Source of the DNA: Calothrix sp. PCC 7716
Lineage (GTDB): Bacteria > Cyanobacteriota > Cyanobacteriia > Cyanobacteriales > Nostocaceae
Reading direction: 5' to 3'
Assembly (NCBI RefSeq): GCF_019977735.1
Contig: NZ_AP025018.1
Coordinates: 248,001 to 312,000, forward strand
Length of the DNA: 64,000 nucleotides
Below the pieces are notes generated by a model. That model saw only the letters and a list, made by a program, of their open reading frames with translations. It was not told where the DNA came from and did not search any database. A program made the position numbers and the translations under genes. Below, one piece after another: positions 1 through 64,000 of this stretch (positions are counted from its first letter, which is position 1; every line of letters begins with the position of its first letter).

Positions 1-782
1 TCCAAGACCCAAATGAACCAGCTGACAGAGTATTTGATTTAGCTTTTAGTACAGATTCGCTCTTATTATTTAGTGGTTCTGGAAAGGGTAAGCTGAGAAG
101 ATGGACAAGAACAAACACGAATATAGAATTTCAACCAGAATCATTAGAGGTTTTAGAGTTAGAAAAACGGCAACAGTTAACACAGTTTCAAATTCGTGCG
201 TTAGCTTTGAGTCCCGACAATAAAATAATTGTTGCTTCTGGCAACTTTAACCGTTTTATTGTACTACCTATATCAAACCAATCTAATAATTTTAAAGATA
301 TATCATTACAAAAATTAGAACAGTTAGATGGCAGAGGTGGACTGAATGATTTTGTTTTTGGGTTAGCTTTTATGCCCAATCCAACAAAAAAGATTTTAGC
401 AACTTCCGATTCAGCGGGTTTAATTGCAATTTGGGATTTAGACCAATGTAAACCTAAAGCTGTTAGTAATTCTCAATTAAAACTTAACGAGTTAAGTTGT
501 GTACCTATAGATAGTTGGCAAGGTGAGTCAAAAAATCCAATTCGGACTTTAGCGTTTAGTGAAGATAATAAATTATTGATTAGTGGTGGAGATGATGGAC
601 AAGTTATTGTATGGCATTTAACTCCTACATATGGACTCGATAAAACAAAATCGCAAGAAGGTAAAGGTGACACTATTTACCGAAGTTATAAAAAAATCAA
701 TAGTATTGGCTTAAAAAATAATCGAGAAATTATCGTTATTAGCGGTGGTGAAGATTCACAAGTCGAATTTAAAAAATATTAA
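1..782 (+). CDS. WD40-repeat protein, C-terminal part (5' end outside window)
   Basis: The reading frame is open from the first base with no stop before the TAA at 780-782, so this is the C-terminal ~260 residues of a larger protein. WD40 blades are visible: VFDLAFSTDS...LRRW near bases 40-115, IRALALSPD near 200, GLIAIWDL near 420-440, IRTLAFSEDN...GQVIVWHL near 540-620, and a last degenerate blade ending SGGEDSQVEF. WD40 propellers are protein-interaction scaffolds; in cyanobacteria they often sit behind NACHT/STAND or kinase domains, but the upstream domains are not visible here. The next gene starts 91 bp downstream in the same direction and may be co-transcribed. An internal ATG at 207 is not a credible start because the frame and a blade continue upstream of it. 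Confidence 0.85.
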   Translation, partial: QDPNEPADRVFDLAFSTDSLLLFSGSGKGKLRRWTRTNTNIEFQPESLEVLELEKRQQLTQFQIRALALSPDNKIIVASGNFNRFIVLPISNQSNNFKDISLQKLEQLDGRGGLNDFVFGLAFMPNPTKKILATSDSAGLIAIWDLDQCKPKAVSNSQLKLNELSCVPIDSWQGESKNPIRTLAFSEDNKLLISGGDDGQVIVWHLTPTYGLDKTKSQEGKGDTIYRSYKKINSIGLKNNREIIVISGGEDSQVEFKKY

Positions 783-792
783 ATAGAAACCG

Positions 793-857
793 AGAAACCG
801 GGTTTCTTTATCTATATCTATAATTAACAAGAAAATTTTTATAGAAACCCGGTTTCT
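793..857. repeat. 65-bp dispersed element, pair 1 of AGAAACCnGGTTTCT palindromes
   Basis: Two near-palindromes, AGAAACCGGGTTTCT (793-807) and AGAAACCCGGTTTCT (843-857), lie 50 bp apart between the WD40 gene and the next gene. The same two-palindrome arrangement recurs at 3249-3314, 18766-18833, 54224-54288 and 54983-55047. The second palindrome ends just before the ribosome binding site of the downstream gene. Confidence 0.8.
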
Positions 858-873
858 TTATAAGGAGAGTATT

Positions 874-3153
874 ATGTCTAATCCACTATCTGTTATTATT
901 AACCCACCTGGAATACAATGTGGAATGCCAGGAGATATTGTTTCGCTGTATGTCGTTGTAATTAACGAAGGAGACCAAAGCGCTGTTATTGATTTATTTT
1001 TTAGTTTTGATGAGACGTTTCAAAAAGTTAGTGGTTGGTCTAATTCTCCAAAGGCAAGTTTAGCTGTTGCTTCAAAAGAAAGTAGCGATGAAGTTACATT
1101 TGATTTTGAAATTCCAGTTGATGCATTTCCGGGAACCTATGATTATACTTTTGTTGTAGATTCTCCAGAGCATTATCCACAAGATACTCCAATAAACTTT
1201 CCTGGGCAACTCAAAGTTCTGCTCAGAGAACAAACTGTAATTCGTGCTTCTGACCCAACTTTTTCGGTTATCCCTGCAACGAACCCCAATAAACCTATAA
1301 CTTACACTCCTGGTAAACCTTTACAAGTTGTCATCAAAGTCGAAAACCGCTCAAACCGTGTAGACCGTTTCCGTTTAACTTGTCCAGATTTAGATGGAAA
1401 TTGGTACAAAATAATTTATCCTGCTACTGGATTGGAAGCAGTGGGGTTATTTGAAGTCAATGCTATAGAACTTAACCCTAATACCGAAGGTGACATTACT
1501 TTAGAGTTTACCCCTCCTAGTGATACTCTTGCTGGTAGCTATTCTCCAACGATTCGTTTAGTTTCAGAAAATAATCCAGATTTGATATTGCTGGATTTAG
1601 TGTACATGCTCATTCCTGATAATTATCAGTTGAGTGTAGAGCTTAATACTATTTTAGGAAAAGTTAGACATAAGCAAGGCGCCTACGAACTAGTACTAAA
1701 TAACCAAGGTAACATGGTACGAGAATTGTTATTTAATGCTAAAAGTAGAGACGAAGAAGAAATTTGTACTTATAAGTTTGAGCCTACGGAGATAAAATTA
1801 TTACCAAATAGAACCGAAAAAGTCAATCTTGCCGTTAAACCTCGACCTTGGTGGCGCCAACCTTTGCTGGGTCAACCGTTATTAATTAACTTTCAAGTTG
1901 ATGTTATAGATAAACAAGATTATGCTTTAGCAAATGCATCACACCAAGCTTCTTTATCATGGAAAGCGCGTCCTTGGTGGCAATTTTTACTATTAATTTT
2001 ACTTGGACTCGGATTATTTGCTGGCGCCTCTTATCTAATTTGGAGAGCATTAAATCCTGATCCTGTAACAATTGAAGCTTTTAGCGTCGATGATTCGCAA
2101 ATTATTGAAGGAGATGAAGCTAATTTAAATTTTAGAATAAGTAATTATAAGCGAAAAAAAGATTTAATAGTCACCGTTAAACCATCACTCAATAATGAAA
2201 CAATATTGAATAATGATAAAATTAATCAACTAATTACTCCAGGTAAAAATAACCCTAACCCACCTTGCCGCATTACACCTCAAGAAGAATTAATATGTCA
2301 ACTTGTTCCTACAGGAATTAAAACAAAAGGAAAATATGTTTTTGAGTTAAAAGTCTCTTCTAAACCAACGTCACCATTTAATCGTAGAACTCCACCTGAT
2401 ATTCAAAAAACGGCGGAAGTTGAAATTAAAGAAAAACCAATTGCTGAAATTATTGACTTTAAAGCAAATAAACAAAAATACCAAAAAGGAGAGAATATTG
2501 TTCTGAATTGGACAATTAGGCGCCCAGAATTACTAAACAAGGCTGTAATCAATGTTAAAAATGCTGACAACGTAATAATTACTCCAATTACTTTAACATT
2601 CAAAGACGGTGATATTGCAGACCCTCAACTTAAAGGCTCTTGCCAAAGAAGCAAAGATAATCAAAGTATCACTTGCTCTGTTAAGCATATTCCAAAGCAA
2701 ATCGGAACCTTTAACTATGAGTTAATAGCTTCTTCTATTAATGTAAATGACCGCAATAGTACAAAACAAGCTGCAAACCCAGTTGAAGTAATACCAAAAC
2801 CATTTAATATAGTCTTTTTTAGAATTAACAATATTAATAGTAGTGACAAACCAAATTTAGAACTTAATGAAGGAGAAACAATTACTGTAAGCTGGAAAGT
2901 GGAAGGAGAAAATGTTTCCGTGAAACTGTCTCCTTATGGAGATGTACAGCAAGGAGGTACAAAACAGCTTTCTGTTATTAGAGACTTCCCAAATCGCATC
3001 GCACTACAAGTCAATGGTATATCAAGTAACCAGCCACCTCAAGAAAGAGGATTTGCTATTACAGTCAGACCCAAACCAACACCAACGGTGGCGCCGACTA
3101 TTAATACTGCTGTACCTACCCCTACAAGAAACCCCTTTAAAGTGGCGCCTTAA
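874..3153 (+). CDS. Membrane-anchored protein with Ig-like beta domains
   Basis: A 759-residue protein of unknown function. A good ribosome binding site (AAGGAG, about 861-866) precedes the ATG. There is no signal peptide. The first ~360 residues look like repeated beta-sandwich domains of the CARDB/NEW3 kind (PGDIVSLYVVVINEGDQ; PLQVVIKVENRSNRVDRF; GAYELVLNNQGN). One strong transmembrane helix follows at about residues 370-391 (FLLLILLGLGLFAGASYLIW). After it come three more Ig-like segments (residues ~400-500, 510-640, 640-735) and a Pro/Thr-rich tail. With a single helix the N-terminal half would be cytoplasmic and the C-terminal half outside, or the reverse. The adjacent WD40 gene suggests a two-gene unit. 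Domain naming is by eye; the function is unknown. Confidence 0.85.
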   Translation: MSNPLSVIINPPGIQCGMPGDIVSLYVVVINEGDQSAVIDLFFSFDETFQKVSGWSNSPKASLAVASKESSDEVTFDFEIPVDAFPGTYDYTFVVDSPEHYPQDTPINFPGQLKVLLREQTVIRASDPTFSVIPATNPNKPITYTPGKPLQVVIKVENRSNRVDRFRLTCPDLDGNWYKIIYPATGLEAVGLFEVNAIELNPNTEGDITLEFTPPSDTLAGSYSPTIRLVSENNPDLILLDLVYMLIPDNYQLSVELNTILGKVRHKQGAYELVLNNQGNMVRELLFNAKSRDEEEICTYKFEPTEIKLLPNRTEKVNLAVKPRPWWRQPLLGQPLLINFQVDVIDKQDYALANASHQASLSWKARPWWQFLLLILLGLGLFAGASYLIWRALNPDPVTIEAFSVDDSQIIEGDEANLNFRISNYKRKKDLIVTVKPSLNNETILNNDKINQLITPGKNNPNPPCRITPQEELICQLVPTGIKTKGKYVFELKVSSKPTSPFNRRTPPDIQKTAEVEIKEKPIAEIIDFKANKQKYQKGENIVLNWTIRRPELLNKAVINVKNADNVIITPITLTFKDGDIADPQLKGSCQRSKDNQSITCSVKHIPKQIGTFNYELIASSINVNDRNSTKQAANPVEVIPKPFNIVFFRINNINSSDKPNLELNEGETITVSWKVEGENVSVKLSPYGDVQQGGTKQLSVIRDFPNRIALQVNGISSNQPPQERGFAITVRPKPTPTVAPTINTAVPTPTRNPFKVAP

Positions 3154-3248
3154 ATACTGAGTACAAAATATTACATTTATTTTTATTTCTTTGTTTGCTT
3201 CGTGCTTGCAAGTTTTAATTTGTAGAAATAAAATTAATACAAACCCCA

Positions 3249-3314
3249 AGAAACCAGGTTTCTATGCAAGATTTCTGTTTTATTAGAAGATTTTGATAAA
3301 GAAACCCGGTTTCT
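3249..3314. repeat. 65-bp dispersed element, pair 2
   Basis: AGAAACCAGGTTTCT (3249-3263) and AGAAACCCGGTTTCT (3300-3314) are spaced 51 bp apart in the 300-bp gap between two convergent genes (3154-3453). Nothing else was recognised in that gap. Confidence 0.8.
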
Positions 3315-3453
3315 AATGTTTATAAAGGAAAAATAACGGATTTTAGGGGTAGGTGATTTTACAATAATTTCCTACCTCTGTTATCTTTGTGCATTTCTAA
3401 ATCGAGTAATGTTTGTTTATATATTGCAAAGAAATTTGAATAATTTATAAATA

Positions 3454-3990
3454 TTAAAAGTAAACTTTTTCTCGACCCAATATTTGCAAATCTTGCTCTG
3501 CAAAATATTTTGATGACATAATGCGAGAAAATATAAATTTAATGAAGTTTAAATCCTGGATTTCAGATACTTTTTTTGAGCTATGTAATGATGGAATTTG
3601 CTCTGCAAGTCTTGATAACTCCATGCTAAAAATATCAAATTCTTCAGGAGTTACAAAAAACACAACTCCTGACTGACAATAATCGGAGCCAGTTTGGGGT
3701 ATTATTTCTTCTTTTCCTGCAAGTAGCAAATTGGGAGTGACTGTATACTTTGAAAGACCTGTAGTAATTAGTCGCGCTTCTATTTCTGTAAAAATATCAT
3801 CGATATTTTCTGATAAGACAGGTGGCCAATTATAAGAATTAATTTCAATATTAGGTACAAACATGATACTGACTGTGTGATTTAGTATCACATCAAAAAT
3901 CCCTTGATATAGCGCTGCAACTTCTGGCTCTTGTTCACAGGGTTGATGTCTAACAGAAATAGAAAAATCATAATTTGGTGATGGTTTCAT
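3454..3990 (-). CDS. Hypothetical protein, 178 aa
   Basis: An uninterrupted frame of normal composition, starting ATG at 3990. No family recognised. The protein is soluble, acidic, with no signal peptide or membrane segment. Visible features are an N-terminal ISVRHQPCEQEPEVAALYQGIFDVI segment that reads as beta strand plus helix, and a central GVVFFVTPEEFDIFSMELSRLAEQIP stretch. It is alone on the minus strand between two plus-strand units and is convergent with the Ig-like membrane protein. Confidence 0.65.
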   Translation of the reverse strand: MKPSPNYDFSISVRHQPCEQEPEVAALYQGIFDVILNHTVSIMFVPNIEINSYNWPPVLSENIDDIFTEIEARLITTGLSKYTVTPNLLLAGKEEIIPQTGSDYCQSGVVFFVTPEEFDIFSMELSRLAEQIPSLHSSKKVSEIQDLNFIKFIFSRIMSSKYFAEQDLQILGREKVYF

Positions 3991-4158
3991 AGGTCTATCT
4001 TTGAAAAATTGTCTTTAGTCGTAATTTATTTACGGGTTGGTGTAGCGTAAGGGTTTTGCCTATCGTCATCTTTGTCAAGAAAACCTAACTTGCTGTAGCT
4101 CACCGGAATGCACCACGAGCTTCCACTCGAATGAAAGAGCTTGTAACGCTTATTTTGC

Positions 4159-4184
4159 GTAGGGTGGGCAGTGCCCACCTTACC
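4159..4184. repeat. Dispersed hairpin GTAGGGTGGGCA-GTGCCCACC
   Basis: A perfect inverted repeat GGTGGGCA/TGCCCACC flanked by GTAG and TTAC. Near-identical copies are at 13957-13981 and 47347-47371. It lies in a 461-bp gap (3991-4451), which also holds two GCATTCCGG words and one GGCGCC; no gene was seen there. The copies sit in intergenic DNA, consistent with a REP-like or mobile hairpin. Confidence 0.75.
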
Positions 4185-4451
4185 CTTGTTGAGAAGCTGC
4201 ATTCCGGTCAGGTAGGCGCCTATAGTATCTTAGCAGGGAGACTACATAGACTAGAATATATTTACTAACGTGGAATTAACAGAATTATTAAAATTATAGT
4301 AAATTTATATTGAGTTAATAAGCGTTATCAACATGAACTAATAACATGCTGATAAAGTAGAGGTGTAAGATATTGCGTTCTTGCACCTGATTTTAAGCTT
4401 TTTAAATTATGTTTAATTTTGCTTAATTCTTTTAATATTAATTTAACATTT

Positions 4452-5141
4452 ATGAAGATTTATCAGCGTCATGAGTGGACACTTTCAACAGAGCAAGCAA
4501 TAGCTATTCAGGAACAGTTGAGTGGTGAGGTTATAACCGATGATGAACTGAAGCCAAATATCGAGTACGTTGCAGGAGTCGATATGGGGTTTGAGGAAAA
4601 TGGCGCCGTTAGTAGGGCAGCTGTTGCGGTGTTAAGATACCCTGACTTACAGGTAGTTGAAACGAGTATAGCTTACCGCCCAACTGCGTTTCCTTATATT
4701 CCAGGTTTTCTTTCGTTTCGAGAAGTGCCTGCGGTGCTAGATGCGTTAGAAAAGCTACAAATTACACCTGATATAATTCTTTGTGACGGTCAAGGTATTG
4801 CTCATCCACGAAGATTTGGTATTGCTTGTCATTTGGGAGTTATAGTAGATATCCCGACAATTGGTGTAGCAAAATCGTTACTTGTTGGCAAACATGAACC
4901 TTTGGCTGATGTGAAGGGTAGCTGGCAACCTTTGATATACAAAAAACAAATGGTTGGTGCAGTGGTACGCACACGAACGGGTGTAAAACCTGTTTATGTT
5001 TCACCTGGTCATCGTATCAGTTTGCCTACGTCTATTGATTATGCGTTGTGCTGTACTACTAAATATCGTCTTCCAGAAACAACGCGCATTGCCGACCGAA
5101 TAGCTTCGGCAAGAGGCGAGGTCTCGATTGTGGAATTGTAA
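4452..5141 (+). CDS. nfi: Endonuclease V (deoxyinosine 3' endonuclease)
   Basis: Repairs deaminated DNA by cutting the second phosphodiester bond 3' of deoxyinosine; acts in the cytoplasm and needs Mg2+. The 229-residue length is normal for the family. Family motifs are present: GVDMGF with catalytic Asp44, the wedge motif PYIPG (residues 81-85), FREVPA with Glu91, and CDGQG with Asp112 followed by AHPRRFGIACHLGV. I chose ATG 4452 because it gives the standard N-terminus; the frame can be extended 33 bp to a TTG but with no added family sequence. GGCGCC occurs in frame as a Gly-Ala pair. It is a single-gene unit, with the FHA gene 49 bp downstream. Confidence 0.95.
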   Translation: MKIYQRHEWTLSTEQAIAIQEQLSGEVITDDELKPNIEYVAGVDMGFEENGAVSRAAVAVLRYPDLQVVETSIAYRPTAFPYIPGFLSFREVPAVLDALEKLQITPDIILCDGQGIAHPRRFGIACHLGVIVDIPTIGVAKSLLVGKHEPLADVKGSWQPLIYKKQMVGAVVRTRTGVKPVYVSPGHRISLPTSIDYALCCTTKYRLPETTRIADRIASARGEVSIVEL

Positions 5142-5190
5142 AATTAAAAGCTGAAGTAAAAATTAAGAGGAGTATCTAGGGCAATTAACA

Positions 5191-5763
5191 ATGAGCGCAC
5201 TAACTTTACAGTGGTACGATGCAGGTCGAGAAAAAACTCAGACAATTTACGAACAGCAGCAGCAAACTAAGAACCCTGGAACTGTTCGCATTGGTCGCGA
5301 CCCACTTCGTTGCGATATTGTTCTTTCTGACCCTACGGTATCTGGTTTACATATTGAAATCTTTTTTAATTTAGGGCAGTTTTTGGTTCGGAATTTGCGC
5401 TCCTCGAATCCTCCTTTGGTAGATGGGAAGAAATTAACTCAAGGTGAACAATCTCTTAAACAGGGTAGTGTTATTTTTCTTGGACAAGCTCAACTAAAGG
5501 TAATAGCTGTATTTTCTTCTGAAGCTAGCAGTGTTCCACCAACTGTTTTGTCTGGCCCCCCTGTTAATATACCTGTACAGGCGCCTCGTACTCCTCTTGG
5601 TAATCAGCAACAACATGTACATCAGCACCAAGCGGCTTATGGGTTAGAGTGTCCTAAATGTCATAAAGTTTCTTCAACCGATTTTCTACATATTGGGTGT
5701 CGGTGGTGCGGAACTTCGCTTGCTGCTGCTGCTAGTGTTCTCGTTGAGCCAAAGAATCAATAG
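5191..5763 (+). CDS. FHA-domain protein with C-terminal zinc ribbon
   Basis: An FHA phosphothreonine-binding domain fills residues ~10-110: the core RIGRDPLRCDIVLSDPTVSG.LH carries the conserved Gly-Arg, Ser and His, and a later Asn lies in RNLRSSNPP. A Gln/Pro/His-rich linker follows, then a four-cysteine ribbon near the end (CPKCHKV ... GCRWCG). FHA proteins read Ser/Thr kinase output. The following gene, 75 bp downstream and in the same direction, also begins with an FHA domain, so the two probably form one operon and one phospho-dependent complex. Confidence 0.88.
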   Translation: MSALTLQWYDAGREKTQTIYEQQQQTKNPGTVRIGRDPLRCDIVLSDPTVSGLHIEIFFNLGQFLVRNLRSSNPPLVDGKKLTQGEQSLKQGSVIFLGQAQLKVIAVFSSEASSVPPTVLSGPPVNIPVQAPRTPLGNQQQHVHQHQAAYGLECPKCHKVSSTDFLHIGCRWCGTSLAAAASVLVEPKNQ

Positions 5764-5838
5764 TATTCTTGGCGAACTTGTTTATAGGATATATTCTAAT
5801 ATCATCAAATTAAATTATAAACTATTAAATATTAAGCA

Positions 5839-7800
5839 ATGACCAGTAACCAACAAGTACAACTAAGTTGGGATGACCCAGTAAGCGGGGAACGGCGTGA
5901 ACCTTCTTTAAGTCCGCCAATTGCTTTTGGTCGAGAATTTGCACGAATGCCGACTGAGCATAATGGGCAACGTGTCGCGCGGATGATACTTAATAGTGAT
6001 GAGATTTCTAGATTCCATGCGTTACTCGAATGGCAGCAAAACGAGCTTGTCATTACCGACCAAGTTAGTGTTAATGGCATATTTGTCAACGGTCAGCGTC
6101 AAACACGAAGTGTAATCTTAAGTGGTGATACGTTACAAATTGGCCCCTACATCATAACTATTACACTCGTAACAAGCGCCGCTCCTCCGCAGGCGCCGAG
6201 TCATTCAGCTATTCAATTTAATCCTGCTACAAATCTACCTGACCCAAGTTGGCGCCATAGTCCCCAAGCTACACCACTGGGCAGCAGTTTTCCTCCTCCT
6301 TTATTTCAGCAGCAAAAAATAGCTGTGCAATCACTCCACGCTACTGGTTTGCCTGTAGAAGAATTTGATTTTCTATCGGTTGGTGGTGGTTTAGGTAGTT
6401 TTATTTGGGCTGACTTGCTGAGAATTTCTGGTGTTAAAACTGAGAAAATAATTGCTTTAGGTTTAGAGAAAGAACCTTACGCACGTTATAAACGTCTTTG
6501 CCTCAATTCGCAGATTCCTTTATATGAACGTTTGCGCTCAAATTCTGACTCGTGCCCTGATAATATTTGGGGATATCCTAGCTATGCATGGCGTGAAGCT
6601 TGGCGAGATGCAACGAAAGGTAAACTAAATCAAGCGATTAAACATTTGTGGCAAGTATTTGCCGAACCTACTTTTGCAGAAACTTATACACCCCGTGCAG
6701 GAAATGTTTTTGATTCAATTGACCGCGAAGCCAAGCGTATAGGTTGGGATAAGATATACCGCTACGGAAGAGTACGAGGTATCCGTAAAACCGATGATGC
6801 CCGATATTGTATCGCTTATTCGCGGGCGCCGGGTTCGCATGCGTATATGGTAACGCGACACCTGCATTTAGCAACAGGATATCCAGCTATTCAATTTTTG
6901 CCAGACCTGCAAGCATATCGGGAAAAATATCAAGATTTTAAATCGGTTGTAAATGCTTACGAAGACCATGACCATGTATATGAACAACTCGAACGTCTTG
7001 GTGGTAAAGTCTTAATTCGTGGACGGGGTATTGTAGCTTCGCGTGTTGTTCAACGACTTTATGAAGCCCGCAAGAAAAATAATAATATAACAGTATTGCA
7101 TTTAATGCGTTCGCCTAAACCACAGGGTAATAAATTTCAAAAAGCCCAACGTTTAGTTAAAAACCATTATGAGTTTCAACCTTTTAACTGGCCCAAAGCT
7201 TGCTGGGGTGGAGAACTTCGCGTCATGCTCGAAAAAGCTAGTCCAGAAGAACGTAAAACCCTACTTGCAGATTGGGGTGGTACAACAACAGCCGACCGTT
7301 CGGACTGGCAACGTATTACCGAAATAGGGTTACGGGAAGGTTGGTATAATATACAGTTTGGTAAAGTCAAAAAAGTAGAGCGCGACTCAAAAGGACGGAC
7401 TATTACATATATAGAAGAGCAGAATTTTGGGCAAATTACTCTCGATGCCGATTTTATTGTAGATGCAACAGGACTTGATGCCAAAGTTGAAGCAAGTCCT
7501 TTACTTGATGATTTGGTAAAACATTACAATTTGCCGCTAAATAATTTAGGAAGATTATCGGTAGCTAACAATTTTGAGTTAGTAGAAATGCGGAATGATA
7601 AAGCTCAAATGTACGCTGCTGGCGCCATTACTCTTGGTGGTCCATATGCTGCTGTAGATAGTTTCTTAGGTTTGCAGTACGCATGTTTAGTATCAGTAGA
7701 TTCACTAGGAGCAACACGGGCGCCAGGAGTACATCGTTTAAATGTAGTTACATCTTTTGGACAATGGTTAAAATGGGTGTTTAATCAATCACCTACATAA
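5839..7800 (+). CDS. FHA domain fused to FAD/NAD(P)-binding oxidoreductase
   Basis: 653 residues. Residues ~1-115 form an FHA domain (FGREFARMP..., ISRFHALLEW with Ser-Arg-x-His, VSVNGIFVNG). A Pro-rich linker leads to a flavoprotein Rossmann motif at about 175-190 (FLSVGGGLGSFIWADLL). Later motifs fit an FAD-dependent monooxygenase-type fold: HLHLATGYPAIQFLPD, an internal GRGIVASRVVQRLYEA dinucleotide site, and FIVDATGLDAKVEASPLL ending in GAITLGGPYAAVDSFLGLQYA. The closest recognisable kinds are the L-lysine/L-ornithine N-hydroxylase-like and TrkA-like flavoproteins; the substrate cannot be told. No strong Shine-Dalgarno site is seen. The FHA part suggests docking to a phosphorylated partner, perhaps through the preceding FHA/zinc-ribbon protein. 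Confidence 0.8.
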   Translation: MTSNQQVQLSWDDPVSGERREPSLSPPIAFGREFARMPTEHNGQRVARMILNSDEISRFHALLEWQQNELVITDQVSVNGIFVNGQRQTRSVILSGDTLQIGPYIITITLVTSAAPPQAPSHSAIQFNPATNLPDPSWRHSPQATPLGSSFPPPLFQQQKIAVQSLHATGLPVEEFDFLSVGGGLGSFIWADLLRISGVKTEKIIALGLEKEPYARYKRLCLNSQIPLYERLRSNSDSCPDNIWGYPSYAWREAWRDATKGKLNQAIKHLWQVFAEPTFAETYTPRAGNVFDSIDREAKRIGWDKIYRYGRVRGIRKTDDARYCIAYSRAPGSHAYMVTRHLHLATGYPAIQFLPDLQAYREKYQDFKSVVNAYEDHDHVYEQLERLGGKVLIRGRGIVASRVVQRLYEARKKNNNITVLHLMRSPKPQGNKFQKAQRLVKNHYEFQPFNWPKACWGGELRVMLEKASPEERKTLLADWGGTTTADRSDWQRITEIGLREGWYNIQFGKVKKVERDSKGRTITYIEEQNFGQITLDADFIVDATGLDAKVEASPLLDDLVKHYNLPLNNLGRLSVANNFELVEMRNDKAQMYAAGAITLGGPYAAVDSFLGLQYACLVSVDSLGATRAPGVHRLNVVTSFGQWLKWVFNQSPT

Positions 7801-7826
7801 ACCAAAATCTAAAATTTTAAAAGTTA

Positions 7827-7911
7827 TTGTAGTAATTTGTGGAATGTTGTTGTAGTAATTTGTGGAATGTTGTTGTAGTAATTTGTGGAATGGGCATCCT
7901 TGCCCGTTCCA
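7827..7911. repeat. 23-bp tandem repeat (x3) running into a GGGCA hairpin
   Basis: The 23-bp unit TTGTAGTAATTTGTGGAATG plus TTG is repeated almost exactly three times (7827, 7850, 7873). The third unit runs into the hairpin GGAATGGGCA-TCCT-TGCCCGTTCC (7888-7910), a member of the dispersed TTGTGGAACGGGCATCC family. The layout suggests slippage duplication of the flank of the hairpin element. Confidence 0.85.
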
Positions 7912-7947
7912 TAATAATATTAATAAAACAAGCAGTCAGGTTAAACT

Positions 7948-8553
7948 ATGGTACTACAAGACCATTTTCATCCCCCCCTGTCACTACGGCGCCATTGGCA
8001 CTCGTTTTATAATACTTGGGCTACATACATTGCATCTGATTTAAATTCTAAATTACCCGAAGATTATTTTGCAGAAATTAATGTACAATTTAAGAAAAAG
8101 CCTGTAATACAAACCGTCGAAATAAATATCTTTAACACACAAGGAGGCGCCGTTTTAGCAGGAGCAATTGAGTTAGTTAGCCCAGCGAATAAAGATAGAG
8201 CATCACATCGTCAGGCATTTGTATCTAAATGCAAAACACTTTTACGGCAAGGAATTGGTTTAGTAATTATTGATGTTGTTACCGAACGCAAAGCAAATCT
8301 TCACGATGAACTATTAAATAGAATCACAGAAGGAGCATCATATCTGGGCGCCGAATTATACGCTACTTATTATCGAGTAATTGAGCGTGACGGGCAACCA
8401 AGTATTGATATTTGGCAGGAAAAAATTAGTATAGGCGATACTTTACCAACTGTACCATTTTGGCTACGAGGAAATAATTGCTTACCTCTAGAACTAGACA
8501 GTATTTACAAACGTACTTGTCAAGAACAACGAATTTATGTTAAAAGCGCTTGA
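7948..8553 (+). CDS. DUF4058 family protein
   Basis: 201 residues, start ATG 7948. The segment AIELVSPANKDRASHRQAFVSKCKTLL is the hallmark of DUF4058, a family common in cyanobacteria and planctomycetes with no assigned activity. The N-terminal part (HFHPPLSLRRHWHSFYNTWATYIASDLN) and the C-terminal VPFWLRG..LPLELDSIYKRTCQEQRIYV also match the family layout. It could have a nuclease-like fold (Glu and Lys residues in VEINIF...IELVSPANK), but that is my inference. No membrane segment or signal. It stands alone between two repeat-rich gaps. Confidence 0.85.
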   Translation: MVLQDHFHPPLSLRRHWHSFYNTWATYIASDLNSKLPEDYFAEINVQFKKKPVIQTVEINIFNTQGGAVLAGAIELVSPANKDRASHRQAFVSKCKTLLRQGIGLVIIDVVTERKANLHDELLNRITEGASYLGAELYATYYRVIERDGQPSIDIWQEKISIGDTLPTVPFWLRGNNCLPLELDSIYKRTCQEQRIYVKSA

Positions 8554-8604
8554 TATAGCATTTTTCAAACAAGTAAGGTACAAATTGAGTAGTAACACTC
8601 TTGT

Positions 8605-8626
8605 GGAACGGGCATCCCTGCCCGTC
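8605..8626. repeat. Dispersed hairpin GGAACGGGCATCC-TGCCCGTCC
   Basis: An inverted repeat GGACGGGCA/TGCCCGTTCC-type preceded by CTCTTGT. Same family as 7888-7910, 21209-21234, 35366-35392, 44169-44187, 50384-50410 and 61544-61568. It lies downstream of the DUF4058 gene and could act as a transcription-end hairpin, but it has no T-run. Confidence 0.7.
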
Positions 8627-8753
8627 CGGAAATGTGCTTTATTTGAATGATTTTTAAATATGCCTTTCTATTTAGATAGTATATATATTGACCTTATTAG
8701 GCGCAGAGGGTACTGAGAACAGAGGAAGAGGTATTTATAAAGTTTGTGTTTGG

Positions 8754-9257
8754 TCAGGCGCCTGATATTTTATAATTTTTATTAGATACTCTAATTAAAA
8801 AGCGCAAGGCTTCATTTACAGCTTGAGAGTTAGGAAACATTTCTGCAACATCTGCTTCTAAATGAACTGTCAACCCTTCAATATTGCTTTCTTGTATAAG
8901 TTTTTGGGGAAATGTATCATTTAGTTTATTAGCTAAAGATTCCCAACTAGTTGCTTTTAATTTAAAATTATGTGAGGCTTCACGTAATGTTTTAAACTGT
9001 TGCTTGAGAATTTCAACCGTATAAATATCTTCTTGATATACTTGAGTTTGTTGGTCAAGGTCTTCTGTTACCATTTCAACTACTTCATTTATTAGCTGCT
9101 CGTGATTTGCAGAAATTTGAGCAGCGGCGCCTAAAATACGAGAAGTTGCTTTTTTCTGCACCTCCGTCTCGTGTTTTAGTTTATCAGCAATGTTACGAAT
9201 TTTATCTCCCAACTTTGGTTTACGTTGAGTGCCTGTCGATGTAGATTTTTTGCTCAT
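8754..9257 (-). CDS. Hypothetical coiled-coil protein, 167 aa
   Basis: The start codon at 9257 is only 8 bp after the stop of the 389-residue coiled-coil gene, so the two form an operon with this gene second. The N-terminus is basic and Ser/Thr/Lys-rich (MSKKSTSTGTQRKPKLGD); the rest is helical with heptad-like spacing (NIADKLKHETEVQKKATSRILGAAAQISANHEQLINEVVEMVTEDLDQQ). No catalytic motif was seen. The pairing of two coiled-coil proteins suggests a hetero-oligomeric filament or scaffold, which is inference. The stop lies close to a GGCGCC site at 8758. Confidence 0.7.
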   Translation of the reverse strand: MSKKSTSTGTQRKPKLGDKIRNIADKLKHETEVQKKATSRILGAAAQISANHEQLINEVVEMVTEDLDQQTQVYQEDIYTVEILKQQFKTLREASHNFKLKATSWESLANKLNDTFPQKLIQESNIEGLTVHLEADVAEMFPNSQAVNEALRFLIRVSNKNYKISGA

Positions 9258-9265
9258 AAGGGTAT

Positions 9266-10435
9266 TTATTCCGAAAGTATTTCTTTAACAGCAAGCCAGA
9301 TACGTTTGAACTTTTGTACTAAGCCCACAGGATTGCTTGTTGTATCCTCTTCCACCGAATCAACTAAAGATTGAATTCTATCCATACGCTCTGCTACAAC
9401 ATAAAGATTATTTATAGCTTCATCCTTAGAAGCTAAAGAGTCACGTAGCAAAACAACCATCTCGGCAATTTCCCGTTTCAACCTTTCATTTTCAGCTTTA
9501 CGACGAGTTTCCCATCCCTTAATACTAGCTTTGGAACGCCGCTCAAATTTGAGTTGTGTTTGTGCCTCCTTATATAAAGTCAAATAACTATCCCGATCAG
9601 AACTGACTTGCTCATATTTGACAAGTAATTCATTTGCTCTAGCCTTTTCTTCGTTATAGCAAGCTAAAGCTTCCTGATAATTTTTTTGCTCATCAAGATA
9701 TATTTGATAATTATGTGCTACTTGCTCTTTTAACTGATTAACCTCAACCTGGTAAGCTTGGATATCTTGCTGAACTTGAGCAAGGTGGGATACTGCTTCC
9801 TGATTTGTGAGCGCGCGTTTTTGCCATTCATCACGTTGAGCAATTAACTCACCTGCTTTTTTGTTTGCCTCATGATAACGAGCTAAAGCTTGCTGATAAT
9901 TTTGTCGCTCCTCAAAATAACTCTGATAATATTGAGCAACACTTGCTTTTAAATCATTAATTTCAACTTGGTAAGTTTGAATATCTTGCCGAACTAGAAC
10001 AAGTTGAGATGCAGCTTGCTCATTTATAAGCGCGCGTTGTTGCCATTCATCACGTTGGACAACTAACTGAGTTGCTTTCGTTTTTTCCTGGTTATAGAGG
10101 CTTAAAGCTTGCTGATGACTTTTTTGTTCATTCAGATACGTCTGATACATTTGTGTTACACGTTCTTGTAACTTATCAACCTCAACTTGGTAAGTTTTAA
10201 GTTCTTGTTGAGCTTGAATTGCAACTTCCTCCTGAAGTTCCGCGTGTTGCTGCCATTTATCACGTTCAGTAACCAATTCAGTTGCTTTCGCTTTTGCCTC
10301 ATCGCGTTGGGCACGAACAGTCATCAATAGTTGTTCAAGCTCACGAGGGGGAATTGGTTCCTTTTTACCTGAACGAACATTATTAATGGCGTTATCATAA
10401 TTTGAATCTCGTCGATCTGCTCTCCGCATTGCCAT
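9266..10435 (-). CDS. Coiled-coil protein with three 73-residue internal repeats
   Basis: 389 residues, almost entirely helical. A 73-residue unit is repeated about three times; each copy begins TYQVEV/INxLK, continues xxVAQxYQxYxxEqxnYQqALarYnE and ends QRDEWQxRA..nqeA.shL. A partial copy (ERDKWQQHAELQEE) precedes the first full unit. The repeat is also visible in the DNA as ~219-bp direct repeats. The N-terminus is basic (MAMRRADRRDSNYDN) and the C-terminus has a separate helical region (ASKDEAINNLYVVAERMDRIQSLVDS). It is the first gene of a two-gene minus-strand operon. Tandem coiled coils of this type are often structural or partition-related; no function is shown here. Confidence 0.75.
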   Translation of the reverse strand: MAMRRADRRDSNYDNAINNVRSGKKEPIPPRELEQLLMTVRAQRDEAKAKATELVTERDKWQQHAELQEEVAIQAQQELKTYQVEVDKLQERVTQMYQTYLNEQKSHQQALSLYNQEKTKATQLVVQRDEWQQRALINEQAASQLVLVRQDIQTYQVEINDLKASVAQYYQSYFEERQNYQQALARYHEANKKAGELIAQRDEWQKRALTNQEAVSHLAQVQQDIQAYQVEVNQLKEQVAHNYQIYLDEQKNYQEALACYNEEKARANELLVKYEQVSSDRDSYLTLYKEAQTQLKFERRSKASIKGWETRRKAENERLKREIAEMVVLLRDSLASKDEAINNLYVVAERMDRIQSLVDSVEEDTTSNPVGLVQKFKRIWLAVKEILSE

Positions 10436-10756
10436 AATTAATTTTATAAATATTATTCTATAGAAGTTAATACAGTTGCAAAATGTGTGTTTATATTGAC
10501 ATATAGTTATATTTGAGTTTTGTCATGTAGGGTAGTCATGGTTCATGAAGATATAGAACATGTTGAACGATGCCCAGCCTACAGAAATTTGGATTTTCTC
10601 AAAAACAGTCGGTTTGTGAATAATCAATAAAACACGCATCTGATGTTGCAGTGTCTACGACTACATAAAGAATCATATCTATTCCGGAAAAATTAGAAAT
10701 TAATTACAATTACAGTTCTGTATGGAATTAGCGCGGAGATGGCGATAAAATTTTAA

Positions 10757-10788
10757 TGGGTTGGCTGGCAACGGATGTAACGGATTAT
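10757..10788. repeat. Dispersed repeat GGCAACGGATGTAACGGAT
   Basis: TTGGCTGGCAACGGATGTAA followed by CGGATTATT. Related copies with two or three CGGATG(T/C)AA units are at 24281-24313 and, inverted, at 21046-21078. It is the only recognisable element in the 473-bp gap 10436-10908; the rest of that gap shows no gene. Confidence 0.65.
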
Positions 10789-10908
10789 TTATTTGTTTGG
10801 CGTGTAGCGATTGGCTGTTACATCCGTTTATAATTTGTTAAGAATGGTTATAGTGCTTGAATTTTTCAGTAATTTTACTCTAAGCAGTATTCAAAGCTAT
10901 TCAATAAA

Positions 10909-11324
10909 ATGAAACTTAATTTACAACAATATGCATTATTTATATATCCAATGTTAGAACGGCACCAATTTATTAAAGTCTCAGCTTTAGCAACATTATT
11001 TACAATTGTACCTAATTTATTTTTTCCGCTCCAGATATTCCCTTAGATCAACTTGCAAATTCACTTTCTCAATTTAAATTCGATAAACAAGAGAAAGTTC
11101 TTGCTTTAATTGATAGAACACTTTTTGGTTTGGGCAAATATTGTTTAGTCTTTACCTCGAAGCGAATGATGTGGAAGCAATTTTTACAAGATGTTGATTA
11201 TTTGACATATCAAGATTTACACAATCCCAACAACTGGAGTAAACTTCCTAAGTTTCCTGACAAAGATGAAGACAACGATTTTGGAGAATTGTTAGTGAAG
11301 TTAGACAAAATGTATAATACATAA
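10909..11324 (+). pseudogene. Frameshifted hypothetical gene
   Basis: ATG 10909 opens a frame (MKLNLQQYALFIYPMLERHQ...) that hits TAG just after a run of six T at 11020-11025. Reading on in the +1 frame from the T-run gives a clean continuation (FSAPDIPLDQLANSLSQFKF, then DRTLFGLGKYCLVFTSKRMMW) to the stop at 11324. One T gained or lost would restore a ~138-residue protein. The downstream half alone would start at the internal ATG 11167 or GTG-like codons and lacks a convincing start. No family recognised. It is either a true pseudogene or a sequencing error in the homopolymer. Confidence 0.6.
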
Positions 11325-11385
11325 AAAGTGCCAATATTTGTGGCATATCTGTCTCAGATGTGCAGTGATACAAATAATTATTTTT

Positions 11386-11414
11386 ACCACAGAGGCACAG
11401 AGAACACAGAGAAG
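11386..11414. repeat. Dispersed repeat ACCACAGAGGCACAGAGAAC
   Basis: A purine-rich CACAGAG repeat common in cyanobacterial intergenic DNA. Other copies: 20918-20945 (inverted), 44090-44140 (inverted) and 58718-58745. The 282-bp gap 11325-11606 also holds one GGCGCC and no gene. Confidence 0.65.
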
Positions 11415-11606
11415 AGGTTCATAGTAATTTTGTATGTGCCCAGGCGCCTCATAGTTTATGATTATTAATAGTTGTAGTGTAAACAAGGTGTATGTATAAC
11501 GAACCACAAACGCCGTAAAGAAAGTTGGCGGAATCTGGCATCATTAAATTAACGCCATGTCATTCCTGTTACATTTGTAGCTTTTTACTCGCCTGTTGAT
11601 TTAAAG

Positions 11607-13841
11607 ATGACTGAAACTTCCCCTAAACCGATTGTAACAACTGCCGCTTTTCCTGCAAATGAGGTGGAACGCTTAGAGGCGCTGCGACGGTACAATATTC
11701 TCGATACGCCACCAGAAGTTGCTTTTGACCGCATCACTTCTTTGGCTGCGCGTTTATTTAATGTACCGATAACGCTGGTTTCCCTGGTTGATGAATCAAG
11801 AGGTTGGTTTAAATCTTCCTATGGGTTTGAGATGCGCGAGGTACGGCGAGATACAACTATTTGCAGTTTTGCGCTGTTAAGTAATGAAGTTTTAGTTATT
11901 CCTGATACTAGGAAAGATAGTCGCCTAGTTTGTAATCCGTTTGTACAAAATGAACCGGGTTTGCGGTTTTATGCAGGCGCCCCGTTGATGACTCAAGATG
12001 GTTTTAACTTAGGCACTCTTTGTTTGTTAGATACGAAACCGCGTGATGGCTTGAGTGATGAGCAAAAAAGTGTGCTGAGTGACCTTGCGGCAATGGTGAT
12101 GGATGAGCTAGAACTGCGGTTGGCTGCTCGTAAAGTTGCTCAAATGGACACAGCGTTGCTAGAAGTGACTCAAGGCGTTTCTACTGCGACGGGTGAAGCT
12201 TTTTTCTCTGCTTTAGTACAGCATATGCTCAAAGTGCTGGGGGTTGATTATGTCTATATTGGTTTAGTTGACCCCGATAACCAGGAAATAATTCGGACGA
12301 TTGCTGCCTGTGCCAAGGGGCAGATTATTGACAACTTTGAATATTTGTTGCATGATACCCCTTGCGAGCAAGTACTCCAAAAACGAAAATTGTGCTGCTA
12401 TCCCCATCGAGTTCAAGCTTTGTTTCCCAAGGCGCCTCTTTTAGAACCTTTGGGTGTAGAAAGCTATGTGGCGGTTCCATTTTTTGACACCACTGGTATA
12501 CCTCTGGGCTTGCTAGGCGTGATGGATGGCAATGCTTTGACAAATATTCAACTGGCAGAATCTTTATTGACAATTTTTGCTCTACGTATTGCGACTGAAC
12601 TAGAGCGACAGCAAACAGAAGCAGCACGGCAACAAGCTCAGTATGAGTTGGAACGCTTGGTTGAACAGCGAACAACTGAATTATCCAAAGCCAACGAATT
12701 ACTCAAAGTGCTGCTTGATAATGTGCAGGCAGGAATCGTAGCCTGTGATGCTGAGGGAATTTTGACTTTATTTAATCAAGCAGCACGACAATTTCATGGC
12801 TTGCCGGAGCAAGCATTGCCACCTGAAGAGTGGGCAAAACACTACGACCTGTATTTGCCCGATGGCAAAACGCGGATGTCTAAAAACGAGATTCCTTTAT
12901 TTCGAGCATTACAGGAGCAGACTGTCAAGAATGTTGAAATGGTGATTGCGCCCAAACATGGAAAGGTAAAGACGCTGCTTGCTAGTGGACAGGCAATTGT
13001 CGATAACGAAGGTAAAAAACAAGGGGCAGTTGTGGTGATGCATGACATCACTGAACGCAAAATTGCCGAAGCCGAACGTATACAATTGATACGGCAGCAA
13101 GTTCAAGAACAAAGCGCGCGTCTAAAAGCAGAAGAAGCAAATCGACTCAAAGATGAATTTTTAGCGGTGTTGTCTCATGAGTTACGAACACCACTCAATC
13201 CAATTTTAGGTTGGACTAAATTGCTTCGTGCTGGAAAATTGGATAGCGCAAAAACAGATTATGCCTTAGAAACAATTGAGCGCAATGCTAAACTCCAAAC
13301 CCAATTAATTGGAGACCTTTTAGATGTGTCGCGCATTTTGCAGGGCAAACTGAGTCTTAACATGGCTGCTGTTAATTTGGCGCCTACAATATCTGCGGCA
13401 ATTGAAACTGTGCAGTTGGCAGCGCAAGCTAAGTCAATTCAAATTGAGACGGTGTTTGACCCAAATGTTGGGCAAGTTTTGGGTGATTCTACTCGGTTAC
13501 AGCAAGTGGTTTGGAATTTACTTAGCAATGCTGTAAAATTTACAAAGAATGGCGGACGGGTGGAAATTAGACTGGAGTGTGTTGACTCGCAGGCTGAAAT
13601 TAAAGTTAGCGATACCGGTAAAGGCATTAGTCCTGACTTTTTGCCGCACGTATTTGAGTCTTTTCGGCAGGCAGATGCAACAATAACCAGGAAGTTTGGC
13701 GGGTTAGGGTTAGGGTTGGCAATTGTCCGTCACTTGGTTGAACTGCATGGAGGTACTATTTATGCAGAAAGTCCTGGTGAGGATTTAGGCGCCACGTTTA
13801 CGGTAAGATTACCATTAATAGCCGTTGTCAAAACCTGTTGA
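11607..13841 (+). CDS. Hybrid-less sensor histidine kinase (GAF-GAF-PAS-HisKA-HATPase)
   Basis: A 744-residue cytoplasmic sensor kinase. GAF 1 covers about residues 20-175 (ALRRYNILDTPPE..FDRIT start typical of this subfamily), GAF 2 about 195-345, a coiled coil 345-365 (LERLVEQRTTELSKANELL), and PAS about 365-490. The HisKA box LSHELRTPLN has phospho-acceptor His524; HATPase motifs follow: N-box NLLSNAVKF (~636), G1 DTGKGI (~669), F-box FRQADATITRKFGG and G2 LGLGLAIV. No receiver domain, membrane segment or chromophore Cys in an obvious phytochrome context. No response regulator is adjacent, so it is an orphan kinase; the ligands of its GAF domains are unknown. Confidence 0.93.
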   Translation: MTETSPKPIVTTAAFPANEVERLEALRRYNILDTPPEVAFDRITSLAARLFNVPITLVSLVDESRGWFKSSYGFEMREVRRDTTICSFALLSNEVLVIPDTRKDSRLVCNPFVQNEPGLRFYAGAPLMTQDGFNLGTLCLLDTKPRDGLSDEQKSVLSDLAAMVMDELELRLAARKVAQMDTALLEVTQGVSTATGEAFFSALVQHMLKVLGVDYVYIGLVDPDNQEIIRTIAACAKGQIIDNFEYLLHDTPCEQVLQKRKLCCYPHRVQALFPKAPLLEPLGVESYVAVPFFDTTGIPLGLLGVMDGNALTNIQLAESLLTIFALRIATELERQQTEAARQQAQYELERLVEQRTTELSKANELLKVLLDNVQAGIVACDAEGILTLFNQAARQFHGLPEQALPPEEWAKHYDLYLPDGKTRMSKNEIPLFRALQEQTVKNVEMVIAPKHGKVKTLLASGQAIVDNEGKKQGAVVVMHDITERKIAEAERIQLIRQQVQEQSARLKAEEANRLKDEFLAVLSHELRTPLNPILGWTKLLRAGKLDSAKTDYALETIERNAKLQTQLIGDLLDVSRILQGKLSLNMAAVNLAPTISAAIETVQLAAQAKSIQIETVFDPNVGQVLGDSTRLQQVVWNLLSNAVKFTKNGGRVEIRLECVDSQAEIKVSDTGKGISPDFLPHVFESFRQADATITRKFGGLGLGLAIVRHLVELHGGTIYAESPGEDLGATFTVRLPLIAVVKTC

Positions 13842-13910
13842 ACCAGAATATTAATAAAAATCAAATGTATTTTGCTGGCGCCGTTATTTTTGATAATTTA
13901 TAAACACATT

Positions 13911-13985
13911 GTAGAGACGTTACATTGCTCCCGTTACATTGCTCCCGTTACATTGCGTAGGGTGGGCAGTGCCCACCTTACCCAA
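13911..13985. repeat. Repeat cluster: GTTACATTGCTCC tandem units and GGTGGGCA hairpin
   Basis: GTAGAGACGTTACATTGC opens the cluster, then CCGTTACATTGCT is repeated in tandem (13928-13955), followed directly by the dispersed hairpin GTAGGGTGGGCA-GTGCCCACC (13957-13981). The 283-bp gap 13842-14124 between the kinase and NDH-2 holds nothing else recognisable. Confidence 0.7.
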
Positions 13986-14124
13986 GCCTTACGGTAGGTG
14001 CATTCCGGTGAGTTAATTTGATTATTTTTCTAATTGTTCACAATTAACTACAACAAGGCTTATGACTTTGTTAAATATTATGTAAAGAATATTTACAAAT
14101 ATATTGACAAAAGGAAATATACTT

Positions 14125-15471
14125 ATGGTAGCTTCAGTTGAGAAGAATCAGCGACACCAGGTTGTAGTCATTGGTGGTGGCTTTGGTGGAATGTATACTG
14201 CAAAGGGGCTTGCTTCTGCAAATGTAGATGTTACTCTCATTGATAAACGTAATTTTCATTTGTTTCAACCACTTTTATATCAAGTTGCTACAGGTACGCT
14301 ATCGCCGAGTGATATTTCTGCGCCGTTACGCTCTATACTTAGTAAAAGCAAAAATACAAAAGTTTTGCTAGGAGAAGTTAAAGATGTTGATACTAAAACA
14401 CAAGAAGTTATACTGAATGATAGAGTAGTACGATACGATACTTTAGTTGTTGCTACAGGCGCCAATCATTCGTATTTTGGTAATGATGAGTGGAAAGAAG
14501 TTGCTCCTGGTTTAAAAACTATTGAGGATGCGCTCGAAATACGTAGTCGGATATTTAATGCATTTGAGGCAGCAGAAAAAGAAACTGATCCCCAAAAACG
14601 ACGTGCTTTGTTAACCTTTGTGATTGTAGGTGGTGGTCCAACGGGGGTAGAATTATCTGGCGCCATTGCAGAGTTGGCAAACAAAACTCTCCAAGAAGAT
14701 TTTCGTAATATCGACACCTCAGAAACAAAAATTTTACTATTGCAAGGCGCCGACCGTGTTCTCCCAGGTATGGCCCCTTCTTTATCGCAAGCAGCTAAAG
14801 CATCTTTAGAAAAGTTGGGTGCGATCGTACAGACACAAACGCGCGTAATAAATATTGAAAATAGTATAGTTACCTACAAGCAAGGCGATGAATTGCACGA
14901 AATTGCCTCGAAGACTATATTATGGGCAGCAGGTATTCAAGCTTCACCAATGGGTAAAATTCTAAGATTACGCACAGGTGCAGAATGTGACAAAGCAGGA
15001 CGAGTTATTGTTGAACCAGACTTGAGCATTAAGGGACACAAAAATATTTTCGTCATCGGAGACTTAGCTAACTTTTCTCACCAAAACGAACAACCGCTTC
15101 CAGGTGTGGCGCCAGTTGCTACACAAGAAGGTGAATACGTTGCTAAATTAATTCAAAAACGTCTACAAGGTAAAACCATGCCAGCATTTAAGTATAACGA
15201 TTATGGTAGCCTAGCTATGATTGGACAAAATGCTGCCGTTGTAGATTTAGGTGCAATCAAGTTAAAAGGTTTCTTTGCCTGGATATTTTGGCTATTAATC
15301 CACATCTACTTCTTAATTGAGTTCGACAGTAAATTCTTAGTAATGTTCCAGTGGGCATGGAACTATATCACCCGCAAACGTGGTTCAAGATTAATTACTG
15401 GTCAAGAATCTTTAACATTAGCTAAAGTCATAACAAAGCAGCCGACGATAGAAAAAACGGTAAAGATTTAG
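14125..15471 (+). CDS. ndh: Type II NAD(P)H:quinone oxidoreductase (NDH-2)
   Basis: Single-subunit, non-proton-pumping dehydrogenase that passes electrons from NAD(P)H via FAD to the quinone pool at the cytoplasmic face of the membrane. FAD motif VVVIGGGFGGMYTAKGL (residues ~13-29), NAD(P)H motif VIVGGGPTGVELSG (~167-180), and FVIGDLA near residue 310. The C-terminus is hydrophobic and amphipathic (FFAWIFWLLIHIYFLIEF), typical of the monotopic membrane anchor. I chose ATG 14125, preceded by AAAGGA; an upstream in-frame TTG at 14104 adds seven residues with no ribosome binding site. Its stop overlaps the stop of the convergent glycosyltransferase gene by a few bases. Confidence 0.93.
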   Translation: MVASVEKNQRHQVVVIGGGFGGMYTAKGLASANVDVTLIDKRNFHLFQPLLYQVATGTLSPSDISAPLRSILSKSKNTKVLLGEVKDVDTKTQEVILNDRVVRYDTLVVATGANHSYFGNDEWKEVAPGLKTIEDALEIRSRIFNAFEAAEKETDPQKRRALLTFVIVGGGPTGVELSGAIAELANKTLQEDFRNIDTSETKILLLQGADRVLPGMAPSLSQAAKASLEKLGAIVQTQTRVINIENSIVTYKQGDELHEIASKTILWAAGIQASPMGKILRLRTGAECDKAGRVIVEPDLSIKGHKNIFVIGDLANFSHQNEQPLPGVAPVATQEGEYVAKLIQKRLQGKTMPAFKYNDYGSLAMIGQNAAVVDLGAIKLKGFFAWIFWLLIHIYFLIEFDSKFLVMFQWAWNYITRKRGSRLITGQESLTLAKVITKQPTIEKTVKI

Positions 15472-16760
15472 TATAACAAAGCAACACCATGCTTTTCGAT
15501 TTCCTCTACAACAGCAACGGCGCCTGCTATACCATTTTCAGCTTGAATTTTAGCTCCCAGATTAGCTGCTCGCTTACGCATGGTAGAATCTGCCAAAGTT
15601 TCTTGAATAGCTTGTGCAAGTCTTTCAGCGGTTAGTTGCTTACGCGGAATAGGTTCTGTGCCAACGCCTAATTTCGCGACGCGCTGCCCCCAAAAAAACT
15701 GATCACCAAAGAAAGGGATGATAATAGAAGGAACGCCTGCTCTCATACCAGCAGCTGTTGTACCGGCGCCACCATGATGCACTACAGCAGCAACACGCGG
15801 GAAAAGCCATGAATGCGGTACTGAATCTATAAGATACACTGTATTTGGTAAATTATCTGATTTTAAACCACTCCAACCAGAGAGCAGAATTGCACGTTGT
15901 TGAGTTTTAGCAAGAGCTTCTAAAACAAGATTGACGGTTGCTTCCGGATTCCGATTGCCCATACTTCCAAACCCAATATATATAGGAGGCGAACCACTTT
16001 GCAAAAATTCCATGAGAGCAGATGGTGGACTCCAATCAGGCACCTCTTGAACATTTACATCTAAAAACCAGTAGCCAGTAATACAAGTATTATTCCAATC
16101 AGATGGTTTAGAAATAACTGATGGGCTAAAACCATAGAGAGTTGGATATTTTTTCAGGCAGTCAGTATTGTATGGCCCCCAAAATGAAGCAGCGGGTAAA
16201 CCAAGTACTTTTTGCCGCACAAGTTTATCAGCGTTCCGAAACCCTTGCCACAAAGCTTGTCTTACCAATTGATGTGACAAACGATTGAAAAAACCCCCTG
16301 TTTTATCTACAAAGTCAGGAAACAAAACACCAGGAAATTCTTTTGTTGGTGTAAAGGGAAAAACATAAGCTTGAAGTAGTGGAATTCCCAACTTTTGGGC
16401 AAGAGCAACAGCAATATTTAGTCCCCCGACTCCTACAATCAGCAAATCCATACCTTGACAAGCAACCTTACCTTGATTTGCCCAATCAATTGCAACACTT
16501 TGAACTAGTTTTGCTGTGCGCGACTGAATTGCAAGGAAATTTCCTTTCTCCAATAACTCGCGCATTTCTTTAGTTTCGACAATTTCTTGGACATTACCAG
16601 AGACTGCCCAAAACTCTAACCCGTTTGAACAAACCAAATCTCCAAAGTTTTCTTGAGTTACCAGTCGCACCAAATGACCAGCTTGTTTTAAACCCTTTCC
16701 CAAAGCAACATAAGGTTGAACATCTCCTCGACTTCCCAAAGCAATAATAGCGATACGCAT
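15468..16760 (-). CDS. Family 1 glycosyltransferase (UGT/MGT type)
   Basis: A 430-residue GT-B enzyme that moves a sugar from an NDP-sugar to a lipid, sterol, carotenoid or macrolide-like acceptor. The N-terminal acceptor domain begins IALGSRGDVQPYVALGKGL; the donor-site signature HHGGAGTTAAGMRAGVP followed by PFFGDQFFWGQRV lies near residues 320-345. GSRGDVQP is the hallmark of the sterol/rhamnosyltransferase-like branch. It is divergent from a TetR regulator with palindromic sites between them, which suggests control by that repressor. Convergent overlap with the NDH-2 gene at 15468-15471. Confidence 0.9.
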   Translation of the reverse strand: MRIAIIALGSRGDVQPYVALGKGLKQAGHLVRLVTQENFGDLVCSNGLEFWAVSGNVQEIVETKEMRELLEKGNFLAIQSRTAKLVQSVAIDWANQGKVACQGMDLLIVGVGGLNIAVALAQKLGIPLLQAYVFPFTPTKEFPGVLFPDFVDKTGGFFNRLSHQLVRQALWQGFRNADKLVRQKVLGLPAASFWGPYNTDCLKKYPTLYGFSPSVISKPSDWNNTCITGYWFLDVNVQEVPDWSPPSALMEFLQSGSPPIYIGFGSMGNRNPEATVNLVLEALAKTQQRAILLSGWSGLKSDNLPNTVYLIDSVPHSWLFPRVAAVVHHGGAGTTAAGMRAGVPSIIIPFFGDQFFWGQRVAKLGVGTEPIPRKQLTAERLAQAIQETLADSTMRKRAANLGAKIQAENGIAGAVAVVEEIEKHGVALLY

Positions 16761-16785
16761 AAGTTAAGTCTCTACAGCTAATAAA

Positions 16786-16848
16786 TGACGATTATGTCAA
16801 TTTGATGATAACGTCATTTTGACAAATGTGTCAATTTTGGTTTATATT
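16786..16848 (+). promoter_or_regulatory. Putative TetR operator cluster and sigma-70-type promoter
   Basis: Between the divergent glycosyltransferase and TetR genes are the inverted repeats TTGACA-AATG-TGTCAA (16819-16834) and TGAC-GATTAT-GTCA (16786-16799). TTGACA (16819-16824) also reads as a -35 box, 18 bp from TATATT (16843-16848), directed toward the TetR gene. An operator overlapping its own promoter is the usual autoregulation layout. The binding itself is inference. Confidence 0.5.
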
Positions 16849-16886
16849 AGGATTAGAGAACTCCACGAAAAGAAATGCTTTTCGGT

Positions 16887-16985
16887 CATTCTGAACGCAG
16901 TGAAGAATCTTGCGGAGATGCGACCTTGCGAAAAAACTATGTTTACGTTGCGCCTTAAGATGCTTCGTTCCTCAGCATGACACCG
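16887..16985. repeat. MITE-related fragment without terminal repeats
   Basis: GTCATTCTGAACGCAGTGAAGAATC at one end and GATGCTTCGTTCCTCAGCATGACA at the other resemble, in the same order, the interior of the MITE at 48813-48955, but the AGAGG terminal inverted repeats are missing. It lies inside the presumed leader of the TetR gene. Confidence 0.6.
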
Positions 16986-17053
16986 CAGGATCATTCATTT
17001 TGTGGCTTACTCTTAGTAAGTAAATTGGCGCCATAATTTGGTTTTGTATACCC

Positions 17054-17683
17054 ATGAAAGAATCTCGTCGAGCATCAATTGGTTTAGACAAAAGGGAGCG
17101 TACACGAGCAAAACTAATTGAATCAGCTTACCGAGTATTTGCTCGCAAAGCACCGGATGCCGTTACTATTGATGACATCATTGCAGAAGCAGCAGTCGCA
17201 AGAGGCACATTCTACAACTACTTTCAAACACGAGAAGACGTGCTTAAAGCTGTTGCAGGCAACCTGAGTGACGAAATAAATCAAAAAATATGGGTACAGT
17301 ACGCTGCAATTAGTGACCCTGCTGAACGTTTAGCAATTGCCATTCGTCAATTTCTACATCAAGCGATTCGAGATTCGACGTGGGGATGGGTGATTGTGAG
17401 AATTGGATTAGTCGCGGCGCCATTAAGTGAGACAATGGAAAGAGGAATGATGACAGACTTAGAGGCTGGTATAAGACTGAACCGTTTCCAAGTTGATAGT
17501 TTACAAGCAGCTTCTGATTTGGTTTTGGGAACTGGACTAATGGCAATCCACAGCATTCTCGAAGGACGCGCAGAACCAGATTACCCGGAACAGATTGCTA
17601 AAATTATTCTCAAAACATTAGGCGTCGATGATGCTGATGCTCATGCGATTGCTTTTAAATTTCTAGAACCGCTAGATTCGTGA
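17054..17683 (+). CDS. TetR family transcriptional regulator
   Basis: 209 residues. The N-terminal helix-turn-helix is clear: RAKLIESAYRVFARKAPDAVTIDDIIAEAAVARGTFYNYF, followed by the usual TREDVLKAV. The C-terminal ligand-binding part is helical and not family-specific. The divergent arrangement with the glycosyltransferase gene and the palindromes at 16786-16834 suggest it represses that gene and itself. The inducer is unknown. The leader is about 200 nt and carries a MITE-related fragment. Confidence 0.92.
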   Translation: MKESRRASIGLDKRERTRAKLIESAYRVFARKAPDAVTIDDIIAEAAVARGTFYNYFQTREDVLKAVAGNLSDEINQKIWVQYAAISDPAERLAIAIRQFLHQAIRDSTWGWVIVRIGLVAAPLSETMERGMMTDLEAGIRLNRFQVDSLQAASDLVLGTGLMAIHSILEGRAEPDYPEQIAKIILKTLGVDDADAHAIAFKFLEPLDS

Positions 17684-17749
17684 CGGCATTGAGCGTACCT
17701 TATAGGTGTATGAATTATAAAAATATATCACCGTAGAGACACGATTCAA

Positions 17750-17941
17750 TCGCGTCACACGGCGCCGGAAAATGAAAAAATTAAGCATATTATTATTGGT
17801 TCGCAACGTGCAGTTACTGTCACTATTCGGGTATTAGACCAATTAGGATATGCCAATATAACTGATTGGAGTCCAATTCTACCAAGTGAAAACCCTGGTG
17901 AGGTTATAAGCGTACTTATACGGACTATTAGTGTTCGATAA
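17750..17941 (+). pseudogene. Possible small gene or 3' gene remnant
   Basis: In the frame ending at TAA 17939-17941 there is a protein-like stretch of about 60 codons containing KHIIIGSQRAVTVTIRVLDQ, then GYANITDWSPILPSENPGEV and the end ISVLIRTISVR. It has no ATG; the frame runs upstream through GTC/CAC codons. Residue composition looks like real coding sequence. It is either a small protein using a rare start or the 3' end of a broken gene. No family recognised. Confidence 0.4.
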
Positions 17942-18109
17942 AGTACTGTTTATCGATGATGGAAATGGCGCCAGTCTTTATGGTATGGCGCCGTATATTG
18001 GAATATACAAATTTACTGTGCTGGTTATATTTGTGCTTTTTAAATCCTACCTAACCCTCTTTTATACGATGGTTGGGGGGATTCTTCTGACTCTAAGCGC
18101 GTTACTATC

Positions 18110-18403
18110 TCATAAATCAAGAGCTGTATCAGTATCTTGACTCCTAAGAATTGCCATAATTTCAACCACATCATTTTCAATGCGGTAGTAGATGCTATGC
18201 ACACCACACACACTGCGGCGGTAGCCAGTACGGATAAAATTTACTTCGGGGTATAAATAAGGCTGTGCAGCTATCTGTTCAAAGCGGTCAAAAAGTTGAT
18301 TATAGTACTGGTCTGCGGCTGCTTCACCCCATGCCTCAAAGCCATAAAAATAAATTTGCCGTAAGTCTTCCTTTGCCGCTTGCGTCAATTTATAATTAGC
18401 CAT
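18110..18403 (-). CDS. parE: ParE/RelE-superfamily toxin
   Basis: 97 residues. N-terminal YKLTQAAKEDLRQIYFYGFEAWGE and C-terminal RRSVCGVHSIYYRIENDVVEIMAILRSQD are the standard ParE core; family members poison gyrase, though some RelE relatives cleave mRNA on the ribosome. The gene overlaps the upstream antitoxin gene by 8 bp, which indicates translational coupling. Motifs appear intact. It begins a belt of toxin-antitoxin genes between 18 and 35 kb. Confidence 0.9.
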   Translation of the reverse strand: MANYKLTQAAKEDLRQIYFYGFEAWGEAAADQYYNQLFDRFEQIAAQPYLYPEVNFIRTGYRRSVCGVHSIYYRIENDVVEIMAILRSQDTDTALDL

Positions 18404-18641
18404 TACTGTTCAGTTCTTTCTTAAATTCTGAAAGAATGGACTGGCGGTCAGGAGTGACAAAGCCGCTTTGCTCTGCATGAATTAGCCTTTTTTGGATTTC
18501 TTCAACTTTCTCTTGTTTGGCACGAGCCTTGCGTATCAGGTCATTTATCACATCGCTTTTGCTAGCGTACTCCTGACTCTCCACCTGTGCTTTTAACCAA
18601 GCATCATTCGGGGGTGTAAGTGAAATGCTTTGACGGGTCAT
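18396..18641 (-). CDS. parD: ParD-type ribbon-helix-helix antitoxin
   Basis: 81 residues from ATG 18641 (MTRQSISLTPPNDAWLKAQV), which gives the standard ParD start; an upstream in-frame ATG at 18668 adds nine atypical residues. The N-terminal ribbon-helix-helix (EYASKSDVINDLIRKARAKQ) should bind DNA and autoregulate the operon. The C-terminal helix (SILSEFKKELNSNG) should wrap the toxin. Located directly upstream of parE with overlapping ends. Confidence 0.88.
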   Translation of the reverse strand: MTRQSISLTPPNDAWLKAQVESQEYASKSDVINDLIRKARAKQEKVEEIQKRLIHAEQSGFVTPDRQSILSEFKKELNSNG

Positions 18642-18765
18642 AATCTTTCTTTTAAACATCTGGTGCAATTATACACCAGATTTACACGCCTATTTTTAGA
18701 AACGAAAATTTTTGAAGCTAGAGGCGCGAAATTGATAATCACTGCTATGTAACAGCTACCTCCTA

Positions 18766-18833
18766 AGAAACCGGGCTTCTTAAGAAAAATTCTGCTAGAA
18801 ATCCTTAGTTTGTCGTAAAGAAGCCCGGTTTCT
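18766..18833. repeat. 65-bp dispersed element, pair 3
   Basis: AGAAACCGGGCTTCT (18766-18780) and AGAAGCCCGGTTTCT (18819-18833), 53 bp apart. In this pair each palindrome carries one change (GCTTCT, AGAAGC) and the changes mirror each other. The gap 18642-19050 contains this element and the leader of the next gene; no other gene was seen. Confidence 0.75.
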
Positions 18834-18968
18834 TTGAGCTTGCCCTTGAATGGTGCAAGATATAAGCTACGAAAATATACTGGTGCCTTGGTATGCAACT
18901 ATCATCGATTATCATAGTAGCGGGTTAATTGCTGGACGACATACCTATCGCCACTTGTGGGGCAAATA

Positions 18969-19050
18969 ATTTCATCGTATTTTCCGTAAAGACTAAAGTA
19001 AATGTTGTAGAAACTGGTAACAAATCAAACAATTCTCTTTTGTAAAATAT
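18969..19050 (+). promoter_or_regulatory. Leader duplicated together with the secreted-protein gene (copy 1)
   Basis: About 82 bp before ATG 19051 is nearly identical to 19474-19556 before the second gene: CGTATTTTCCGTAAAGAC, then TTGTAGAAACT, then AACAAATCAAACAATTCTCT and TGTAAAATATATG. The leader is as well conserved as the coding part, so it probably carries the promoter and a functional 5' UTR. Confidence 0.6.
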
Positions 19051-19464
19051 ATGCAATTCAATTCTAAGCGTGCTGCACAATTAGTTTTATCTGTAGCTAG
19101 TATATGCACACTTTCACTGCCTTTTACACAAACCGCTCAAGCAAGAGAAGTACAAAGCTTATGTAGCAGTCAAGATAGTACATTTGTTGGCGCAGAGACA
19201 CAAAGTTTTATCGTAAGTATTTGCGGTAGCGAATCACCCCTTACTTATGTAGGTTTAGATAAAAAGACTGGTAAAACTATACGTCTACCTTTAACTGTAG
19301 ATGGTAGTCAAAACAGAGGAAGATATTTTGAAGCTGTTAACGGGGAATACACATATAGTGTAACTGTTGCTTCCAGAACAAACAAACACTTAATTGTAAG
19401 AAAAAATAATCGTGTAATCCTACGCGAACCAATAATTAGAAACATTTACACTGGCGCCTATTAG
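19051..19464 (+). CDS. Small secreted protein, tandem copy 1
   Basis: 137 residues with a typical signal peptide: MQFNSKRAAQLVLSVASICT then LPFTQTAQA, with cleavage expected after AQA (~residue 31). The mature part has two cysteines that may pair (QSLCSSQDS and VSICGSESP) and an all-beta look (SPLTYVGLDKKTGKTIRLPL; GEYTYSVTVASRTNKHLIV). Function unknown; probably periplasmic or extracellular. It is about 65% identical by eye to the next gene, and the duplication includes the leader. Confidence 0.75.
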   Translation: MQFNSKRAAQLVLSVASICTLSLPFTQTAQAREVQSLCSSQDSTFVGAETQSFIVSICGSESPLTYVGLDKKTGKTIRLPLTVDGSQNRGRYFEAVNGEYTYSVTVASRTNKHLIVRKNNRVILREPIIRNIYTGAY

Positions 19465-19473
19465 TGTAACTAT

Positions 19474-19556
19474 AATTTCACCGTATTTTCCGTAAAGACC
19501 AAACTACACATTGTAGAAACTAGTAACAAATCAAACAATTCTCTCCTGTAAAATAT
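19474..19556 (+). promoter_or_regulatory. Leader duplicated together with the secreted-protein gene (copy 2)
   Basis: Counterpart of 18969-19050. Differences are scattered single bases (for example ATCG/ACCG, ACTGG/ACTAG, TTTTG/TCCTG) with the same length to the ATG. It begins only 9 bp after the stop of copy 1, so copy 2 has its own leader. Confidence 0.6.
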
Positions 19557-19967
19557 ATGCAATTCAATACAAAGCGCGCTGCACAATTAGTTTTATCTGT
19601 AGCTGGTATATGCTCTCTTTCCCTTCCTTTTACACAAACTGCTCAAGCGCAACAAATTCGTAATTTATGTAGAAGCAATGAAAGCTCATTCGTTATAGCC
19701 CAAACAAAGAATTTTTTAGTAAGCATTTGTGGGAGTGGAGATTCAGCACTTAGTTATGTAGGTTTAGACAGAAAGACTGGTAAAGCTATACGTCTGCCTT
19801 TAACTGTAGATGGTTCTAAAAATAGAGGAAGATATTTTGAAGCTGTTAATGGTGAATATAGATATGGTGTTTCTGTCCCTGGTGGAAAAAATGGAACCTT
19901 AACTGTGAGAAGAAATAATAGCGTAATTCTGCGTCAAGCATTAGTTCAACAACTTTACTTCAATTAA
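19557..19967 (+). CDS. Small secreted protein, tandem copy 2
   Basis: 136 residues, paralogue of the preceding gene. Signal peptide MQFNTKRAAQLVLSVAGICS then LPFTQTAQA is almost unchanged. The mature protein keeps both cysteines (RNLCRSNESS, VSICGSGDS) and the GLDxKTGKxIRLPLTVDGS core, while the region just after the signal peptide and the C-terminus have diverged (RRNNSVILRQALVQQLYFN). This pattern suggests duplication followed by specialisation. Function unknown. Two GGCGCC sites lie in the short gap after it. Confidence 0.75.
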   Translation: MQFNTKRAAQLVLSVAGICSLSLPFTQTAQAQQIRNLCRSNESSFVIAQTKNFLVSICGSGDSALSYVGLDRKTGKAIRLPLTVDGSKNRGRYFEAVNGEYRYGVSVPGGKNGTLTVRRNNSVILRQALVQQLYFN

Positions 19968-20085
19968 ATGTAACTCCATAAAAGGCGCCTGCTACTTTGT
20001 AAAACATCATAAATTCAATGTATATGGCGCCTTTTTCTAAAGTACGCTAATTTAAATACAGGCTTTGTCTAATAGTGCGTTAACT

Positions 20086-20379
20086 ATGTCAGAAATTATT
20101 ACTGCCGTCTACTCTAATGGGATGCTGCACCCCCAAAGTCCTTTGTCTTTAACTGATGGGCAAACTGTGCGACTGCAAGTTTTGACCTTGGAAGCATCAA
20201 AAGATACCGAAAAAATAATTCAGTCCCTAGTAGCAGCAGGACTGGTAACACCTCCTCAACACAAGAGCGATGTTGAGCCAGTAAGAGAAGAAGCTTGGCG
20301 TGAACTGACCCAGAGACTTACGGCATCAGGAGGCAAGCCGCTCTCCGAAATTATTATCGAAGAACGAGGCTTAATGTGA
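20086..20379 (+). CDS. VapB-type antitoxin (AF2212/DUF104-like)
   Basis: 97 residues from ATG 20086; a TTG at 20065 would add seven residues. The N-terminal strand-rich part (EIITAVYSNGMLHPQSPLSLTDGQTVRLQVL) is the AbrB/DUF104-like fold seen in cyanobacterial VapB antitoxins. The rest (VREEAWRELTQRLTASGGKPLSEIIIEERG) should be the toxin-binding helix. It overlaps vapC by 4 bp (GTGA), so the pair is translationally coupled. Confidence 0.82.
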   Translation: MSEIITAVYSNGMLHPQSPLSLTDGQTVRLQVLTLEASKDTEKIIQSLVAAGLVTPPQHKSDVEPVREEAWRELTQRLTASGGKPLSEIIIEERGLM

Positions 20380-20840
20380 CCGCTTACTTCGTAGATAGCA
20401 GCGCCCTCGTAAAACGGTACGTACCGGAAACTGGTAGTACCTGGATACAAGCGCTCTCGGCGCCCCAAGAGAGCAACTTGTTGTTTATTAGCCGAATTAC
20501 TTGGGTAGAAGTCTTGAGTGCGTTAGCGAGAAGAGAACGGGAAGGTACTTTAACTCCCCCCGACAAAGCCTTGATTATTCAAAGGTTTCGCTTTGACCTA
20601 AATAATCAGTACCAAGTTATTGAACTCGATGCCAAACTATCAGAAACTGCGGGTCAACTGGTCGGGCAGTATCCTTTACGCGCTTATGATGCTATACAGC
20701 TGGCATCAGTGGTAAAAATTCAACCCGTTTTCTCTACTGAGCAATCCATCTCCTTGATTTTTCTTACATCTGACGACCGCCTAAATACTATTGCTCAAGC
20801 TCTTGGGTTACTAACCGATAATCCGAATCATCATCCTTGA
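20376..20840 (+). CDS. vapC: VapC-type PIN-domain ribonuclease toxin
   Basis: 154 residues, start GTG 20376 overlapping the antitoxin stop. PIN acidic residues are present: Asp7 in YFVDSSALVKRY, Glu in WVEVLSALAR, Asp in YPLRAYDAIQLA and Asp in FLTSDDRLN. These coordinate Mg2+/Mn2+ for cleavage of tRNA or rRNA in the family; the actual target is unknown. Appears intact and should be active when released from the antitoxin. Confidence 0.9.
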   Translation: MTAYFVDSSALVKRYVPETGSTWIQALSAPQESNLLFISRITWVEVLSALARREREGTLTPPDKALIIQRFRFDLNNQYQVIELDAKLSETAGQLVGQYPLRAYDAIQLASVVKIQPVFSTEQSISLIFLTSDDRLNTIAQALGLLTDNPNHHP

Positions 20841-20917
20841 GCGGTGTTAACAATAATCGTTTACACGACACAGGCGCCTAAACTTATTTAAATTTAGAAC
20901 ACATGTATGCATAATTA

Positions 20918-21234
20918 CTCTGTGAACTCTGTGCCTCTGTGGTAATAATATTTACTATTCAAGTAATTATATAGAACGTTAGTACTGTAAAATATTAATT
21001 TTTATGACGTAGTTATGTATTAGATAATTGATGCACCTAAGATAATTCATCCGTTACATCCGTTATATCCGTTGCCAGTCAACCCATCACAATTAATGCA
21101 TTGAATAAAAGTTTTTGAATATATAGCCTTAATTAGGTGTAATGTTGGGTTCCGCAAAGCCTCCACCCAACCTCCACCCAACCTACGTTATCTTCACTCA
21201 ATATGAAAGGGCGGGCAAGGATGCCCACCCCACA
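20918..21234. repeat. Repeat-packed intergenic region downstream of vapBC
   Basis: The 426-bp gap 20841-21266 holds four dispersed families: CTCTGTGCCTCTGTGGTAA (20918-20945), ATCCGTTACATCCGTTATA with TCCGTTGCCAG (21046-21078), TTGGGTTCCGCAAAGCCTCC with two CCACCCAACC units (21144-21183), and the GGGCA-AGGA-TGCCC hairpin (21209-21234). No gene seen. Vap and ileS transcripts converge here. Confidence 0.7.
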
Positions 21235-21266
21235 AGATGTTTAATTTGATTTTTGGAAAACCATTG

Positions 21267-24134
21267 CTAAAAGTCTCCTGCTAATGCGCTGACACAGCGT
21301 TCGCACAGTAATGGGTCTTCTTTTGACTCTCCGACGTGGGTTGAGTAGTTCCAGCAGCGGTCACATTTTTCTCCTTCTGCGTCAACTACTCCAATACCCC
21401 AGTTATCAGATATTGAGTTATATTTCAACCCTTCTAGTTGTTGTGCTGAGTCTAACACTGTTGCTTGCGAGGTGATAAACAAATACCTCAATTCGTCTAT
21501 CCCATTTGTGTCTATTTCCAGTGCTTTTACTGCTGAACGTAGTTTTTCATCAGTTACGTACAGTAACACTTTAGCTTCTAAGGATGAACCGATTTGTTTA
21601 TCAACGCGCGCTTGTTCTAGCACTTTATTAACATCATTGCGGATATCGCGCATTTTTTCCCAGAAGGTTGCTAGTTCTGGATTTTCCCATTTACTATCTA
21701 ATTTCACCCAACCAGCTTCAAATACTGATTTGTATGGTGTTTTGTAAGGGAGGAATTGCCAGATGTCTTCGGCAAGGTGACATAGTACAGGTGCTATCGC
21801 GCGCGTCAAGTTATCTAATGCATAATACAACACGGTTTGACAGCTACGGCGCCTAAAACCATCGGGTGTACTGATATATAGTCTATCTTTGGCGATATCT
21901 ATATAAAAGCTGGATAAATCAACAACGCAGAAGTTTTGCACTGTTTGGAAGAAACGGAAAAACTGGAAAGTATCAAATGCATCGGTTACTTCTTTGAATA
22001 CTTCCGTCATCCGGTGCAACATGTAACGGTCAACTGCGGGTAGTTTCTCTAGGGGAACTAAATGTTTCTCTGGGTCAAAGTCGTGCAAGTTACCTAGTAA
22101 TACCCGTGCAGTATTACGGATTTTTCCGCGTATATCTCCCAATTGCTTGATGATATTTTTACCGATACGCTGGTCAGAGGTGTAATCAACCGATGATGCC
22201 CATAATCTTAAAACATCGGCGCCATAGGGTGGTTCTTCTTTCTGATTTTTTCCACCTTCGATAACAACATTCGGGTCAAGCACGTTACCGAGCGATTTAC
22301 TCATTTTGAAACCTTTTTCATCAAGAGTAAATCCGTGAGTTAACACTATTTTATATGGCGCCCGGTCATGTACAGCAACACTAGTTAATAAACTTGATTG
22401 GAACCATCCCCGGTGTTGGTCGGAACCTTCTAAATACATCTCTACAGGATAATGTAACTCACCCCGTTGTTCGGCAACTGCTGCCCACGATGAACCAGAG
22501 TCGAACCATACGTCCATCGTATCGGTTCCTTTGCGGTATTGGCGCCCATTATTTCGGTATTTTTCAGGTAATAATTCCTCTACCGATAATTCCCACCAAA
22601 CATCTGAACCTTTTTCAGCTATGATTTTTTGAACGTAGTTGATTGTTTCCTCGTTCAATAAAGGTTCGTTTGTTTCTTCATCGTAAAACACAGGGATAGG
22701 TACACCCCAATTACGCTGACGTGAGATACACCAGTCCGAACGGTCGGCGACCATTGGTGTGATTCTATTTTCACCTTGTGCAGGTATCCAGCGTACTTCG
22801 GAGATAGCTTTGAGTGCTTCGTCACGGAACCCTTCTACCGATGCAAACCATTGTTCGGTTGCACGGAATATAGTGGGTTTCTTGGTTCTCCAGTCGTAAG
22901 GGTATTTATGTTGATATGGTTCTTCTTTTAATAAAGAACCTGCTTGTGTTAAAGCATCTATAACAGCTTGGTTGCCATCACCAAGCACATTTAACCCTTC
23001 AAATTGTCCAGCTTCAGCAGTAAAATTACCACCATCATCGACTGGCGCCAAGATAGGTAAACCATAACGTTGCCCAACTATATAATCTTCTTGACCATGA
23101 CCAGGCGCCGTATGTACTAATCCTGTACCAGATTCAGTGGTGATATAATCTCCCCCTATGATTACCGGACTTTCACGGTCATATAAAGGATGTTTGTAAG
23201 TAGAGTGTTCTAATTCTTTCCCTTTAACAGTGGTTTTTACTGTTAGTTGCGTGCTGAGGGTCGTTGATAAGCGTTCGACTAAATCATTCGCAACGATTAT
23301 ATATTTAAAATTGATACCTTCGAGTGGCGCCTCAACTACTGCATAATCTAAATCAGGGTTTACAGCAACAGCCAAATTTGCAGGTATTGTCCAAGGTGTC
23401 GTCGTCCAGATAGCAACACCCAAATCAGGTAAATACTCGCTAAACTTATCCTTTACTGCATCCGATAAACTCGTCATTGGGAACGCAGCATACAAAGACC
23501 GAGAAGTATGTCCCTCTGGATATTCCAACTCAGCTTCAGCCAAAGCAGTCCTCGAACTAGGACTCCAGTTTACAGGCTTTAACCCTCTATATATACATCC
23601 CTTCAAAACCATCTGCTTGAATACACCGATTTGTGCAGCTTCGTATTCAGGCGCCATCGTTAAATACGGGTGTTCCCAATCACCCCATACACCGTAGCGT
23701 TTAAAACCTTTACGCTGCTCATCAACAGCTTGTAATGCAAACTCTTTAGCCTTTTGTCTTAGTTTCAAAGGTGTTAATTCCTGCCGTTCTGCTTGTTTCA
23801 TATTTTGCAGAACCTTAAGTTCGATAGGCAACCCGTGGCAGTCCCAACCCGGTACATAACGAACTTTACGACCTTGTAAAAGCTGATAGCGATTTATGAT
23901 ATCTTTGAGAATTTTATTTAAAGCGTGACCTACATGCAGCGAACCGTTTGCGTAGGGTGGTCCATCATGCAGTATAAATAATTCGCCTGGGTTCTCTTCT
24001 GAGAGGCGCCCGTATATGTTGTTGTCTTCCCAAAACTTCTGTATTTCAGGCTCTCGCTTCACCGCATTCGCGCGCATGTCAAATTTCGTTTGCGGCAGAT
24101 TAACTGTATCTTTGTAACTTTTTGCTTCTGTCAC
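21267..24134 (-). CDS. ileS: Isoleucyl-tRNA synthetase
   Basis: 955 residues, normal for bacterial IleRS. Class I signatures: HIGH-type HVGH at residues 67-70 (preceded by FILHDGPPYANGSL) and KMSKSLGN near 610. The CP1 editing domain lies between them (TTPWTIPANLAV; GTGLVHTAPGHGQEDY). The C-terminal zinc site CDRCWNY...CERCVSAL (about 925-948) is typical of bacterial IleRS. Charges tRNA-Ile and removes misactivated valine. It is the one clear housekeeping gene inside the accessory belt. Eleven GGCGCC sites occur within it, so it is long resident in this genome. Confidence 0.98.
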   Translation of the reverse strand: MTEAKSYKDTVNLPQTKFDMRANAVKREPEIQKFWEDNNIYGRLSEENPGELFILHDGPPYANGSLHVGHALNKILKDIINRYQLLQGRKVRYVPGWDCHGLPIELKVLQNMKQAERQELTPLKLRQKAKEFALQAVDEQRKGFKRYGVWGDWEHPYLTMAPEYEAAQIGVFKQMVLKGCIYRGLKPVNWSPSSRTALAEAELEYPEGHTSRSLYAAFPMTSLSDAVKDKFSEYLPDLGVAIWTTTPWTIPANLAVAVNPDLDYAVVEAPLEGINFKYIIVANDLVERLSTTLSTQLTVKTTVKGKELEHSTYKHPLYDRESPVIIGGDYITTESGTGLVHTAPGHGQEDYIVGQRYGLPILAPVDDGGNFTAEAGQFEGLNVLGDGNQAVIDALTQAGSLLKEEPYQHKYPYDWRTKKPTIFRATEQWFASVEGFRDEALKAISEVRWIPAQGENRITPMVADRSDWCISRQRNWGVPIPVFYDEETNEPLLNEETINYVQKIIAEKGSDVWWELSVEELLPEKYRNNGRQYRKGTDTMDVWFDSGSSWAAVAEQRGELHYPVEMYLEGSDQHRGWFQSSLLTSVAVHDRAPYKIVLTHGFTLDEKGFKMSKSLGNVLDPNVVIEGGKNQKEEPPYGADVLRLWASSVDYTSDQRIGKNIIKQLGDIRGKIRNTARVLLGNLHDFDPEKHLVPLEKLPAVDRYMLHRMTEVFKEVTDAFDTFQFFRFFQTVQNFCVVDLSSFYIDIAKDRLYISTPDGFRRRSCQTVLYYALDNLTRAIAPVLCHLAEDIWQFLPYKTPYKSVFEAGWVKLDSKWENPELATFWEKMRDIRNDVNKVLEQARVDKQIGSSLEAKVLLYVTDEKLRSAVKALEIDTNGIDELRYLFITSQATVLDSAQQLEGLKYNSISDNWGIGVVDAEGEKCDRCWNYSTHVGESKEDPLLCERCVSALAGDF

Positions 24135-24403
24135 TGTACTGGTTGGTTGTTGAATATAGGGTCAGATTTTCACTATTATCGTTGGAAATGTGGGGTGTGG
24201 GAGATATTCTAATGGGAATAATGTCCATATGATTGTACCGCCTAGATTTTCAGACTATTGTAGCACGAGTGTAGCATCTTGGCAACGGATGCAACGGATG
24301 TAACGGATGGGTTATTTGTACTTGCTTACAATCGTAGGTTGGGTTACGGCTTTGCGTTCACGTAGTGTCCCGTTATCCGGAGGATATCCCGAAAGGTAGG
24401 GAA

Positions 24404-24484
24404 ACCCAACAGTTAAAATATCGTAAAATATCGTTTAACATGTAACAAATAGTTTATTTGTTGAACGGTTACGGCGCCTGATAT
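24404..24484. repeat. Direct repeat flanking a toxin-antitoxin pair (left copy)
   Basis: ACCCAACAGTTAAAATA...AACATGTAACAAATAGTTTA...GGTTACGGCGCCTGATAT matches 25111-25182 to the right of the RelBE-like genes, in the same orientation and with the same order of words. A further repeat with GGCAACGGATG units lies at 24281-24313. The gap 24135-24600 contains no gene. Confidence 0.75.
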
Positions 24485-24600
24485 TGTGTGTATTGAATCA
24501 CGCAGCACGGGAGTAAAATAATCATGTGTTATTTATTGCTGTCCATCTGAAGTATAGAAACGCTAGAATAGGCCTAAAACTATAAGATTTATTGGGAAAA

Positions 24601-24846
24601 ATGCCAGCTATTGTCAAACTACAACTCTCATTGGAAGCTTTTGCAGAAGCAATATCTTCCCTTAATTTAGAAGAAAAACGCCAACTTCAAGAGATAATTG
24701 AGCAACAAATTTTTGAAGCTGAAGAAGCACTGTACTCAGACGATGTAGAAACACAGGCTGAAATTCAAGCAGTCCGTGCTGAGTATGCAGTTGGAGAATA
24801 TGCGACTATGGATGAATATCTTGCTAAACGTTTAAATCAGGAATAA
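24601..24846 (+). CDS. Antitoxin partner of RelE-type toxin
   Basis: 81 residues from ATG 24601 (a TTG nine bases upstream is the alternative). A helical, acidic protein (SLEAFAEAISSLNLEEKRQLQEIIEQQIFEAEEALY) ending in a segment likely to bind the toxin (YAVGEYATMDEYLAKRLNQE). It is not a classical RelB; its position directly before a RelE toxin with TAATG overlap defines it as the antitoxin. The LEEKRQLQEIIEQQ part resembles small cyanobacterial antitoxin-like proteins. Confidence 0.78.
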   Translation: MPAIVKLQLSLEAFAEAISSLNLEEKRQLQEIIEQQIFEAEEALYSDDVETQAEIQAVRAEYAVGEYATMDEYLAKRLNQE

Positions 24847-25106
24847 TGAGTTATACTGTCGTTATTTCAAAGTCAGTACAAAAGCAGATAGACGACTTGC
24901 CAAATGATGTTAAGGAGCGCGTTGTTGAAAAAATCCAAAATCTTGCTTCCGAACCACGTCCTGCTGGAGTCGTCAAATTGAAAGGTTCTGATAACGAGTA
25001 TCGTATCCGTGTTGGTGATTATAGAGTTCGCTATGAGGTTGATGATGATAGTCAACTTGTGCAAATTTTACAGTGTAAACATCGAAAAGAAGTTTATAGA
25101 AAATAA
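24846..25106 (+). CDS. relE: RelE-type mRNA interferase toxin
   Basis: 86 residues with the full RelE pattern: YTVVISKSVQKQIDDLPNDVK at the N-terminus, then KLKGSDNEYRIRVGDYRVRYEV and the C-terminal VQILQCKHRKEVYRK with the basic His-Arg-Lys catalytic cluster. RelE toxins cut mRNA in the ribosomal A site. The start overlaps the antitoxin stop by one base. The pair is flanked by ~75-bp direct repeats, so it may have moved or been duplicated as a cassette. Confidence 0.92.
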   Translation: MSYTVVISKSVQKQIDDLPNDVKERVVEKIQNLASEPRPAGVVKLKGSDNEYRIRVGDYRVRYEVDDDSQLVQILQCKHRKEVYRK

Positions 25107-25110
25107 GCGC

Positions 25111-25182
25111 AACCCAACAGTTTAAATATAATTTAGCATGTAACAGATAGTTTATTTGTGTTAGGTTACGGCGCCTGATATA
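25111..25182. repeat. Direct repeat flanking a toxin-antitoxin pair (right copy)
   Basis: Starts 4 bp after the relE stop. Words shared with 24404-24484: ACCCAACAGTT, GCATGTAACAGATAGTTTA against ACATGTAACAAATAGTTTA, and GGTTACGGCGCCTGATAT. It is about 9 bp shorter than the left copy. Confidence 0.75.
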
Positions 25183-25260
25183 GATTGCATTCCGACCCGC
25201 ATCAGGTTTCAAACCCGATGCTAATAGCCAAAGTCCTCTATAAGAGGACTGGGGTAAAAA
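25182..25260. repeat. 79-bp dispersed repeat with AGTCCTCTATAAGAGGACT palindrome (copy 1)
   Basis: GATTGCATTCC...CCGCATCAGGTTTCAAACCCGATGCTAATAGC...AAGTCCTCTATAAGAGGACT. A second copy in the same orientation lies at 26962-27040. Two hairpins can form: GGTTT-CAA-ACCC and the 19-bp perfect palindrome at 25232-25250. Confidence 0.8.
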
Positions 25261-25397
25261 ACAAAATTTTTGCGCTTATGCCACTTAAAAGCTTTCTATC
25301 TGTACCAATGCTGCCTGAAACGCGCCGCCCAATAGCTTTAAGTTCATCAAAGGACAGGGAAAAAAGTTTTTATCCCCGTCATCAATACAATCGCTTA

Positions 25398-25563
25398 AGA
25401 GGTTGTTTGAAAAGTATCGTTTTATGTCATGCTGAGGTACGAAGCATCTCAGTGTACAAGCTCAAACCCTAGATTCTACCCTTCGGGAAAACTCCGTTTA
25501 CGTTCCGTAAGACTCCACTCAGAATGACAATTTACACCTTATCTGACTTTTCAAACATCCTCT
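25398..25563. mobile_element. MITE-like element, copy 1 (166 bp)
   Basis: Terminal inverted repeats AGAGGTTGTTTGAAAAG (25398-25414) and CTTTTCAAACATCCTCT (25547-25563). The interior contains TCATGCTGAGGTACGAAGCA and TCCACTCAGAATGACA, the reverse complement of interior words in the copy at 48813-48955. No transposase inside. Ends lie in a TAAGAGG...CCTCTAA context in both copies. Confidence 0.8.
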
Positions 25564-25574
25564 AATTATCAGTT

Positions 25575-26009
25575 TCAATTGAGGTCTTGCTTACCAAATC
25601 CCTTGCTAAATCCCCGCTTAGGTATTTTGTTAAGAGGTAGTTCGGTAAAACGTGAATACTTAACCATACCAGTAGGGGGATGATCCGCCGATACTGCAAT
25701 TAGTCCGACTTTTACATCTTCAAAATAAATAAAACCGCCAATACGTCCTCCTGCTTGGAACGGCCCATGAAAGAATTTATGCTCTGGAATATAGATTGTG
25801 AGGTCGTGATTAATCTTTACTTTCTTACCAAACATTTCCTGACTAGTCGTGCGAACAACTGTATCGAGATGTTCATTGTGAACACGTCCACCAACCTCAA
25901 TGAATTCTGGATGATCCGCAAAATGATCCATGTAAAACAACCAGATTTTAGAAAAGTCTGTGTCATTGGTCAGTTTTTGCTTGAGTTCCTGCAATCGGTC
26001 AAGATTCAT
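25575..26009 (-). CDS. Hypothetical protein, paralogue of 33401-33823
   Basis: 144 residues from ATG 26009, the start shared with its paralogue (MNLDRLQELKQKLTNDTDFS against MKLDKLQELKQKLTDEKDFS); upstream in-frame codons to 26102 look non-coding. About 75% identical by eye to 33401-33823 over the core: SKIWLFYMDHFADHPEFIE, TYIPEHKFFHGPFQAGGRIGG and IYFEDVKVGLIAVSADHPPTG.VKYSRFTE. The fold looks alpha/beta with no recognised catalytic motif. The two paralogues have the same orientation and bracket the GGCGCC-free island. Confidence 0.75.
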   Translation of the reverse strand: MNLDRLQELKQKLTNDTDFSKIWLFYMDHFADHPEFIEVGGRVHNEHLDTVVRTTSQEMFGKKVKINHDLTIYIPEHKFFHGPFQAGGRIGGFIYFEDVKVGLIAVSADHPPTGMVKYSRFTELPLNKIPKRGFSKGFGKQDLN

Positions 26010-26258
26010 AGTTAGATGATTATACTGATGAGATAGAAGTGATCTGATAACACTGTTATGAATTAATATAAATATACCATAGTGGGCGCCAGTCTTCATC
26101 AAGTTTGGATTTGCAGTTTTAGAGAAAATTTCAATAATGATTTATAAAATCAAATTCCTTTTAGGTAGGAAGTAGTTGCAATTAATACAAAGGATGAATT
26201 AGTTCTTAAACCGAAAAAGCACGATGCGGAAACTTTTTTACAAGATGTTGCAAAATGT

Positions 26259-26495
26259 TTAAAGTATGAAAGTACACAAAAAATCTTGAGGGTTTGAAAA
26301 ATACGATTCCCCTAGGTGTTGAGGATTTATTTTGTATTTATCGTCATACCCCTTTATTTTTTCTAGATATCCTATATCAAAAGGATTTTCTGATTCAAGT
26401 TCTTGAAAAACAATCGGCTCGATTCTAGCTTGCATATCTTCTGGTAAATCTGCTAGGTCTTTTAAAAATCTTTTTGTATACTCAACTTTCCACAT
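26259..26495 (-). pseudogene. Truncated RelE-type toxin
   Basis: The first ~55 residues are a good RelE (MWKVEYTKRFLKDLADLPED, then LEKIKGYDDKYKI). The family would continue with a GDYRIGI-type strand and a basic C-terminus, but here the frame reads NPQHLGESYFSNPQDFLCTFIL and stops. The catalytic C-terminal strand is missing, so the toxin should be inactive. The upstream antitoxin also carries a stop, so the whole module is dead. Confidence 0.7.
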
Positions 26496-26691
26496 GCTTT
26501 TTTTTCAAAGATTGGTAGTATTTTAAAGCCTCTTCTTTTGAAAGACGTTCGTTATCTTCTGAATCCATGAGTTTTGCCAAGCCATAGTTTTCTAATATTT
26601 CTTCAATTTTTTAAAATTCAGCAATAGGAATTTGTACAGCGATTGGTTGCTGGTTTTCATCTGTAACAAAGTTTTTAGTAATTTCTAGCAT
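26482..26691 (-). pseudogene. Antitoxin gene with in-frame stop
   Basis: From ATG 26691 the frame reads MLEITKNFVTDENQQPIAVQ then IPIAEF, hits TAA at codon 27 (26611-26613), and continues in the same frame as KIEEILENYGLAKLMDSEDN to a normal stop at 26482. The sequence after the stop is clearly coding (EDNERLSKEEALKYYQSLKK). One base change, for example CAA to TAA, explains it. The end overlaps the RelE start by 14 bp, the usual antitoxin-toxin order. Confidence 0.7.
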
Positions 26692-26795
26692 TTTACTACC
26701 TTATGCAAGCTCTTTAAATTTTTATTTTAGCTTATAACCACCTAAAGCGGAACCCAAATTAAACAATGAAACAACAAGCTGTTTAGAACGAATGA

Positions 26796-26854
26796 GTGTT
26801 CTCCGGTTGGGTGGAGCGGAGCGCGGAACCCAACGATGGTATATTATGGCGCCT
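26796..26854. repeat. Dispersed repeat GTTGGGTGGAG...GGAACCCAAC
   Basis: CGGTTGGGTGGAGCGGAGCG followed by CGGAACCCAACGA; an inverted version with extra CCACCCAACC units lies at 21144-21183. The final GGCGCC before the 5.2 kb GGCGCC-free island is at 26849-26854. Confidence 0.6.
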
Positions 26855-26961
26855 GGTTTTGTCTTAGGGACGGGTATTTCTGAGCGCCTATCCCACTCAT
26901 TGGTTTATTATTGTTATTATGCAATCTAAAGATTTTTTAGCTTGGTAATTATAGATTTTGC

Positions 26962-27040
26962 GATTGCATTTCAAACCGCATCGGGTTGCAAACCCAATGC
27001 TAATAGCGGAAGTCCTCTATAAGAGGACTAGAGTAAAAAC
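26962..27040. repeat. 79-bp dispersed repeat (copy 2)
   Basis: Same orientation and order as 25182-25260: GATTGCATTTC, CCGCATCGGGTTGCAAACCC, AATGCTAATAGCGG, then the 19-bp palindrome AGTCCTCTATAAGAGGACT (27011-27029) and GTAAAAAC. In this copy the GGGTT-GCA-AACCC stem is perfect. Confidence 0.8.
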
Positions 27041-27114
27041 AGAACTTTTGTTACACCCTACTTGTCAGTTCGTTGTTTTCTCAAGATAATACTAAATTAG
27101 TATTGGAGTGCATT

Positions 27115-27981
27115 ATGCTACCTGAAATAGAACAGTTATTAGCAACTTTAGAAACAATTATCAAAAATTTGACTTCAGGTGGAAGCGGGATTGGTAGTGA
27201 AGGTAGTCACCCTTTTCGTCCCCTCGTCTGGTCAGTATCTGAGCAAGGAGAGTTTAGCTTTGTTAAACTTTTAGAAGCTTCAGGACTATTAACGGAGATA
27301 GAACTGGATGAACTAATGGAGGTTTGGAAAGAACGATTTATTCGCCCAGGTATATATTCTGAAGCTGGTAGTTATAAAATGATTTCTCAAGCTTTACCAA
27401 AGTATCAATCTCTAATCGAAATATTACAAACAGAATTGGTTGAATTACGTTTTTTTAAAATCCAAACCTATAACGAAAAAAGCGGAAAAGCTGGTAGTGA
27501 TGGATTTAAGGGCTATGATTTGCTTGGATTGATAGTTGGGCAAACAACCGCTGGTGACTGGGTAGCTTTTTCCCAGAAGGTTGAACCTCCTGACAGCGCT
27601 GCATTTGGAGAACGTCTACCCAGACATAATTATCCTCTTAGCGAAGTACTATTAAGTTTATCAGAACAAATCGAACCTATCTTAAAAGACTCAGCATCAC
27701 TTCTTGTTTTCAATGCTTCTCTTAGAGAAGATTGGGCAATAGAAGAAGTTTTAAGGTCTATTCGATTTTTAGAAATTTATAGCTTTCGGGGGGTTATCGA
27801 TGAAGAACAGGGAGCGGGATACCCTTATGAATATGGAAATTTTGAAGAGTTTATAGCTGCTCATTTAAGAGACACACGGGTTTATGTATTAGGTAACAAT
27901 TCTCTGTATAGGCTTTATATTATTGGTAAGTGCCTCACTGGAGATTGGTTAGGAGCATTAACCTTAGCAGTTTGGACATAA
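27115..27981 (+). CDS. Protein with two nuclease A inhibitor-like (NuiA-like) halves
   Basis: 288 residues from ATG 27115, preceded by GGAG. NuiA of Nostoc inhibits the secreted non-specific nuclease NucA. Residues ~10-165 show the family pattern: a helix, a HPFRPLVWSVSE segment, a long helix before ELRFFKI, and LIVGQTTAGDWVAFSQKVEPP, which matches the IVG-TxSGDW-Gxx signature. A second, shorter half ends with LYRLYIIGKCLTGDWLGALT and VYVLGNNS before it, repeating that signature. No nucA gene is in the window. The gene lies inside the GGCGCC-free stretch. The family call is by eye and moderately sure; the double arrangement is uncommon to my knowledge. Confidence 0.6.
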   Translation: MLPEIEQLLATLETIIKNLTSGGSGIGSEGSHPFRPLVWSVSEQGEFSFVKLLEASGLLTEIELDELMEVWKERFIRPGIYSEAGSYKMISQALPKYQSLIEILQTELVELRFFKIQTYNEKSGKAGSDGFKGYDLLGLIVGQTTAGDWVAFSQKVEPPDSAAFGERLPRHNYPLSEVLLSLSEQIEPILKDSASLLVFNASLREDWAIEEVLRSIRFLEIYSFRGVIDEEQGAGYPYEYGNFEEFIAAHLRDTRVYVLGNNSLYRLYIIGKCLTGDWLGALTLAVWT

Positions 27982-28095
27982 ATATCTCTAATAGATGTAA
28001 AAATAATTCTCATTATTATATTACATTAATTTTCTATTGTACATATTATAATATTGTCTAAGTTAAATATATTCTGAAAAGTAAGGTTGAATTTT

Positions 28096-28333
28096 ATGTT
28101 AAAGTCAGTTAAAGGAATTTACAAAGACGGCACTATTGAGCTATCCGAACTACCATCTGAGATATCAGAAAGCCCTGTAATTGTAACCTTTTTGTCGGTT
28201 CAAGCTGTCAAAAGTACTTCGCAAAACATGTACTTTGGTATGTTATCTACTTCAAATCAGCAATCAACCGAGGAAGATTTCACAATTAGCAGAATTTCAT
28301 AGTGACTCAGATGATAAATTAGACTGGACTTAA
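28096..28333 (+). pseudogene. VapB-type antitoxin with C-terminal frameshift
   Basis: ATG 28096 starts a DUF104-like antitoxin (MLKSVKGIYKDGTIELSELP..SPVIVTFL). The open frame ends ISRIS at 28302, but the adjacent frame then reads AEFHSDSDDKLDWT to TAA 28331-28333, the normal acidic end of such antitoxins. A one-base slip near 28285-28300 explains this. A truncated PIN gene follows 4 bp later, so the module is decayed. Confidence 0.6.
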
Positions 28334-28337
28334 AAAA

Positions 28338-28415
28338 ATGAAGTATGTCGTTGATACCCATACTCTAATTTGGTTTTTGGAAGGCAATCCTCGCTTGGGG
28401 GAAAGTTCAGTTTAA
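28338..28415 (+). pseudogene. VapC (PIN) toxin, N-terminal stump
   Basis: ATG 28338 reads MKYVVDTHTLIWFLEGNPRL followed by GESSV and a stop at 28413-28415. VVDTHTLIWFLEG is the canonical PIN N-terminus with the first catalytic Asp; the remaining ~100 residues are gone. It sits directly after a frameshifted VapB gene. Non-functional. Confidence 0.7.
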
Positions 28416-28439
28416 CATAAACTACAAGTTATCTTATCC

Positions 28440-28658
28440 TTATTCCATGAGAGTGTCGAGTTTAGCCAGTATTTTTAAGCCTTCTTCTGAATTGCCAGTT
28501 GCAGCCATTGCTTTAAATCTGGTGTGGGCATCAAATTCTGCTAAAGCGATGGTGGACAATTCTTCAATCAGCTTATTAACACTTATGCCTTTAGATTGGG
28601 CAAGTTCTTTTAATCTATTGTGTTTTTCGTCTGGTAAACGAATAGTTAAAGTAGCCAT
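28440..28658 (-). CDS. Orphan CopG/ribbon-helix-helix antitoxin
   Basis: 72 residues. MATLTIRLPDEKHNRLKELA then KGISVNKLIEELSTIALAEF is the standard ribbon-helix-helix of cyanobacterial CopG-like antitoxins, followed by FKAMAATGNSEEGLKILAKL. Such genes are normally followed by a PIN toxin on the same strand; here the downstream space holds only the opposite-strand VapC stump. It may bind DNA or neutralise a toxin encoded elsewhere. Confidence 0.8.
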   Translation of the reverse strand: MATLTIRLPDEKHNRLKELAQSKGISVNKLIEELSTIALAEFDAHTRFKAMAATGNSEEGLKILAKLDTLME

Positions 28659-28785
28659 CGCGTGTTTAACTCCTAATATTTTGTAATTATCACGAATGTT
28701 TGCATGTAAATATTTTGTCTGATTTGACGCATAGTATAAATACTAAAGAGTAAACCTGTAAACTGATATTGACCTGTAGTAGTAG

Positions 28786-29031
28786 TTATTTGGTAAAGCG
28801 ACGTTTAAATCGGTTATCAAGTTTGTCTTTTTTTTTATTGTTGCAAATGCAACATAGAGTTTGTAAGTTACTAATATCGTTTGAGCCGCCACGAGCAAGA
28901 GGATTAATGTGGTCAATGGTTAGTTTAGCTTCTTGTTGAGATTGTCCGCAGCTTTGACATTGGTAGTTATCGCGCTCATGTACATACTTCCTTACTATTT
29001 GAGGAATTACAATCCGAGGAGTCTTTTTCAT
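28786..29031 (-). CDS. Small HNH endonuclease
   Basis: 81 residues. An HNH fold with zinc-binding cysteine pairs: NYQCQSCGQSQQ, then the catalytic LTIDHINPLARGGSNDISNL and a second pair LCCICNNKKKDK. The His of DHINP and the Asn of SNDISNLQ are in place. It is a bare HNH module without fused domains, so it could be a mobile-element or phage-type nuclease, or a DNA-damage enzyme. Lies in the GGCGCC-free stretch next to decayed toxin modules. Confidence 0.88.
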   Translation of the reverse strand: MKKTPRIVIPQIVRKYVHERDNYQCQSCGQSQQEAKLTIDHINPLARGGSNDISNLQTLCCICNNKKKDKLDNRFKRRFTK

Positions 29032-29149
29032 TTTAAAGTTGTTGATGTAAGTTTATAATTAGACTGTTTTAAGATATAATGCATTAGGGAACATTTGACA
29101 ATATACCTCTTGGCAACTAATACTAATTAATTTAGCATCAACTATTATT

Positions 29150-29198
29150 GTAGAGACGTAAAATTTACCTGTGGAACACTCCGTGAACACGTCTCTAC
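29150..29198. repeat. Dispersed hairpin GTAGAGACGT...ACGTCTCTAC
   Basis: Arms GTAGAGACGT and ACGTCTCTAC separated by 29 bp. Same family as 33294-33321, 42052-42081 and 51170-51198, but with a longer loop. Lies downstream of the dynamin gene and may end its transcript. Confidence 0.65.
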
Positions 29199-29212
29199 AC
29201 CATGAATTCAGA

Positions 29213-31921
29213 CTATAAGCTTCGCCTGAAACCCTTGTTCTTTCGTTTGCTTGCAAAATTTTTCGATTGACTGAAACTTCCTCGTTCTAATTGACTGGAA
29301 TCAGTGGATTGAGAAGACGAATTATCTGGTTGTATTAGTAAATTTGGTTGAATAACTAATTCTGAAGTATTATGATCAAATTCTACCGAATTTATACTTA
29401 TGTCGCTAGGCATTGTGATTAAATTATTGTTTAGATTATTCAAATCTAAACTAGGAGGTGCTTCTAATAAATTTTCATCTGGGTTTAAAGAATTAGAAAT
29501 AGTAAACAATGCAGTATCACTTGAATTATCGTGAGGTATTATAGGCAACTTATAGTTGTCTAATTTCATTTCCTCTAGATAATTATTAATGCCTGTAATG
29601 GCTTTATTATAGTTAACGATCTTTTCCTCAATTTTTCTTAATTTATGATTACGTTCATCCACTTTTTTATGAGCTTCTTTTTCTATAATTTGTAGCTTAT
29701 TAGTGCGAGCTAGCTCAGATTGCTCCCAAATTAATTGTCGTTTATCTTTAGCTATTTGCAACAATTCATCGCTTAAAATTTTAATAATTTTAGCGCTAAA
29801 ATTTGACCCTATTGTTTGCTCAAATTTAGATTTAAAGTCAATTTCTAGCTGTTGACGTATTGCGGGTTCTGCGTCAACCATACGTTTGATGTCTCGCGAT
29901 TTAGAAGCTTCTTGTAAAGCTTCACGAAATTGATAGAGCCAAACACTATCTTCTCCATCATAAAGGTCTGGGCTTTCAATAACAAAAAAAGTACATTCTC
30001 CTCGCGCTAAAACTTTTACTCCTTGAGTCATTTCTTTCTCTATATCAGATAATCTTGACATAATTTGGCAATCATCACCCAATAACAAGTTACGAAGCTG
30101 ACGATAATAGCTTTTCTTACGTACTCTACTAATCAAACGGTTGAAAAAGCTAGCTATTAAATTCTCTGACTGCTGTACTAAGATATGCTCTAGTCCACTT
30201 GCTATACTATAAAACGCTTCACCTAAAACTGATACTAAAGGTGCTGTTACTTGACTATGGTTACGACAGGTATTTGCAAATGCATCTAGTACATAAAATT
30301 TTTCTATTAGGTGCCCTAGATTCATTTCCATCTGTTCGCGAAGATTCTCAAAATCTTTCTTAAATTCTTCACATTCATCCATTACTAGTTTTTGAATTTC
30401 TTCTTCAATATGCGTGTAAAATTCTTCTCCAATCCTCCATACTTCTTGCTTAATATTTTCTAATTCATACTGTGTAACTTCTTCAACATTGGCAGGCAAT
30501 TTTTTTTGTAGGCAGTATTCTTCTCGATAATTTTGGTAAATATCTTCACAAAGGTCATTAATATCTTGAGCTAAAGCAATAAATAGTTCTGGTCGCTTTT
30601 CTTCGGTTAGATAGCGCGTGATAGCATTTCTAAAATCTTGAATTCCGCTATCTTGATATAATTGGTCAATTATATCAGTACGATAAAGATTAAGAATTTT
30701 GACGTATTGTTGATTTTTAGTTTCTTTTTTGGCTCTTACAATGTCTGAAAATTTATCAGAAGGCAATTTATCTGAGTCACAGTAGTCTAAAAACTCCAAG
30801 ACAAATGGATGCGTATTTTCATTAGAACTCGAATTTTTGGAAAGCTCTTCCTGAAAAATGGAATCGATTCCCCAACGGTCCCCTTCATTTGTTTTTTTGA
30901 TTAAGCTAGCCCAGTAGCCTAACAAAGCACTTGTCTCATATATACCTCTTGGAGCATGACTAAAATTATTCCTCATTAGTTCATCTAATTTTTGTTTTAG
31001 AATTGAGCTACGCCAAGTTTTATCAATGCGATTAAAGACGTAAAAAACGCGGTCACGTATCCCTGAATTATCCCGCATTGCTTTTATCAACTTCTTTTCA
31101 GCGGTTTCTGTTTCTCCTTCTTGATCTGCCTTCATTACGCAAATAACAGCAGAAGTGTTTGTATCCGCAACCTTCCGGTCGGTTAATTCTGCATCTCTTT
31201 GTACAGGAGCATCAATTCCTGGTAGATCAACTAAGACGTTACCATCCTCTAATAATGTATGATGACAATAATATGTAATGCGCTGAAGAACTGCACTGTT
31301 ACTACCTCGACGCGCGTACTTATGTGCATCTTGTGGCGCAAGACCTAGCTCTTCCATTGCAAAAGTTTTATTTTGATGCTCATGAATATATTTACCATTC
31401 TCTTTGAATCCATTTAATAACTCTTGTAATCCATTTGCTTCTTCTGCCCTTTCAGTGCTTTTTGAACCTCCCTCCTCTTCTATAATTTGCTGACATCTTT
31501 GGGATAGCTCTTCAATTTCTTTATCTTTATTAATGTCATATTTCTTCTTGATTTTCAGTGTTTGCGTTTGGCATCTATCATTAACCTCTTCCTGAATTTC
31601 TTTTACACTTAGAAAAGTAAAATCGCATCGTTCTTCCTCTTGCGACTTAGCAAACTCAATGTAACACTCTAAACCAGTTGCATGACCAGTAGCGCTGTAA
31701 AGTAAATCTTTTCCTAGCAAAGCATTTATCAGCATTGACTTGCCAGCACTGTATGTTCCTGCGAAAATAATTTCAAATCTAGGATCAACTACCTTATCAC
31801 GAGATGTTTTAATTTTACTTATATCATGCTTTCCTTTTAGAAAAGGCTCTTTGTCTACTAAACGAAGTAGAGAATTTACGTGTATTTCTATACTTTTAGA
31901 TTCGGATGTAATTTGCTTCAT
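29213..31921 (-). CDS. Dynamin-like GTPase
   Basis: 902 residues. GTPase motifs: P-loop GTYSAGKS (residues 55-62), switch I region with SATGHATGLE (~77), G3 DLPGID (~230) and G4 NRIDK (~297; N-R-x-D instead of N-K-x-D). The middle is a long helical stalk with a region near 570-620 (LVSVLGEAFYSIASGLEHIL) that could touch membrane. The C-terminus has a coiled coil (KKVDERNHKLRKIEEKI) and a Ser/Asn-rich tail. Bacterial dynamins remodel or seal membranes, and some protect against phage. No GGCGCC occurs in its 2.7 kb, unlike the rest of the window. A TolQ-like membrane gene and a 111-residue gene lie upstream on the same strand. Confidence 0.9.
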   Translation of the reverse strand: MKQITSESKSIEIHVNSLLRLVDKEPFLKGKHDISKIKTSRDKVVDPRFEIIFAGTYSAGKSMLINALLGKDLLYSATGHATGLECYIEFAKSQEEERCDFTFLSVKEIQEEVNDRCQTQTLKIKKKYDINKDKEIEELSQRCQQIIEEEGGSKSTERAEEANGLQELLNGFKENGKYIHEHQNKTFAMEELGLAPQDAHKYARRGSNSAVLQRITYYCHHTLLEDGNVLVDLPGIDAPVQRDAELTDRKVADTNTSAVICVMKADQEGETETAEKKLIKAMRDNSGIRDRVFYVFNRIDKTWRSSILKQKLDELMRNNFSHAPRGIYETSALLGYWASLIKKTNEGDRWGIDSIFQEELSKNSSSNENTHPFVLEFLDYCDSDKLPSDKFSDIVRAKKETKNQQYVKILNLYRTDIIDQLYQDSGIQDFRNAITRYLTEEKRPELFIALAQDINDLCEDIYQNYREEYCLQKKLPANVEEVTQYELENIKQEVWRIGEEFYTHIEEEIQKLVMDECEEFKKDFENLREQMEMNLGHLIEKFYVLDAFANTCRNHSQVTAPLVSVLGEAFYSIASGLEHILVQQSENLIASFFNRLISRVRKKSYYRQLRNLLLGDDCQIMSRLSDIEKEMTQGVKVLARGECTFFVIESPDLYDGEDSVWLYQFREALQEASKSRDIKRMVDAEPAIRQQLEIDFKSKFEQTIGSNFSAKIIKILSDELLQIAKDKRQLIWEQSELARTNKLQIIEKEAHKKVDERNHKLRKIEEKIVNYNKAITGINNYLEEMKLDNYKLPIIPHDNSSDTALFTISNSLNPDENLLEAPPSLDLNNLNNNLITMPSDISINSVEFDHNTSELVIQPNLLIQPDNSSSQSTDSSQLERGSFSQSKNFASKRKNKGFRRSL

Positions 31922-32095
31922 CGGTTTACAAGTTTATCGCTTTAGGGTAAATAACAGGATAATTAAGCGTATGGATTGGTATTATTTATTACCAAGACAA
32001 TTAAATTCCTTAAGCTTAGGGTTCCCTGAAATAAGGCTGTTTAATACAGAGAAAACAAAAATTTATAATGAAGTGTAAGGCGAAGTCGGCAGTAG

Positions 32096-32215
32096 TTAAT
32101 CCTCTAGAGGGCGCCAGTAGGTCGCACGCAATAACTGCGAACGCGCTTCGACATCTGGGTCATGGCTCAAATGTAAAGCTATAACTGTTGCTTGACGCTT
32201 TTGGTACAATAGTCT
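32096..32215 (-). pseudogene. C-terminal remnant of an HNH endonuclease gene
   Basis: The frame ending at TAA 32096-32098 reads QKRQATVIALHLSHDPDVEA then RSQLLRATYWRPLED. This matches the C-terminus of the intact HNH protein at 34342-34773 (GRATVIALHLSDDPDALEVR...GWHPPED). Its left part overlaps the end of the TolQ-like gene in another frame, so a junction lies near 32200-32215. The HNH nuclease core is absent. Confidence 0.7.
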
Positions 32216-32835
32216 CTAGCTTCTTGCTCTAGCTGAGAAATTATTTTACGCCATCCTTGTAGTTGAAAATCTCGCTCTCGCTGTTTGTCGGGTGAAGGTG
32301 TGACCTCACAAAAGAATAATACTAAAGTAAAAAAGCTTCCTGAGCCAAGCCGCATTAACGAAGTAGAAAATGCTGTCTTCATCCCTAATAGTAATTCTTT
32401 ACTTGAAGCGATTAATTGCTCGGAACTACTAGTATCTAAATTTATTCCTTGTAATCCTTCTTGTATTCCATAAAAAGTTCCTAAAACACCAATAGCTGTA
32501 CACAAAGTAGTAACAAAGCGTAGAGAACTTCGAGGAACTGGACGTGATAAAACCTCTGGATACTTTCCTAGTATATATTTATTATCTTGTTTGAGAACGG
32601 CGCCTTCATCATTAGTTTGTAAATGTTCTTGCTTCCATCGGCGAATACTCTTATTTTCCCCTTGTTTGGGATTTTTCAAAGATGTAATAGCGGCGCCAGT
32701 AATTCCACAATCTGATTTACAATATTGCCATACTCCATACACTTCAACGGATACCGCAATAAACACAACGATTGCCGTTGCCCAGTGGAAAGGGCTATTA
32801 TCCCAAACAATACCCCAAATTTTCGCTAGTCCCAT
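32179..32835 (-). CDS. MotA/TolQ/ExbB-like (ZorA-like) membrane protein
   Basis: 218 residues with three membrane helices at about 18-38, 105-125 and 158-176. The core CTAIGVLGTFYGIQEGLQGI, then SKELLLGMKTAFSTSLMRLGSG is the signature of the MotA/TolQ/ExbB proton-channel family, nearest to the ZorA branch (GxLGTFxGI...LLxGMKTAFxTS). Such channels couple proton flow to motion or to effector activation. The protein ends shortly after the last helix, without the long ZorA tail. Its last codons overlap an HNH remnant in another frame, so the C-terminus may be truncated. The 111-residue gene ends 9 bp upstream and a dynamin gene follows 257 bp downstream. Confidence 0.75.
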   Translation of the reverse strand: MGLAKIWGIVWDNSPFHWATAIVVFIAVSVEVYGVWQYCKSDCGITGAAITSLKNPKQGENKSIRRWKQEHLQTNDEGAVLKQDNKYILGKYPEVLSRPVPRSSLRFVTTLCTAIGVLGTFYGIQEGLQGINLDTSSSEQLIASSKELLLGMKTAFSTSLMRLGSGSFFTLVLFFCEVTPSPDKQRERDFQLQGWRKIISQLEQEARDYCTKSVKQQL

Positions 32836-32844
32836 ACAACACCC

Positions 32845-33180
32845 CTATACCCTTTTAAATGTTTCTACTTCTTTAAATGTCAACCACTGCTCCGCTATCC
32901 GCACTGGTAAATGGTCTGCATCCAGAAATTCCCCAATCGGTTTTGTTAGACGCAAGCCATATAGTGGTTCCGAAGCTTCTGTTTTAGTGTCGAGAACCAA
33001 ATAAACCTGCTCAGGTGCATAACTTCGCAATAAACGCACCTGCAAACAGCTTTTAAAATCGCGCGTTGAAGTAGAAAAGGGTGAATCTTTGCCAAATAAC
33101 TCACTTGTCGCTTTCCAAGCATGATTAAATGCTTTTATCTCCCGAACCAACTGTTCGAGAGGGGGATGCAGTAAATCCAT
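32845..33180 (-). CDS. Hypothetical protein upstream of TolQ-like channel, 111 aa
   Basis: First gene of a minus-strand unit; its stop is 9 bp before the TolQ-like start, so the two are surely co-transcribed. No family recognised. Visible features: an N-terminal helix (LEQLVREIKAFNHAWKATSEL), a strand-rich middle (CLQVRLLRSYAPEQVYLVLD), and a C-terminal helix with AEQWLTFKEVETF. Soluble, near-neutral. A cytoplasmic partner or plug of the channel is a reasonable guess but is not shown. Confidence 0.65.
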   Translation of the reverse strand: MDLLHPPLEQLVREIKAFNHAWKATSELFGKDSPFSTSTRDFKSCLQVRLLRSYAPEQVYLVLDTKTEASEPLYGLRLTKPIGEFLDADHLPVRIAEQWLTFKEVETFKRV

Positions 33181-33293
33181 GATTCCACTGATGGTTGATT
33201 TTTTAAATATTTTTTGTACTTACTCGTATAATTCCCATCAACCACCACGAACTAACAAAAATAAAAATAAATATTTTAATACATTTGTATACA

Positions 33294-33321
33294 GTAGAGA
33301 CGTTACATGTAACGTCTCTAC
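33294..33321. terminator. Palindromic hairpin GTAGAGACGTTAC-GTAACGTCTCTAC
   Basis: A perfect 28-bp palindrome between two minus-strand genes, with no long T-run. Identical core to 42052-42081, which sits between convergent genes. It may end the transcript of the 33401-33823 gene. Two GGCGCC sites follow at 33350 and 33369. Confidence 0.5.
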
Positions 33322-33400
33322 ATTTGGTCTAATATTATGTAGTTGTTAGGCGCCATTTTATAACACAGGCGCCACAGTTTGAGAATGATTAATGTTTTTC

Positions 33401-33823
33401 TTAATTAAGGTCTTGAGGATTAAAACCAAATCCTGACTTGTGTATAGCCATTTCAGTAAAACGTGAATACTTGACCATATCGGTAGGGGGGTAATCTGCC
33501 GATACTGCAATTAGCCCAACTTTTATATCCTCGAAATAAATAAAACCGCCAATACGTCCTCCTGCTTGGAACGGTCCATGAAAGAACTTATGCTCTGCAA
33601 TATAAATTGTGAGGTCATGATGAATCTTTATTTTCCTACCAAACATTTCTTGGCAAGTTTTGCGGACAACAGTATCTAGATGTTTGTTTTGGACACGTCT
33701 GCCGTGTTGTTCAATGAATTCTGGAGCGTCGGCAAAATTATCCATGTAATACAGCCAGATTTTAGAAAAGTCTTTTTCATCAGTCAGTTTTTGCTTGAGT
33801 TCCTGCAATTTGTCAAGTTTCAT
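33401..33823 (-). CDS. Hypothetical protein, paralogue of 25575-26009
   Basis: 140 residues from ATG 33823, aligned with the start of its paralogue. Core segments are nearly identical to it (DFSKIWLYYMDNFADAPEFI; TIYIAEHKFFHGPFQAGGRI; FIYFEDIKVGLIAVSADYPP). The differences lie in the C-terminal ~20 residues. The DNA also stays similar in the third codon positions, which suggests a fairly recent duplication. Function unknown; no membrane or secretion signal. Confidence 0.75.
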   Translation of the reverse strand: MKLDKLQELKQKLTDEKDFSKIWLYYMDNFADAPEFIEQHGRRVQNKHLDTVVRKTCQEMFGRKIKIHHDLTIYIAEHKFFHGPFQAGGRIGGFIYFEDIKVGLIAVSADYPPTDMVKYSRFTEMAIHKSGFGFNPQDLN

Positions 33824-34048
33824 AGTGTCGGTAGTAGATACTCGTTTGGATAGGAGACGCAAATAACAGTGTTCAGAATTACTATAAATCTAACATAGCA
33901 ATCGCCAATCTTTTCAAGCTTGAATTTAAAGATTTGCATCAAAAATCAGGTAATGTTTTATACTCTTAAATAATTATTAAATTTTAACCATATAGAGACA
34001 TGTCATGTCTTTACACGCATGGATTTTACGTATAATGCCCTAACTGCT

Positions 34049-34333
34049 ATGAAACAAATATTTATTAGTTTACTTGTTTATACTTTCACGGCGCCAGTAA
34101 TTTATATAATAGGTAGAATCATTGCTAGATATGTTTACCAATGTGTCGAGAAACTAAGTTCTTGGGGTTCATATTTAAGCTGTAGCACTGATACACATTG
34201 GAATTATATAATTTCACATCAATTAATAAGAATACTTGATGGGTTTTTAGGGACTGCTATTTTTACACTACCTTCAGGAATGATTTTTATTTTAATAGCT
34301 GTATTGATTTTAGTGGTTAATCGATACAAGTAG
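34049..34333 (+). CDS. Small membrane protein, hypothetical
   Basis: 94 residues from ATG 34049 (MKQIFISLLVYTFTAPVIYI); an upstream ATG at 34019 adds ten residues. Two or three hydrophobic helices: residues ~3-25, ~55-75 and ~70-92 (LPSGMIFILIAVLILVVN). No family recognised. It could be a genuine small gene or a chance frame; hydrophobic pattern and a GGCGCC in frame argue mildly for real. Convergent with the HNH gene, 8 bp apart. Confidence 0.45.
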   Translation: MKQIFISLLVYTFTAPVIYIIGRIIARYVYQCVEKLSSWGSYLSCSTDTHWNYIISHQLIRILDGFLGTAIFTLPSGMIFILIAVLILVVNRYK

Positions 34334-34341
34334 AAAGCAGT

Positions 34342-34773
34342 TTAATCTTCTGGAGGATGCCATCCTGCAAGTACCCAGTAACTGCGAACTTCGAGTGCAT
34401 CCGGGTCATCACTTAAATGTAAAGCTATAACTGTCGCGCGACCCGTAGGTGTTTTGCCTACGATACGCAAACCATCTTGAGTCCAATAAAAATGTTCAGA
34501 CCAAACCTGGGTACGAGGATTAAACAAATTTACCGTTTCACCTGTGTCTGGATCAGTTGCTGTAGTTTTATCACTTTTGTAGCCATTACAAAGTGGACAA
34601 GCTAACCACAAATTTGTTTCGTCACTGCTACCACCCTTAGAAACAGGTTTTATATGTTCGATTTCTAAGCGAGCCATTACCAAATGCTGGGGACTTAAGC
34701 AGTAGCCACAAGGATTTCTGGCAGTATTGCGGACACGACTAACTACTTCAACAGGTATGTAAGGACGAGCCAT
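34342..34773 (-). CDS. HNH endonuclease (antitoxin-linked type)
   Basis: 143 residues. HNH core: RNPCGYCLSPQHL, then LEIEHIKPVSKGGSSDETNL and WLACPLCNGYKSDKT, with both zinc Cys pairs and the catalytic His. A ~55-residue C-terminal extension (PRTQVWSEHFYWTQDGLRIV...GWHPPED) marks the cyanobacterial family usually found behind a small antitoxin-like gene. That partner lies 5 bp upstream here. A C-terminal fragment of a second copy is at 32096-32215. Confidence 0.9.
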   Translation of the reverse strand: MARPYIPVEVVSRVRNTARNPCGYCLSPQHLVMARLEIEHIKPVSKGGSSDETNLWLACPLCNGYKSDKTTATDPDTGETVNLFNPRTQVWSEHFYWTQDGLRIVGKTPTGRATVIALHLSDDPDALEVRSYWVLAGWHPPED

Positions 34774-34778
34774 TATCG

Positions 34779-35141
34779 TTAATATAAGGATGATTTCAAG
34801 CCACGTTCCACCGCTACTTTTAAGGCTCTTGCTTTGCGAACTAAGCCACGCCGATACACTTGCATAAGTTCATCAAGCTGCTGGGTTTCTACTTGATTAA
34901 GCTGTCCTTCAGTATTACGTGCTTGTAAATCACTAAAAAGCTCTTGTTGGTCAGTTTCCATCTGTATGTCACATAAAGCCAAAACTTGTTCATCAGGTAG
35001 TGACTCTACAGGTAGTTCTGTTATCGCACGGTCTATGAATTCGATTAATAAATCTTCCAACTGCTGATGATTGAGAGCAGCTATTTCTTTTGCTCTTTGT
35101 GCCAGGTGCGGAGGGAGTTGAAGGGTAACAATTTCTGCCAT
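34779..35141 (-). CDS. Antitoxin-like protein paired with HNH nuclease
   Basis: 120 residues, first gene of a two-gene unit with the HNH gene 5 bp downstream. N-terminal ribbon-like start (MAEIVTLQLPPHLAQRAKEI), then helices rich in Glu and Gln (LNQVETQQLDELMQVYRRGL) and a basic C-terminus (VRKARALKVAVERGLKSSLY). This gene order is common in cyanobacteria. Whether it neutralises the nuclease is not established to my knowledge; it may serve as a transcriptional regulator of the pair. Confidence 0.75.
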   Translation of the reverse strand: MAEIVTLQLPPHLAQRAKEIAALNHQQLEDLLIEFIDRAITELPVESLPDEQVLALCDIQMETDQQELFSDLQARNTEGQLNQVETQQLDELMQVYRRGLVRKARALKVAVERGLKSSLY

Positions 35142-35365
35142 GTGTTTACAGCCTGCTTTTTATATTCTAATTATAGGCATGAACATTGAAATGCAGCAGT
35201 TGTATATAAAGGTCAAGCCAATGCGAGGGGCGCCTACAACATAAATGTTTGGCAGGGGTACAATTATTATGAAGTTGCCACTCATATCATTTAGATTTAT
35301 TTTATTTTAACGTTTATATTTCTTTATATTAAGGTAAATCTCAAACCAATTTTTTGATCATTCTT

Positions 35366-35392
35366 GTGGGATGGGCATCCTGCCCGTCCCAC
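35366..35392. repeat. Dispersed hairpin GTGGGATGGGCA-TCC-TGCCCGTCCCAC
   Basis: Arms GGGATGGGCA/TGCCCGTCCC with the CTTGTGG flank shared by the family. It lies between the antitoxin gene and the stop of the hydrolase gene (35399), both on the minus strand. The rest of the 257-bp gap has no gene. Confidence 0.7.
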
Positions 35393-35398
35393 TATCCA

Positions 35399-37261
35399 TT
35401 AGTACCCTTTACGATTACGCTGTTCACCTAACATATCTACACGATATCGCTCCGGCGCCAAAAATACTTTAATTCCTTTGTCTTCGCATTGTTTTGATAG
35501 AACTTGTAATAATTTAATCATTGCTTCTTTATGAGCATCAAATGGTGTCTCTTGATTATTTGATGATGTTTCAATTTGTGCCACTATTTCTTGATAATCA
35601 GGTTCATTTTTCAAAGAAACTAAAAAGTCTTTATATCCTAAAAATGCTAATCGATAAAGCATTTTTCTACTAAATTCTCCTTGGAAGTATCCACCATGAA
35701 CGTTCTTTTCAATGACGATGGCATCAGAAATTAGAATTAAGCAATCTACAAAAGAAAGTTTGCTGTGGCGTAATGCTCTAGTTAAAACACCCTCTGGTTT
35801 TTGACTGATTTTTTCATTATTAATAATTACTTTATCTCTATAATCTGTGCAGTCAAAGTAAGTAAATAATCCAGCGATGGCGTTATTTTGAGTTACCTTA
35901 CTATTGTTTGACAAAAGGTCTGATAAGGTTTTTAGTGTGTTGTCAGAAACAATACCTATTTCTGCCATTGCACTTCTATCATCAGCATTTACGCTACCAT
36001 CATGGTTTTGATTGGTAATGCCATAACGCATCGGCGCCGAATTTGATTTGTCATTTTTGTCAATACGACTATCTACTACTATATTACCTAATCGAAAACC
36101 TCGGTCATAAGTATTTGCAGGGAAACTTATATAGTTTGCTGCTGTTGAAGCAACTCGTAGTATAACATCTCCCTGGCTACTAAATAAATAAGATTCTTCA
36201 AAACGGCGTAATGAGGAACGCAAAAAGTTAGACCTTTCGGGCATTATTGTCTCAATAGGTATATCTGGTGAAGCTAATACTAAACGACCTAATGAAAATA
36301 CATTACCAATATTTGGTGATGGTTCTATTTCTACATTACCTTGACTTAATTTGGGTATTGAATTTTCATCGAATATATCTGAGAGGATGCGAATTACATT
36401 TGTGGTAACGAATGCACCCATACTATGGGCTATAAATGATAACTTAATTTTAGGATTATTTTCTAGAGAAAAATTCTTTTTCTTCTCATACCGAGTATCT
36501 CCTTCCGCCTTCTCTATAATTGCATTATCGATTTGGCGAATAAACTCTACTAAGTCTGGAACTCCGTAGTTAACCGCGCGGTAGTTATCTCGAAAGTATA
36601 TTGAAACTCTCAGTAATATTGAGCCTAAAACCCAACCAAATAAACAGGCAAAAAAGGCAATTCCTAACGTAAATAAGAAAAAGGCAAAACTGGAAAACTC
36701 AAATGAAAAATTATCATTGAGACTTAAGCCAGAAATCGCCAAAATAAAGGCAAAAGCAGCTATCAACCCCCAACTTGAATAAGTATATATAGTTTTGAAA
36801 AAAATTGGCAGGCTTTTAATTGCTTTCGCAAAGTGACTAGTTACCAATTCGTCTTTATTATCTGACTTAAAATTAATATATTCTGAGGGCCAGTAGTAAC
36901 CTATAAAAGCAATTTTTTTTTCTTTAATAAATGCATCTGTAGTAATATACTGCTGTATCTCTTTTACCCAGTTTTCAAAATCTTTACTTCTTGTATTGTA
37001 TCCATGAATATGGATGACTACTTCTGCTAGCTTGTTTTTATCTGTCAAAAACTCAGCTATTTTCCTAATTTTTTCGCGCGTTACATCTGGTCCATCATCT
37101 ACATCTAACTTATCATTGCTTCCATCAGTAGGTTGTTGGCTACTAATTTCAACACTTTTAGGTGCATTGCTTGCAACTAAATACGTTACAATATCAGGTG
37201 CGTTTTGATTTTCAAGTGCTATTTCTTTGATATCAAATGGATAATTTGGGTAAGTTGCCAT
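35399..37261 (-). CDS. Membrane-embedded alpha/beta-hydrolase (DUF900-like)
   Basis: 620 residues. The hydrolase core is split around a membrane insert: VVIHIHGYNTRS near residue 86 (oxyanion-hole strand), then two hydrophobic helices at ~164-182 and ~193-220, then the nucleophile elbow FIAHSMGAFVTT (Ser ~282). Later segments RLVLASPDIPIE and NQNHDGSVNADD may carry the catalytic Asp and His. The DUF900-type fold covers serine esterases and lipases. The long C-terminus (LSFVDCLILISDAIVIEK...) is unrecognised. It follows a phosphatase/nuclease-fold gene by 44 bp in the same direction, so they are likely one operon acting at a membrane. Confidence 0.75.
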   Translation of the reverse strand: MATYPNYPFDIKEIALENQNAPDIVTYLVASNAPKSVEISSQQPTDGSNDKLDVDDGPDVTREKIRKIAEFLTDKNKLAEVVIHIHGYNTRSKDFENWVKEIQQYITTDAFIKEKKIAFIGYYWPSEYINFKSDNKDELVTSHFAKAIKSLPIFFKTIYTYSSWGLIAAFAFILAISGLSLNDNFSFEFSSFAFFLFTLGIAFFACLFGWVLGSILLRVSIYFRDNYRAVNYGVPDLVEFIRQIDNAIIEKAEGDTRYEKKKNFSLENNPKIKLSFIAHSMGAFVTTNVIRILSDIFDENSIPKLSQGNVEIEPSPNIGNVFSLGRLVLASPDIPIETIMPERSNFLRSSLRRFEESYLFSSQGDVILRVASTAANYISFPANTYDRGFRLGNIVVDSRIDKNDKSNSAPMRYGITNQNHDGSVNADDRSAMAEIGIVSDNTLKTLSDLLSNNSKVTQNNAIAGLFTYFDCTDYRDKVIINNEKISQKPEGVLTRALRHSKLSFVDCLILISDAIVIEKNVHGGYFQGEFSRKMLYRLAFLGYKDFLVSLKNEPDYQEIVAQIETSSNNQETPFDAHKEAMIKLLQVLSKQCEDKGIKVFLAPERYRVDMLGEQRNRKGY

Positions 37262-37305
37262 AGATTTATTAATTGAGATTAATTGACATTAAAATTCATG
37301 TATGG

Positions 37306-38322
37306 TTAACGTAACCGGAATTTCATCATTATTGGGATATGGTCTGATGCAGTTTTTGCTTCTTTAAGAAGTTGTGATTCTATAAACTCGATACGTTCGC
37401 TGTTATAGAAAATGTAATCGAGAGTGTGGGTAAGCTCGTTAGATGGATAAGTTGCAACTTGTTTGGTTTGAAGTTGCTCTAGGCTAAAAGCTGATTTGAG
37501 TTTATTTGATTCTAACAGTAGTTTAATCGAAGGGTTATTTTCTTTATCTCGATTTAAAGAGCTATTAAAATCACCGATGAGTAATACAGGGTATAATCGT
37601 GCATAGCTTTCTGCAAGTTCTTTAACTTTGATAGTATGATTGATGCGGGTTGCTTCGTCGAATGCTTCTACATGAATATTAATAATAATTAACGGTTTGC
37701 CATTGACATCGATTTGAGCAACTTGGGCAATACGGTCAAGGTAAAATGCTTTGTAGTAAAAAGGTTGACTTGCGACTTTCTCTAAAACAATACGTTCGCT
37801 TTGTGTAATAGGGAAACGACTGAGTATAGCTTGTGCAGCAAGAGTGCGTCCAAACTGAGCAGATAACGGGGAAAATGGGAACGGGACATAATTTTTATCC
37901 CAGTTTATACCAATTAGTGCTGTTGGTAAACTAAGATTTTTTGCTAGTTCTGTTACTTGGTTAACGTTGTAAGAGCGTTTGGAAGCTATATCTATTTCTT
38001 GAAACCCAATAAAATCAGCATTGTATAATTTTATTGCAGCTACTGCCGTTTTTAAGTTATCGTCGTAAAAGTCTTTGCTTGGTTGAATGGCAGTCTCTGA
38101 GGTCGCTGCATTATCTAAACCTGATAGATAACCTATATTATAGGTAATAACTGTAAAAGTATCTTGATTACTAGGTGGTGAGGTTTTATCGAAATTAACT
38201 ACTTCGTTGTATTTGTCTTTGGGATAAAAGCTTTCACTTGCCCAAGAGTAAAATACAACTAGTACAGCTAAAGGCACAATAATGATTAAGGTGCCTATTT
38301 TCAATAGTAGTACCATTGGCAC
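37306..38322 (-). CDS. Endonuclease/exonuclease/phosphatase-family hydrolase
   Basis: 338 residues. An N-terminal helix (LLLKIGTLIIIVPLAVLVVF) anchors or exports the protein. The EEP fold motifs follow in order: TYNIGYLSG (~55), GFQEID (~105), LIGDFNSS (~250) and the terminal SDHIPIMMKF with the catalytic Asp-His pair. The family includes DNase I-like nucleases, inositol phosphatases and sphingomyelinases; an exported version is more likely a phosphoesterase of lipids or extracellular DNA. First gene of a probable two-gene operon with the membrane hydrolase. Confidence 0.85.
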   Translation of the reverse strand: MPMVLLLKIGTLIIIVPLAVLVVFYSWASESFYPKDKYNEVVNFDKTSPPSNQDTFTVITYNIGYLSGLDNAATSETAIQPSKDFYDDNLKTAVAAIKLYNADFIGFQEIDIASKRSYNVNQVTELAKNLSLPTALIGINWDKNYVPFPFSPLSAQFGRTLAAQAILSRFPITQSERIVLEKVASQPFYYKAFYLDRIAQVAQIDVNGKPLIIINIHVEAFDEATRINHTIKVKELAESYARLYPVLLIGDFNSSLNRDKENNPSIKLLLESNKLKSAFSLEQLQTKQVATYPSNELTHTLDYIFYNSERIEFIESQLLKEAKTASDHIPIMMKFRLR

Positions 38323-38782
38323 ACACGTCTTGATTTAACTTACATATAGATGTTACTATTTTTACATCCAATATTTTCTGCTTAGAGTCATATCTTCTTA
38401 TATCTTAAAGTTTTTTAGGGCAAATGTACCAAGAAGATGATATTGATTTTTTTTACAATCTAGGGCGCCACGGTTGGAGTTCTACCAGGTAGGTACACCA
38501 GGTAGTGTAGATGGTGCCTGCAAAGAAATATGAATCAACACCATAACGTTATAATGACGCACCCTCCTATCCTCCATCCTTTTGATTATGTTTGTTTTCT
38601 TTGGGTAAATCATCTTTCTCTGATGAGCTTAATTCTTGAACACATTCAATAAAATATACAGCCCATACCAATAAGTTACAGATGTTTTTTACTTAGGAAT
38701 TTTTAATCACAATTGAGAGTCGGTGCGTGAAAGCAGTTTAATATTTCATTTCCGCAGTAGATTGTAATAGCTTTCACACACC
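38323..38782. other. 460-bp intergenic region
   Basis: No gene seen on either strand. It contains one GGCGCC (38464) and a short direct repeat ACCAGGTAGGTACACCAGGTAG near 38490 that is unlike the dispersed families elsewhere. AT-rich ends presumably carry the promoter of the phosphoesterase operon. Confidence 0.5.
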
Positions 38783-39397
38783 CTACCTTCCGTAATAAAG
38801 CTTAAATGGTTCAGCAAGTATACCTAATATTTTGTCGATTTGATTAATGAAATATTCGGTTAAATCGATTTTTACTAAATTGCCCTCTAATGTCATAAAT
38901 TTCCAGTTAGTACCTGTTGATACTGCACCATAGATAACTTTTTGTTCTGCACCTTTTCTAGCGTTAAATATTTGGGCGCCAACCATTTGCGCTATACACT
39001 GTCCTAGCCCAATACTAATATCATTATCTTTAGCTTCTACTAGAGTGAGTACAGGTGCTGTAATCAGCGATTGATTGTTTGATGCACTTAATATAAAGTC
39101 ACAGGCGCCTGTTAAACCTTTTGATGCATCAATATTAAATGTGTTGCCGGAAAAATAGCCAATTCTATTTTTGAATAGGCGCCGTATTTCTAGCAAGATG
39201 GGTGTGATAATCAATTCTGAATGCGCTTTCTCGGTACTTATACTGGCTGCTAAGTCTAAACATTCTTCTAGTGTTTCTTTTAGCCGTTGCGATGGCTCAA
39301 TTATTGCTATTTGACTAAATAGGTGGGGAATATCTTCTACTGTTAGGTCGAGAGCAGTAACTGCTTGCTCAATTTTTGTGAAGTCACTGTAGAACAT
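38783..39397 (-). CDS. Probable PD-(D/E)xK nuclease-fold protein
   Basis: 204 residues. The segment LTGACDFILS (Asp100) followed by TLVEAKDND (Glu121-Ala-Lys123) and GLGQCIAQMVGAQIF gives the D-x(n)-ExK arrangement of the restriction-endonuclease fold, with the Gln-rich helix that often follows. Members of this kind are widespread and uncharacterised in cyanobacteria. No methyltransferase is next to it. It could be a repair nuclease or a structural relative; the motif is seen, the activity is inferred. Confidence 0.65.
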   Translation of the reverse strand: MFYSDFTKIEQAVTALDLTVEDIPHLFSQIAIIEPSQRLKETLEECLDLAASISTEKAHSELIITPILLEIRRLFKNRIGYFSGNTFNIDASKGLTGACDFILSASNNQSLITAPVLTLVEAKDNDISIGLGQCIAQMVGAQIFNARKGAEQKVIYGAVSTGTNWKFMTLEGNLVKIDLTEYFINQIDKILGILAEPFKLYYGR

Positions 39398-39427
39398 ATG
39401 TTTGTTAAATTAAATGTATCTTTTTTG

Positions 39428-39540
39428 ATCCCCCCTAGCCCCCCTTAATAAGGGGGGGACAAGAGTATTTCTTAGCCCCGCTTAATAAGGGGGGAAAAGA
39501 GTATTTAAAGCCCCCCTTATCAAGGGGGGTTGGGGGGATC
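39428..39540. repeat. CCCCCTTA-rich inverted repeat element
   Basis: Begins GATCCCCCCTAGCCCCCCTT and ends AAGGGGGGTTGGGGGGATC, near-perfect terminal inverted repeats over ~20 bp. Two internal hairpins (CCCCCTTAATAAGGGGG and CCCGCTTAATAAGGGGGG) follow each other. It is a ~113-bp MITE-like element common in cyanobacteria. Its last bases supply part of the TGA stop codon of the ycf66 gene. Confidence 0.8.
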
Positions 39541-40201
39541 AATTTGTTTGTTCGGTTTGTTCTTCTACAGAAGGAGTTGGCGCCTCTTGTGTTGGTGTTT
39601 GTATTGGTTCTACTATTTCTGGTGATGGTGGAATAGATTCGGCAATTTTGGTTTCTGTGGTAGGTGCTGGTATTATTTCAATTGTTGAATTTACGATGTC
39701 GGCTTTTGGTGCTGGTGTAGTTGGCGCCTCGTCAATAAGTGCATCGATAATTTGTGCGGGTGAGGCAGTTGCGGAAGTTGTATCCTGCGGTTTAGCTTTT
39801 TTGATTGTTTCTTGTGCTTTGTTCTTTGCTCCAGAAAAGGCGCCTGTAATAGTTCTTTGTAGTTGCCCAATTTGAGGTAACGAAAACTTGTTACCATCAA
39901 CTTTGGCTTTGACTTCTTCTGCACTGGGTAGGGGAGTTCGTTGTGATGCTGGTACAGTTTGACGACGTAGTGCAAACGTTTGCCAACCAAACCAATATAA
40001 TAGTGAGACGCTAGCAATGTGACCTAGTAAAAGACCTCCACCAATACGACGCGCGAATATCCATAGTACTAATGCGTAAAAGAAACCCACACCACTCCAA
40101 ATAAAATCATTCTTTTTGTGGATTTCAGGAAAAAAGAAAGCTGCTAAGTATAGCGCGATACTGCCGATTCCAACTGCTAAAGCTAGGACATATGCCAGCA
40201 T
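39539..40201 (-). CDS. ycf66: Ycf66 family protein
   Basis: 220 residues. The N-terminal ~95 residues match Ycf66: MLAYVLALAVGIGSIALYLA then FFFPEIHKKNDFIWSGVGFF, WIFARRIGGGLLLGHIA and YWFGWQTFALRRQTVP, with three to four membrane helices. A long low-complexity Pro/Thr/Glu tail follows (ASPAQIIDALIDEAPTTPAP). Ycf66 is conserved in cyanobacteria and some plastids, probably in the thylakoid; its role is unclear. The stop codon falls in a CCCCCTTA repeat element. No operon partner. Confidence 0.92.
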   Translation of the reverse strand: MLAYVLALAVGIGSIALYLAAFFFPEIHKKNDFIWSGVGFFYALVLWIFARRIGGGLLLGHIASVSLLYWFGWQTFALRRQTVPASQRTPLPSAEEVKAKVDGNKFSLPQIGQLQRTITGAFSGAKNKAQETIKKAKPQDTTSATASPAQIIDALIDEAPTTPAPKADIVNSTIEIIPAPTTETKIAESIPPSPEIVEPIQTPTQEAPTPSVEEQTEQTN

Positions 40202-40224
40202 TTTTATGTACTCCTGTAAAAAGT

Positions 40225-40423
40225 GATGAGTGCTGAGTAGTCAGTGCTGAGTGCTGAGTGCTGAGTAGTGAGTATAAAATTTTATTCTTTGATAATATTT
40301 ACTTATTAGTTAAACAGTTTTTAGAGTGTCAAGTTGTCATTATAAGTGCATGAATACAAAATAAATATCTGTTATTACTTAACCTCTTCTCACTCAGCAC
40401 TCAGCACTCAGCACTCAGCACTA
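40225..40423. repeat. Inverted pair of GTGCTGA heptamer arrays
   Basis: Forward array GAGTGCTGAGT (about six units, 40225-40274) faces the reverse-complement array CACTCAGCACTCAGCACTCA (40389-40423), about 115 bp apart. Together they could form a long stem. Similar pairs occur at 45745-45898 and 56063-56200. They resemble the heptanucleotide short tandem repeats known from Nostocales. The 406-bp gap 40202-40607 has no gene. Confidence 0.85.
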
Positions 40424-40607
40424 CATTTATGTCAATTTAGGGATTTTTGCAAGAGAAAGTTTACCTAGATACAAATTTAAATATTTTATGTGTGTTGGCA
40501 ATGTATTTTTACTCTGCGCTATAACTCTTAATGTCTTCTTTAGGGGAGAAGCGAAATTCTCGGACTACCCTAAAGAATGAAAGGAACAGCAATTAGCCAA
40601 TAGGATT

Positions 40608-42038
40608 ATGACATTGCAAAGCTTTGGTGTGATTGGTCTAGCTGTTATGGGCGAGAATATCGCGCTTAACGTCGAACGTAACGGCTTCCCAATTGCGGTT
40701 TACAACCGTTCGAGAGAAAAAACTGATGCCTTCATGGCGAAGCGTGCTGGAGGCCGGAACGTCAAAGCGGCTTTTGATTTGAAGGAATTTGTCGGCGCCC
40801 TTGAACGTCCCCGTCGTATTTTGGTGATGGTACAAGCAGGTAAACCTGTTGATGCGGTTATTGAGCAACTCAAACCCTTGCTTGATGAAGGCGATATTAT
40901 CATTGATGGTGGTAACTCTTGGTTTGAAGATACCGACCGACGCACCCGCGAATTAGAACCTACTGGTTTACGCTACATCGGTATGGGTGTGAGTGGTGGT
41001 GAAGAAGGCGCCCTTAATGGTCCTTCGTTAATGCCCGGAGGAACTGATAGTTCTTATCAATACTTGTCCCCTATTTTTACAAAAGTTGCGGCTCAAGTTG
41101 ATGATGGTCCTTGTGTAACTTATATTGGGCCTGGTGGTTCGGGTCACTACGTCAAAATGGTTCACAACGGTATTGAGTATGGTGATATGCAGCTAATTGC
41201 AGAAGCATACGACTTGCTCAAAAACGTTGCTGGTTTAGACCACACTCAACTTCATCAAGTCTTTACAGAGTGGAATACTACCGACGAACTCAATTCATTC
41301 TTAATTGAGATAACCTCTAACATTTTCCCATACATCGACCCCGACACCAAGAAACCCCTCGTTGAGTTAATTGTTGACGCAGCAGGGCAAAAGGGAACAG
41401 GACGTTGGACTGTACAAACTGCATTGGAATTAGGTGTAGCCATCCCAACAATTGTTGCAGCAGTAAATGCTCGGATTATGTCATCTATCCGTGACGAGCG
41501 TATTGCAGCATCGAAGCAACTTACTGGCCCTTCTGGTAAATATGGCTCTGATGTGAAAGCGTTTGTTAACAAAGTCCGTGATGCGCTGTACTGCTCGAAG
41601 ATTTGTTCTTACGCGCAAGGTATGGCATTATTAGGTACCGCTTCTACTACCTATAACTGGAATTTACAATTAGGCGAGTTAGCGCGAATTTGGAAAGGTG
41701 GTTGTATTATTCGTGCTGGCTTCTTAAATAAAATCAAACACGCATACGACGAAAATGCGTCTTTGCCAAACTTATTGTTAGCACCAGAATTTAAACAAAC
41801 CATTCTTGATAGACAAGCTGCTTGGCGCGAAGTTATCATGACCGCTGCACAACTAGGTATTCCTGTTCCTGCGTTCAGCGCTTCGCTTGACTACTTCGAT
41901 AGCTACCGTCGCGACAGATTGCCCCAAAACCTCACTCAGGCACAACGCGACTACTTTGGCGCCCACACTTATCAGCGTATTGACAAAGCTGGTACGTACC
42001 ACACCGAATGGGTACCTATTACCGAATCGAAGAAATAA
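40608..42038 (+). CDS. gnd: 6-phosphogluconate dehydrogenase (decarboxylating)
   Basis: 476 residues. Oxidises 6-phosphogluconate to ribulose 5-phosphate and CO2, making NADPH in the oxidative pentose phosphate pathway, the main source of reductant in heterocysts and in the dark. NADP site FGVIGLAVMGENIALNVERNGF at the N-terminus; substrate motifs GMGVSGGEEGALNGPSLMPGG (~124-144) and KMVHNGIEYGDMQ (~184); the C-terminal domain ends RRDRLPQNLTQAQRDYFGAH. Full length, no oddities. Convergent with the kinase gene, with a palindromic hairpin between. Confidence 0.98.
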   Translation: MTLQSFGVIGLAVMGENIALNVERNGFPIAVYNRSREKTDAFMAKRAGGRNVKAAFDLKEFVGALERPRRILVMVQAGKPVDAVIEQLKPLLDEGDIIIDGGNSWFEDTDRRTRELEPTGLRYIGMGVSGGEEGALNGPSLMPGGTDSSYQYLSPIFTKVAAQVDDGPCVTYIGPGGSGHYVKMVHNGIEYGDMQLIAEAYDLLKNVAGLDHTQLHQVFTEWNTTDELNSFLIEITSNIFPYIDPDTKKPLVELIVDAAGQKGTGRWTVQTALELGVAIPTIVAAVNARIMSSIRDERIAASKQLTGPSGKYGSDVKAFVNKVRDALYCSKICSYAQGMALLGTASTTYNWNLQLGELARIWKGGCIIRAGFLNKIKHAYDENASLPNLLLAPEFKQTILDRQAAWREVIMTAAQLGIPVPAFSASLDYFDSYRRDRLPQNLTQAQRDYFGAHTYQRIDKAGTYHTEWVPITESKK

Positions 42039-42051
42039 ATTTGTTAAATAA

Positions 42052-42081
42052 TGTAGAGACGTTACATGTAACGTCTCTACA
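42052..42081. terminator. Bidirectional hairpin between gnd and the kinase gene
   Basis: A perfect 30-bp palindrome, TGTAGAGACGTTACA with its mirror TGTAACGTCTCTACA, in the 50-bp space between two convergent genes. Followed by ATTT on the plus strand. The position suggests a shared terminator; the same palindrome family sits between sanA-like and hetF at 51170-51198. Confidence 0.65.
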
Positions 42082-42088
42082 TTTACCG

Positions 42089-43288
42089 TTATGGATTATT
42101 TCCCAAAAACTTGCTGCGAATTTCTTCTAGCTCTTCGTCGATTTTGCTTTTACTCGCTGGCGCCCCTGTTTGTGGTTGAGATTGAGAACTATTCTTAGGC
42201 TTATTTCCGGTAAGGAACATTGTCTTTATTTCTTCTAATTCTGTATCGATTTGACTGGTACTTGTCGCTGTTGGTATTAAATGATTATTCGTTGGTGATG
42301 AGTTGTTAGTTACTGGTTGGGCGTTAGTATTGGTAACTACAGGTTTAATTACTGGCTGATAATTGATGTTCGGCGCCGACTTATATAAATCTTGTAATAC
42401 TTCCGAAACCGATTGGTAGCGCCGCACAGGGATTGTTTCAATCATTTTATCGAGGACACTTGCTAAGTCGTCACTGATGGATGACTTTAAATACTGGCGC
42501 CATATCCAAGTGTCGTTATGGATATCATGTAAATCAAAAGGAGATTTTCCGGTTAGTAGATGTATACAAGTCACGCCTAGACTATATATATCACTAGCAA
42601 ATAAGGCTCTACCGCGAATTTGTTCTGGCGCCACATATTCAGGAGAACCAATACTTGTTCCTGTTTTGTTGACATCCTCATTTGTAGCAACTTTTGAGGC
42701 ACCGAAGTCTACCAAAAATAAATTACCAGGATTATTTTCGCTAATTACAGTCGAACGTCCAGGTAAGCCACGGCGCCGGATAATATTTTCAGGCTTGATA
42801 TCGCGGTGGATAACGTGACGTGCGTGACAAAATTGCAGCACTGGCAATAAATCATTGAGGAGATAACGAATTTGTGATTGACTGTAGGCGCCTTGACGCG
42901 CTAATTCTTGTGCTAAGTTATACCCGTCTATAAATTCTTGCACCAAATATTGCCTATCTTCCTGAGTGAAGTAAGCTAATAAATCGGGAATTTGTGGATG
43001 TTCACCCAACTCATCGAGACGCATTGCTTCTTGGTTGAACAACTCCACAGCTTTTTGCACCGTGCTTGTTCCTTGCGCTTGCGGGTAAAATTGCTTAATT
43101 ACACATTGGGGTTTAGAGGGTTTGTCTTCATCGACAGCTAAAAAAGTCCTGCCGAAACCACCTTGCCCAATTGGCTTTACTGCACGATACCTTTCTTTGA
43201 GCAGTAACTTGGCGCCACAACTCAAACAAAATTTAACGTCACTTGTATTCTCTGGTTTTGGACAACGGGGGTTCAGGCAATAACTCAT
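42089..43288 (-). CDS. Serine/threonine protein kinase with N-terminal zinc finger
   Basis: 399 residues. Cys4, Cys9, Cys21 and Cys24 form an N-terminal zinc ribbon typical of cyanobacterial Pkn kinases. The Hanks-type kinase domain has the glycine loop GQGGFGRTF (41-49), VIKQF lysine (~64), catalytic HRDIKPENI (~161), VDFGAS (~192) and GSPEYVAPEQ activation segment. The tail after ~295 is Pro/Asn/Thr-rich with two similar acidic motifs (STSQIDTELEEIKTMFLTGN and SKSKIDEELEEIRSKFLGNN). No pentapeptide or WD repeats. The substrate is unknown; the FHA proteins at 5-8 kb are possible readers of such kinases, but no link is shown. Confidence 0.93.
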   Translation of the reverse strand: MSYCLNPRCPKPENTSDVKFCLSCGAKLLLKERYRAVKPIGQGGFGRTFLAVDEDKPSKPQCVIKQFYPQAQGTSTVQKAVELFNQEAMRLDELGEHPQIPDLLAYFTQEDRQYLVQEFIDGYNLAQELARQGAYSQSQIRYLLNDLLPVLQFCHARHVIHRDIKPENIIRRRGLPGRSTVISENNPGNLFLVDFGASKVATNEDVNKTGTSIGSPEYVAPEQIRGRALFASDIYSLGVTCIHLLTGKSPFDLHDIHNDTWIWRQYLKSSISDDLASVLDKMIETIPVRRYQSVSEVLQDLYKSAPNINYQPVIKPVVTNTNAQPVTNNSSPTNNHLIPTATSTSQIDTELEEIKTMFLTGNKPKNSSQSQPQTGAPASKSKIDEELEEIRSKFLGNNP

Positions 43289-43347
43289 GTAAAGGTAGCA
43301 ATGCTATATATATCTATATTGCCTTAGATTCCATTGGTTGGTACACG

Positions 43348-43476
43348 CTAATGCGATACCTCAGTATGGGAATGTAGACTTGTAGCACTAACTACACGCA
43401 CTGGTTCTTGCCGAAACGCTTTAATCGCAGAGCCTTCAGCAACGAAGGATATAGTAGGGCGTAGATTTTCACTCAT
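43348..43476 (-). CDS. Small ORF, 42 aa, coupled to upstream gene
   Basis: ATG 43474-43476 lies inside ATGAGTGA, overlapping the TGA of the preceding gene by 8 bp, a classic coupling arrangement. The product reads MSENLRPTISFVAEGSAIKA followed by FRQEPVRVVSATSLHSHTEV SH. Composition is protein-like and no membrane segment is present. No family recognised. It could be chance, but the overlap and codon use favour a real small gene. Confidence 0.45.
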   Translation of the reverse strand: MSENLRPTISFVAEGSAIKAFRQEPVRVVSATSLHSHTEVSH

Positions 43477-43771
43477 CGAAAATAACTTGGTCTTGATACC
43501 CTTGGTCATTTTCGCATACCCACAAAGTCATAAGCTTTTTACCTAGAAAGTGCTTGCACCAAAGTGGAGTATGAATTGCAGGAAAGTTGACATTACTTTC
43601 TTGACTGATTTTAATTTCATCAGTATCAATGATTGGTGTGAATGTAATTGCTGTATCATTGAAGATGAATTGTACTTTATCAAAGCAAAACTCATCACTT
43701 TTAAATTCTTTATCATCTATAATTGCTACTGCTGTTAATTCTTGTCCAATAGGGTATTTATTTCTTTCCAT
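43469..43771 (-). CDS. Hypothetical protein, 100 aa
   Basis: ATG 43771 chosen (MERNKYPIGQELTAVAIIDD); an ATG at 43780 adds three residues. A small, probably all-beta protein: FDKVQFIFNDTAITFTPIID, then TDEIKISQ and LGKKLMTLWVCENDQGYQDQ. It resembles small cyanobacterial proteins of unknown function seen next to toxin-like genes, but I cannot name the family. Upstream is a 65-residue antitoxin-like gene; downstream an overlapping 42-residue ORF. Confidence 0.6.
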   Translation of the reverse strand: MERNKYPIGQELTAVAIIDDKEFKSDEFCFDKVQFIFNDTAITFTPIIDTDEIKISQESNVNFPAIHTPLWCKHFLGKKLMTLWVCENDQGYQDQVIFDE

Positions 43772-43804
43772 ATTTTTCACGTAGAGACAGTATTAATACG
43801 GTCT

Positions 43805-44002
43805 CTAAATTTGCGTTTTGGTTTCAATATAATCATTATAAATATCTTCTTCTGGGTGATTCCATTCTTGAAACCCTGTTTCTGACAGTTTCATCATGGC
43901 TCTTGTTTCTAGTTTCTCTTCTATAAGTTTTATTAGTATTAACTGTTCTTTTTCTGGTAGCTCCAGAACACTTGTTTTAATTTTATCAAAGTTGTAATCC
44001 AT
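43805..44002 (-). CDS. Small antitoxin-like protein, 65 aa
   Basis: MDYNFDKIKTSVLELPEKEQ begins a helical protein with LILIKLIEEKLETRAM and an acidic end (EWNHPEEDIYNDYIETKTQI). The LPEKEQLxLIxxI pattern is common in small antitoxins of the type paired with RelE toxins, but no toxin follows; the next gene is a beta-rich protein. It could be an orphan antitoxin. A GTAGAGAC hairpin (43781-43807) covers its stop. Confidence 0.55.
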   Translation of the reverse strand: MDYNFDKIKTSVLELPEKEQLILIKLIEEKLETRAMMKLSETGFQEWNHPEEDIYNDYIETKTQI

Positions 44003-44063
44003 TTGATTTTATTTTTAATTTAATTAATTTTTAAAGATGAGTTGTAAGACCTCTTCCTTTCTT

Positions 44064-44187
44064 TCTTCCTTTGTGCCCTTTGTGTTCTTTGTGGTTAATC
44101 TAAATTCTTACTCTGTGTACTCTGTGTCTCTGTGGTAAAAAGTATAATAGATATATTACAGCAAAAAAACAGGCAGGGATGCCTGTT
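44064..44187. repeat. CTGTGG repeats and GGCAGGGATGCC hairpin
   Basis: TTTGTGCCCTTTGTGTTCTT with TACTCTGTGTCTCTGTGGTA (44068-44140) belongs to the CACAGAG family. It is followed by the hairpin ACAGGCA-GGGA-TGCCTGT (44169-44187) and CCACAAGAG. The 225-bp gap 44003-44227 holds no gene. Confidence 0.65.
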
Positions 44188-44227
44188 CCACAAGAGTTTA
44201 TACAAAAAATTAATATATTTTGGTTTA

Positions 44228-44833
44228 TTAAGTAATTGGGTGTTGACCGGGGTTAACTGCGTGAATGTACTCACTACCAGATGCGGGGAAGCCTCTTTTA
44301 TAACAAGCTTCTTCGGGTTTGCCCCATCCTAACTGTAAAACTATTTCTAAAAAGTTAGATTTTTCGTATACTAATAGACCAGCCCATTCAGTACGCTCTT
44401 GTATACGCGCGCAGTCTTCTTTTACAATTAGCTGATGTTGTTTGCCGTGGTTGACGCTCAAAAATAAATCCATGTCAGCTGTTGCTTGCTGCCAAAACTT
44501 CCATATTGAGCTTTTCGCATTTTTAAGTATTTCTATATCTTCGGGTAATGCCACTAACTGAGCGTCAACTTCAGGATATTTAAAATTTATACCTTTTACT
44601 GTACAGGGGCGCCAAACAATTCCCGATACATTATTATCGCGTTGATATTGATGAATTGCGGCTTTAAAATCTTGATAAGCAGTAAATTTTTGTAACCCCT
44701 CTGAACGAATAAACTGGTCAAGTACAGGACTACCCGATACAGTCACATCTAACTTTAAGCGTTGTCCTTTTAAACAAGCTTGACGTTCAGAGTGCAAAAT
44801 TTCTATTAATTTCTCTGTAGTGTAAACTGACAT
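44228..44833 (-). CDS. Conserved hypothetical protein, 201 aa
   Basis: A soluble protein beginning MSVYTTEKLIEILHSERQAC. Visible features: a basic patch (CLKGQRLKLDVTVSGSPVLD), a central GIVWRPCTVKGINFKYPEVD segment, LFLSVNHGKQHQLIVKEDCA, and a C-terminus GWGKPEEACYKRGFPASGSE YIHAVNPGQHP. It contains four cysteines but no ribbon pattern. It reads like a protein conserved in cyanobacteria; no function can be given. It stands alone between repeat-rich gaps. Confidence 0.65.
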   Translation of the reverse strand: MSVYTTEKLIEILHSERQACLKGQRLKLDVTVSGSPVLDQFIRSEGLQKFTAYQDFKAAIHQYQRDNNVSGIVWRPCTVKGINFKYPEVDAQLVALPEDIEILKNAKSSIWKFWQQATADMDLFLSVNHGKQHQLIVKEDCARIQERTEWAGLLVYEKSNFLEIVLQLGWGKPEEACYKRGFPASGSEYIHAVNPGQHPIT

Positions 44834-45030
44834 CAGGAAACCTACGAGTGATAAGGAACGGAGTTATGAGGCGCGCAGGGGCGGGTTCACTTGTATGCTG
44901 GTAAATAATCGAAAATTTTGGTTAACCCGCCCGTACAAGAGTTATTTTTATTATGCCTTTATTAGATAGCAAATGCAGTATTCAATAACACTAAACGTTG
45001 AGGCAGGCTTCTAAAGCCCACCTCAGAATG

Positions 45031-45627
45031 TTACTTAGCTAACTCACTATTGAACTCATTGTACGAACGACGCTTTAATTCTACTGATTCGGTACGTGGT
45101 AACAAATCAAACACTTCTCTGAATTTATCGTCGATTTGTTCAAAGGGTACTTGACCAGTTTTATTCAAAATAACCTTGCCATCAGTATTAAATACTACAA
45201 CTTGAGGAACCTTACCAGAGTAGTAGTAACCTGGCTCGGTTGGTTCATATTTATCTTTTTGTGGAATCAAATCGACATTTACGGGGATAATTTCAGCTGG
45301 GCGCCCATAAAATTCTTGTACCCGGTCTGTAGTAATTGCATACTGTTTACAGTCCTTACTGTCATCAATATAGAACACCATAAATATCGGTTTGTGTTCT
45401 TTGAGTGCGGTTGGGAGGTCTTCTTTCGGTGGTACTAATGAACCGTTACCTGCGTATACAACAAAAATATTACCGTCGAACCTGTCATCATTAATACCTG
45501 CTTGAACTGGTTGAATAATCAAACAACACAAGCAAAGCGTCAGCAGCAAGCATTTGGACAAGAACTGGCGCCAGTCTGTAATTATACTTTGGAGTATATT
45601 TCTTAAATCCCACTTCATACAACGCAT
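45031..45627 (-). CDS. Exported thioredoxin-like protein, photosystem I accumulation factor type
   Basis: About 198 residues from ATG 45627 (MRCMKWDLRN), preceded by GAAAGG; an upstream ATG at 45720 would add 31 unlikely residues. A signal peptide follows (FLSKCLLLTLCLCCLIIQPVQA), cleaved after QA. The mature protein has a thioredoxin-like fold (NIFVVYAGNGSLVPPKEDLP; PIFMVFYIDDSKDCKQYAIT; GKVPQVVVFNTDGKVILNKT) but no CxxC. It matches the cyanobacterial and plastid thylakoid protein annotated as a photosystem I accumulation factor. It should act in the thylakoid lumen or periplasm. A GGCGCC lies in the signal region. Confidence 0.75.
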   Translation of the reverse strand: MRCMKWDLRNILQSIITDWRQFLSKCLLLTLCLCCLIIQPVQAGINDDRFDGNIFVVYAGNGSLVPPKEDLPTALKEHKPIFMVFYIDDSKDCKQYAITTDRVQEFYGRPAEIIPVNVDLIPQKDKYEPTEPGYYYSGKVPQVVVFNTDGKVILNKTGQVPFEQIDDKFREVFDLLPRTESVELKRRSYNEFNSELAK

Positions 45628-45744
45628 TAAAACAAGCCTTTCAAATTTGATAGAGAATTTTGCTAAATTTGTGCTGAGGAAAGCAGACTGGAGGAGAAAA
45701 ATCATTTGTGCCTGCACCATTTTTAAGATAACTCTAAAGAGTAA

Positions 45745-45898
45745 CGAGTGCTGAGTAAGGAGTGATGAGTGCTGAGTGCTGAGTGCTGAGTTGAAATTAG
45801 GCTCCTAACTATTAACTCATAACTTCTAACTTTTAACTTTACTCAGCACTCAGCACTTTCTACTCAGCACTCTGTCTTAGCACTCTGTCTCAGCACTT
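45745..45898. repeat. Second inverted pair of GTGCTGA heptamer arrays
   Basis: Forward units at 45745-45791 (GAGTGCTGAGT, with GAGTGATGAGT variants) face reverse units at 45840-45898 (ACTCAGCACTCAGCACTTTC and further CAGCACT variants). The spacer of ~48 bp contains AACTATTAACTCATAACTTC-like steps. The gap 45628-45982 has no gene. Confidence 0.85.
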
Positions 45899-45982
45899 TG
45901 TATTTTAAGTTGCTGGCTTTTTTTACAAAGATTCGCTAAACTTTCGCTTATTAATTTTTCTTTTTATGCTAGCTGTTAGCAT

Positions 45983-47341
45983 TTGCCTGAAAACAAAGGT
46001 ACGGATGTGGGTAAGAATATAAATTTGATTGATAGAGTAAAACTTGGGGTGGCAGTATCAGCGGCAAAAAGTGTAACTTTTGCTGTACGCACGTTGCGTT
46101 TAGGTGCTGCTTCGGTGCTTCCTGGTTCAATAGCACGCAAAATTGAACCTCGTTTATTAGAGTTACTCAGCCAACAGGTTAAAAATGGAGTTATTCTAAT
46201 TGCTGGCACCAACGGTAAAACTACTACTTCGCTATTATTACGAGAAATTCTTGAGCGTAAGGGGTTTAAGGTCGCACATAATTCTACAGGCGCCAATCTC
46301 GAAAACGGCTTAGTAACTGCTTTAATGGAAAGTACTGATGCCTTTGGTAGGTTAAATGTTGACTATGCGATTTTAGAAGTTGATGAGAATATTGTGCCAA
46401 AAGTACTGGCGCCGATTCAACCGAAAGCAATTTTGTGTTTAAATCTATTTCGCGACCAGTTAGATAGATACGGCGAAGTTGATACAATTAGTAAACGGTG
46501 GAAAAAAGCTATATCGACGAATTCCCCGAATACTACCGTTATTTCTAACGCTGACGACCCGACATTATCTTACCTGGGTCAACAATTATCACAGAAAGTC
46601 GTATTTTTTGGTTTGAACGAACCAAACAAATACCTCGAAGAAATTCCCCACGCTGTAGACTCAATATATTGTCCTAACTGTGGACATTCGCTTGACTACG
46701 AAGGTGTGTATTTATCGCACTTGGGAGAATTTAGTTGTCCTCAGTGTGGTTTCAAACGCAGCAAACCAGCTTTGAATAGTAGCGAGTGGTCACAGGTGCT
46801 AGTTGGACTGTATAACAAGTACAATACTTTGGCAGCAGCGACAGTAGCAATTGAGTTAGGTATTGATGAAGCGACTGTCAGGGATACTATACCAACATTT
46901 CAACCTGCATTTGGACGTGCAGAAGAGTTGCAAATCGACGGTAAACGAGTCAGAATTTTGCTATCTAAGAACCCTGTAGGAACAAACGAAACGATTCGAG
47001 TTGTTACGGAAAGTAATGATAAGACAACGCTGTTGATACTGAATGATCGGGTACAAGATGGTGAAGATGTATCTTGGATATGGGATGTAGATACAGAAGC
47101 GCTAGTTCAACGTGGTGGAACCCTTGTTGTAAGTGGCGACAGGGTATATGATATGGCACTACGTTTAAGATATAGCGATGTTTATGACAGTAAAGTTAAT
47201 TTGATTGTTGAGGAAGATTTAAAGAAAGCAATTAGTACTGCGCTTGAACATACGAAACCGGATGAGACGTTGCATATCCTACCAACGTATACCGCAATGT
47301 TAGACGTGCGTGAAGTTCTGACGGGTAAGAAAATCAGGTAA
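45983..47341 (+). CDS. murT: Lipid II isoglutaminyl synthase, MurT subunit
   Basis: 452 residues. With GatD it amidates the alpha-carboxyl of D-Glu in lipid II, giving D-isoglutamine in peptidoglycan. Mur-ligase P-loop GTNGKTTTS near residue 77; the MurT-specific zinc ribbon CPNCGHSL...FSCPQCG at ~231-256; the C-terminal DUF1727 region with ILNDRVQDGEDVSWIWDVD. No ATG fits the N-terminus: the frame opens at TTG 45983 (MPENKGTD) after a stop at 45977, and GTG near 46004 is an alternative. Normally followed at once by gatD, but here a minus-strand gene intervenes. Confidence 0.93.
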   Translation: MPENKGTDVGKNINLIDRVKLGVAVSAAKSVTFAVRTLRLGAASVLPGSIARKIEPRLLELLSQQVKNGVILIAGTNGKTTTSLLLREILERKGFKVAHNSTGANLENGLVTALMESTDAFGRLNVDYAILEVDENIVPKVLAPIQPKAILCLNLFRDQLDRYGEVDTISKRWKKAISTNSPNTTVISNADDPTLSYLGQQLSQKVVFFGLNEPNKYLEEIPHAVDSIYCPNCGHSLDYEGVYLSHLGEFSCPQCGFKRSKPALNSSEWSQVLVGLYNKYNTLAAATVAIELGIDEATVRDTIPTFQPAFGRAEELQIDGKRVRILLSKNPVGTNETIRVVTESNDKTTLLILNDRVQDGEDVSWIWDVDTEALVQRGGTLVVSGDRVYDMALRLRYSDVYDSKVNLIVEEDLKKAISTALEHTKPDETLHILPTYTAMLDVREVLTGKKIR

Positions 47342-47346
47342 TACTT

Positions 47347-47388
47347 GTAGGGTGGGCAATGCCCACCTTACTCAGCACTCAGCACTCA
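47347..47388. repeat. GGTGGGCA hairpin followed by heptamer units
   Basis: GTAGGGTGGGCA-ATGCCCACCTTAC (47347-47371) runs directly into CTCAGCACTCAGCACTCA, two reverse heptamer units. Two dispersed families are thus joined. It lies 6 bp after the murT stop and could form its 3' end. Confidence 0.7.
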
Positions 47389-47415
47389 TAACTTATTTAA
47401 GCACTGAAGTGCTTA

Positions 47416-47859
47416 TTACTGAAGTTTCACTGCTGCACACTGTAGCGGCAAAACTTCCTCCAAGCTTAACTCGTGGTCAGTAGTCAAATGACTGTTACAA
47501 CAAATTGTGCTAAAAAACACGGGTTTGCCCACAACTTGCGAAAAATGCTTCTCCAGTAACAAACGTGAGGTGATATCACCCAATAAATCAGATAAATCTT
47601 TGGTTAACTGGTCTCTATCATCACGGTGAACCATTCTAAATTTAAATGGTTGCTCCCCAACTATCTCTCTTATATCGGAATCAAACTTATCGGGTTTCCC
47701 ATCTACGTAAGCAAACGATACTTCTTCTAGAAACTTCCATGCAACGGGGAAAATCTCACGGATATTGTCGAGGTAGTTTCCACCCTGATAAACCAAAGTC
47801 GCTGTTTTGCAGTCCATTGTATCTCGCGGTTGTAATTGGATTGGAACATCGGACACCAC
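47416..47859 (-). CDS. Hypothetical protein inserted antisense between murT and gatD
   Basis: 147 residues on the strand opposite to murT and gatD. N-terminal TMDCKTATLVYQGGNYLDNI, a central helix LTKDLSDLLGDITSRLLLEK, and a C-terminus with VFFSTICCNSHLTTDHELSL. No family recognised. No membrane segments. An ATG at 47817 (MDCKTATLVYQ) is a plausible alternative start. Because gatD begins only 92 bp beyond its 5' end, the two genes are divergent and share a short promoter region. Confidence 0.6.
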   Translation of the reverse strand: MVSDVPIQLQPRDTMDCKTATLVYQGGNYLDNIREIFPVAWKFLEEVSFAYVDGKPDKFDSDIREIVGEQPFKFRMVHRDDRDQLTKDLSDLLGDITSRLLLEKHFSQVVGKPVFFSTICCNSHLTTDHELSLEEVLPLQCAAVKLQ

Positions 47860-47951
47860 AAAGTATGGTAATACTTTCTTTGAGGTGATTAAAGTAACAT
47901 TTACAATACTTCTAATTTGTTTAGCATTTTAAAGAATAAGGTCAAAATTTT

Positions 47952-48770
47952 ATGAGTCCGCATTACGAAATAGTTATCGGTTGGCTGTATCCTAAGTTGA
48001 TGAGTACTTATGGTGACAGAGGTAACGTAATTACGATTCAGCGTCGCGCGCAATGGCGCCAATTCGATGTGAAAATAGTCAATCTAGATTCAGAAGCAAC
48101 ACAAGAAGATATCAAATCTGTAGATATTATCGTTGGTGGAGGCGCCCAAGACCGTCAGCAAGAACTTGTAATGCGTGACTTAATTGGCGCCAAAGCTGAG
48201 GCAATGCGTGAGAAATTAGATAATGGTACACCTGGTGTGTTTACCTGTGGTTCACCTCAACTACTTGGACATTACTATGAACCAGGCGCCGGACAGCGTA
48301 TCGAAGGATTAGGAATTTTAGACTTAGTATCAATACATCCAGGTGAAAACACGAAGCGCTGCATTGGTAACTTAGTTATCGAAGTTACAGCGACAAAACT
48401 CGCGCGTGACTTGCAAGAAATGACTGGTACAAAACCTTATTTAGTCGGGTTTGAAAACCACGGTGGAAGAACAAAACTCGGAAAAGTCGAAGCGCTAGGT
48501 AAAGTTGTTTACGGTTTGGGTAACAACGGTGAAGATGGTACCGAAGGAGCATTTCATCAAAACGCTATTGCGACTTACTCACATGGCCCGTTATTACCAA
48601 AAAATCCTTTTGTGGCAGATTGGTTAATTCAAACAGCGTTACGTTTAAAATATCAACAACCTATTTTATTAAAACCTTTAGAAGATGAATTGGCTATGCA
48701 AGCACGTGAAGCTATGTTTAAACGGTTGAAGGTTGAAATGCCAATAAAGGTAGAACCAGTGAAGGTTTAG
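47952..48770 (+). CDS. gatD: Lipid II isoglutaminyl synthase, GatD glutamine amidotransferase subunit
   Basis: 272 residues. Class I glutamine amidotransferase-like subunit that supplies ammonia to MurT. Nucleophile elbow VFTCGSPQLLGHYYE with catalytic Cys about residue 100; His in VGFENHGGRTKLG (~172); substrate-binding VGGGAQDRQQELV near 70. The C-terminal ~40 residues extend past the usual end (LAMQAREAMFKRLKVEMPIK). Murein amidation is best known in Gram-positives, and cyanobacteria also carry these genes. It is separated from murT by 610 bp and an antisense gene. Confidence 0.93.
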   Translation: MSPHYEIVIGWLYPKLMSTYGDRGNVITIQRRAQWRQFDVKIVNLDSEATQEDIKSVDIIVGGGAQDRQQELVMRDLIGAKAEAMREKLDNGTPGVFTCGSPQLLGHYYEPGAGQRIEGLGILDLVSIHPGENTKRCIGNLVIEVTATKLARDLQEMTGTKPYLVGFENHGGRTKLGKVEALGKVVYGLGNNGEDGTEGAFHQNAIATYSHGPLLPKNPFVADWLIQTALRLKYQQPILLKPLEDELAMQAREAMFKRLKVEMPIKVEPVKV

Positions 48771-48812
48771 ATTTAATTTCGATTTTAACTTGTAGGGTAA
48801 GGACGGTGCCTA

Positions 48813-48955
48813 AGAGGATGTTTGAAAAGCCGGCTAAGGTATAAATTGTCATTCTGAGTGGAGTCTTACGGAACGAAGAATCTAGAGTTTTCAACATATA
48901 CTGAGATGCTTCGTTCCTCAGCATGACATTCACGGACACTTTTCAAACAACCTCT
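48813..48955. mobile_element. MITE-like element, copy 2 (143 bp)
   Basis: Terminal inverted repeats AGAGGATGTTTGAAAAG (48813-48829) and CTTTTCAAACAACCTCT (48939-48955). Interior words GTCATTCTGAGTGGAGTCTT and GATGCTTCGTTCCTCAGCAT match copy 1 (25398-25563) in reverse. It has no coding capacity. A MITE-related fragment at 16887-16985 carries the same interior but no ends. Confidence 0.85.
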
Positions 48956-49061
48956 AAACTATCCTACAAGTTTATTAAATTTTAGCGAGAGAAATACAAC
49001 ATTAAACTTTGTCTAACTTTGGGGAACACTAAGCAAGTCCTCAAAAGTGAAAAATATCTTT

Positions 49062-49499
49062 ATGTCTACCGATTTTACAGCCGAAGCTTTAGTTAAGCTT
49101 CCTATTGTACAAAGAAAAGCCCTAATCTTAGAGCAGGCTTCATTAATAGATGCTACACATATAACAAATAATGATTTATATAATGCATACAAACTAGGTA
49201 AAGCTATTTCCTCAATAGCAGAAGAATACTTTCAATATCAAATTGAACAAGATAATCAAAGTAACTCGGTTCTCCAACTAGAACAACAATCAGAATTAAT
49301 TCGAGTTCTTACAGATGAATTTGCAACAAATTTTATTAAATGGTTAGTCAAGTATTTTAAACAAAGCAAAACAATAATTGAGCGTCATCCTAATCCGACC
49401 AATCTCTTTCAACTCTCTGGTGCAACATTACTCGCTAATAGTAACTCGATTACTAGAACTCTAAGTACAAGAATGGGTTCACTCAAAAGACAAAGTTGA
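49062..49499 (+). CDS. Hypothetical protein, possibly truncated restriction endonuclease
   Basis: 145 residues from ATG 49062; GTG 49047 is the alternative. Helical protein (SSIAEEYFQYQIEQDNQSNS; EFATNFIKWLVKYFKQSKTI) ending in SNSITRTLSTRMGSLKRQS. The stretch SxTRTLSTRMGxL is reminiscent of some type II restriction enzymes, in which it is followed by a Trp-Glu and the PD-(D/E)xK core; here the frame stops. It is convergent with a wrecked cytosine methyltransferase 13 bp away. I suspect the N-terminal stump of the partner nuclease, but cannot confirm it. Confidence 0.5.
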   Translation: MSTDFTAEALVKLPIVQRKALILEQASLIDATHITNNDLYNAYKLGKAISSIAEEYFQYQIEQDNQSNSVLQLEQQSELIRVLTDEFATNFIKWLVKYFKQSKTIIERHPNPTNLFQLSGATLLANSNSITRTLSTRMGSLKRQS

Positions 49500-49512
49500 C
49501 ATCACTCTACTT

Positions 49513-50228
49513 TTATAAAGGGAAAAGCGAAAGTTGTTCAGCTATTTCTTTTCCTTTTGGTTTATTGCCTTGAATAACATCATAAAGATAATTACCAATT
49601 TTATTTGCCAGTAATACTGGTACAGCATTCCCAATCTGCTTATACTTAGAAGTTACTGAACCACAAAAAATCCAGTCGTCTGGAAAAGTTTGAATTTTTG
49701 CACATTCTCTTACACTCAAAGGACGTAATTCTTCTGGGTGGCACATATCTGTTGCTTTTTGATGCGGACAAGTTGTTACTGTAGGCGATGGCTTACCCCA
49801 TGATAATTGACATTCTCCATCACAAAGAAACGTGGTTGGACTTCTCTAACAACGCGGATAAAATCCATAAACAAACTACCACGAGGGTCAACAACCGAAC
49901 CTCGCTTTCCTGCTGTACTAAATGGTTGACAAGGTGGACCACCAGTTACTAAATCTACCTCGCCTGGACGTATAATTCTGCCCAAGCCTAAAACTTCACT
50001 ACCCTCTAGAAGTAAATCTTGGCTACTTACTTTTTCTATTTCCCTTGGTACAGCACTTTTATTAAGATGAGGTCGATTGAGAGCAAGAGTTTTTGTCGCG
50101 TCACGGTCTTTTTCGATTACACTTACCGTGTGAAATCCCGCTTGCTCCATACCAATATCTAAACCACCAGCTCCTGAAAACAAAGAAATAGAAATAGTTT
50201 TGCCGTCTATCACAGCTATTACTCCCAA
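49513..50228 (-). pseudogene. C5 cytosine DNA methyltransferase with target-recognition domain deleted
   Basis: From ATG 50228, motif I (SLFSGAGGLDIGMEQAGF), motif IV (VTGGPPCQPFSTAGKRGS, with the catalytic Cys) and motif VI (RFFVMENV) are intact. Just after ENV (~49815) the frame shifts: the original frame stops at 49776, and the next frame continues CQLSWGKPSPTVTTCPH, then motif IX (SVRECAKIQTFPDDW) and motif X (KQIGNAVPV) to 49513. In intact enzymes well over 100 residues, including motif VIII and the target-recognition domain, separate VI and IX; about 37 are left here. So an internal deletion with frameshift inactivated the gene. Ordinary GGCGCC density is also low nearby. Confidence 0.85.
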
Positions 50229-50383
50229 ATACTAATATTGAAACTAAAACATGTATATTATGCGTGCTAGGAGGATAAATATACTAGTTTATATATACTA
50301 TCAGGTTAAGTAAATCTATAAAATAGTTTAAAAAAGTTTTGTTTAAGTCTTTACATTTTCTAATAATACACATGACTGAATGC

Positions 50384-50410
50384 ACAGGCAGGGATGCCTG
50401 TGCCACAAGA
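50384..50410. repeat. Dispersed hairpin CACAGGCA-GGGA-TGCCTGTGCCAC
   Basis: Arms CACAGGCA/TGCCTGTG followed by CCACAAGAG, same family and flank as 44169-44187. The 276-bp gap 50229-50504 holds only this element. Confidence 0.7.
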
Positions 50411-50504
50411 GCATTAAAATATACTTTTGTGCTGAGGAACTACTGTTGCTTGGGGAAAATCTATAGATAATAGATATATCCTCACATACGGTAAATAGGA
50501 ACAT

Positions 50505-51164
50505 ATGCGTACTTTATCGTTACTATTGCACTGGCGCCTACTTTTGGGAGTTGTAATTGTAAGCTCTATACTTTCTCCCTTTACTCTTGGTTTGTATGTC
50601 AATGCAGCTACTAATACTCGTCGGTTCACTGAAGTTGACAAAATTCCGACACAAAAAGTTGCAGTTGTGTTTGGCGCCGGAATTCGACCGGATAATACAC
50701 CAACACCAATGCTTGCTGATAGAGTAAGTGCTGCTGTTGATTTGTATAAATTAGGACGAGTACAAAAGCTATTGATGACTGGTGATAATAGCAGGGTTGA
50801 TTATAACGAAGTTATGGTCATGCAAAACTACGCGATTGCACAGGGTGTGCCAGTAGAAGATATTACACTTGACCATGCAGGGTTTAGCACTTACGAAAGC
50901 TGTTACCGTGCAAAAGAAGTTTTTGGTGTTAAAGAGGCTATTTTAGTAACGCAAAATTTCCATTTACCACGTGCTGTTTATACCTGTCGTCAACTTGGTA
51001 TTGAAGCAACTGGTTTGGGAACTCCTGACTGGGGTAGTTATAGTAAAAAGACTGTTTCTTTCTACACTTTTAGAGAACAAGTTTCTACGTTAAAAGCACT
51101 GTGGGAAGTTCATGTAACTCGCCCATCACCAACTTTTTTGGGAAGATTTGAAGGAATAAAATAA
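50505..51164 (+). CDS. SanA/YdcF-like DUF218 membrane protein
   Basis: 219 residues. An N-terminal membrane helix (LLLGVVIVSSILSPFTLGLYV, about residues 12-32) puts the DUF218 domain outside. Domain motifs: VVFGAGIRPDNTPTPMLADR, KLLMTGDNSRVDYNEVMVM, STYESCYRAKEVF and ILVTQNFHLPRAVYTC. E. coli SanA is an envelope-barrier protein (vancomycin exclusion); the enzymatic role of DUF218 is not settled. The gene ends at the hairpin shared with hetF. It is not obviously co-regulated with either neighbour. Confidence 0.9.
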   Translation: MRTLSLLLHWRLLLGVVIVSSILSPFTLGLYVNAATNTRRFTEVDKIPTQKVAVVFGAGIRPDNTPTPMLADRVSAAVDLYKLGRVQKLLMTGDNSRVDYNEVMVMQNYAIAQGVPVEDITLDHAGFSTYESCYRAKEVFGVKEAILVTQNFHLPRAVYTCRQLGIEATGLGTPDWGSYSKKTVSFYTFREQVSTLKALWEVHVTRPSPTFLGRFEGIK

Positions 51165-51169
51165 ATAGA

Positions 51170-51198
51170 TGTAGAGACTAAACATGTTAGTCTCTACA
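51170..51198. terminator. Bidirectional hairpin between the DUF218 gene and hetF
   Basis: TGTAGAGACTAAACATGTTAG with TCTCTACA completing the palindrome, followed by TTTT on the plus strand and preceded by ATCTAT on the other. It fills the 41-bp space between convergent genes. Its loop differs from 42052-42081 (TAAACATGTTA against GTTACATGTAAC), but the stem pairs perfectly in both, so the pairing is conserved. Confidence 0.7.
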
Positions 51199-51205
51199 TT
51201 TTGTA

Positions 51206-53749
51206 TTACCGTCGCGGACTGGGTGTTTTTGATAATGATTTCCAGTCTTGAGCAATTTTTGGAGTCCACAACCAATTTTGATTGAGTTTATCGGGTTGGA
51301 AGCTTACCGGGTCTTCGCTTATTACTTTTTGTTGTAATTTTACTGCTTCGTAAAGATATCGCTCACGTTTTGCAGGGGGTTGTGAGCGCGCTGATTTATA
51401 TAATCCTAGCGCTAGTCCAGCATGAGCGATTAAGTCTTGGCGTTGCTTTGGTACTACCGATGCATTTGCTGCTGACATGTTTGAGACTTTTGGTTGTTGG
51501 TCTTTTGCAGCAATACTTAAGGCTTGAAACCAAGAATCATTAGCTAAATTAATATTACCTTCTGCGTAGTAAGCAAAACCTAAAGCGTTAGCATATACTA
51601 TAGAGTCTGGTTTAGCTTTAAATGCTGTATTCCAGTAACGACGAGCATCATCAATACTATATTTTTTGTCACCTGCTTGTATCGATTGCCATGCAAGGCG
51701 CCCGAATAAGAAACTGATGGATGGGTTATCGATGTTTCGCCGGGGTACTTGTTTAAGTACAGATTCTGCCTCTGCAAGTGCATTACGATTTAATAAGGCA
51801 TCGACGGCTTTTAATGCTGTGTCTAAATCACCTTGATTAAGTCTCTCAGTAGCAAATGCTGTAACTTTTTCAGTTTTTTCTTTCTCTAAATTAATTTTAC
51901 TGTAATCTGGCGCCGTTATTTGAGGTAAGTTAGATAACGTGTTTGGTTGACTTTGCCACCAGTTAATACCAACAGCAAATGCAATCGCACCTGCCCCAAC
52001 AAGTCCAATGAGTGGTATTAATTTTCTTGATTTGCGACGTGTTACGTTTGGTTCGCTAATGCTAATTGGGTCATGAGATGTTGCGATGTTTGTCGCTATC
52101 CCCTGAGTGTTACCAACGCTCATTTCGCTACGCTGGAGAGTATTTGATACTAAAGATTCTGACTCCCTTGCCGCTCTTGAAAGGCGCCATTTTTCGACTT
52201 CGCGGTCTAAAGAAGTTAAATCATCAGAGACTTCAACACCAGGAATACTATCATCATCTTCGTCGTCGTCAAGAATAGAAGTATTTATTGGAGTTTGTGT
52301 ACTTGCCGTTTTTTGCTGGTCAAGTTGGCGAAATAAATCGGAAACTATCGCCGAATCATCAGCATAACTTGGGTCATCATAATCTTCGATTTCGTCAACT
52401 AAGTCACCCCAAGTTTCTTCTCCTAACCAATCAAGTTCTAAGTCATTTTGTCCCAATGACCTCGACATGACATCATCGATTGGCAATGACATTTGAGCAT
52501 CATCACCGATATTACTATATAGTGCATTTGTTGCCCTTACATTTGGTGGTTCACCATACTCAGGCAATAATTCACTTCTTTGCTGTACATATAATCCAGG
52601 GCTAAGATTACCATTAAATTCTGATTGGAGATATAAAATTGGTAAAGCCCAATACATTTGGTGCGAACCGTAAGCGGAAATTAATCCCTGACGTACACGA
52701 CTTACGCACAAATCAATGGGATACCCTTGGCTGAGATTACGATAGAACAGTTGTGTTAGTGTAAGCGCTACTTCGTCAGGAATTCGTTCGGACATCGCTA
52801 AGACACTAGGAATACCCCGTTTAACTAAACTCTCAGCTAAACTTTGCTCTCCAGCTTCTGTAGTGCCTGTGCTGGCGCCATAAGCTCCCAAGCACGAATT
52901 AAACACCGCCATTTGGATGTTATTGTTAACCAGTAAACCAGCTAAATCATCACCGGTTAAAGTTTCTGTTAAACCAGTGCGTCGATTTACAAGATAAATT
53001 TCACCACCGTTTGCACCCAAGTTACTGTGACCTGAGTAATGCAAAATATGATAGCGTCCTTGTTCTAAGGCTTGCGTCAATTCTTCCCGTCCCGGTTGCT
53101 CAAGAAAGTGCAACTGTATCTCTGGGAAAAAATGACCACCTTCGGTAATATTTGGTGTTTGACGATTGAGTTCGGCTTGAAGTTTAATAGCTTCTTGTTT
53201 GAGCAAATCTAAACGCACTAAATCGGTTGGAGAGGCTAGCACCATTAATACCTTAATTCCACCCTCATCAGGTGGTATAGGCATATTAGTTGATGGTAAA
53301 CGTGAGGCGCCTGCTACTCCTGTTTGATAGCGAGAAAATGAAATATAAGGTCCTGTAGCAATGGGACGATCACCAGCGTGCATAACCTCCCAAGGTAAGC
53401 GCGCTAAACGATTATCTTTAATTCCAATACGCAAATGCAGAACTTGTTGATGGTTCTGTGCAATGCCTTGTGCAGTAATCCAACTATCTCTGAGAGTGCC
53501 TTGAAAAAGTTCGTTATATAATTGTTGACCCAGCGCCGCTAAGTTGACCGAGTTCCGCACCATTGCATCTCCCTGCAACACGGACTTAAGCGGGTCATTC
53601 ATAAGATGTCCAGCAGCAGCTAACCATTCAGCTACAGGCCAAGTCACCAGTTCTTCCGCTAATGGCACCCCAGACGCGACTTGTTCCGTTCGTACCAAGT
53701 AGTCATTTTGTCCTACCAGTGTTACGGAAATGTGAAATTCCTGGGTCAC
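51206..53749 (-). CDS. hetF: HetF, CHAT-domain (caspase-like) protein for heterocyst differentiation
   Basis: 847 residues. HetF is required for heterocyst differentiation in Nostoc/Anabaena, with HetR as the connected regulator. The CHAT protease dyad is intact: His241 in HILHYSGHSN and Cys286 in VFNSCLGAYG; the end of the domain reads RVRQGLISAYGSHQMYWALP. A low-complexity acidic region follows (~430-560), then one membrane helix (LIPLIGLVGAGAIAFAVGI, about 578-596) and TPR-like helices at the C-terminus (LDTALKAVDALLNRNALAEA; PDSIVYANALGFAYYAEGN). Identification rests on this architecture and on the array of small-RNA genes right upstream. The small RNAs are transcribed away from hetF. Confidence 0.88.
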   Translation of the reverse strand: MTQEFHISVTLVGQNDYLVRTEQVASGVPLAEELVTWPVAEWLAAAGHLMNDPLKSVLQGDAMVRNSVNLAALGQQLYNELFQGTLRDSWITAQGIAQNHQQVLHLRIGIKDNRLARLPWEVMHAGDRPIATGPYISFSRYQTGVAGASRLPSTNMPIPPDEGGIKVLMVLASPTDLVRLDLLKQEAIKLQAELNRQTPNITEGGHFFPEIQLHFLEQPGREELTQALEQGRYHILHYSGHSNLGANGGEIYLVNRRTGLTETLTGDDLAGLLVNNNIQMAVFNSCLGAYGASTGTTEAGEQSLAESLVKRGIPSVLAMSERIPDEVALTLTQLFYRNLSQGYPIDLCVSRVRQGLISAYGSHQMYWALPILYLQSEFNGNLSPGLYVQQRSELLPEYGEPPNVRATNALYSNIGDDAQMSLPIDDVMSRSLGQNDLELDWLGEETWGDLVDEIEDYDDPSYADDSAIVSDLFRQLDQQKTASTQTPINTSILDDDEDDDSIPGVEVSDDLTSLDREVEKWRLSRAARESESLVSNTLQRSEMSVGNTQGIATNIATSHDPISISEPNVTRRKSRKLIPLIGLVGAGAIAFAVGINWWQSQPNTLSNLPQITAPDYSKINLEKEKTEKVTAFATERLNQGDLDTALKAVDALLNRNALAEAESVLKQVPRRNIDNPSISFLFGRLAWQSIQAGDKKYSIDDARRYWNTAFKAKPDSIVYANALGFAYYAEGNINLANDSWFQALSIAAKDQQPKVSNMSAANASVVPKQRQDLIAHAGLALGLYKSARSQPPAKRERYLYEAVKLQQKVISEDPVSFQPDKLNQNWLWTPKIAQDWKSLSKTPSPRR

Positions 53750-53942
53750 AACTTCTCCTGTTCCTCTCCTAAATCACTTGATTGAAATGGGAATATTCAT
53801 TCATAAATATCTCTATAAATGTTCTCTTCCCTACTAATACCTTAGATGCATCACAACAGCGGAATGTTTCACGCTCTTAGGTATTACCCAAGCTTTTACC
53901 AGTTTATCCGGATATCATCGACTCGGCGCCGAACATCATCTA

Positions 53943-54002
53943 AAGGTAGATGCACCTTAATCTTCAGTCCCCCAATTGGTTTAAATCAAATGGGGGTTTT
54001 CT
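53943..54002 (+). ncRNA. NsiR1-like small RNA, unit 0 (divergent first copy)
   Basis: TCCGGA box at 53907-53912, then GGTAGATGCACC at 53945. The core diverges after it (TTAATCTTCAG) and the terminator stem is CCCCCAATTGG.../...AAATGGGGG followed by TTTTCTC, a weaker T-run. This unit is nearest to hetF, 190 bp from its start and transcribed away from it, and has a GGCGCC inside its promoter. Confidence 0.6.
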
Positions 54003-54147
54003 CTATTTTTACATAACGGTTGGGCGCCCTTAGCTCTCACTTATGAATCCCATGTAACTAATTTATCTCAAAAACAATATAGTTTCACTACAAATACTCA
54101 GTTTTTTAATTTATCCGGATAATGCTTGTGATTTTGAGAACAAGTAT

Positions 54148-54210
54148 ATGGTAGATGCACCCTGATAATTAACCTCCCCTAGTTGGAAGCTTTCCACTAG
54201 GGGTTTTTTG
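54148..54210 (+). ncRNA. nsiR1: NsiR1-like small RNA, unit 1
   Basis: TCCGGA box 54114-54119, 28 bp before ATGGTAGATGCACCCTGATA (54148). Intrinsic terminator: CCCCTAG-loop-CTAGGGG and TTTTTT ending near 54209. The box sits where HetR-dependent DIF-class promoters carry theirs. Confidence 0.75.
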
Positions 54211-54223
54211 TGTCTATCAAAAA

Positions 54224-54288
54224 AGAAACCCGGTTTCTGTCCAAAATTGTGATTTTTACTACAAACTCCAAAAAGAAACCGGGTTTCT
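54224..54288. repeat. 65-bp dispersed element, pair 4, inside the small-RNA array
   Basis: AGAAACCCGGTTTCT (54224-54238) and AGAAACCGGGTTTCT (54274-54288), 50 bp apart, lying between unit 1 and unit 2. Both palindromes are flanked on the right by GTCCAAAATT, so the interior also repeats. Confidence 0.85.
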
Positions 54289-54341
54289 GTCCAAAATTTC
54301 AAATTTATCCGGAATAGGCTTGTGATTTTGAGAACAAGTAT

Positions 54342-54404
54342 ATGGTAGATGCACCCTGATAACTCACTCCCTTAGCTGTTTAATTACGGCTGAGGGTTTT
54401 TTTT
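54342..54404 (+). ncRNA. nsiR1: NsiR1-like small RNA, unit 2
   Basis: TCCGGA 54308-54313; ATGGTAGATGCACCCTGATA from 54342. Terminator stem CCCTTAG.../...CTGAGGG followed by TTTTTTTT. Compared with unit 1, the stem has changed on both sides and still pairs, apart from one G-T pair. Confidence 0.78.
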
Positions 54405-54449
54405 ATGCAATTTTATCCGGAATAAGCTTGTAGCTTTGAGAACAAGTAT

Positions 54450-54514
54450 ATGGTAGATGCACCCTGATAACCCACTCCCCTAATTGACTAAATGTCTAGT
54501 TAGGGGTTTTTTTT
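54450..54514 (+). ncRNA. nsiR1: NsiR1-like small RNA, unit 3
   Basis: TCCGGA 54416-54421; core from 54450. Terminator stem CCCCTAA.../...TTAGGGG followed by TTTTTTTT. It starts only ~12 bp after the T-run of unit 2, the closest spacing in the array. Confidence 0.78.
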
Positions 54515-54585
54515 GGGATGCAAAAATTTTCTCGCTTGAAATAAAAAATCTTCCGGAATTGGTAGATGTAAGCACGAACAAATAG

Positions 54586-54649
54586 ATGGTAGATGCACCC
54601 TAATAATTCACTCCCTCGGACGGTAACAACCAACTGAGGGAATTTTTTT
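54586..54649 (+). ncRNA. nsiR1: NsiR1-like small RNA, unit 4
   Basis: TCCGGA 54552-54557; core from 54586 (ATGGTAGATGCACCCTAATA, one change). Terminator stem CCCTCGG.../...CTGAGGG then AATTTTTTT. GGTAGATGTAAG appears once more directly behind the TCCGGA box, a partial echo of the core. Confidence 0.75.
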
Positions 54650-54733
54650 GTCCATTTAAAGTGCAACAAAAATTTTTGCAATCAATAGCAACAAAAATAT
54701 CCGGAAAGCACTGGTTATCAAGAGAACAAGTAA

Positions 54734-54795
54734 ATGGTAGATGCACCCTGATAACTCACTCCCCTAGTAGACTGCCATCCGCTAGGGGTTTTTTT
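54734..54795 (+). ncRNA. nsiR1: NsiR1-like small RNA, unit 5
   Basis: TCCGGA 54700-54705; core from 54734. Terminator stem CCCCTAG.../...CTAGGGG with loop TAGACTGCCATCCG, followed by TTTTTTT. The same hairpin recurs in unit 7. Confidence 0.78.
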
Positions 54796-54880
54796 ATGGC
54801 TATATTTACGACCTTGAACCAAATTTTGAAGTTATACGCCAATTTGTCCTGAAGATGACCCTTAGATAACGAACAAGTAG

Positions 54881-54939
54881 ATGGTAGATGCACCCTGATA
54901 ACTCACTCCCTAGTAGATCTCCATCCGCTAGGGTTTTTT
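54881..54939 (+). ncRNA. nsiR1: NsiR1-like small RNA, unit 6
   Basis: The box reads TCCTGA (54847-54852) instead of TCCGGA. Core from 54881; terminator CCCTAG.../...CTAGGG followed by TTTTTT. The stem is one pair shorter than in unit 5. Confidence 0.72.
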
Positions 54940-54982
54940 ATTGTAATCATAACGAGACGAAATTGACAACTATCTTAAGTAA

Positions 54983-55047
54983 AGAAACCTGGTTTCTATG
55001 CAAAATAATCGTTTCTATTACAAGTTATCTAAAGAAACCAGGTTTCT
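54983..55047. repeat. 65-bp dispersed element, pair 5, inside the small-RNA array
   Basis: AGAAACCTGGTTTCT (54983-54997) and AGAAACCAGGTTTCT (55033-55047), 50 bp apart, between units 6 and 7. The centre base differs (T and A), and the two palindromes are reverse complements of each other. Confidence 0.85.
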
Positions 55048-55089
55048 AAGATTCGTCCTGAAAACGACTACTATGCAGCGAACAATAAA

Positions 55090-55150
55090 ATGGTAGATGC
55101 ACCCTAATAACTTACTCCCCTAGTAGACTGCCATCCGCTAGGGGTTTTTT
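55090..55150 (+). ncRNA. nsiR1: NsiR1-like small RNA, unit 7
   Basis: Box TCCTGA (55056-55061); core from 55090 (ATGGTAGATGCACCCTAATA). Terminator stem CCCCTAG.../...CTAGGGG then TTTTTT. Last complete unit; downstream DNA is degenerate. Confidence 0.72.
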
Positions 55151-55180
55151 CATGGCTATTCGCTGCCACACGTACAGCAT

Positions 55181-55294
55181 CTTAATAACTCAACATCTTA
55201 ATAACTCAACACCTTAATAACTCACTCCCTTGGTAGAGCGCCTGTTTATCGATACAATTATCGAATGAATACTTAACCTTCAGAAATGTTCCGG
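55181..55294 (+). repeat. Degenerate end of the small-RNA array
   Basis: The words CATCTTAATAACTCAA repeat three times (55181-55230), the last running into TCACTCCCTTGGTAGAGCG, which resembles the start of a unit hairpin, but no terminator or T-run is left. A further TCCGGA at 55290 has no core behind it. The gap 53750-55502 holds no protein gene. Confidence 0.6.
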
Positions 55295-55502
55295 AATTAG
55301 CCTTTTTTGCTCGTACTAACTAGTAAGGACTAATACTAGCTGCCGGAATGCGAGACAACGGTAGATTTTTAGTAGGTTTTTATATACTAGCACTATTACA
55401 AGTTTTTGGACTATCAAAGAGCATTAAATATAAGATAAATTATTAGATATTAAATTTAGCTACAACCTATACGTTGTTTAGTACTAATACACTACTAAAG
55501 AT

Positions 55503-55823
55503 ATGGCTTATTCTGTAATTAAGTTTTCGAGTGAAGATTGCGGTATTTGTCACAAAATGGCTTTCTATGACCAGAAAGTCTCAGCAGAGCTTGGTTTAGA
55601 GTTTATTGATGTCAAGATGCAGGATACAGCGACTTACCGTAAATATCGGCAAATACTTTTGAAGCAATATCCCGATAAGTCAGAGATGGGATGGCCAACT
55701 TATATTGTATGCTCGGCGCCGTCTGGAGAGTTTGAAATTGTAGGCGAGGTAAAAGGGGGACATCCCAAAGGAGAGTTTCGAGAACGCTTGCAAGCAGTTT
55801 TAGATTCTGTTGCTGCTCAATAA
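55503..55823 (+). CDS. Thioredoxin-fold protein with CGIC active site
   Basis: 106 residues. Active site EDCGICHKM has redox Cys13 and Cys16; the cis-Pro motif is GWPTYIV. The rest follows the thioredoxin fold, with an insert (MQDTATYRKYRQILLKQYPD). No signal peptide, so it is cytoplasmic. Cytoplasmic thioredoxin-like proteins of this size reduce enzyme disulfides in the cyanobacterial dark/light switch; the target is unknown. Faces a minus-strand gene 4 bp beyond its stop. Confidence 0.88.
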   Translation: MAYSVIKFSSEDCGICHKMAFYDQKVSAELGLEFIDVKMQDTATYRKYRQILLKQYPDKSEMGWPTYIVCSAPSGEFEIVGEVKGGHPKGEFRERLQAVLDSVAAQ

Positions 55824-55827
55824 AAGT

Positions 55828-56052
55828 TCAAAGAACTTCAAAAGACTTAACTTCTAGGACGGGTCCAATCATTGCACTCGTCATGACATCTTCACGCACC
55901 TGTCCTGTAACTTTGGCTTTTTGTCCTGCTTGAAGTAACTTTTTGTCGGCACTACGAGGAATTTCGTAAGTAGTGCCTTCATCGGTAACAAATGCCCAAG
56001 CGCCCATACCGATATCGCGACGTTGAATAGTACCAGTGACTGTAATAGACAT
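55828..56052 (-). CDS. Small OB-fold-like protein (DUF5818-like), 74 aa
   Basis: A small all-beta protein: MSITVTGTIQRRDIGMGAWA, FVTDEGTTYEIPRS, then AGQKAKVTGQVREDVMTSAM and IGPVLEVKSFEVL. The pattern of five to six strands with a Gly turn fits an OB-type barrel, as in DUF5818 proteins of cyanobacteria. Probably cytoplasmic. Convergent with the thioredoxin-like gene, with only four bases between the stops. The call is by pattern; the function is unknown. Confidence 0.7.
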   Translation of the reverse strand: MSITVTGTIQRRDIGMGAWAFVTDEGTTYEIPRSADKKLLQAGQKAKVTGQVREDVMTSAMIGPVLEVKSFEVL

Positions 56053-56062
56053 AAAAAAATGT

Positions 56063-56200
56063 AATGAGTGATGAGTGATGAGTGCTGAGTGCTGAGTGCT
56101 GAGTAAAGAATAGAATTAAGAGTCAGGAGTGAAGAGTTAAAAATTAAAACTCAGCACTCAGCACTTTCCTCAGCACTCAGCACTTTCTACTCAGCACTCT
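56063..56200. repeat. Third inverted pair of GTGCTGA heptamer arrays
   Basis: Forward units at 56063-56105 (TGAGTGATGAGTGCTGAGT) face reverse units at 56150-56200 (CTCAGCACTCAGCACTTTC). The ~44-bp spacer is similar in length to that of the second pair. It fills the gap between two minus-strand genes. Confidence 0.85.
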
Positions 56201-56202
56201 AA

Positions 56203-58059
56203 TTATGCAGTTTTTTCTTCGTTTGTCACAATAAAGTGAGCGAGACCGTAACAGATGACGGCATTAACGAGAAGGAAAATTCTTGATATCCAACCGGCGC
56301 CTAAACCCCATACAGCAGGGTCAGAGAATGAACTAACCCCCAAACATGTGGCGATACCTATGGAAGAACCAATAGCAAACCACTTCAATTTTGGATGTCC
56401 TAACAGCAAAGCAACTAGACCTAAAGGAATAAGTACGCTGGCGAAGATAGGATTAAATGCATCAGTTCCTTGAATAGCATTACCAAGTTCAGGAATAGAG
56501 CTACCTAGTACACGGAAAGGCCACTGTGGTAAATCAAAGATATAAAGTCCTTTGAGAGGAAATAAACCTGAGCTACCAAAAAGTAAACCTGCCGATAAAC
56601 TCCAACTCCATGAGAATGGGAAGTAAACCCGTAGGAACCAAGCAAGCAGGTAAGAACCTACAACCATAAGAAGTTTTGGTATTAGTGCATATGCACCACC
56701 ATCAATCCAGAAACGAGGATTGAGATAGCCATTTTCACGTAACCAGCGCCAAAAGTCTTGGAAAGTAATTTGACCTTCGGTAGCTTGCTTAACTGCGGCT
56801 TCGGCGTTGAGTTGTCCGGCGCCGTAATAGTTTAAAGCATCTTCGTGAATAGCGCGTGCGGAACCAAGAAGTACGTTTTCAATTTCATCTGGATTTTCAA
56901 CTCCTGATGCACGAACTAAAGCGGCAACACCTGCAACGTGGGGAGATGCCATGCTAGTACCTTGCAAACCAAGGAATACTTCTTCTCCTTTGTTATCCAT
57001 ATCAACGGTTGCTTGGAGAACCTTACCAGCATCACTACCACCAGGGGCAGAAATATCAACACCTGCACCGTAGTTAGAATAAGGCGCCCTTTCTCCATCG
57101 GGGCCAAGTGCAGAAACACCGATAACGTGGGGATAGCGTGCAGGATATGCGGCGCCGTTAGCGTCTTCGTTACCAGCAGCAGCGATAATAACTACACCTT
57201 TACTGTGTGCATAGTCAATTGCTTCGCGCATCAACTGGCTTTCACCACCACCACCCAAGCTCATATTAATAACGTTGGCGCCGTTGTCAGCAGCAAAGCG
57301 AATAGCTTCGGCAATATCAGCAACAGTACCACCACCGTAATCACTAAGAACCTTTAAAGGCATAATACTGGCTTCATAGGCAATACCCGCAACACCCCAA
57401 CTATTATTAGTAGCTTGAGCAATAGTTCCGGCAACGTGTGTCCCATGTCCATTGTCATCGTTTGCTTTTTCACGGTCGTTAACAAAGTCGTAACCTTTGA
57501 CAAACTTAGTTTCAATCAAATCACGAACTTGTGTAACACCCGTGTCAATGACAGCAACGGTAACACCACTACCCTTGGTTTGTTTCCAGGCGCCTTCAAC
57601 ATAAATATTGTGTAAGTGCCATTGTTTACTGTAATAAGGGTCGTTTGCACCAGTGAATGAGACGCCAGGTTCTCTAGCTTCTTCAGGTCGAGGGTCAAGA
57701 TATTCTGCAAGTCTTGCGACTTGACCTTGTTTAGGAATCTTGTAAATATAGTTAGGTTCAATGAATTCGGTATCTTTTGCGAATTCAGAGCGCAACTGCT
57801 TAAGACGCGCTTTATCACCTTTGATAATATAAACGTTATCGTCTTTGGAAAATTTATTATCCAGCTTTGGCGTGACGTTGAACTGCTGCGAGATTTTATC
57901 TAAATCTTGCTGCAACTTAGTAGAGGGGATATCTTCCCGGAAGTCAAGGAGGAGCGTATCAAACTCCCCTTGGGCGCCAAGTCCCTGGAAGTTAACGAAG
58001 TTGAAAAGGGCCGCACACAGCCCTATCACAAACAAACAAGTTAGTATTAGCCTTCTCAT
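56203..58059 (-). CDS. Subtilisin-family (S8) serine protease with C-terminal membrane domain
   Basis: 618 residues. Signal peptide or anchor at the N-terminus (LILTCLFVIGLCAALFNFV), then a pro-domain ending near 140 (GVSFTGANDPYYSKQWHLHN). The catalytic triad is complete: Asp172 in AVIDTGVTQ, His205 in DNGHGTHVAG and Ser369 in GTSMASPHVAG, with the oxyanion Asn297 in AAAGNED. The C-terminal ~190 residues hold several membrane helices (LIPKLLMVVGSYLLAWFLRV; VLIPLGLVALLLGHPKLKWF; ILLVNAVICYGLAHFIV), which is unusual for subtilisins and would anchor the protease to a membrane, active site outside. Confidence 0.93.
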   Translation of the reverse strand: MRRLILTCLFVIGLCAALFNFVNFQGLGAQGEFDTLLLDFREDIPSTKLQQDLDKISQQFNVTPKLDNKFSKDDNVYIIKGDKARLKQLRSEFAKDTEFIEPNYIYKIPKQGQVARLAEYLDPRPEEAREPGVSFTGANDPYYSKQWHLHNIYVEGAWKQTKGSGVTVAVIDTGVTQVRDLIETKFVKGYDFVNDREKANDDNGHGTHVAGTIAQATNNSWGVAGIAYEASIMPLKVLSDYGGGTVADIAEAIRFAADNGANVINMSLGGGGESQLMREAIDYAHSKGVVIIAAAGNEDANGAAYPARYPHVIGVSALGPDGERAPYSNYGAGVDISAPGGSDAGKVLQATVDMDNKGEEVFLGLQGTSMASPHVAGVAALVRASGVENPDEIENVLLGSARAIHEDALNYYGAGQLNAEAAVKQATEGQITFQDFWRWLRENGYLNPRFWIDGGAYALIPKLLMVVGSYLLAWFLRVYFPFSWSWSLSAGLLFGSSGLFPLKGLYIFDLPQWPFRVLGSSIPELGNAIQGTDAFNPIFASVLIPLGLVALLLGHPKLKWFAIGSSIGIATCLGVSSFSDPAVWGLGAGWISRIFLLVNAVICYGLAHFIVTNEEKTA

Positions 58060-58177
58060 ATATTACTGATTACCGATGAAAGCCAGTTGCCACTACGATA
58101 ACTTATACACATCCACCTTGGCTTTATATTGGGCGATTAGTTACAAAAATTTCACTTTAACAAATTATTAAAACATT

Positions 58178-58597
58178 ATGGAACGTGGTCTTTTCTGGTT
58201 GCCTTTACTCGTAGCATTCTTTTGGTTAGCTTGGCAAGGTTCAAGGGAATTTAAAAAAGTTCAAGCTTACGAGACTTGGGCATCGCAGTTCGACAAGGCA
58301 AAATATGATATATACGCAGTTCTGGGTCAAAAAGACAGTAATATTACTTGGGGTAAGCCGACTCCCAAGGGTTTAACCAACCTCGAAACTTTTTCACTTA
58401 AAGATGTGGTTAATATCCAGCTATTAGTCAATGGCAACAAAGTAAATATTGAGCAACCACTCCAACGTGGTCGTTCCATTGAACTAGAGTTTAATTTTTC
58501 TGAACCCACAAAATCAGTACGAGTACCTTTTACTGAAGTACCCCTCGCAGCAAAATGGTGCGAATATCTACAAAAAGTTAAAAGTGCTGAGTGCTGA
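58178..58597 (+). CDS. Hypothetical single-pass membrane protein, 139 aa
   Basis: An N-terminal membrane helix (LFWLPLLVAFFWLAWQG, residues ~5-21) is followed by a soluble part: VQAYETWASQFDKAKYDIYA, then ITWGKPTPKGLTNLETFSLK and IQLLVNGNKVNIEQPLQRGR. No family recognised; the sequence reads as conserved in cyanobacteria. The last codons (KSAEC and TGA) are read from the first GTGCTGA heptamers, so an array supplies the C-terminus and stop. Divergent from the protease gene, 118 bp apart. Confidence 0.7.
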   Translation: MERGLFWLPLLVAFFWLAWQGSREFKKVQAYETWASQFDKAKYDIYAVLGQKDSNITWGKPTPKGLTNLETFSLKDVVNIQLLVNGNKVNIEQPLQRGRSIELEFNFSEPTKSVRVPFTEVPLAAKWCEYLQKVKSAEC

Positions 58598-58650
58598 GTA
58601 TTGAGTGCTGAGTGTTGAGTGCTGAGTGCTGAGTGCTGAGTGTTGAGTGC
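58583..58650. repeat. GTGCTGA heptamer array ending a gene
   Basis: About nine units of GAGTGCTGA and GAGTGTTGA from 58583, starting inside the preceding gene. It is unpaired: no reverse array follows, unlike the other three loci. It is followed by a partial MITE interior (GTCATTCTGAGCGTAGCG, 58655) and a CACAGAG repeat (58718). Confidence 0.8.
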
Positions 58651-59014
58651 AAAATGTCATTCTGAGCGTAGCGTAATGCGGAGCATTTGCCGCAGGCTAG
58701 AATCTAGTAGTATTTATTTACCACAGAAACACAGAGAACACATAATCCGATAATTAATGACATTAAGGTAAATATTACTACTTGTTTTTTTGTTAATTAA
58801 GTGTTATTTGCAAAAGAAGCGCTTTTTTAGAAATTAATTTGCATAATGATTGCATTTTTTATACAAATTTAGCACTTAATACATGTGCTTGTTTAAATTA
58901 CTCAGGTTTGTTTATTATATCCCCAGCAAAACATTATCTGCACACGCGCGCATGAGTAGGGCGCCGTTCAATTTGTATCATTTATATAAGCTATTAGTAA
59001 ATTATCAACTTTTT

Positions 59015-59113
59015 TTACTAGGGGATAACTTTACTAGGGTCATTACTAGGGTTAGTGTTCATATCCCCTAGTAAATTCCCAAGTCCTTTTTACTAGGGGA
59101 TAAAATTACTAGG
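59015..59113. repeat. Cluster of six TTACTAGGG motifs
   Basis: TTACTAGGG occurs at 59016, 59031, 59043, 59089 and 59106, and in reverse at 59062 (TATCCCCTAGTAA). Some copies extend to TTTTACTAGGGGATA. The 578-bp gap 58598-59175 holds this cluster and the array above, and no gene. It lies between the 3' ends of two convergent genes, which is unusual for an operator. Confidence 0.65.
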
Positions 59114-59175
59114 GCTGGTCTTAATATCCCTTGTACCTATAAAGTTTGGGAAGTCGGCGCCAATATATAACTCTC

Positions 59176-61470
59176 TTAACTATTAGCATTTATAGGAATA
59201 GTAATTATAAATTCTGCACCATGATCCGGCGCCGAAATGCACTTTAAGCTTCCATTATGTCTTTCGGTAATTATTTGATAGCTAATTGATAATCCCATAC
59301 CAGTACCTTTACCAACAGGTTTAGTTGTATAAAAAGGGTCAAATAATAGACGTTTGACTTTTTCTGGTATGCCAGTACCATTATCTGCGATGGTTATAAT
59401 AAGTTGATTTGATGTAGATATTTCTGTACGAATGCGGATACAGGGAGTAAAAGATTGTAAATTTCTATTTTTTATTTCTTCTTCAAGTGCATCAATGGCA
59501 TTTGCAATCAAATTCATAAAAACTTGGTTGAGTTGTCCTGCGTAACATTCAACTAAAGGTAAGTTACCATATTCTTTGATAACTGTAATTTCTGGACGAT
59601 TTTGTTTTGCTTTGAGTCGATGTTCTAGTATCATGAGGGTGCTATCGATACCTTCGTGGATATTTGCTTCTTTACACTCAGCTTCGTCAAGTCGTGAAAA
59701 AGTACGCAGTGATGTGACGATTTCACGTATACGATTGGCGCCGACTTGCATTGAGGTATATAGTTTTGGTAGGTCATCTTGAATAAAATCAAGGTCTACA
59801 GCTTCAGCTTGATTTTGTATTTCTATATTTGGTTTAGGGTAATGCTTGTTGTAAAGGGCAAGTATATTTAACAGGTCTTGGGTGTAAGCTTGAGCATAAC
59901 GGAGGTTGCCGTAAATAAAGTTAACTGGGTTATTGATTTCGTGTGCAACTCCTGCGACTAATTGTCCAAGTGATGACATTTTCTCAGTTTGGACTAATTG
60001 CGACTGAGTACGTTTAAGTGAGTCGAGAGTTTCTTGTAATTCTCTAGTTGAGGAACGAAGTTGCGCTTCAGATTCGCGTAAAGCTGCTTCGGTTTGTTTA
60101 GTAGACGTAATATCGCGCGTTATACCTTGAAAAGTAATAACTTCACCCTCCGCATTTAAAACAGGTGAAGCATTCGATGTAACCCATACATAGCTACCGT
60201 TTTTGTGAATAAGTCTAATTTGTAAACCAGCTTGCTTTTTTCCTGTTTTGGCAACAAGATTAAAAAAGTTCTGGCAAGTAAGTAAATCTTCGGGATGAAC
60301 CAAAGGTGCAAATGATTTACCTATAAACTCTTCAATTTCATATCCAAGCATATCGGTAAATTTAGGAGATAGATAAGTTAATAACCCATCGGGGGAAAAA
60401 GAATAAATAATATCATTTGCATTTTCAACGATGCTGCGAAAATTTGCTTCGCTTTCGGTTAAAGCGATTTCTACCGCTTTGCGTTCATAAATTTCTTGCT
60501 GTAAATGCGCTGTTCGTTCCGTAACTTTGCTTTCAAGTTCTGCCTGTGTTTGTTCAAGCGTTGATTGTATTTTTCGACGTTCACTTACATCAATTAGCAG
60601 TCCATCCCAAATAATAGCTCCCGAATCTAATAATTCTGGTCGCGAAATTCCACGTACCCATTTTAATTCCCCTGTGTACGCTTTCATCCGTCCTTCCCAA
60701 TCCCAACGTTCTAAAGTTTGTGCGGAAACAGCTACCGACTTTAAAAAATCATTACGGTCTTCTGGATGTACAGCATCAATAAGCAAACTTCCATTTTGTA
60801 AAACTTCTTCTGCCTCAATTTCAAATAATTCTTCACAAGCATCAGAAATATAAGGAAAAGACATAGTCCCGTTTGGTTCTAAGCTAAATTGATATATTAC
60901 ACCTGGTACATTTGCTACTAACTTTTTGAAACGCGCTTCGCTACGATTTAAAGCAATTTCCATCTCTTTACTTGCCGTAATATCCTCAACTGCCGCAATT
61001 ACACCAATTACATTACCTTCTAAATCTTGAATAGGCAAGTTATACCATTTACAAGTAATAATTTTACCAGATTTTGTTAAATTTTCATTAATACTATGGA
61101 CACCTTCTTCTTGCTTTACTAACGCTGCTATTATTTGATTAACCTGTTTACGAACTGTTTCAGGCACTAATAATTCTGCTGCATGACAACCAATAGCTTC
61201 TTGCTTGGTATAACCAAAAATATCAGAAGCAGTATCATCCCAATCAGTAATTTCAAAATCTGGGTTCCAAGAAATTAAGCCTAATACATTGTGTTTGCTT
61301 AACAAAGATAGTTTATGTTGTTGAAATAAAATAAGTTGTTTAATTTGCTTTAAATTATCATTAATAGAGTTCTTTAAATCGCTGTTGATATTTAGAGTAG
61401 CAATTTGATTTTTAATTGTAGCAAGAGATTGGTGTAAAAATACATCAGAATCAGAAAAAATAATTGACAT
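59176..61470 (-). CDS. PAS-PAS-PAS sensor histidine kinase
   Basis: 764 residues, soluble. Three PAS domains: about 60-185 (LGLISWNPDFEITDWDDTAS), 190-310 (GVIYQFSLEPNGTMSFPYIS) and 340-460 (NDIIYSFSPDGLLTYLSPKF), each followed by a PAC-type motif (VIGVIAAVEDIT; WDGLLIDVSERR; FQGITRDITSTK). Long helix, then HisKA box GQLVAGVAHEINNPVNF with His near 510, and HATPase motifs FMNLIANAIDAL (~660), IADNGTGIPE and GKGTGMGLSISYQI. No receiver domain and no membrane segment. No response regulator nearby, so it is an orphan kinase; no chromophore Cys or heme motif was recognised in the PAS domains. Confidence 0.93.
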   Translation of the reverse strand: MSIIFSDSDVFLHQSLATIKNQIATLNINSDLKNSINDNLKQIKQLILFQQHKLSLLSKHNVLGLISWNPDFEITDWDDTASDIFGYTKQEAIGCHAAELLVPETVRKQVNQIIAALVKQEEGVHSINENLTKSGKIITCKWYNLPIQDLEGNVIGVIAAVEDITASKEMEIALNRSEARFKKLVANVPGVIYQFSLEPNGTMSFPYISDACEELFEIEAEEVLQNGSLLIDAVHPEDRNDFLKSVAVSAQTLERWDWEGRMKAYTGELKWVRGISRPELLDSGAIIWDGLLIDVSERRKIQSTLEQTQAELESKVTERTAHLQQEIYERKAVEIALTESEANFRSIVENANDIIYSFSPDGLLTYLSPKFTDMLGYEIEEFIGKSFAPLVHPEDLLTCQNFFNLVAKTGKKQAGLQIRLIHKNGSYVWVTSNASPVLNAEGEVITFQGITRDITSTKQTEAALRESEAQLRSSTRELQETLDSLKRTQSQLVQTEKMSSLGQLVAGVAHEINNPVNFIYGNLRYAQAYTQDLLNILALYNKHYPKPNIEIQNQAEAVDLDFIQDDLPKLYTSMQVGANRIREIVTSLRTFSRLDEAECKEANIHEGIDSTLMILEHRLKAKQNRPEITVIKEYGNLPLVECYAGQLNQVFMNLIANAIDALEEEIKNRNLQSFTPCIRIRTEISTSNQLIITIADNGTGIPEKVKRLLFDPFYTTKPVGKGTGMGLSISYQIITERHNGSLKCISAPDHGAEFIITIPINANS

Positions 61471-61543
61471 ATGTTTTGTAATAATATAAAAATGAACTTT
61501 TATTTATAATGCCCATAAGTATCGAGCTAGTAACATTTGAATG

Positions 61544-61568
61544 AGGCGGGCAGGATGCCCGCTCCACA
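61544..61568. repeat. Dispersed hairpin GGCGGGCA-GGA-TGCCCGCTCCAC
   Basis: Arms GCGGGCA/TGCCCGC followed by CCACAAGAG, the flank shared by the GGGCA family. It lies 32 bp before the thiD alternative start, between divergent genes. Confidence 0.7.
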
Positions 61569-61614
61569 AGAGTAAGATTAATTAATATATAGTTATGATT
61601 TGAATTTATTAATT

Positions 61615-62436
61615 ATGGATGTAACAAAAGTATCTAGGGTGCCTGTTGCTTTGACTATTGCGGGTTCAGATAGTGGAGGTGGCGCCGGAATTCAGGCAGA
61701 TTTACGGACTTTTGCGTTTCATTGTGTACATGGTACTAGTGCGGTGACTTGTATTACTGCTCAAAATACACTCGGTGTTACGCGAGTTGATGCAATGCCA
61801 CCCGAAGCTGTGGTTGCCCAAATGCAAGCGGTTGTCGAAGATATTGGTGTGCAAGCTGCGAAAACAGGAATGTTACTTAATAAGGAAATAATTGGCGCCG
61901 TTGCCAAGCAATTAGAATTGTTACAAATAAAAAACTTAGTTGTAGACCCAGTTATGGTGTCGCGGGCTGGGGCACAATTAATCGATAATGAAGCTGTAAA
62001 AATACTTCGCGAAACTTTATTACCATTGGCAGTTTTAGTGACACCTAACCGTTATGAAGCTCAAATTCTAACGGGGATAGAAATTAATTCACTATCAGAG
62101 ATGAAATTAGCTGCTGAATATATCCACCAACATTTAGCTGTTAAAGCAGTATTAGTCAAAGGTGGTGGAATGGCAGGGCAAGAATGTGGTACAGATGTAT
62201 GGTTTGATGGGGAAACTTTGGAGATAATAAAGACGCAGCAAGTTAATACAAAAAATACTCATGGTACAGGTTGCACATTGGCAGCAGCAATAACAGCGAA
62301 CCTTGCCCGTGGCGAAAATCTATTTACCGCAGTCCAAAAAGCTAAAGATTACGTCACTGTAGCTTTAACATATGCGCTTGATATAGGTAAAGGAACAGGG
62401 CCAGTGGGACATTTCTATCCACTGTTACAAATATAG
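61615..62436 (+). CDS. thiD: Hydroxymethylpyrimidine/phosphomethylpyrimidine kinase
   Basis: 273 residues from ATG 61615; a TTG at 61600 is the alternative. Phosphorylates HMP and HMP-P in thiamine biosynthesis. Motifs: GSDSGGGAGIQADL (17-30) at the N-terminus, MVSRAGAQLID, TPNRYEAQIL, and the anion hole NTHGTGCTLAAAI near 214-226 with the catalytic Cys. No TPP riboswitch was seen in the 144-bp upstream region, which holds only a GGGCA hairpin. Followed by an intrinsic terminator. Confidence 0.95.
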   Translation: MDVTKVSRVPVALTIAGSDSGGGAGIQADLRTFAFHCVHGTSAVTCITAQNTLGVTRVDAMPPEAVVAQMQAVVEDIGVQAAKTGMLLNKEIIGAVAKQLELLQIKNLVVDPVMVSRAGAQLIDNEAVKILRETLLPLAVLVTPNRYEAQILTGIEINSLSEMKLAAEYIHQHLAVKAVLVKGGGMAGQECGTDVWFDGETLEIIKTQQVNTKNTHGTGCTLAAAITANLARGENLFTAVQKAKDYVTVALTYALDIGKGTGPVGHFYPLLQI

Positions 62437-62492
62437 TGTCAAAAAACCTTTGCTCATAGAGCAGTTTTCTATTATCATGCCGGCATAGCTTT

Positions 62493-62523
62493 AATAACTG
62501 CCTATCGGGTAGAGGCAGTTATT
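62493..62523 (+). terminator. Hairpin downstream of thiD
   Basis: Stem AATAACTGCCT/AGGCAGTTATT (11 bp, perfect) with a nine-base loop (ATCGGGTAG), followed by GTTGTATCT, a poor T-run. Located 56 bp after the thiD stop. It can act as a terminator or as an RNA 3' end. Confidence 0.65.
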
Positions 62524-62606
62524 GTTGTATCTATCTAATCTTGATTGTGGCAATTTACACTTTGACTTAAATTCCGAACAATATTTAAACCAACGAACGA
62601 ACGAAC

Positions 62607-63212
62607 ATGCGAACTACTGTAAACTCCGTCCCTAATACTCAATATTCAAATAGTCAAGGTTATCCACCATCGGTACCCTTGTCAGTGTATCGTGACTTAG
62701 CAGCAGAACTCCAAGCTGCACAGTCGGTAGTTGATACGCTCTCTGCTAAAAACCAGCATTTAAGCCAAGAAAATCAGCTTTTGAGGCAAGAAATAGCGAA
62801 AGCGGTTAATTCGGTAATGCAGTTACAGCAACTAATATCTACCCAATCTACAAACAGTTATAACCCACAAGTTTATCCAACTGACAACGAAAGAAGCGTA
62901 AATCGGCAACCATCACCACAACCGCAACACACTTCTAAAGCACAACCACGCAAACAACGTGTAGCGGCACCAAAAAAGATTAAAATCAACAGGGCGCCTA
63001 GTCCCGAACCAACTCCTGAATATTATCCAATGTCAGAACCTGTGTACATTGAAGAACAGGAAGTTCGCTATTACCCTTACAACAGCACACAAAAAGCCGA
63101 AACGAACGGATGGATGCTCTTACTAGCTATATTATTAATCGTTCTTACAGCATTTGGCGCCGGATATTTGATTGTACGCCCATTGTTAGCAAATCATAAC
63201 AACTCTCAATAG
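62607..63212 (+). CDS. Coiled-coil protein with C-terminal membrane helix
   Basis: 201 residues. The N-terminal part has a coiled coil (LAAELQAAQSVVDTLSAKNQ, then HLSQENQLLRQEIAKAVNSV, residues ~30-75). A Pro/Gln-rich, basic linker follows, with PRKQRVAAPKKIKINRAPSP. One membrane helix lies near the C-terminus (WMLLLAILLIVLTAFGAGYL, about 170-190). It is a tail-anchored arrangement with the coiled coil in the cytoplasm. No family recognised; such proteins are common in cyanobacteria. Upstream DNA carries ACGA repeats. glnB follows 301 bp downstream with its own leader. Confidence 0.75.
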   Translation: MRTTVNSVPNTQYSNSQGYPPSVPLSVYRDLAAELQAAQSVVDTLSAKNQHLSQENQLLRQEIAKAVNSVMQLQQLISTQSTNSYNPQVYPTDNERSVNRQPSPQPQHTSKAQPRKQRVAAPKKIKINRAPSPEPTPEYYPMSEPVYIEEQEVRYYPYNSTQKAETNGWMLLLAILLIVLTAFGAGYLIVRPLLANHNNSQ

Positions 63213-63256
63213 AATAAAAGTACATTTTTGTTTACCAAATATTAAACATTATTTCT

Positions 63257-63270
63257 GTTACAAAAAATAC
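63257..63270 (+). promoter_or_regulatory. Candidate NtcA box upstream of glnB
   Basis: GTTACAAAAAATAC fits GT-N10-AC, the core of the NtcA consensus GTA-N8-TAC, but not its inner bases. A TAAGAT word lies about 25 bp beyond, slightly farther than the usual 22-23. NtcA control of glnB is known in Nostocales; this particular site is tentative. Nothing else was seen in the 301-bp gap. Confidence 0.3.
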
Positions 63271-63483
63271 AAAATAATGCTAAATTAATGATGGTTAAGA
63301 TTAGAAAACTATATACTAAGGGAGTAGTAAGGAAGGTTATGGGGAGAAACATCTTCTGAGATTTGCTGTGCATGAGAATTAGGGCACAATTAGACCTAAG
63401 AATTTAGGTTTATTGGAAATAAATAAATTTTTCCTTAATTAAAAAATTAGAGCTAGTGATAGATGTTCTGATTAGATAAATAA

Positions 63484-63852
<369 letters not shown>

Positions 63853-63880
63853 CGTAATGATGCAATTCATTGCATCTCTA

Positions 63881-64000
63881 TTACATCTCTATATGTGGCA
63901 ACTGTTGGAGTAAATTTGCAAAAGCTTTGCCGCGATGACTAACAGAGCGCTTCACTTCTGATGTCATTTCAGCGAAAGTTAAATTTTGCTCCGGAACATA
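63881..64000 (-). CDS. rdgB: RdgB/HAM1 non-canonical purine NTP pyrophosphatase, C-terminal end
   Basis: The minus-strand frame from the window edge reads YVPEQNLTFAEMTSEVKRSV then SHRGKAFANLLQQLPHIEM and stops at 63881-63883. The FAEM..EVK..SHRGKAF block is the conserved C-terminal signature of the RdgB/HAM1 family, whose members hydrolyse dITP and XTP. Most of the gene lies beyond 64,000. It is convergent with glnB, 28 bp apart. Confidence 0.88.
   Translation of the reverse strand, partial: YVPEQNLTFAEMTSEVKRSVSHRGKAFANLLQQLPHIEM

Follow-up and report, generated by a model that had tools for sequence, protein, structure and literature searches.

The window, i.e., the whole 64,000-nucleotide stretch of Calothrix sp. 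PCC 7716 DNA that was analyzed, carries an array of eight NsiR1 units on its plus strand (53944–55152), divergent from hetF. In the following list, boxes were assigned by sequence pattern and units by the Rfam covariance model RF02399, with bit scores in parentheses.

51206..53749, minus strand: hetF, 847 aa, divergent from the array (NF045509 CellDiv_HetF, 1416 bits against a cut-off of 1200; Pfam CHAT)
53907..53912, plus strand: unit 1 box TCCGGA (DIF1)
53944..54004, plus strand: NsiR1 unit 1, the hetF-nearest version with CACCTT (45.9 bits)
54114..54119, plus strand: unit 2 box TCCGGA
54149..54211, plus strand: NsiR1 unit 2 (61.1 bits)
54308..54313, plus strand: unit 3 box TCCGGA
54343..54404, plus strand: NsiR1 unit 3 (70.1 bits)
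54416..54421, plus strand: unit 4 box TCCGGA
54451..54514, plus strand: NsiR1 unit 4 (57.8 bits)
54552..54557, plus strand: unit 5 box TCCGGA
54587..54648, plus strand: NsiR1 unit 5 (49.8 bits)
54700..54705, plus strand: unit 6 box TCCGGA
54735..54796, plus strand: NsiR1 unit 6 (67.9 bits)
54847..54852, plus strand: unit 7 box TCCTGA
54882..54942, plus strand: NsiR1 unit 7 (55.6 bits)
55056..55061, plus strand: unit 8 box TCCTGA
55091..55152, plus strand: NsiR1 unit 8 (62.1 bits)
55175..55242, plus strand: decayed remnant of three 16-nt repeats and a partial unit, with neither box nor core (repeat families D3 and D7)
55290..55295, plus strand: ninth TCCGGA, with no unit after it (sequence pattern; relatives compared)
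56203..58059, minus strand: S8 protease with DUF5942, also found beside the array of genome G104 (62% identical; domain search and protein comparison)
58178..58597, plus strand: 139-aa ORF, also found beside the G104 array (58% identical; protein comparison)

All eight units exceeded the RF02399 gathering score of 39 bits, with scores of 45.9–70.1 bits, and the array is not due to chance, because the Rfam E-values in a 10-kb scan ranged from 1.2e-12 to 1.2e-6. The tandem copies lie upstream of hetF, and a DIF1 box stands at about −35 of every copy (TCCGGA in units 1–6 and TCCTGA in units 7 and 8). The CHAT protein passed the cut-off of the curated NCBIfam equivalog for HetF, and among the named hetF loci listed, Dulcicalothrix desertica PCC 7102 and Calothrix sp. 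HK-06 have the closest, at 97% identity. The array represents the NsiR1 locus in a cyanobacterium of the Calothrix/Dulcicalothrix type. Its reading as NsiR1 agrees with the original prediction from sequence: the eight units beside hetF, the TCCGGA or TCCTGA box and the terminator of each unit, and the assignment of the CHAT protein to hetF were all borne out, and the Rfam search proposed there as a check gave the NsiR1 scores above. The predicted ~28 bp from box to ATGGTAG agrees with the distance measured between the start of the box and the start of GGTAG, which is 36 nt in units 2–8 and 38 nt in unit 1. This spacing also agrees with that of DIF1 promoters in the parts of the published work covered, where PnsiR1 is counted among the DIF+ promoters and has its TCCGGA at −35 (PMC6133370). 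By itself, the array is a further example of known NsiR1 arrays, and it documents NsiR1 in the Calothrix/Dulcicalothrix lineage.

The units are less uniform than had been predicted. The single core proposed for the whole array, ATGGTAGATGCACCCTGATA, is exact in units 2, 3, 4, 6, and 7 only, and variants occupy its place in units 5 and 8 (CACCCTAATA) and in unit 1 (AAGGTAGATGCACCTTAATCTT). The start-to-start spacing of units was 108–209 nt instead of ~100–180 bp, and the units proved not to be near-identical: outside the core, the six other units of the repeat family showed 64–91% identity to one reference copy over 88 nt, unit 1 standing outside that family. The proposed end at 55294 reaches into the ninth TCCGGA, which has no unit after it; the last unit stops at 55152. 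The number of repeats in the remnant varies among relatives, and other palindromic repeats are located within the array. In the 12.4-Mb genome, the 14-mer AGATGCACCCTGAT has 15 exact occurrences, every one at an RF02399 match.

From this layout, each unit would be a gene of its own for an RNA of ~60 nt, transcribed from a DIF1-class box at about −35 and ended by an intrinsic terminator. Because the box lies 36 nt before GGTAG, we infer that the RNAs would begin at or 1–2 nt before the core, i.e., at or just before GGUAGAUGCACCCUGAU.

In the parts covered of the work on Nostoc PCC 7120, NsiR1 is described as an RNA of ~60 nt whose 12 copies stand in tandem upstream of hetF and have DIF1 promoters. 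Copy 1 (NsiR1.1) runs antisense to the 5′ leader of hetF, the translation of which it inhibits; alr3234 is repressed by the central copies (NsiR1.4), which are identical to one another, and the effect on alr3234 is not the same for NsiR1.1 and NsiR1.4 (PMC9045159). We compared 80 of 168 named hetF loci, and in 76 of these a boxed unit lay no more than 1200 nt from hetF. The nearest boxed unit lay 168–203 nt from hetF in 59 loci, 288–300 nt in 6, 362–374 nt in 9, and 662 and 696 nt in 2. None of the 59 near units contained the 14-mer, and 57 contained GGTAGATGCACCTT[GA]ATCT; among the other boxed units within 3.5 kb of hetF, the exact 14-mer was present in 335 of 368. CACCTT marked the hetF-nearest unit in 73 of the 77 loci with a boxed unit and only 2 units elsewhere, which is conservation rather than 73 independent events because the loci are related. 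It was absent from the nearest unit of L087, L116, L122, and L126, and no boxed unit was found in L072 (392 nt of sequence), L124, and L130. The units are not all one RNA, since the hetF-nearest unit is a distinct conserved version, a point missed in the original prediction with its eight near-identical RNAs.

This nearest-unit rule turns the observation in PCC 7120 into a conserved two-part design. By position and strand, unit 1 would be the complement of the hetF leader and fits an antisense RNA to it, provided that the hetF start lies upstream of unit 1. By analogy with NsiR1.1, the unit 1 RNA would most likely block hetF translation in differentiating cells, and units 2–8 would most likely act in trans through their shared 5′ core as the pairing region. 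The hetF leader also paired with units 3 and 7 beyond shuffled leaders (z = −4.8 and −4.1). Outside the window's family, HetF matches fell below the HetF cut-off in all 80 genomes searched, and core copies lay no farther than ~600 nt from the best HetF-like gene in at least G085, G112, G079, G075, G166, and G140. In the six non-family genomes for which a core copy near that gene was fetched, the hetF-nearest copy had the standard core and the CTT version was not seen among the copies near that gene; because of this, the CTT version seems particular to the window's family.

An explanation by dosage, with eight redundant copies kept only for a fast rise of one RNA during commitment, would suit the identical exact core of units 2–4, 6, and 7, as well as the copy number, which varies between 3 and 13 across the 53 loci for which 3 kb or more upstream of hetF was available. 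The fixed other version next to hetF in 73 of 77 loci argues against it, as do the different actions of NsiR1.1 and NsiR1.4 on alr3234 in PCC 7120 reported in the parts of PMC9045159 covered, and we regard it as rather unlikely.

Target searches addressed the putative trans activity of units 2–8. When units 1, 3, and 7 were tested for pairing with five hetP-like start regions (three from the window's own genome and two from G003), no signal emerged (z = −0.72 to +1.59). The gene concerned is alr3234 in PCC 7120, and this result is not decisive for NsiR1 membership because the alr3234 orthologue is not settled among these genes. The complement of the core, with up to two mismatches allowed, matched the own genome at 77 sites, compared with 22 for the reversed pattern; 21 of the 77 were units and 56 were others. 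Fifty-two of the 56 were taken, four of five ATCGCGGTGCATCT sites being left out, and with starts called mechanically they comprised 9 sites near a start, 17 sense, 16 antisense, and 10 intergenic. This search of the own genome yielded no clear targets.

Copies of the core are dispersed beyond the array. The RF02399 scan of the 12.4-Mb genome returned 26 places at E-values up to 10, namely the 8 array units, 13 further core-bearing copies at eight places, and 5 matches (L047–L051) that were rejected because they had no core or no terminator. Five of the 13 further copies were above the cut-off. A solo copy lies antisense in the gap between lgt and cobM, both gene families being confirmed in this genome, and its core TAGATGCACCCTGGTTAA was found in all 15 loci fetched, which had been chosen beforehand for showing a match of that length and whose flanks were read by eye from ORFs. 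Its box was TCCGGA in 14 loci and TGCGGA in the fifteenth (G115). A second array of four copies lies between gatB and argJ (genes confirmed in this genome). Copies of this type scored 17.5–33.3 bits in this genome, and gatB–argJ or palindrome-type copies scored 24–34 bits in seven loci scanned; since they fall below the RF02399 cut-off, we treat them as relatives and do not file them as NsiR1. We found no mention of same-genome copies away from hetF in the literature searched, in which the NsiR1 papers of 2010, 2011, and 2014 were covered only through citations.

The gatB–argJ copies have no TCCGGA. Many of them are preceded by a GGGN5CCC palindrome followed by a TATA-type −10, and in 19 of the 21 copies assigned to this class the palindrome begins, with its first G, 41 nt upstream of the T of TAGATG. 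HetR binding requires GGGnnnnnCCC according to the parts of the published source covered, in which the hetP site is GAGGGGTCTAACCCCTC (PMC4192349). Among 54 palindromes in the fetched loci (42 distinct, as overlapping loci were counted separately), 2 were GGGTCTAACCC and 9 fitted GGGTCAANCCC on one strand. The core with a palindrome within 24–38 nt was present in 57 of 386 cyanobacterial genomes and in none with the reversed control, as expected for direct members of the HetR regulon; most gatB–argJ units of the window's own genus do not show it (8 of 33 exact), and the own genome has only one such copy. The GGGN5CCC copies thus carry predicted HetR sites that fit the published binding requirement.

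The 160 distinct core copies classified by promoter, which come from selected loci rather than a random sample, comprised 84 with TCC[GT]GA, 21 with GGGN5CCC, 12 with a one-mismatch box, 24 of a loose HetR-like class, and 19 with neither. The 24 loose copies were not taken as HetR sites: most are gatB–argJ units of the same genus in which GGG and CC are over 5 nt apart, and the remainder are copies of family f8 caught by a lax pattern. One locus classed as neither, L147, does carry GGGN5CCC slightly beyond the distance limit used. In 23 chosen copies of the gatB–argJ class, 93.2% of the cells of the terminator pair, changes on both sides occurred in 5 of 9 pairs, and neither the pairing nor the covariation score was reached by any of 500 shuffles; in this alignment the terminator behaves as a real stem.

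We then considered the distribution of the core. RF02399 was above the cut-off in 99 of 120 relatives. Of the 386 genomes of the phylum, 96 contained the pattern AGATGCACCCTGRT, including all 43 of the window's family, and the reversed pattern (R at one position) matched none. Single core matches in this search occurred in G161, G162, G170, and G387. HetR_C was sought in 80 genomes, comprising the 62 non-family members of the same order plus 18 of the 24 genomes of the class outside family f41; the six left out beforehand (G266, G329, G362, G323, G409, and G421) all lack the core. HetR was present in 37 of the 80. The core was found in all 37 genomes with HetR vs. 12 of the 43 without, and the core with GGGN5CCC in 36 of 37 vs. 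1 of 43, or 13 of 14 vs. 1 of 13 when counted by family. The two deviating genomes were G368, with HetR and no palindrome copy, and G079, with five palindrome copies and no HetR detected. Within the window's family, which lay outside the HetR search, an exact palindrome copy was present in 20 of 43 genomes.

Among the HetR-negative genomes, G079 kept many copies, and G088, G115, and seven f8 genomes had a true copy without palindrome. Core matches in G090 and G364 lay inside ORFs without a terminator, as did CAGATG matches in family f8, and all of these were taken as chance. nifH was above the cut-off in 29 of the 80 genomes; it was absent from 22 of the 37 genomes with HetR, and all 22 carried the core with the palindrome. 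As the genomes are related, these counts of HetR, nifH, and core are not independent events. That the core extends beyond the hetF array and beyond genomes with nifH had been missed in the original prediction. Taken from sequence, this distribution suggests that the core belongs to an older, wider small-RNA family tied to HetR.

G104, an assembly of one contig and 99% completeness, has HetR and no nifH above the cut-off. It carries a ten-copy array, all ten copies being above the RF02399 cut-off, that adjoins the S8-DUF5942 protease and the small ORF of the window's locus; the opposite flank differs, and the best HetF-like gene, below the HetF cut-off, is ~11 kb from the array. G104 is likely a relative of Microcoleus, because its small-ORF protein is 92% identical to that of Microcoleus sp. 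F8-D3, the nearest named match. Microcoleus is not known to form heterocysts. The literature searched held no description of HetR-site copies, the nearest-unit rule across species, or this shared locus; the earliest NsiR1 papers (Ionescu 2010, Mitschke 2011, Muro-Pastor 2014) were covered there only as cited elsewhere.

The many singletons in the 12.4-Mb genome, together with the other palindromic repeats inside the window array, could be read as debris of mobile repeats that carry a strong promoter and terminator round the genome. We consider this quite improbable, since the lgt–cobM copy recurred in every one of the 15 loci selected to show it and the copy beside gatB was found in several families (flanks by eye in both cases), the core is constant while the stems vary, and the palindrome tracks HetR. 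It is very improbable that the nine TCCGGA or TCCTGA boxes within 1.4 kb act as a decoy that titrates the DIF1-binding factor, with the RNAs as by-products, since a decoy would not keep a 14-nt transcribed core and a terminator for each box, and the lgt–cobM copy is a single unit. There is equally little to recommend a tiny leaderless ORF in the core (ATG CAC CCT GAT or ATG GTA GAT GCA CCC TGA), suggested by the ATG seen by eye in two of its frames, as every codon position of the 14-mer is equally fixed in 335 of 368 units, length and frame after the core vary between copies, and the hetF-nearest version would alter the peptide in nearly every locus.

On the directly observed sequence identity, boxes, conservation, and distribution, the best explanation, which we hold with considerable confidence, is that the array is an NsiR1 locus of per-unit RNA genes, with unit 1 most likely acting on hetF, units 2–8 most likely acting in trans, and both belonging to a wider HetR-driven family. 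The window array would be one branch of this family, and the dispersed copies and the second array share its core and have other terminators. Expression would be driven by a DIF1 box or a GGGN5CCC palindrome, so that HetR would switch the family on directly through the palindrome and indirectly via DIF1 promoters, which are HetZ-dependent for hetR, patS, and patX. The 19 of 160 core copies with neither promoter type stand against this wider part, as do the deviating genomes G368 and G079 and the low share of exact palindromes in the window's genus and family. The target searches above, with no pairing signal at hetP-like starts and no clear targets in the own genome, weigh against the trans action.

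We further propose, as probable though less secure, an ancient family of HetR-controlled short RNAs with one invariant 5′ core, in which NsiR1 forms the branch of the heterocyst era. Such a family would predate heterocysts, because the core occurs in every HetR genome among the 80 non-family genomes and most of these have no nifH. HetR would act on it directly at GGGN5CCC, typically beside gatB, or via TCCGGA at lgt–cobM and hetF; the hetF copy would have multiplied in heterocyst formers, the nearest unit changing from CCC to CTT as a dedicated brake on hetF. If this wider reading is true, an RNA arm of the HetR circuit predates heterocysts, RNA genes join the direct targets of HetR, and the role of HetR and these RNAs in filaments that do not fix nitrogen becomes a testable question.

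Compared with known systems, the array shares with NsiR1 of PCC 7120 the RF02399 match, the tandem arrangement beside hetF, the DIF1 boxes, the length of ~60 nt, the terminator, and a divergent copy nearest hetF. It differs in having eight copies instead of 12, in lacking the identity seen there among seven central copies, in its two TCCTGA boxes, and in the core copies elsewhere in the genome. Nodularia spumigena CCY9414 likewise has 12 short tandem repeats upstream of hetF according to the parts of PMC3610870 covered; the copy number differs, and the comparison is by description rather than sequence alignment. An NsiR1-like RNA from an organism without heterocysts, the 57-nt RNA162 of Limnospira indica PCC 8005, is already published (PMC8400943) and is consistent with the wide distribution found here, although it is one RNA, presented in the parts covered without a HetR site or locus comparison. 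What goes beyond known NsiR1 in our sequence comparisons is the occurrence of related copies that have a HetR-type promoter, together with the wide distribution. These copies resemble direct HetR targets such as hetP, in the parts of PMC4192349 covered, in their GGGN5CCC, and both palindrome copies of G398 (L314) read GGGTCTAACCC; unlike those targets, their product is a putative short RNA rather than a protein, the window array itself has DIF1 boxes, and the HetR sites elsewhere are predicted ones.

Repeats were found both within the NsiR1 array and at its downstream end, where they were followed by a TCCGGA box and an open reading frame:

54224-54288, 54983-55047, 793-857 and 3249-3314: ~65-nt element, present four times
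55175-55224: three 16-nt repeats of the decayed unit
55290-55295 (+): TCCGGA box with no NsiR1 unit behind it, kept in relatives
55503-55823: 106-aa ORF behind this box

The ~65-nt element consisted of two near-palindromic arms, AGAAACC(N)GGTTTCT, separated by ~50 nt, and two of its four copies in the window (54224-54288 and 54983-55047) lay in the interior of the array. The number of 16-nt repeats in the decayed unit varied from three in the window to two in locus L052, one each in L053 and L055, and none in L054; this variation is a sign of slippage at the end of the array. The TCCGGA box at 55290-55295 was conserved in all four relatives aligned, including L054, which lacked the preceding decayed remnant, and may be a DIF1-type promoter for the 106-aa ORF. 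Pfam and NCBIfam searches with this ORF returned no family match; by eye, its appearance was thioredoxin-like.

A hetP-like gene (L183, G000:C1:1008248-1008415; L182 in genome G003) contained two TGA codons within the open frame in the two species for which these were reported, and is possibly truncated.

No boxed NsiR1 unit was found in the 6 kb upstream of hetF at two loci, L124 and L130. Genome G079 carried five core copies with the GGGN5CCC palindrome (its loci including L260, L274, L283, and L323), and an array of core copies adjoined its HetF-like gene. A HetR_C search of the G079 assembly gave no match; because this assembly is in about 320 contigs, HetR may be absent from the assembly only. 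The GGGN5CCC palindrome was not found at the core copies of seven HetR-negative genomes of family f8, genus g97, each of which retained one copy (L261-L265, L277, and L278) comprising the core and a stem of the GGAGAGTC..GCTCTCC type.

Within the genus of the window, two additional core-copy pairs, whose boxes read TCCTGA or TCCGGA, occupied intergenic positions, one (L158-L162) common to five other species and the other (L163-L166) to four.
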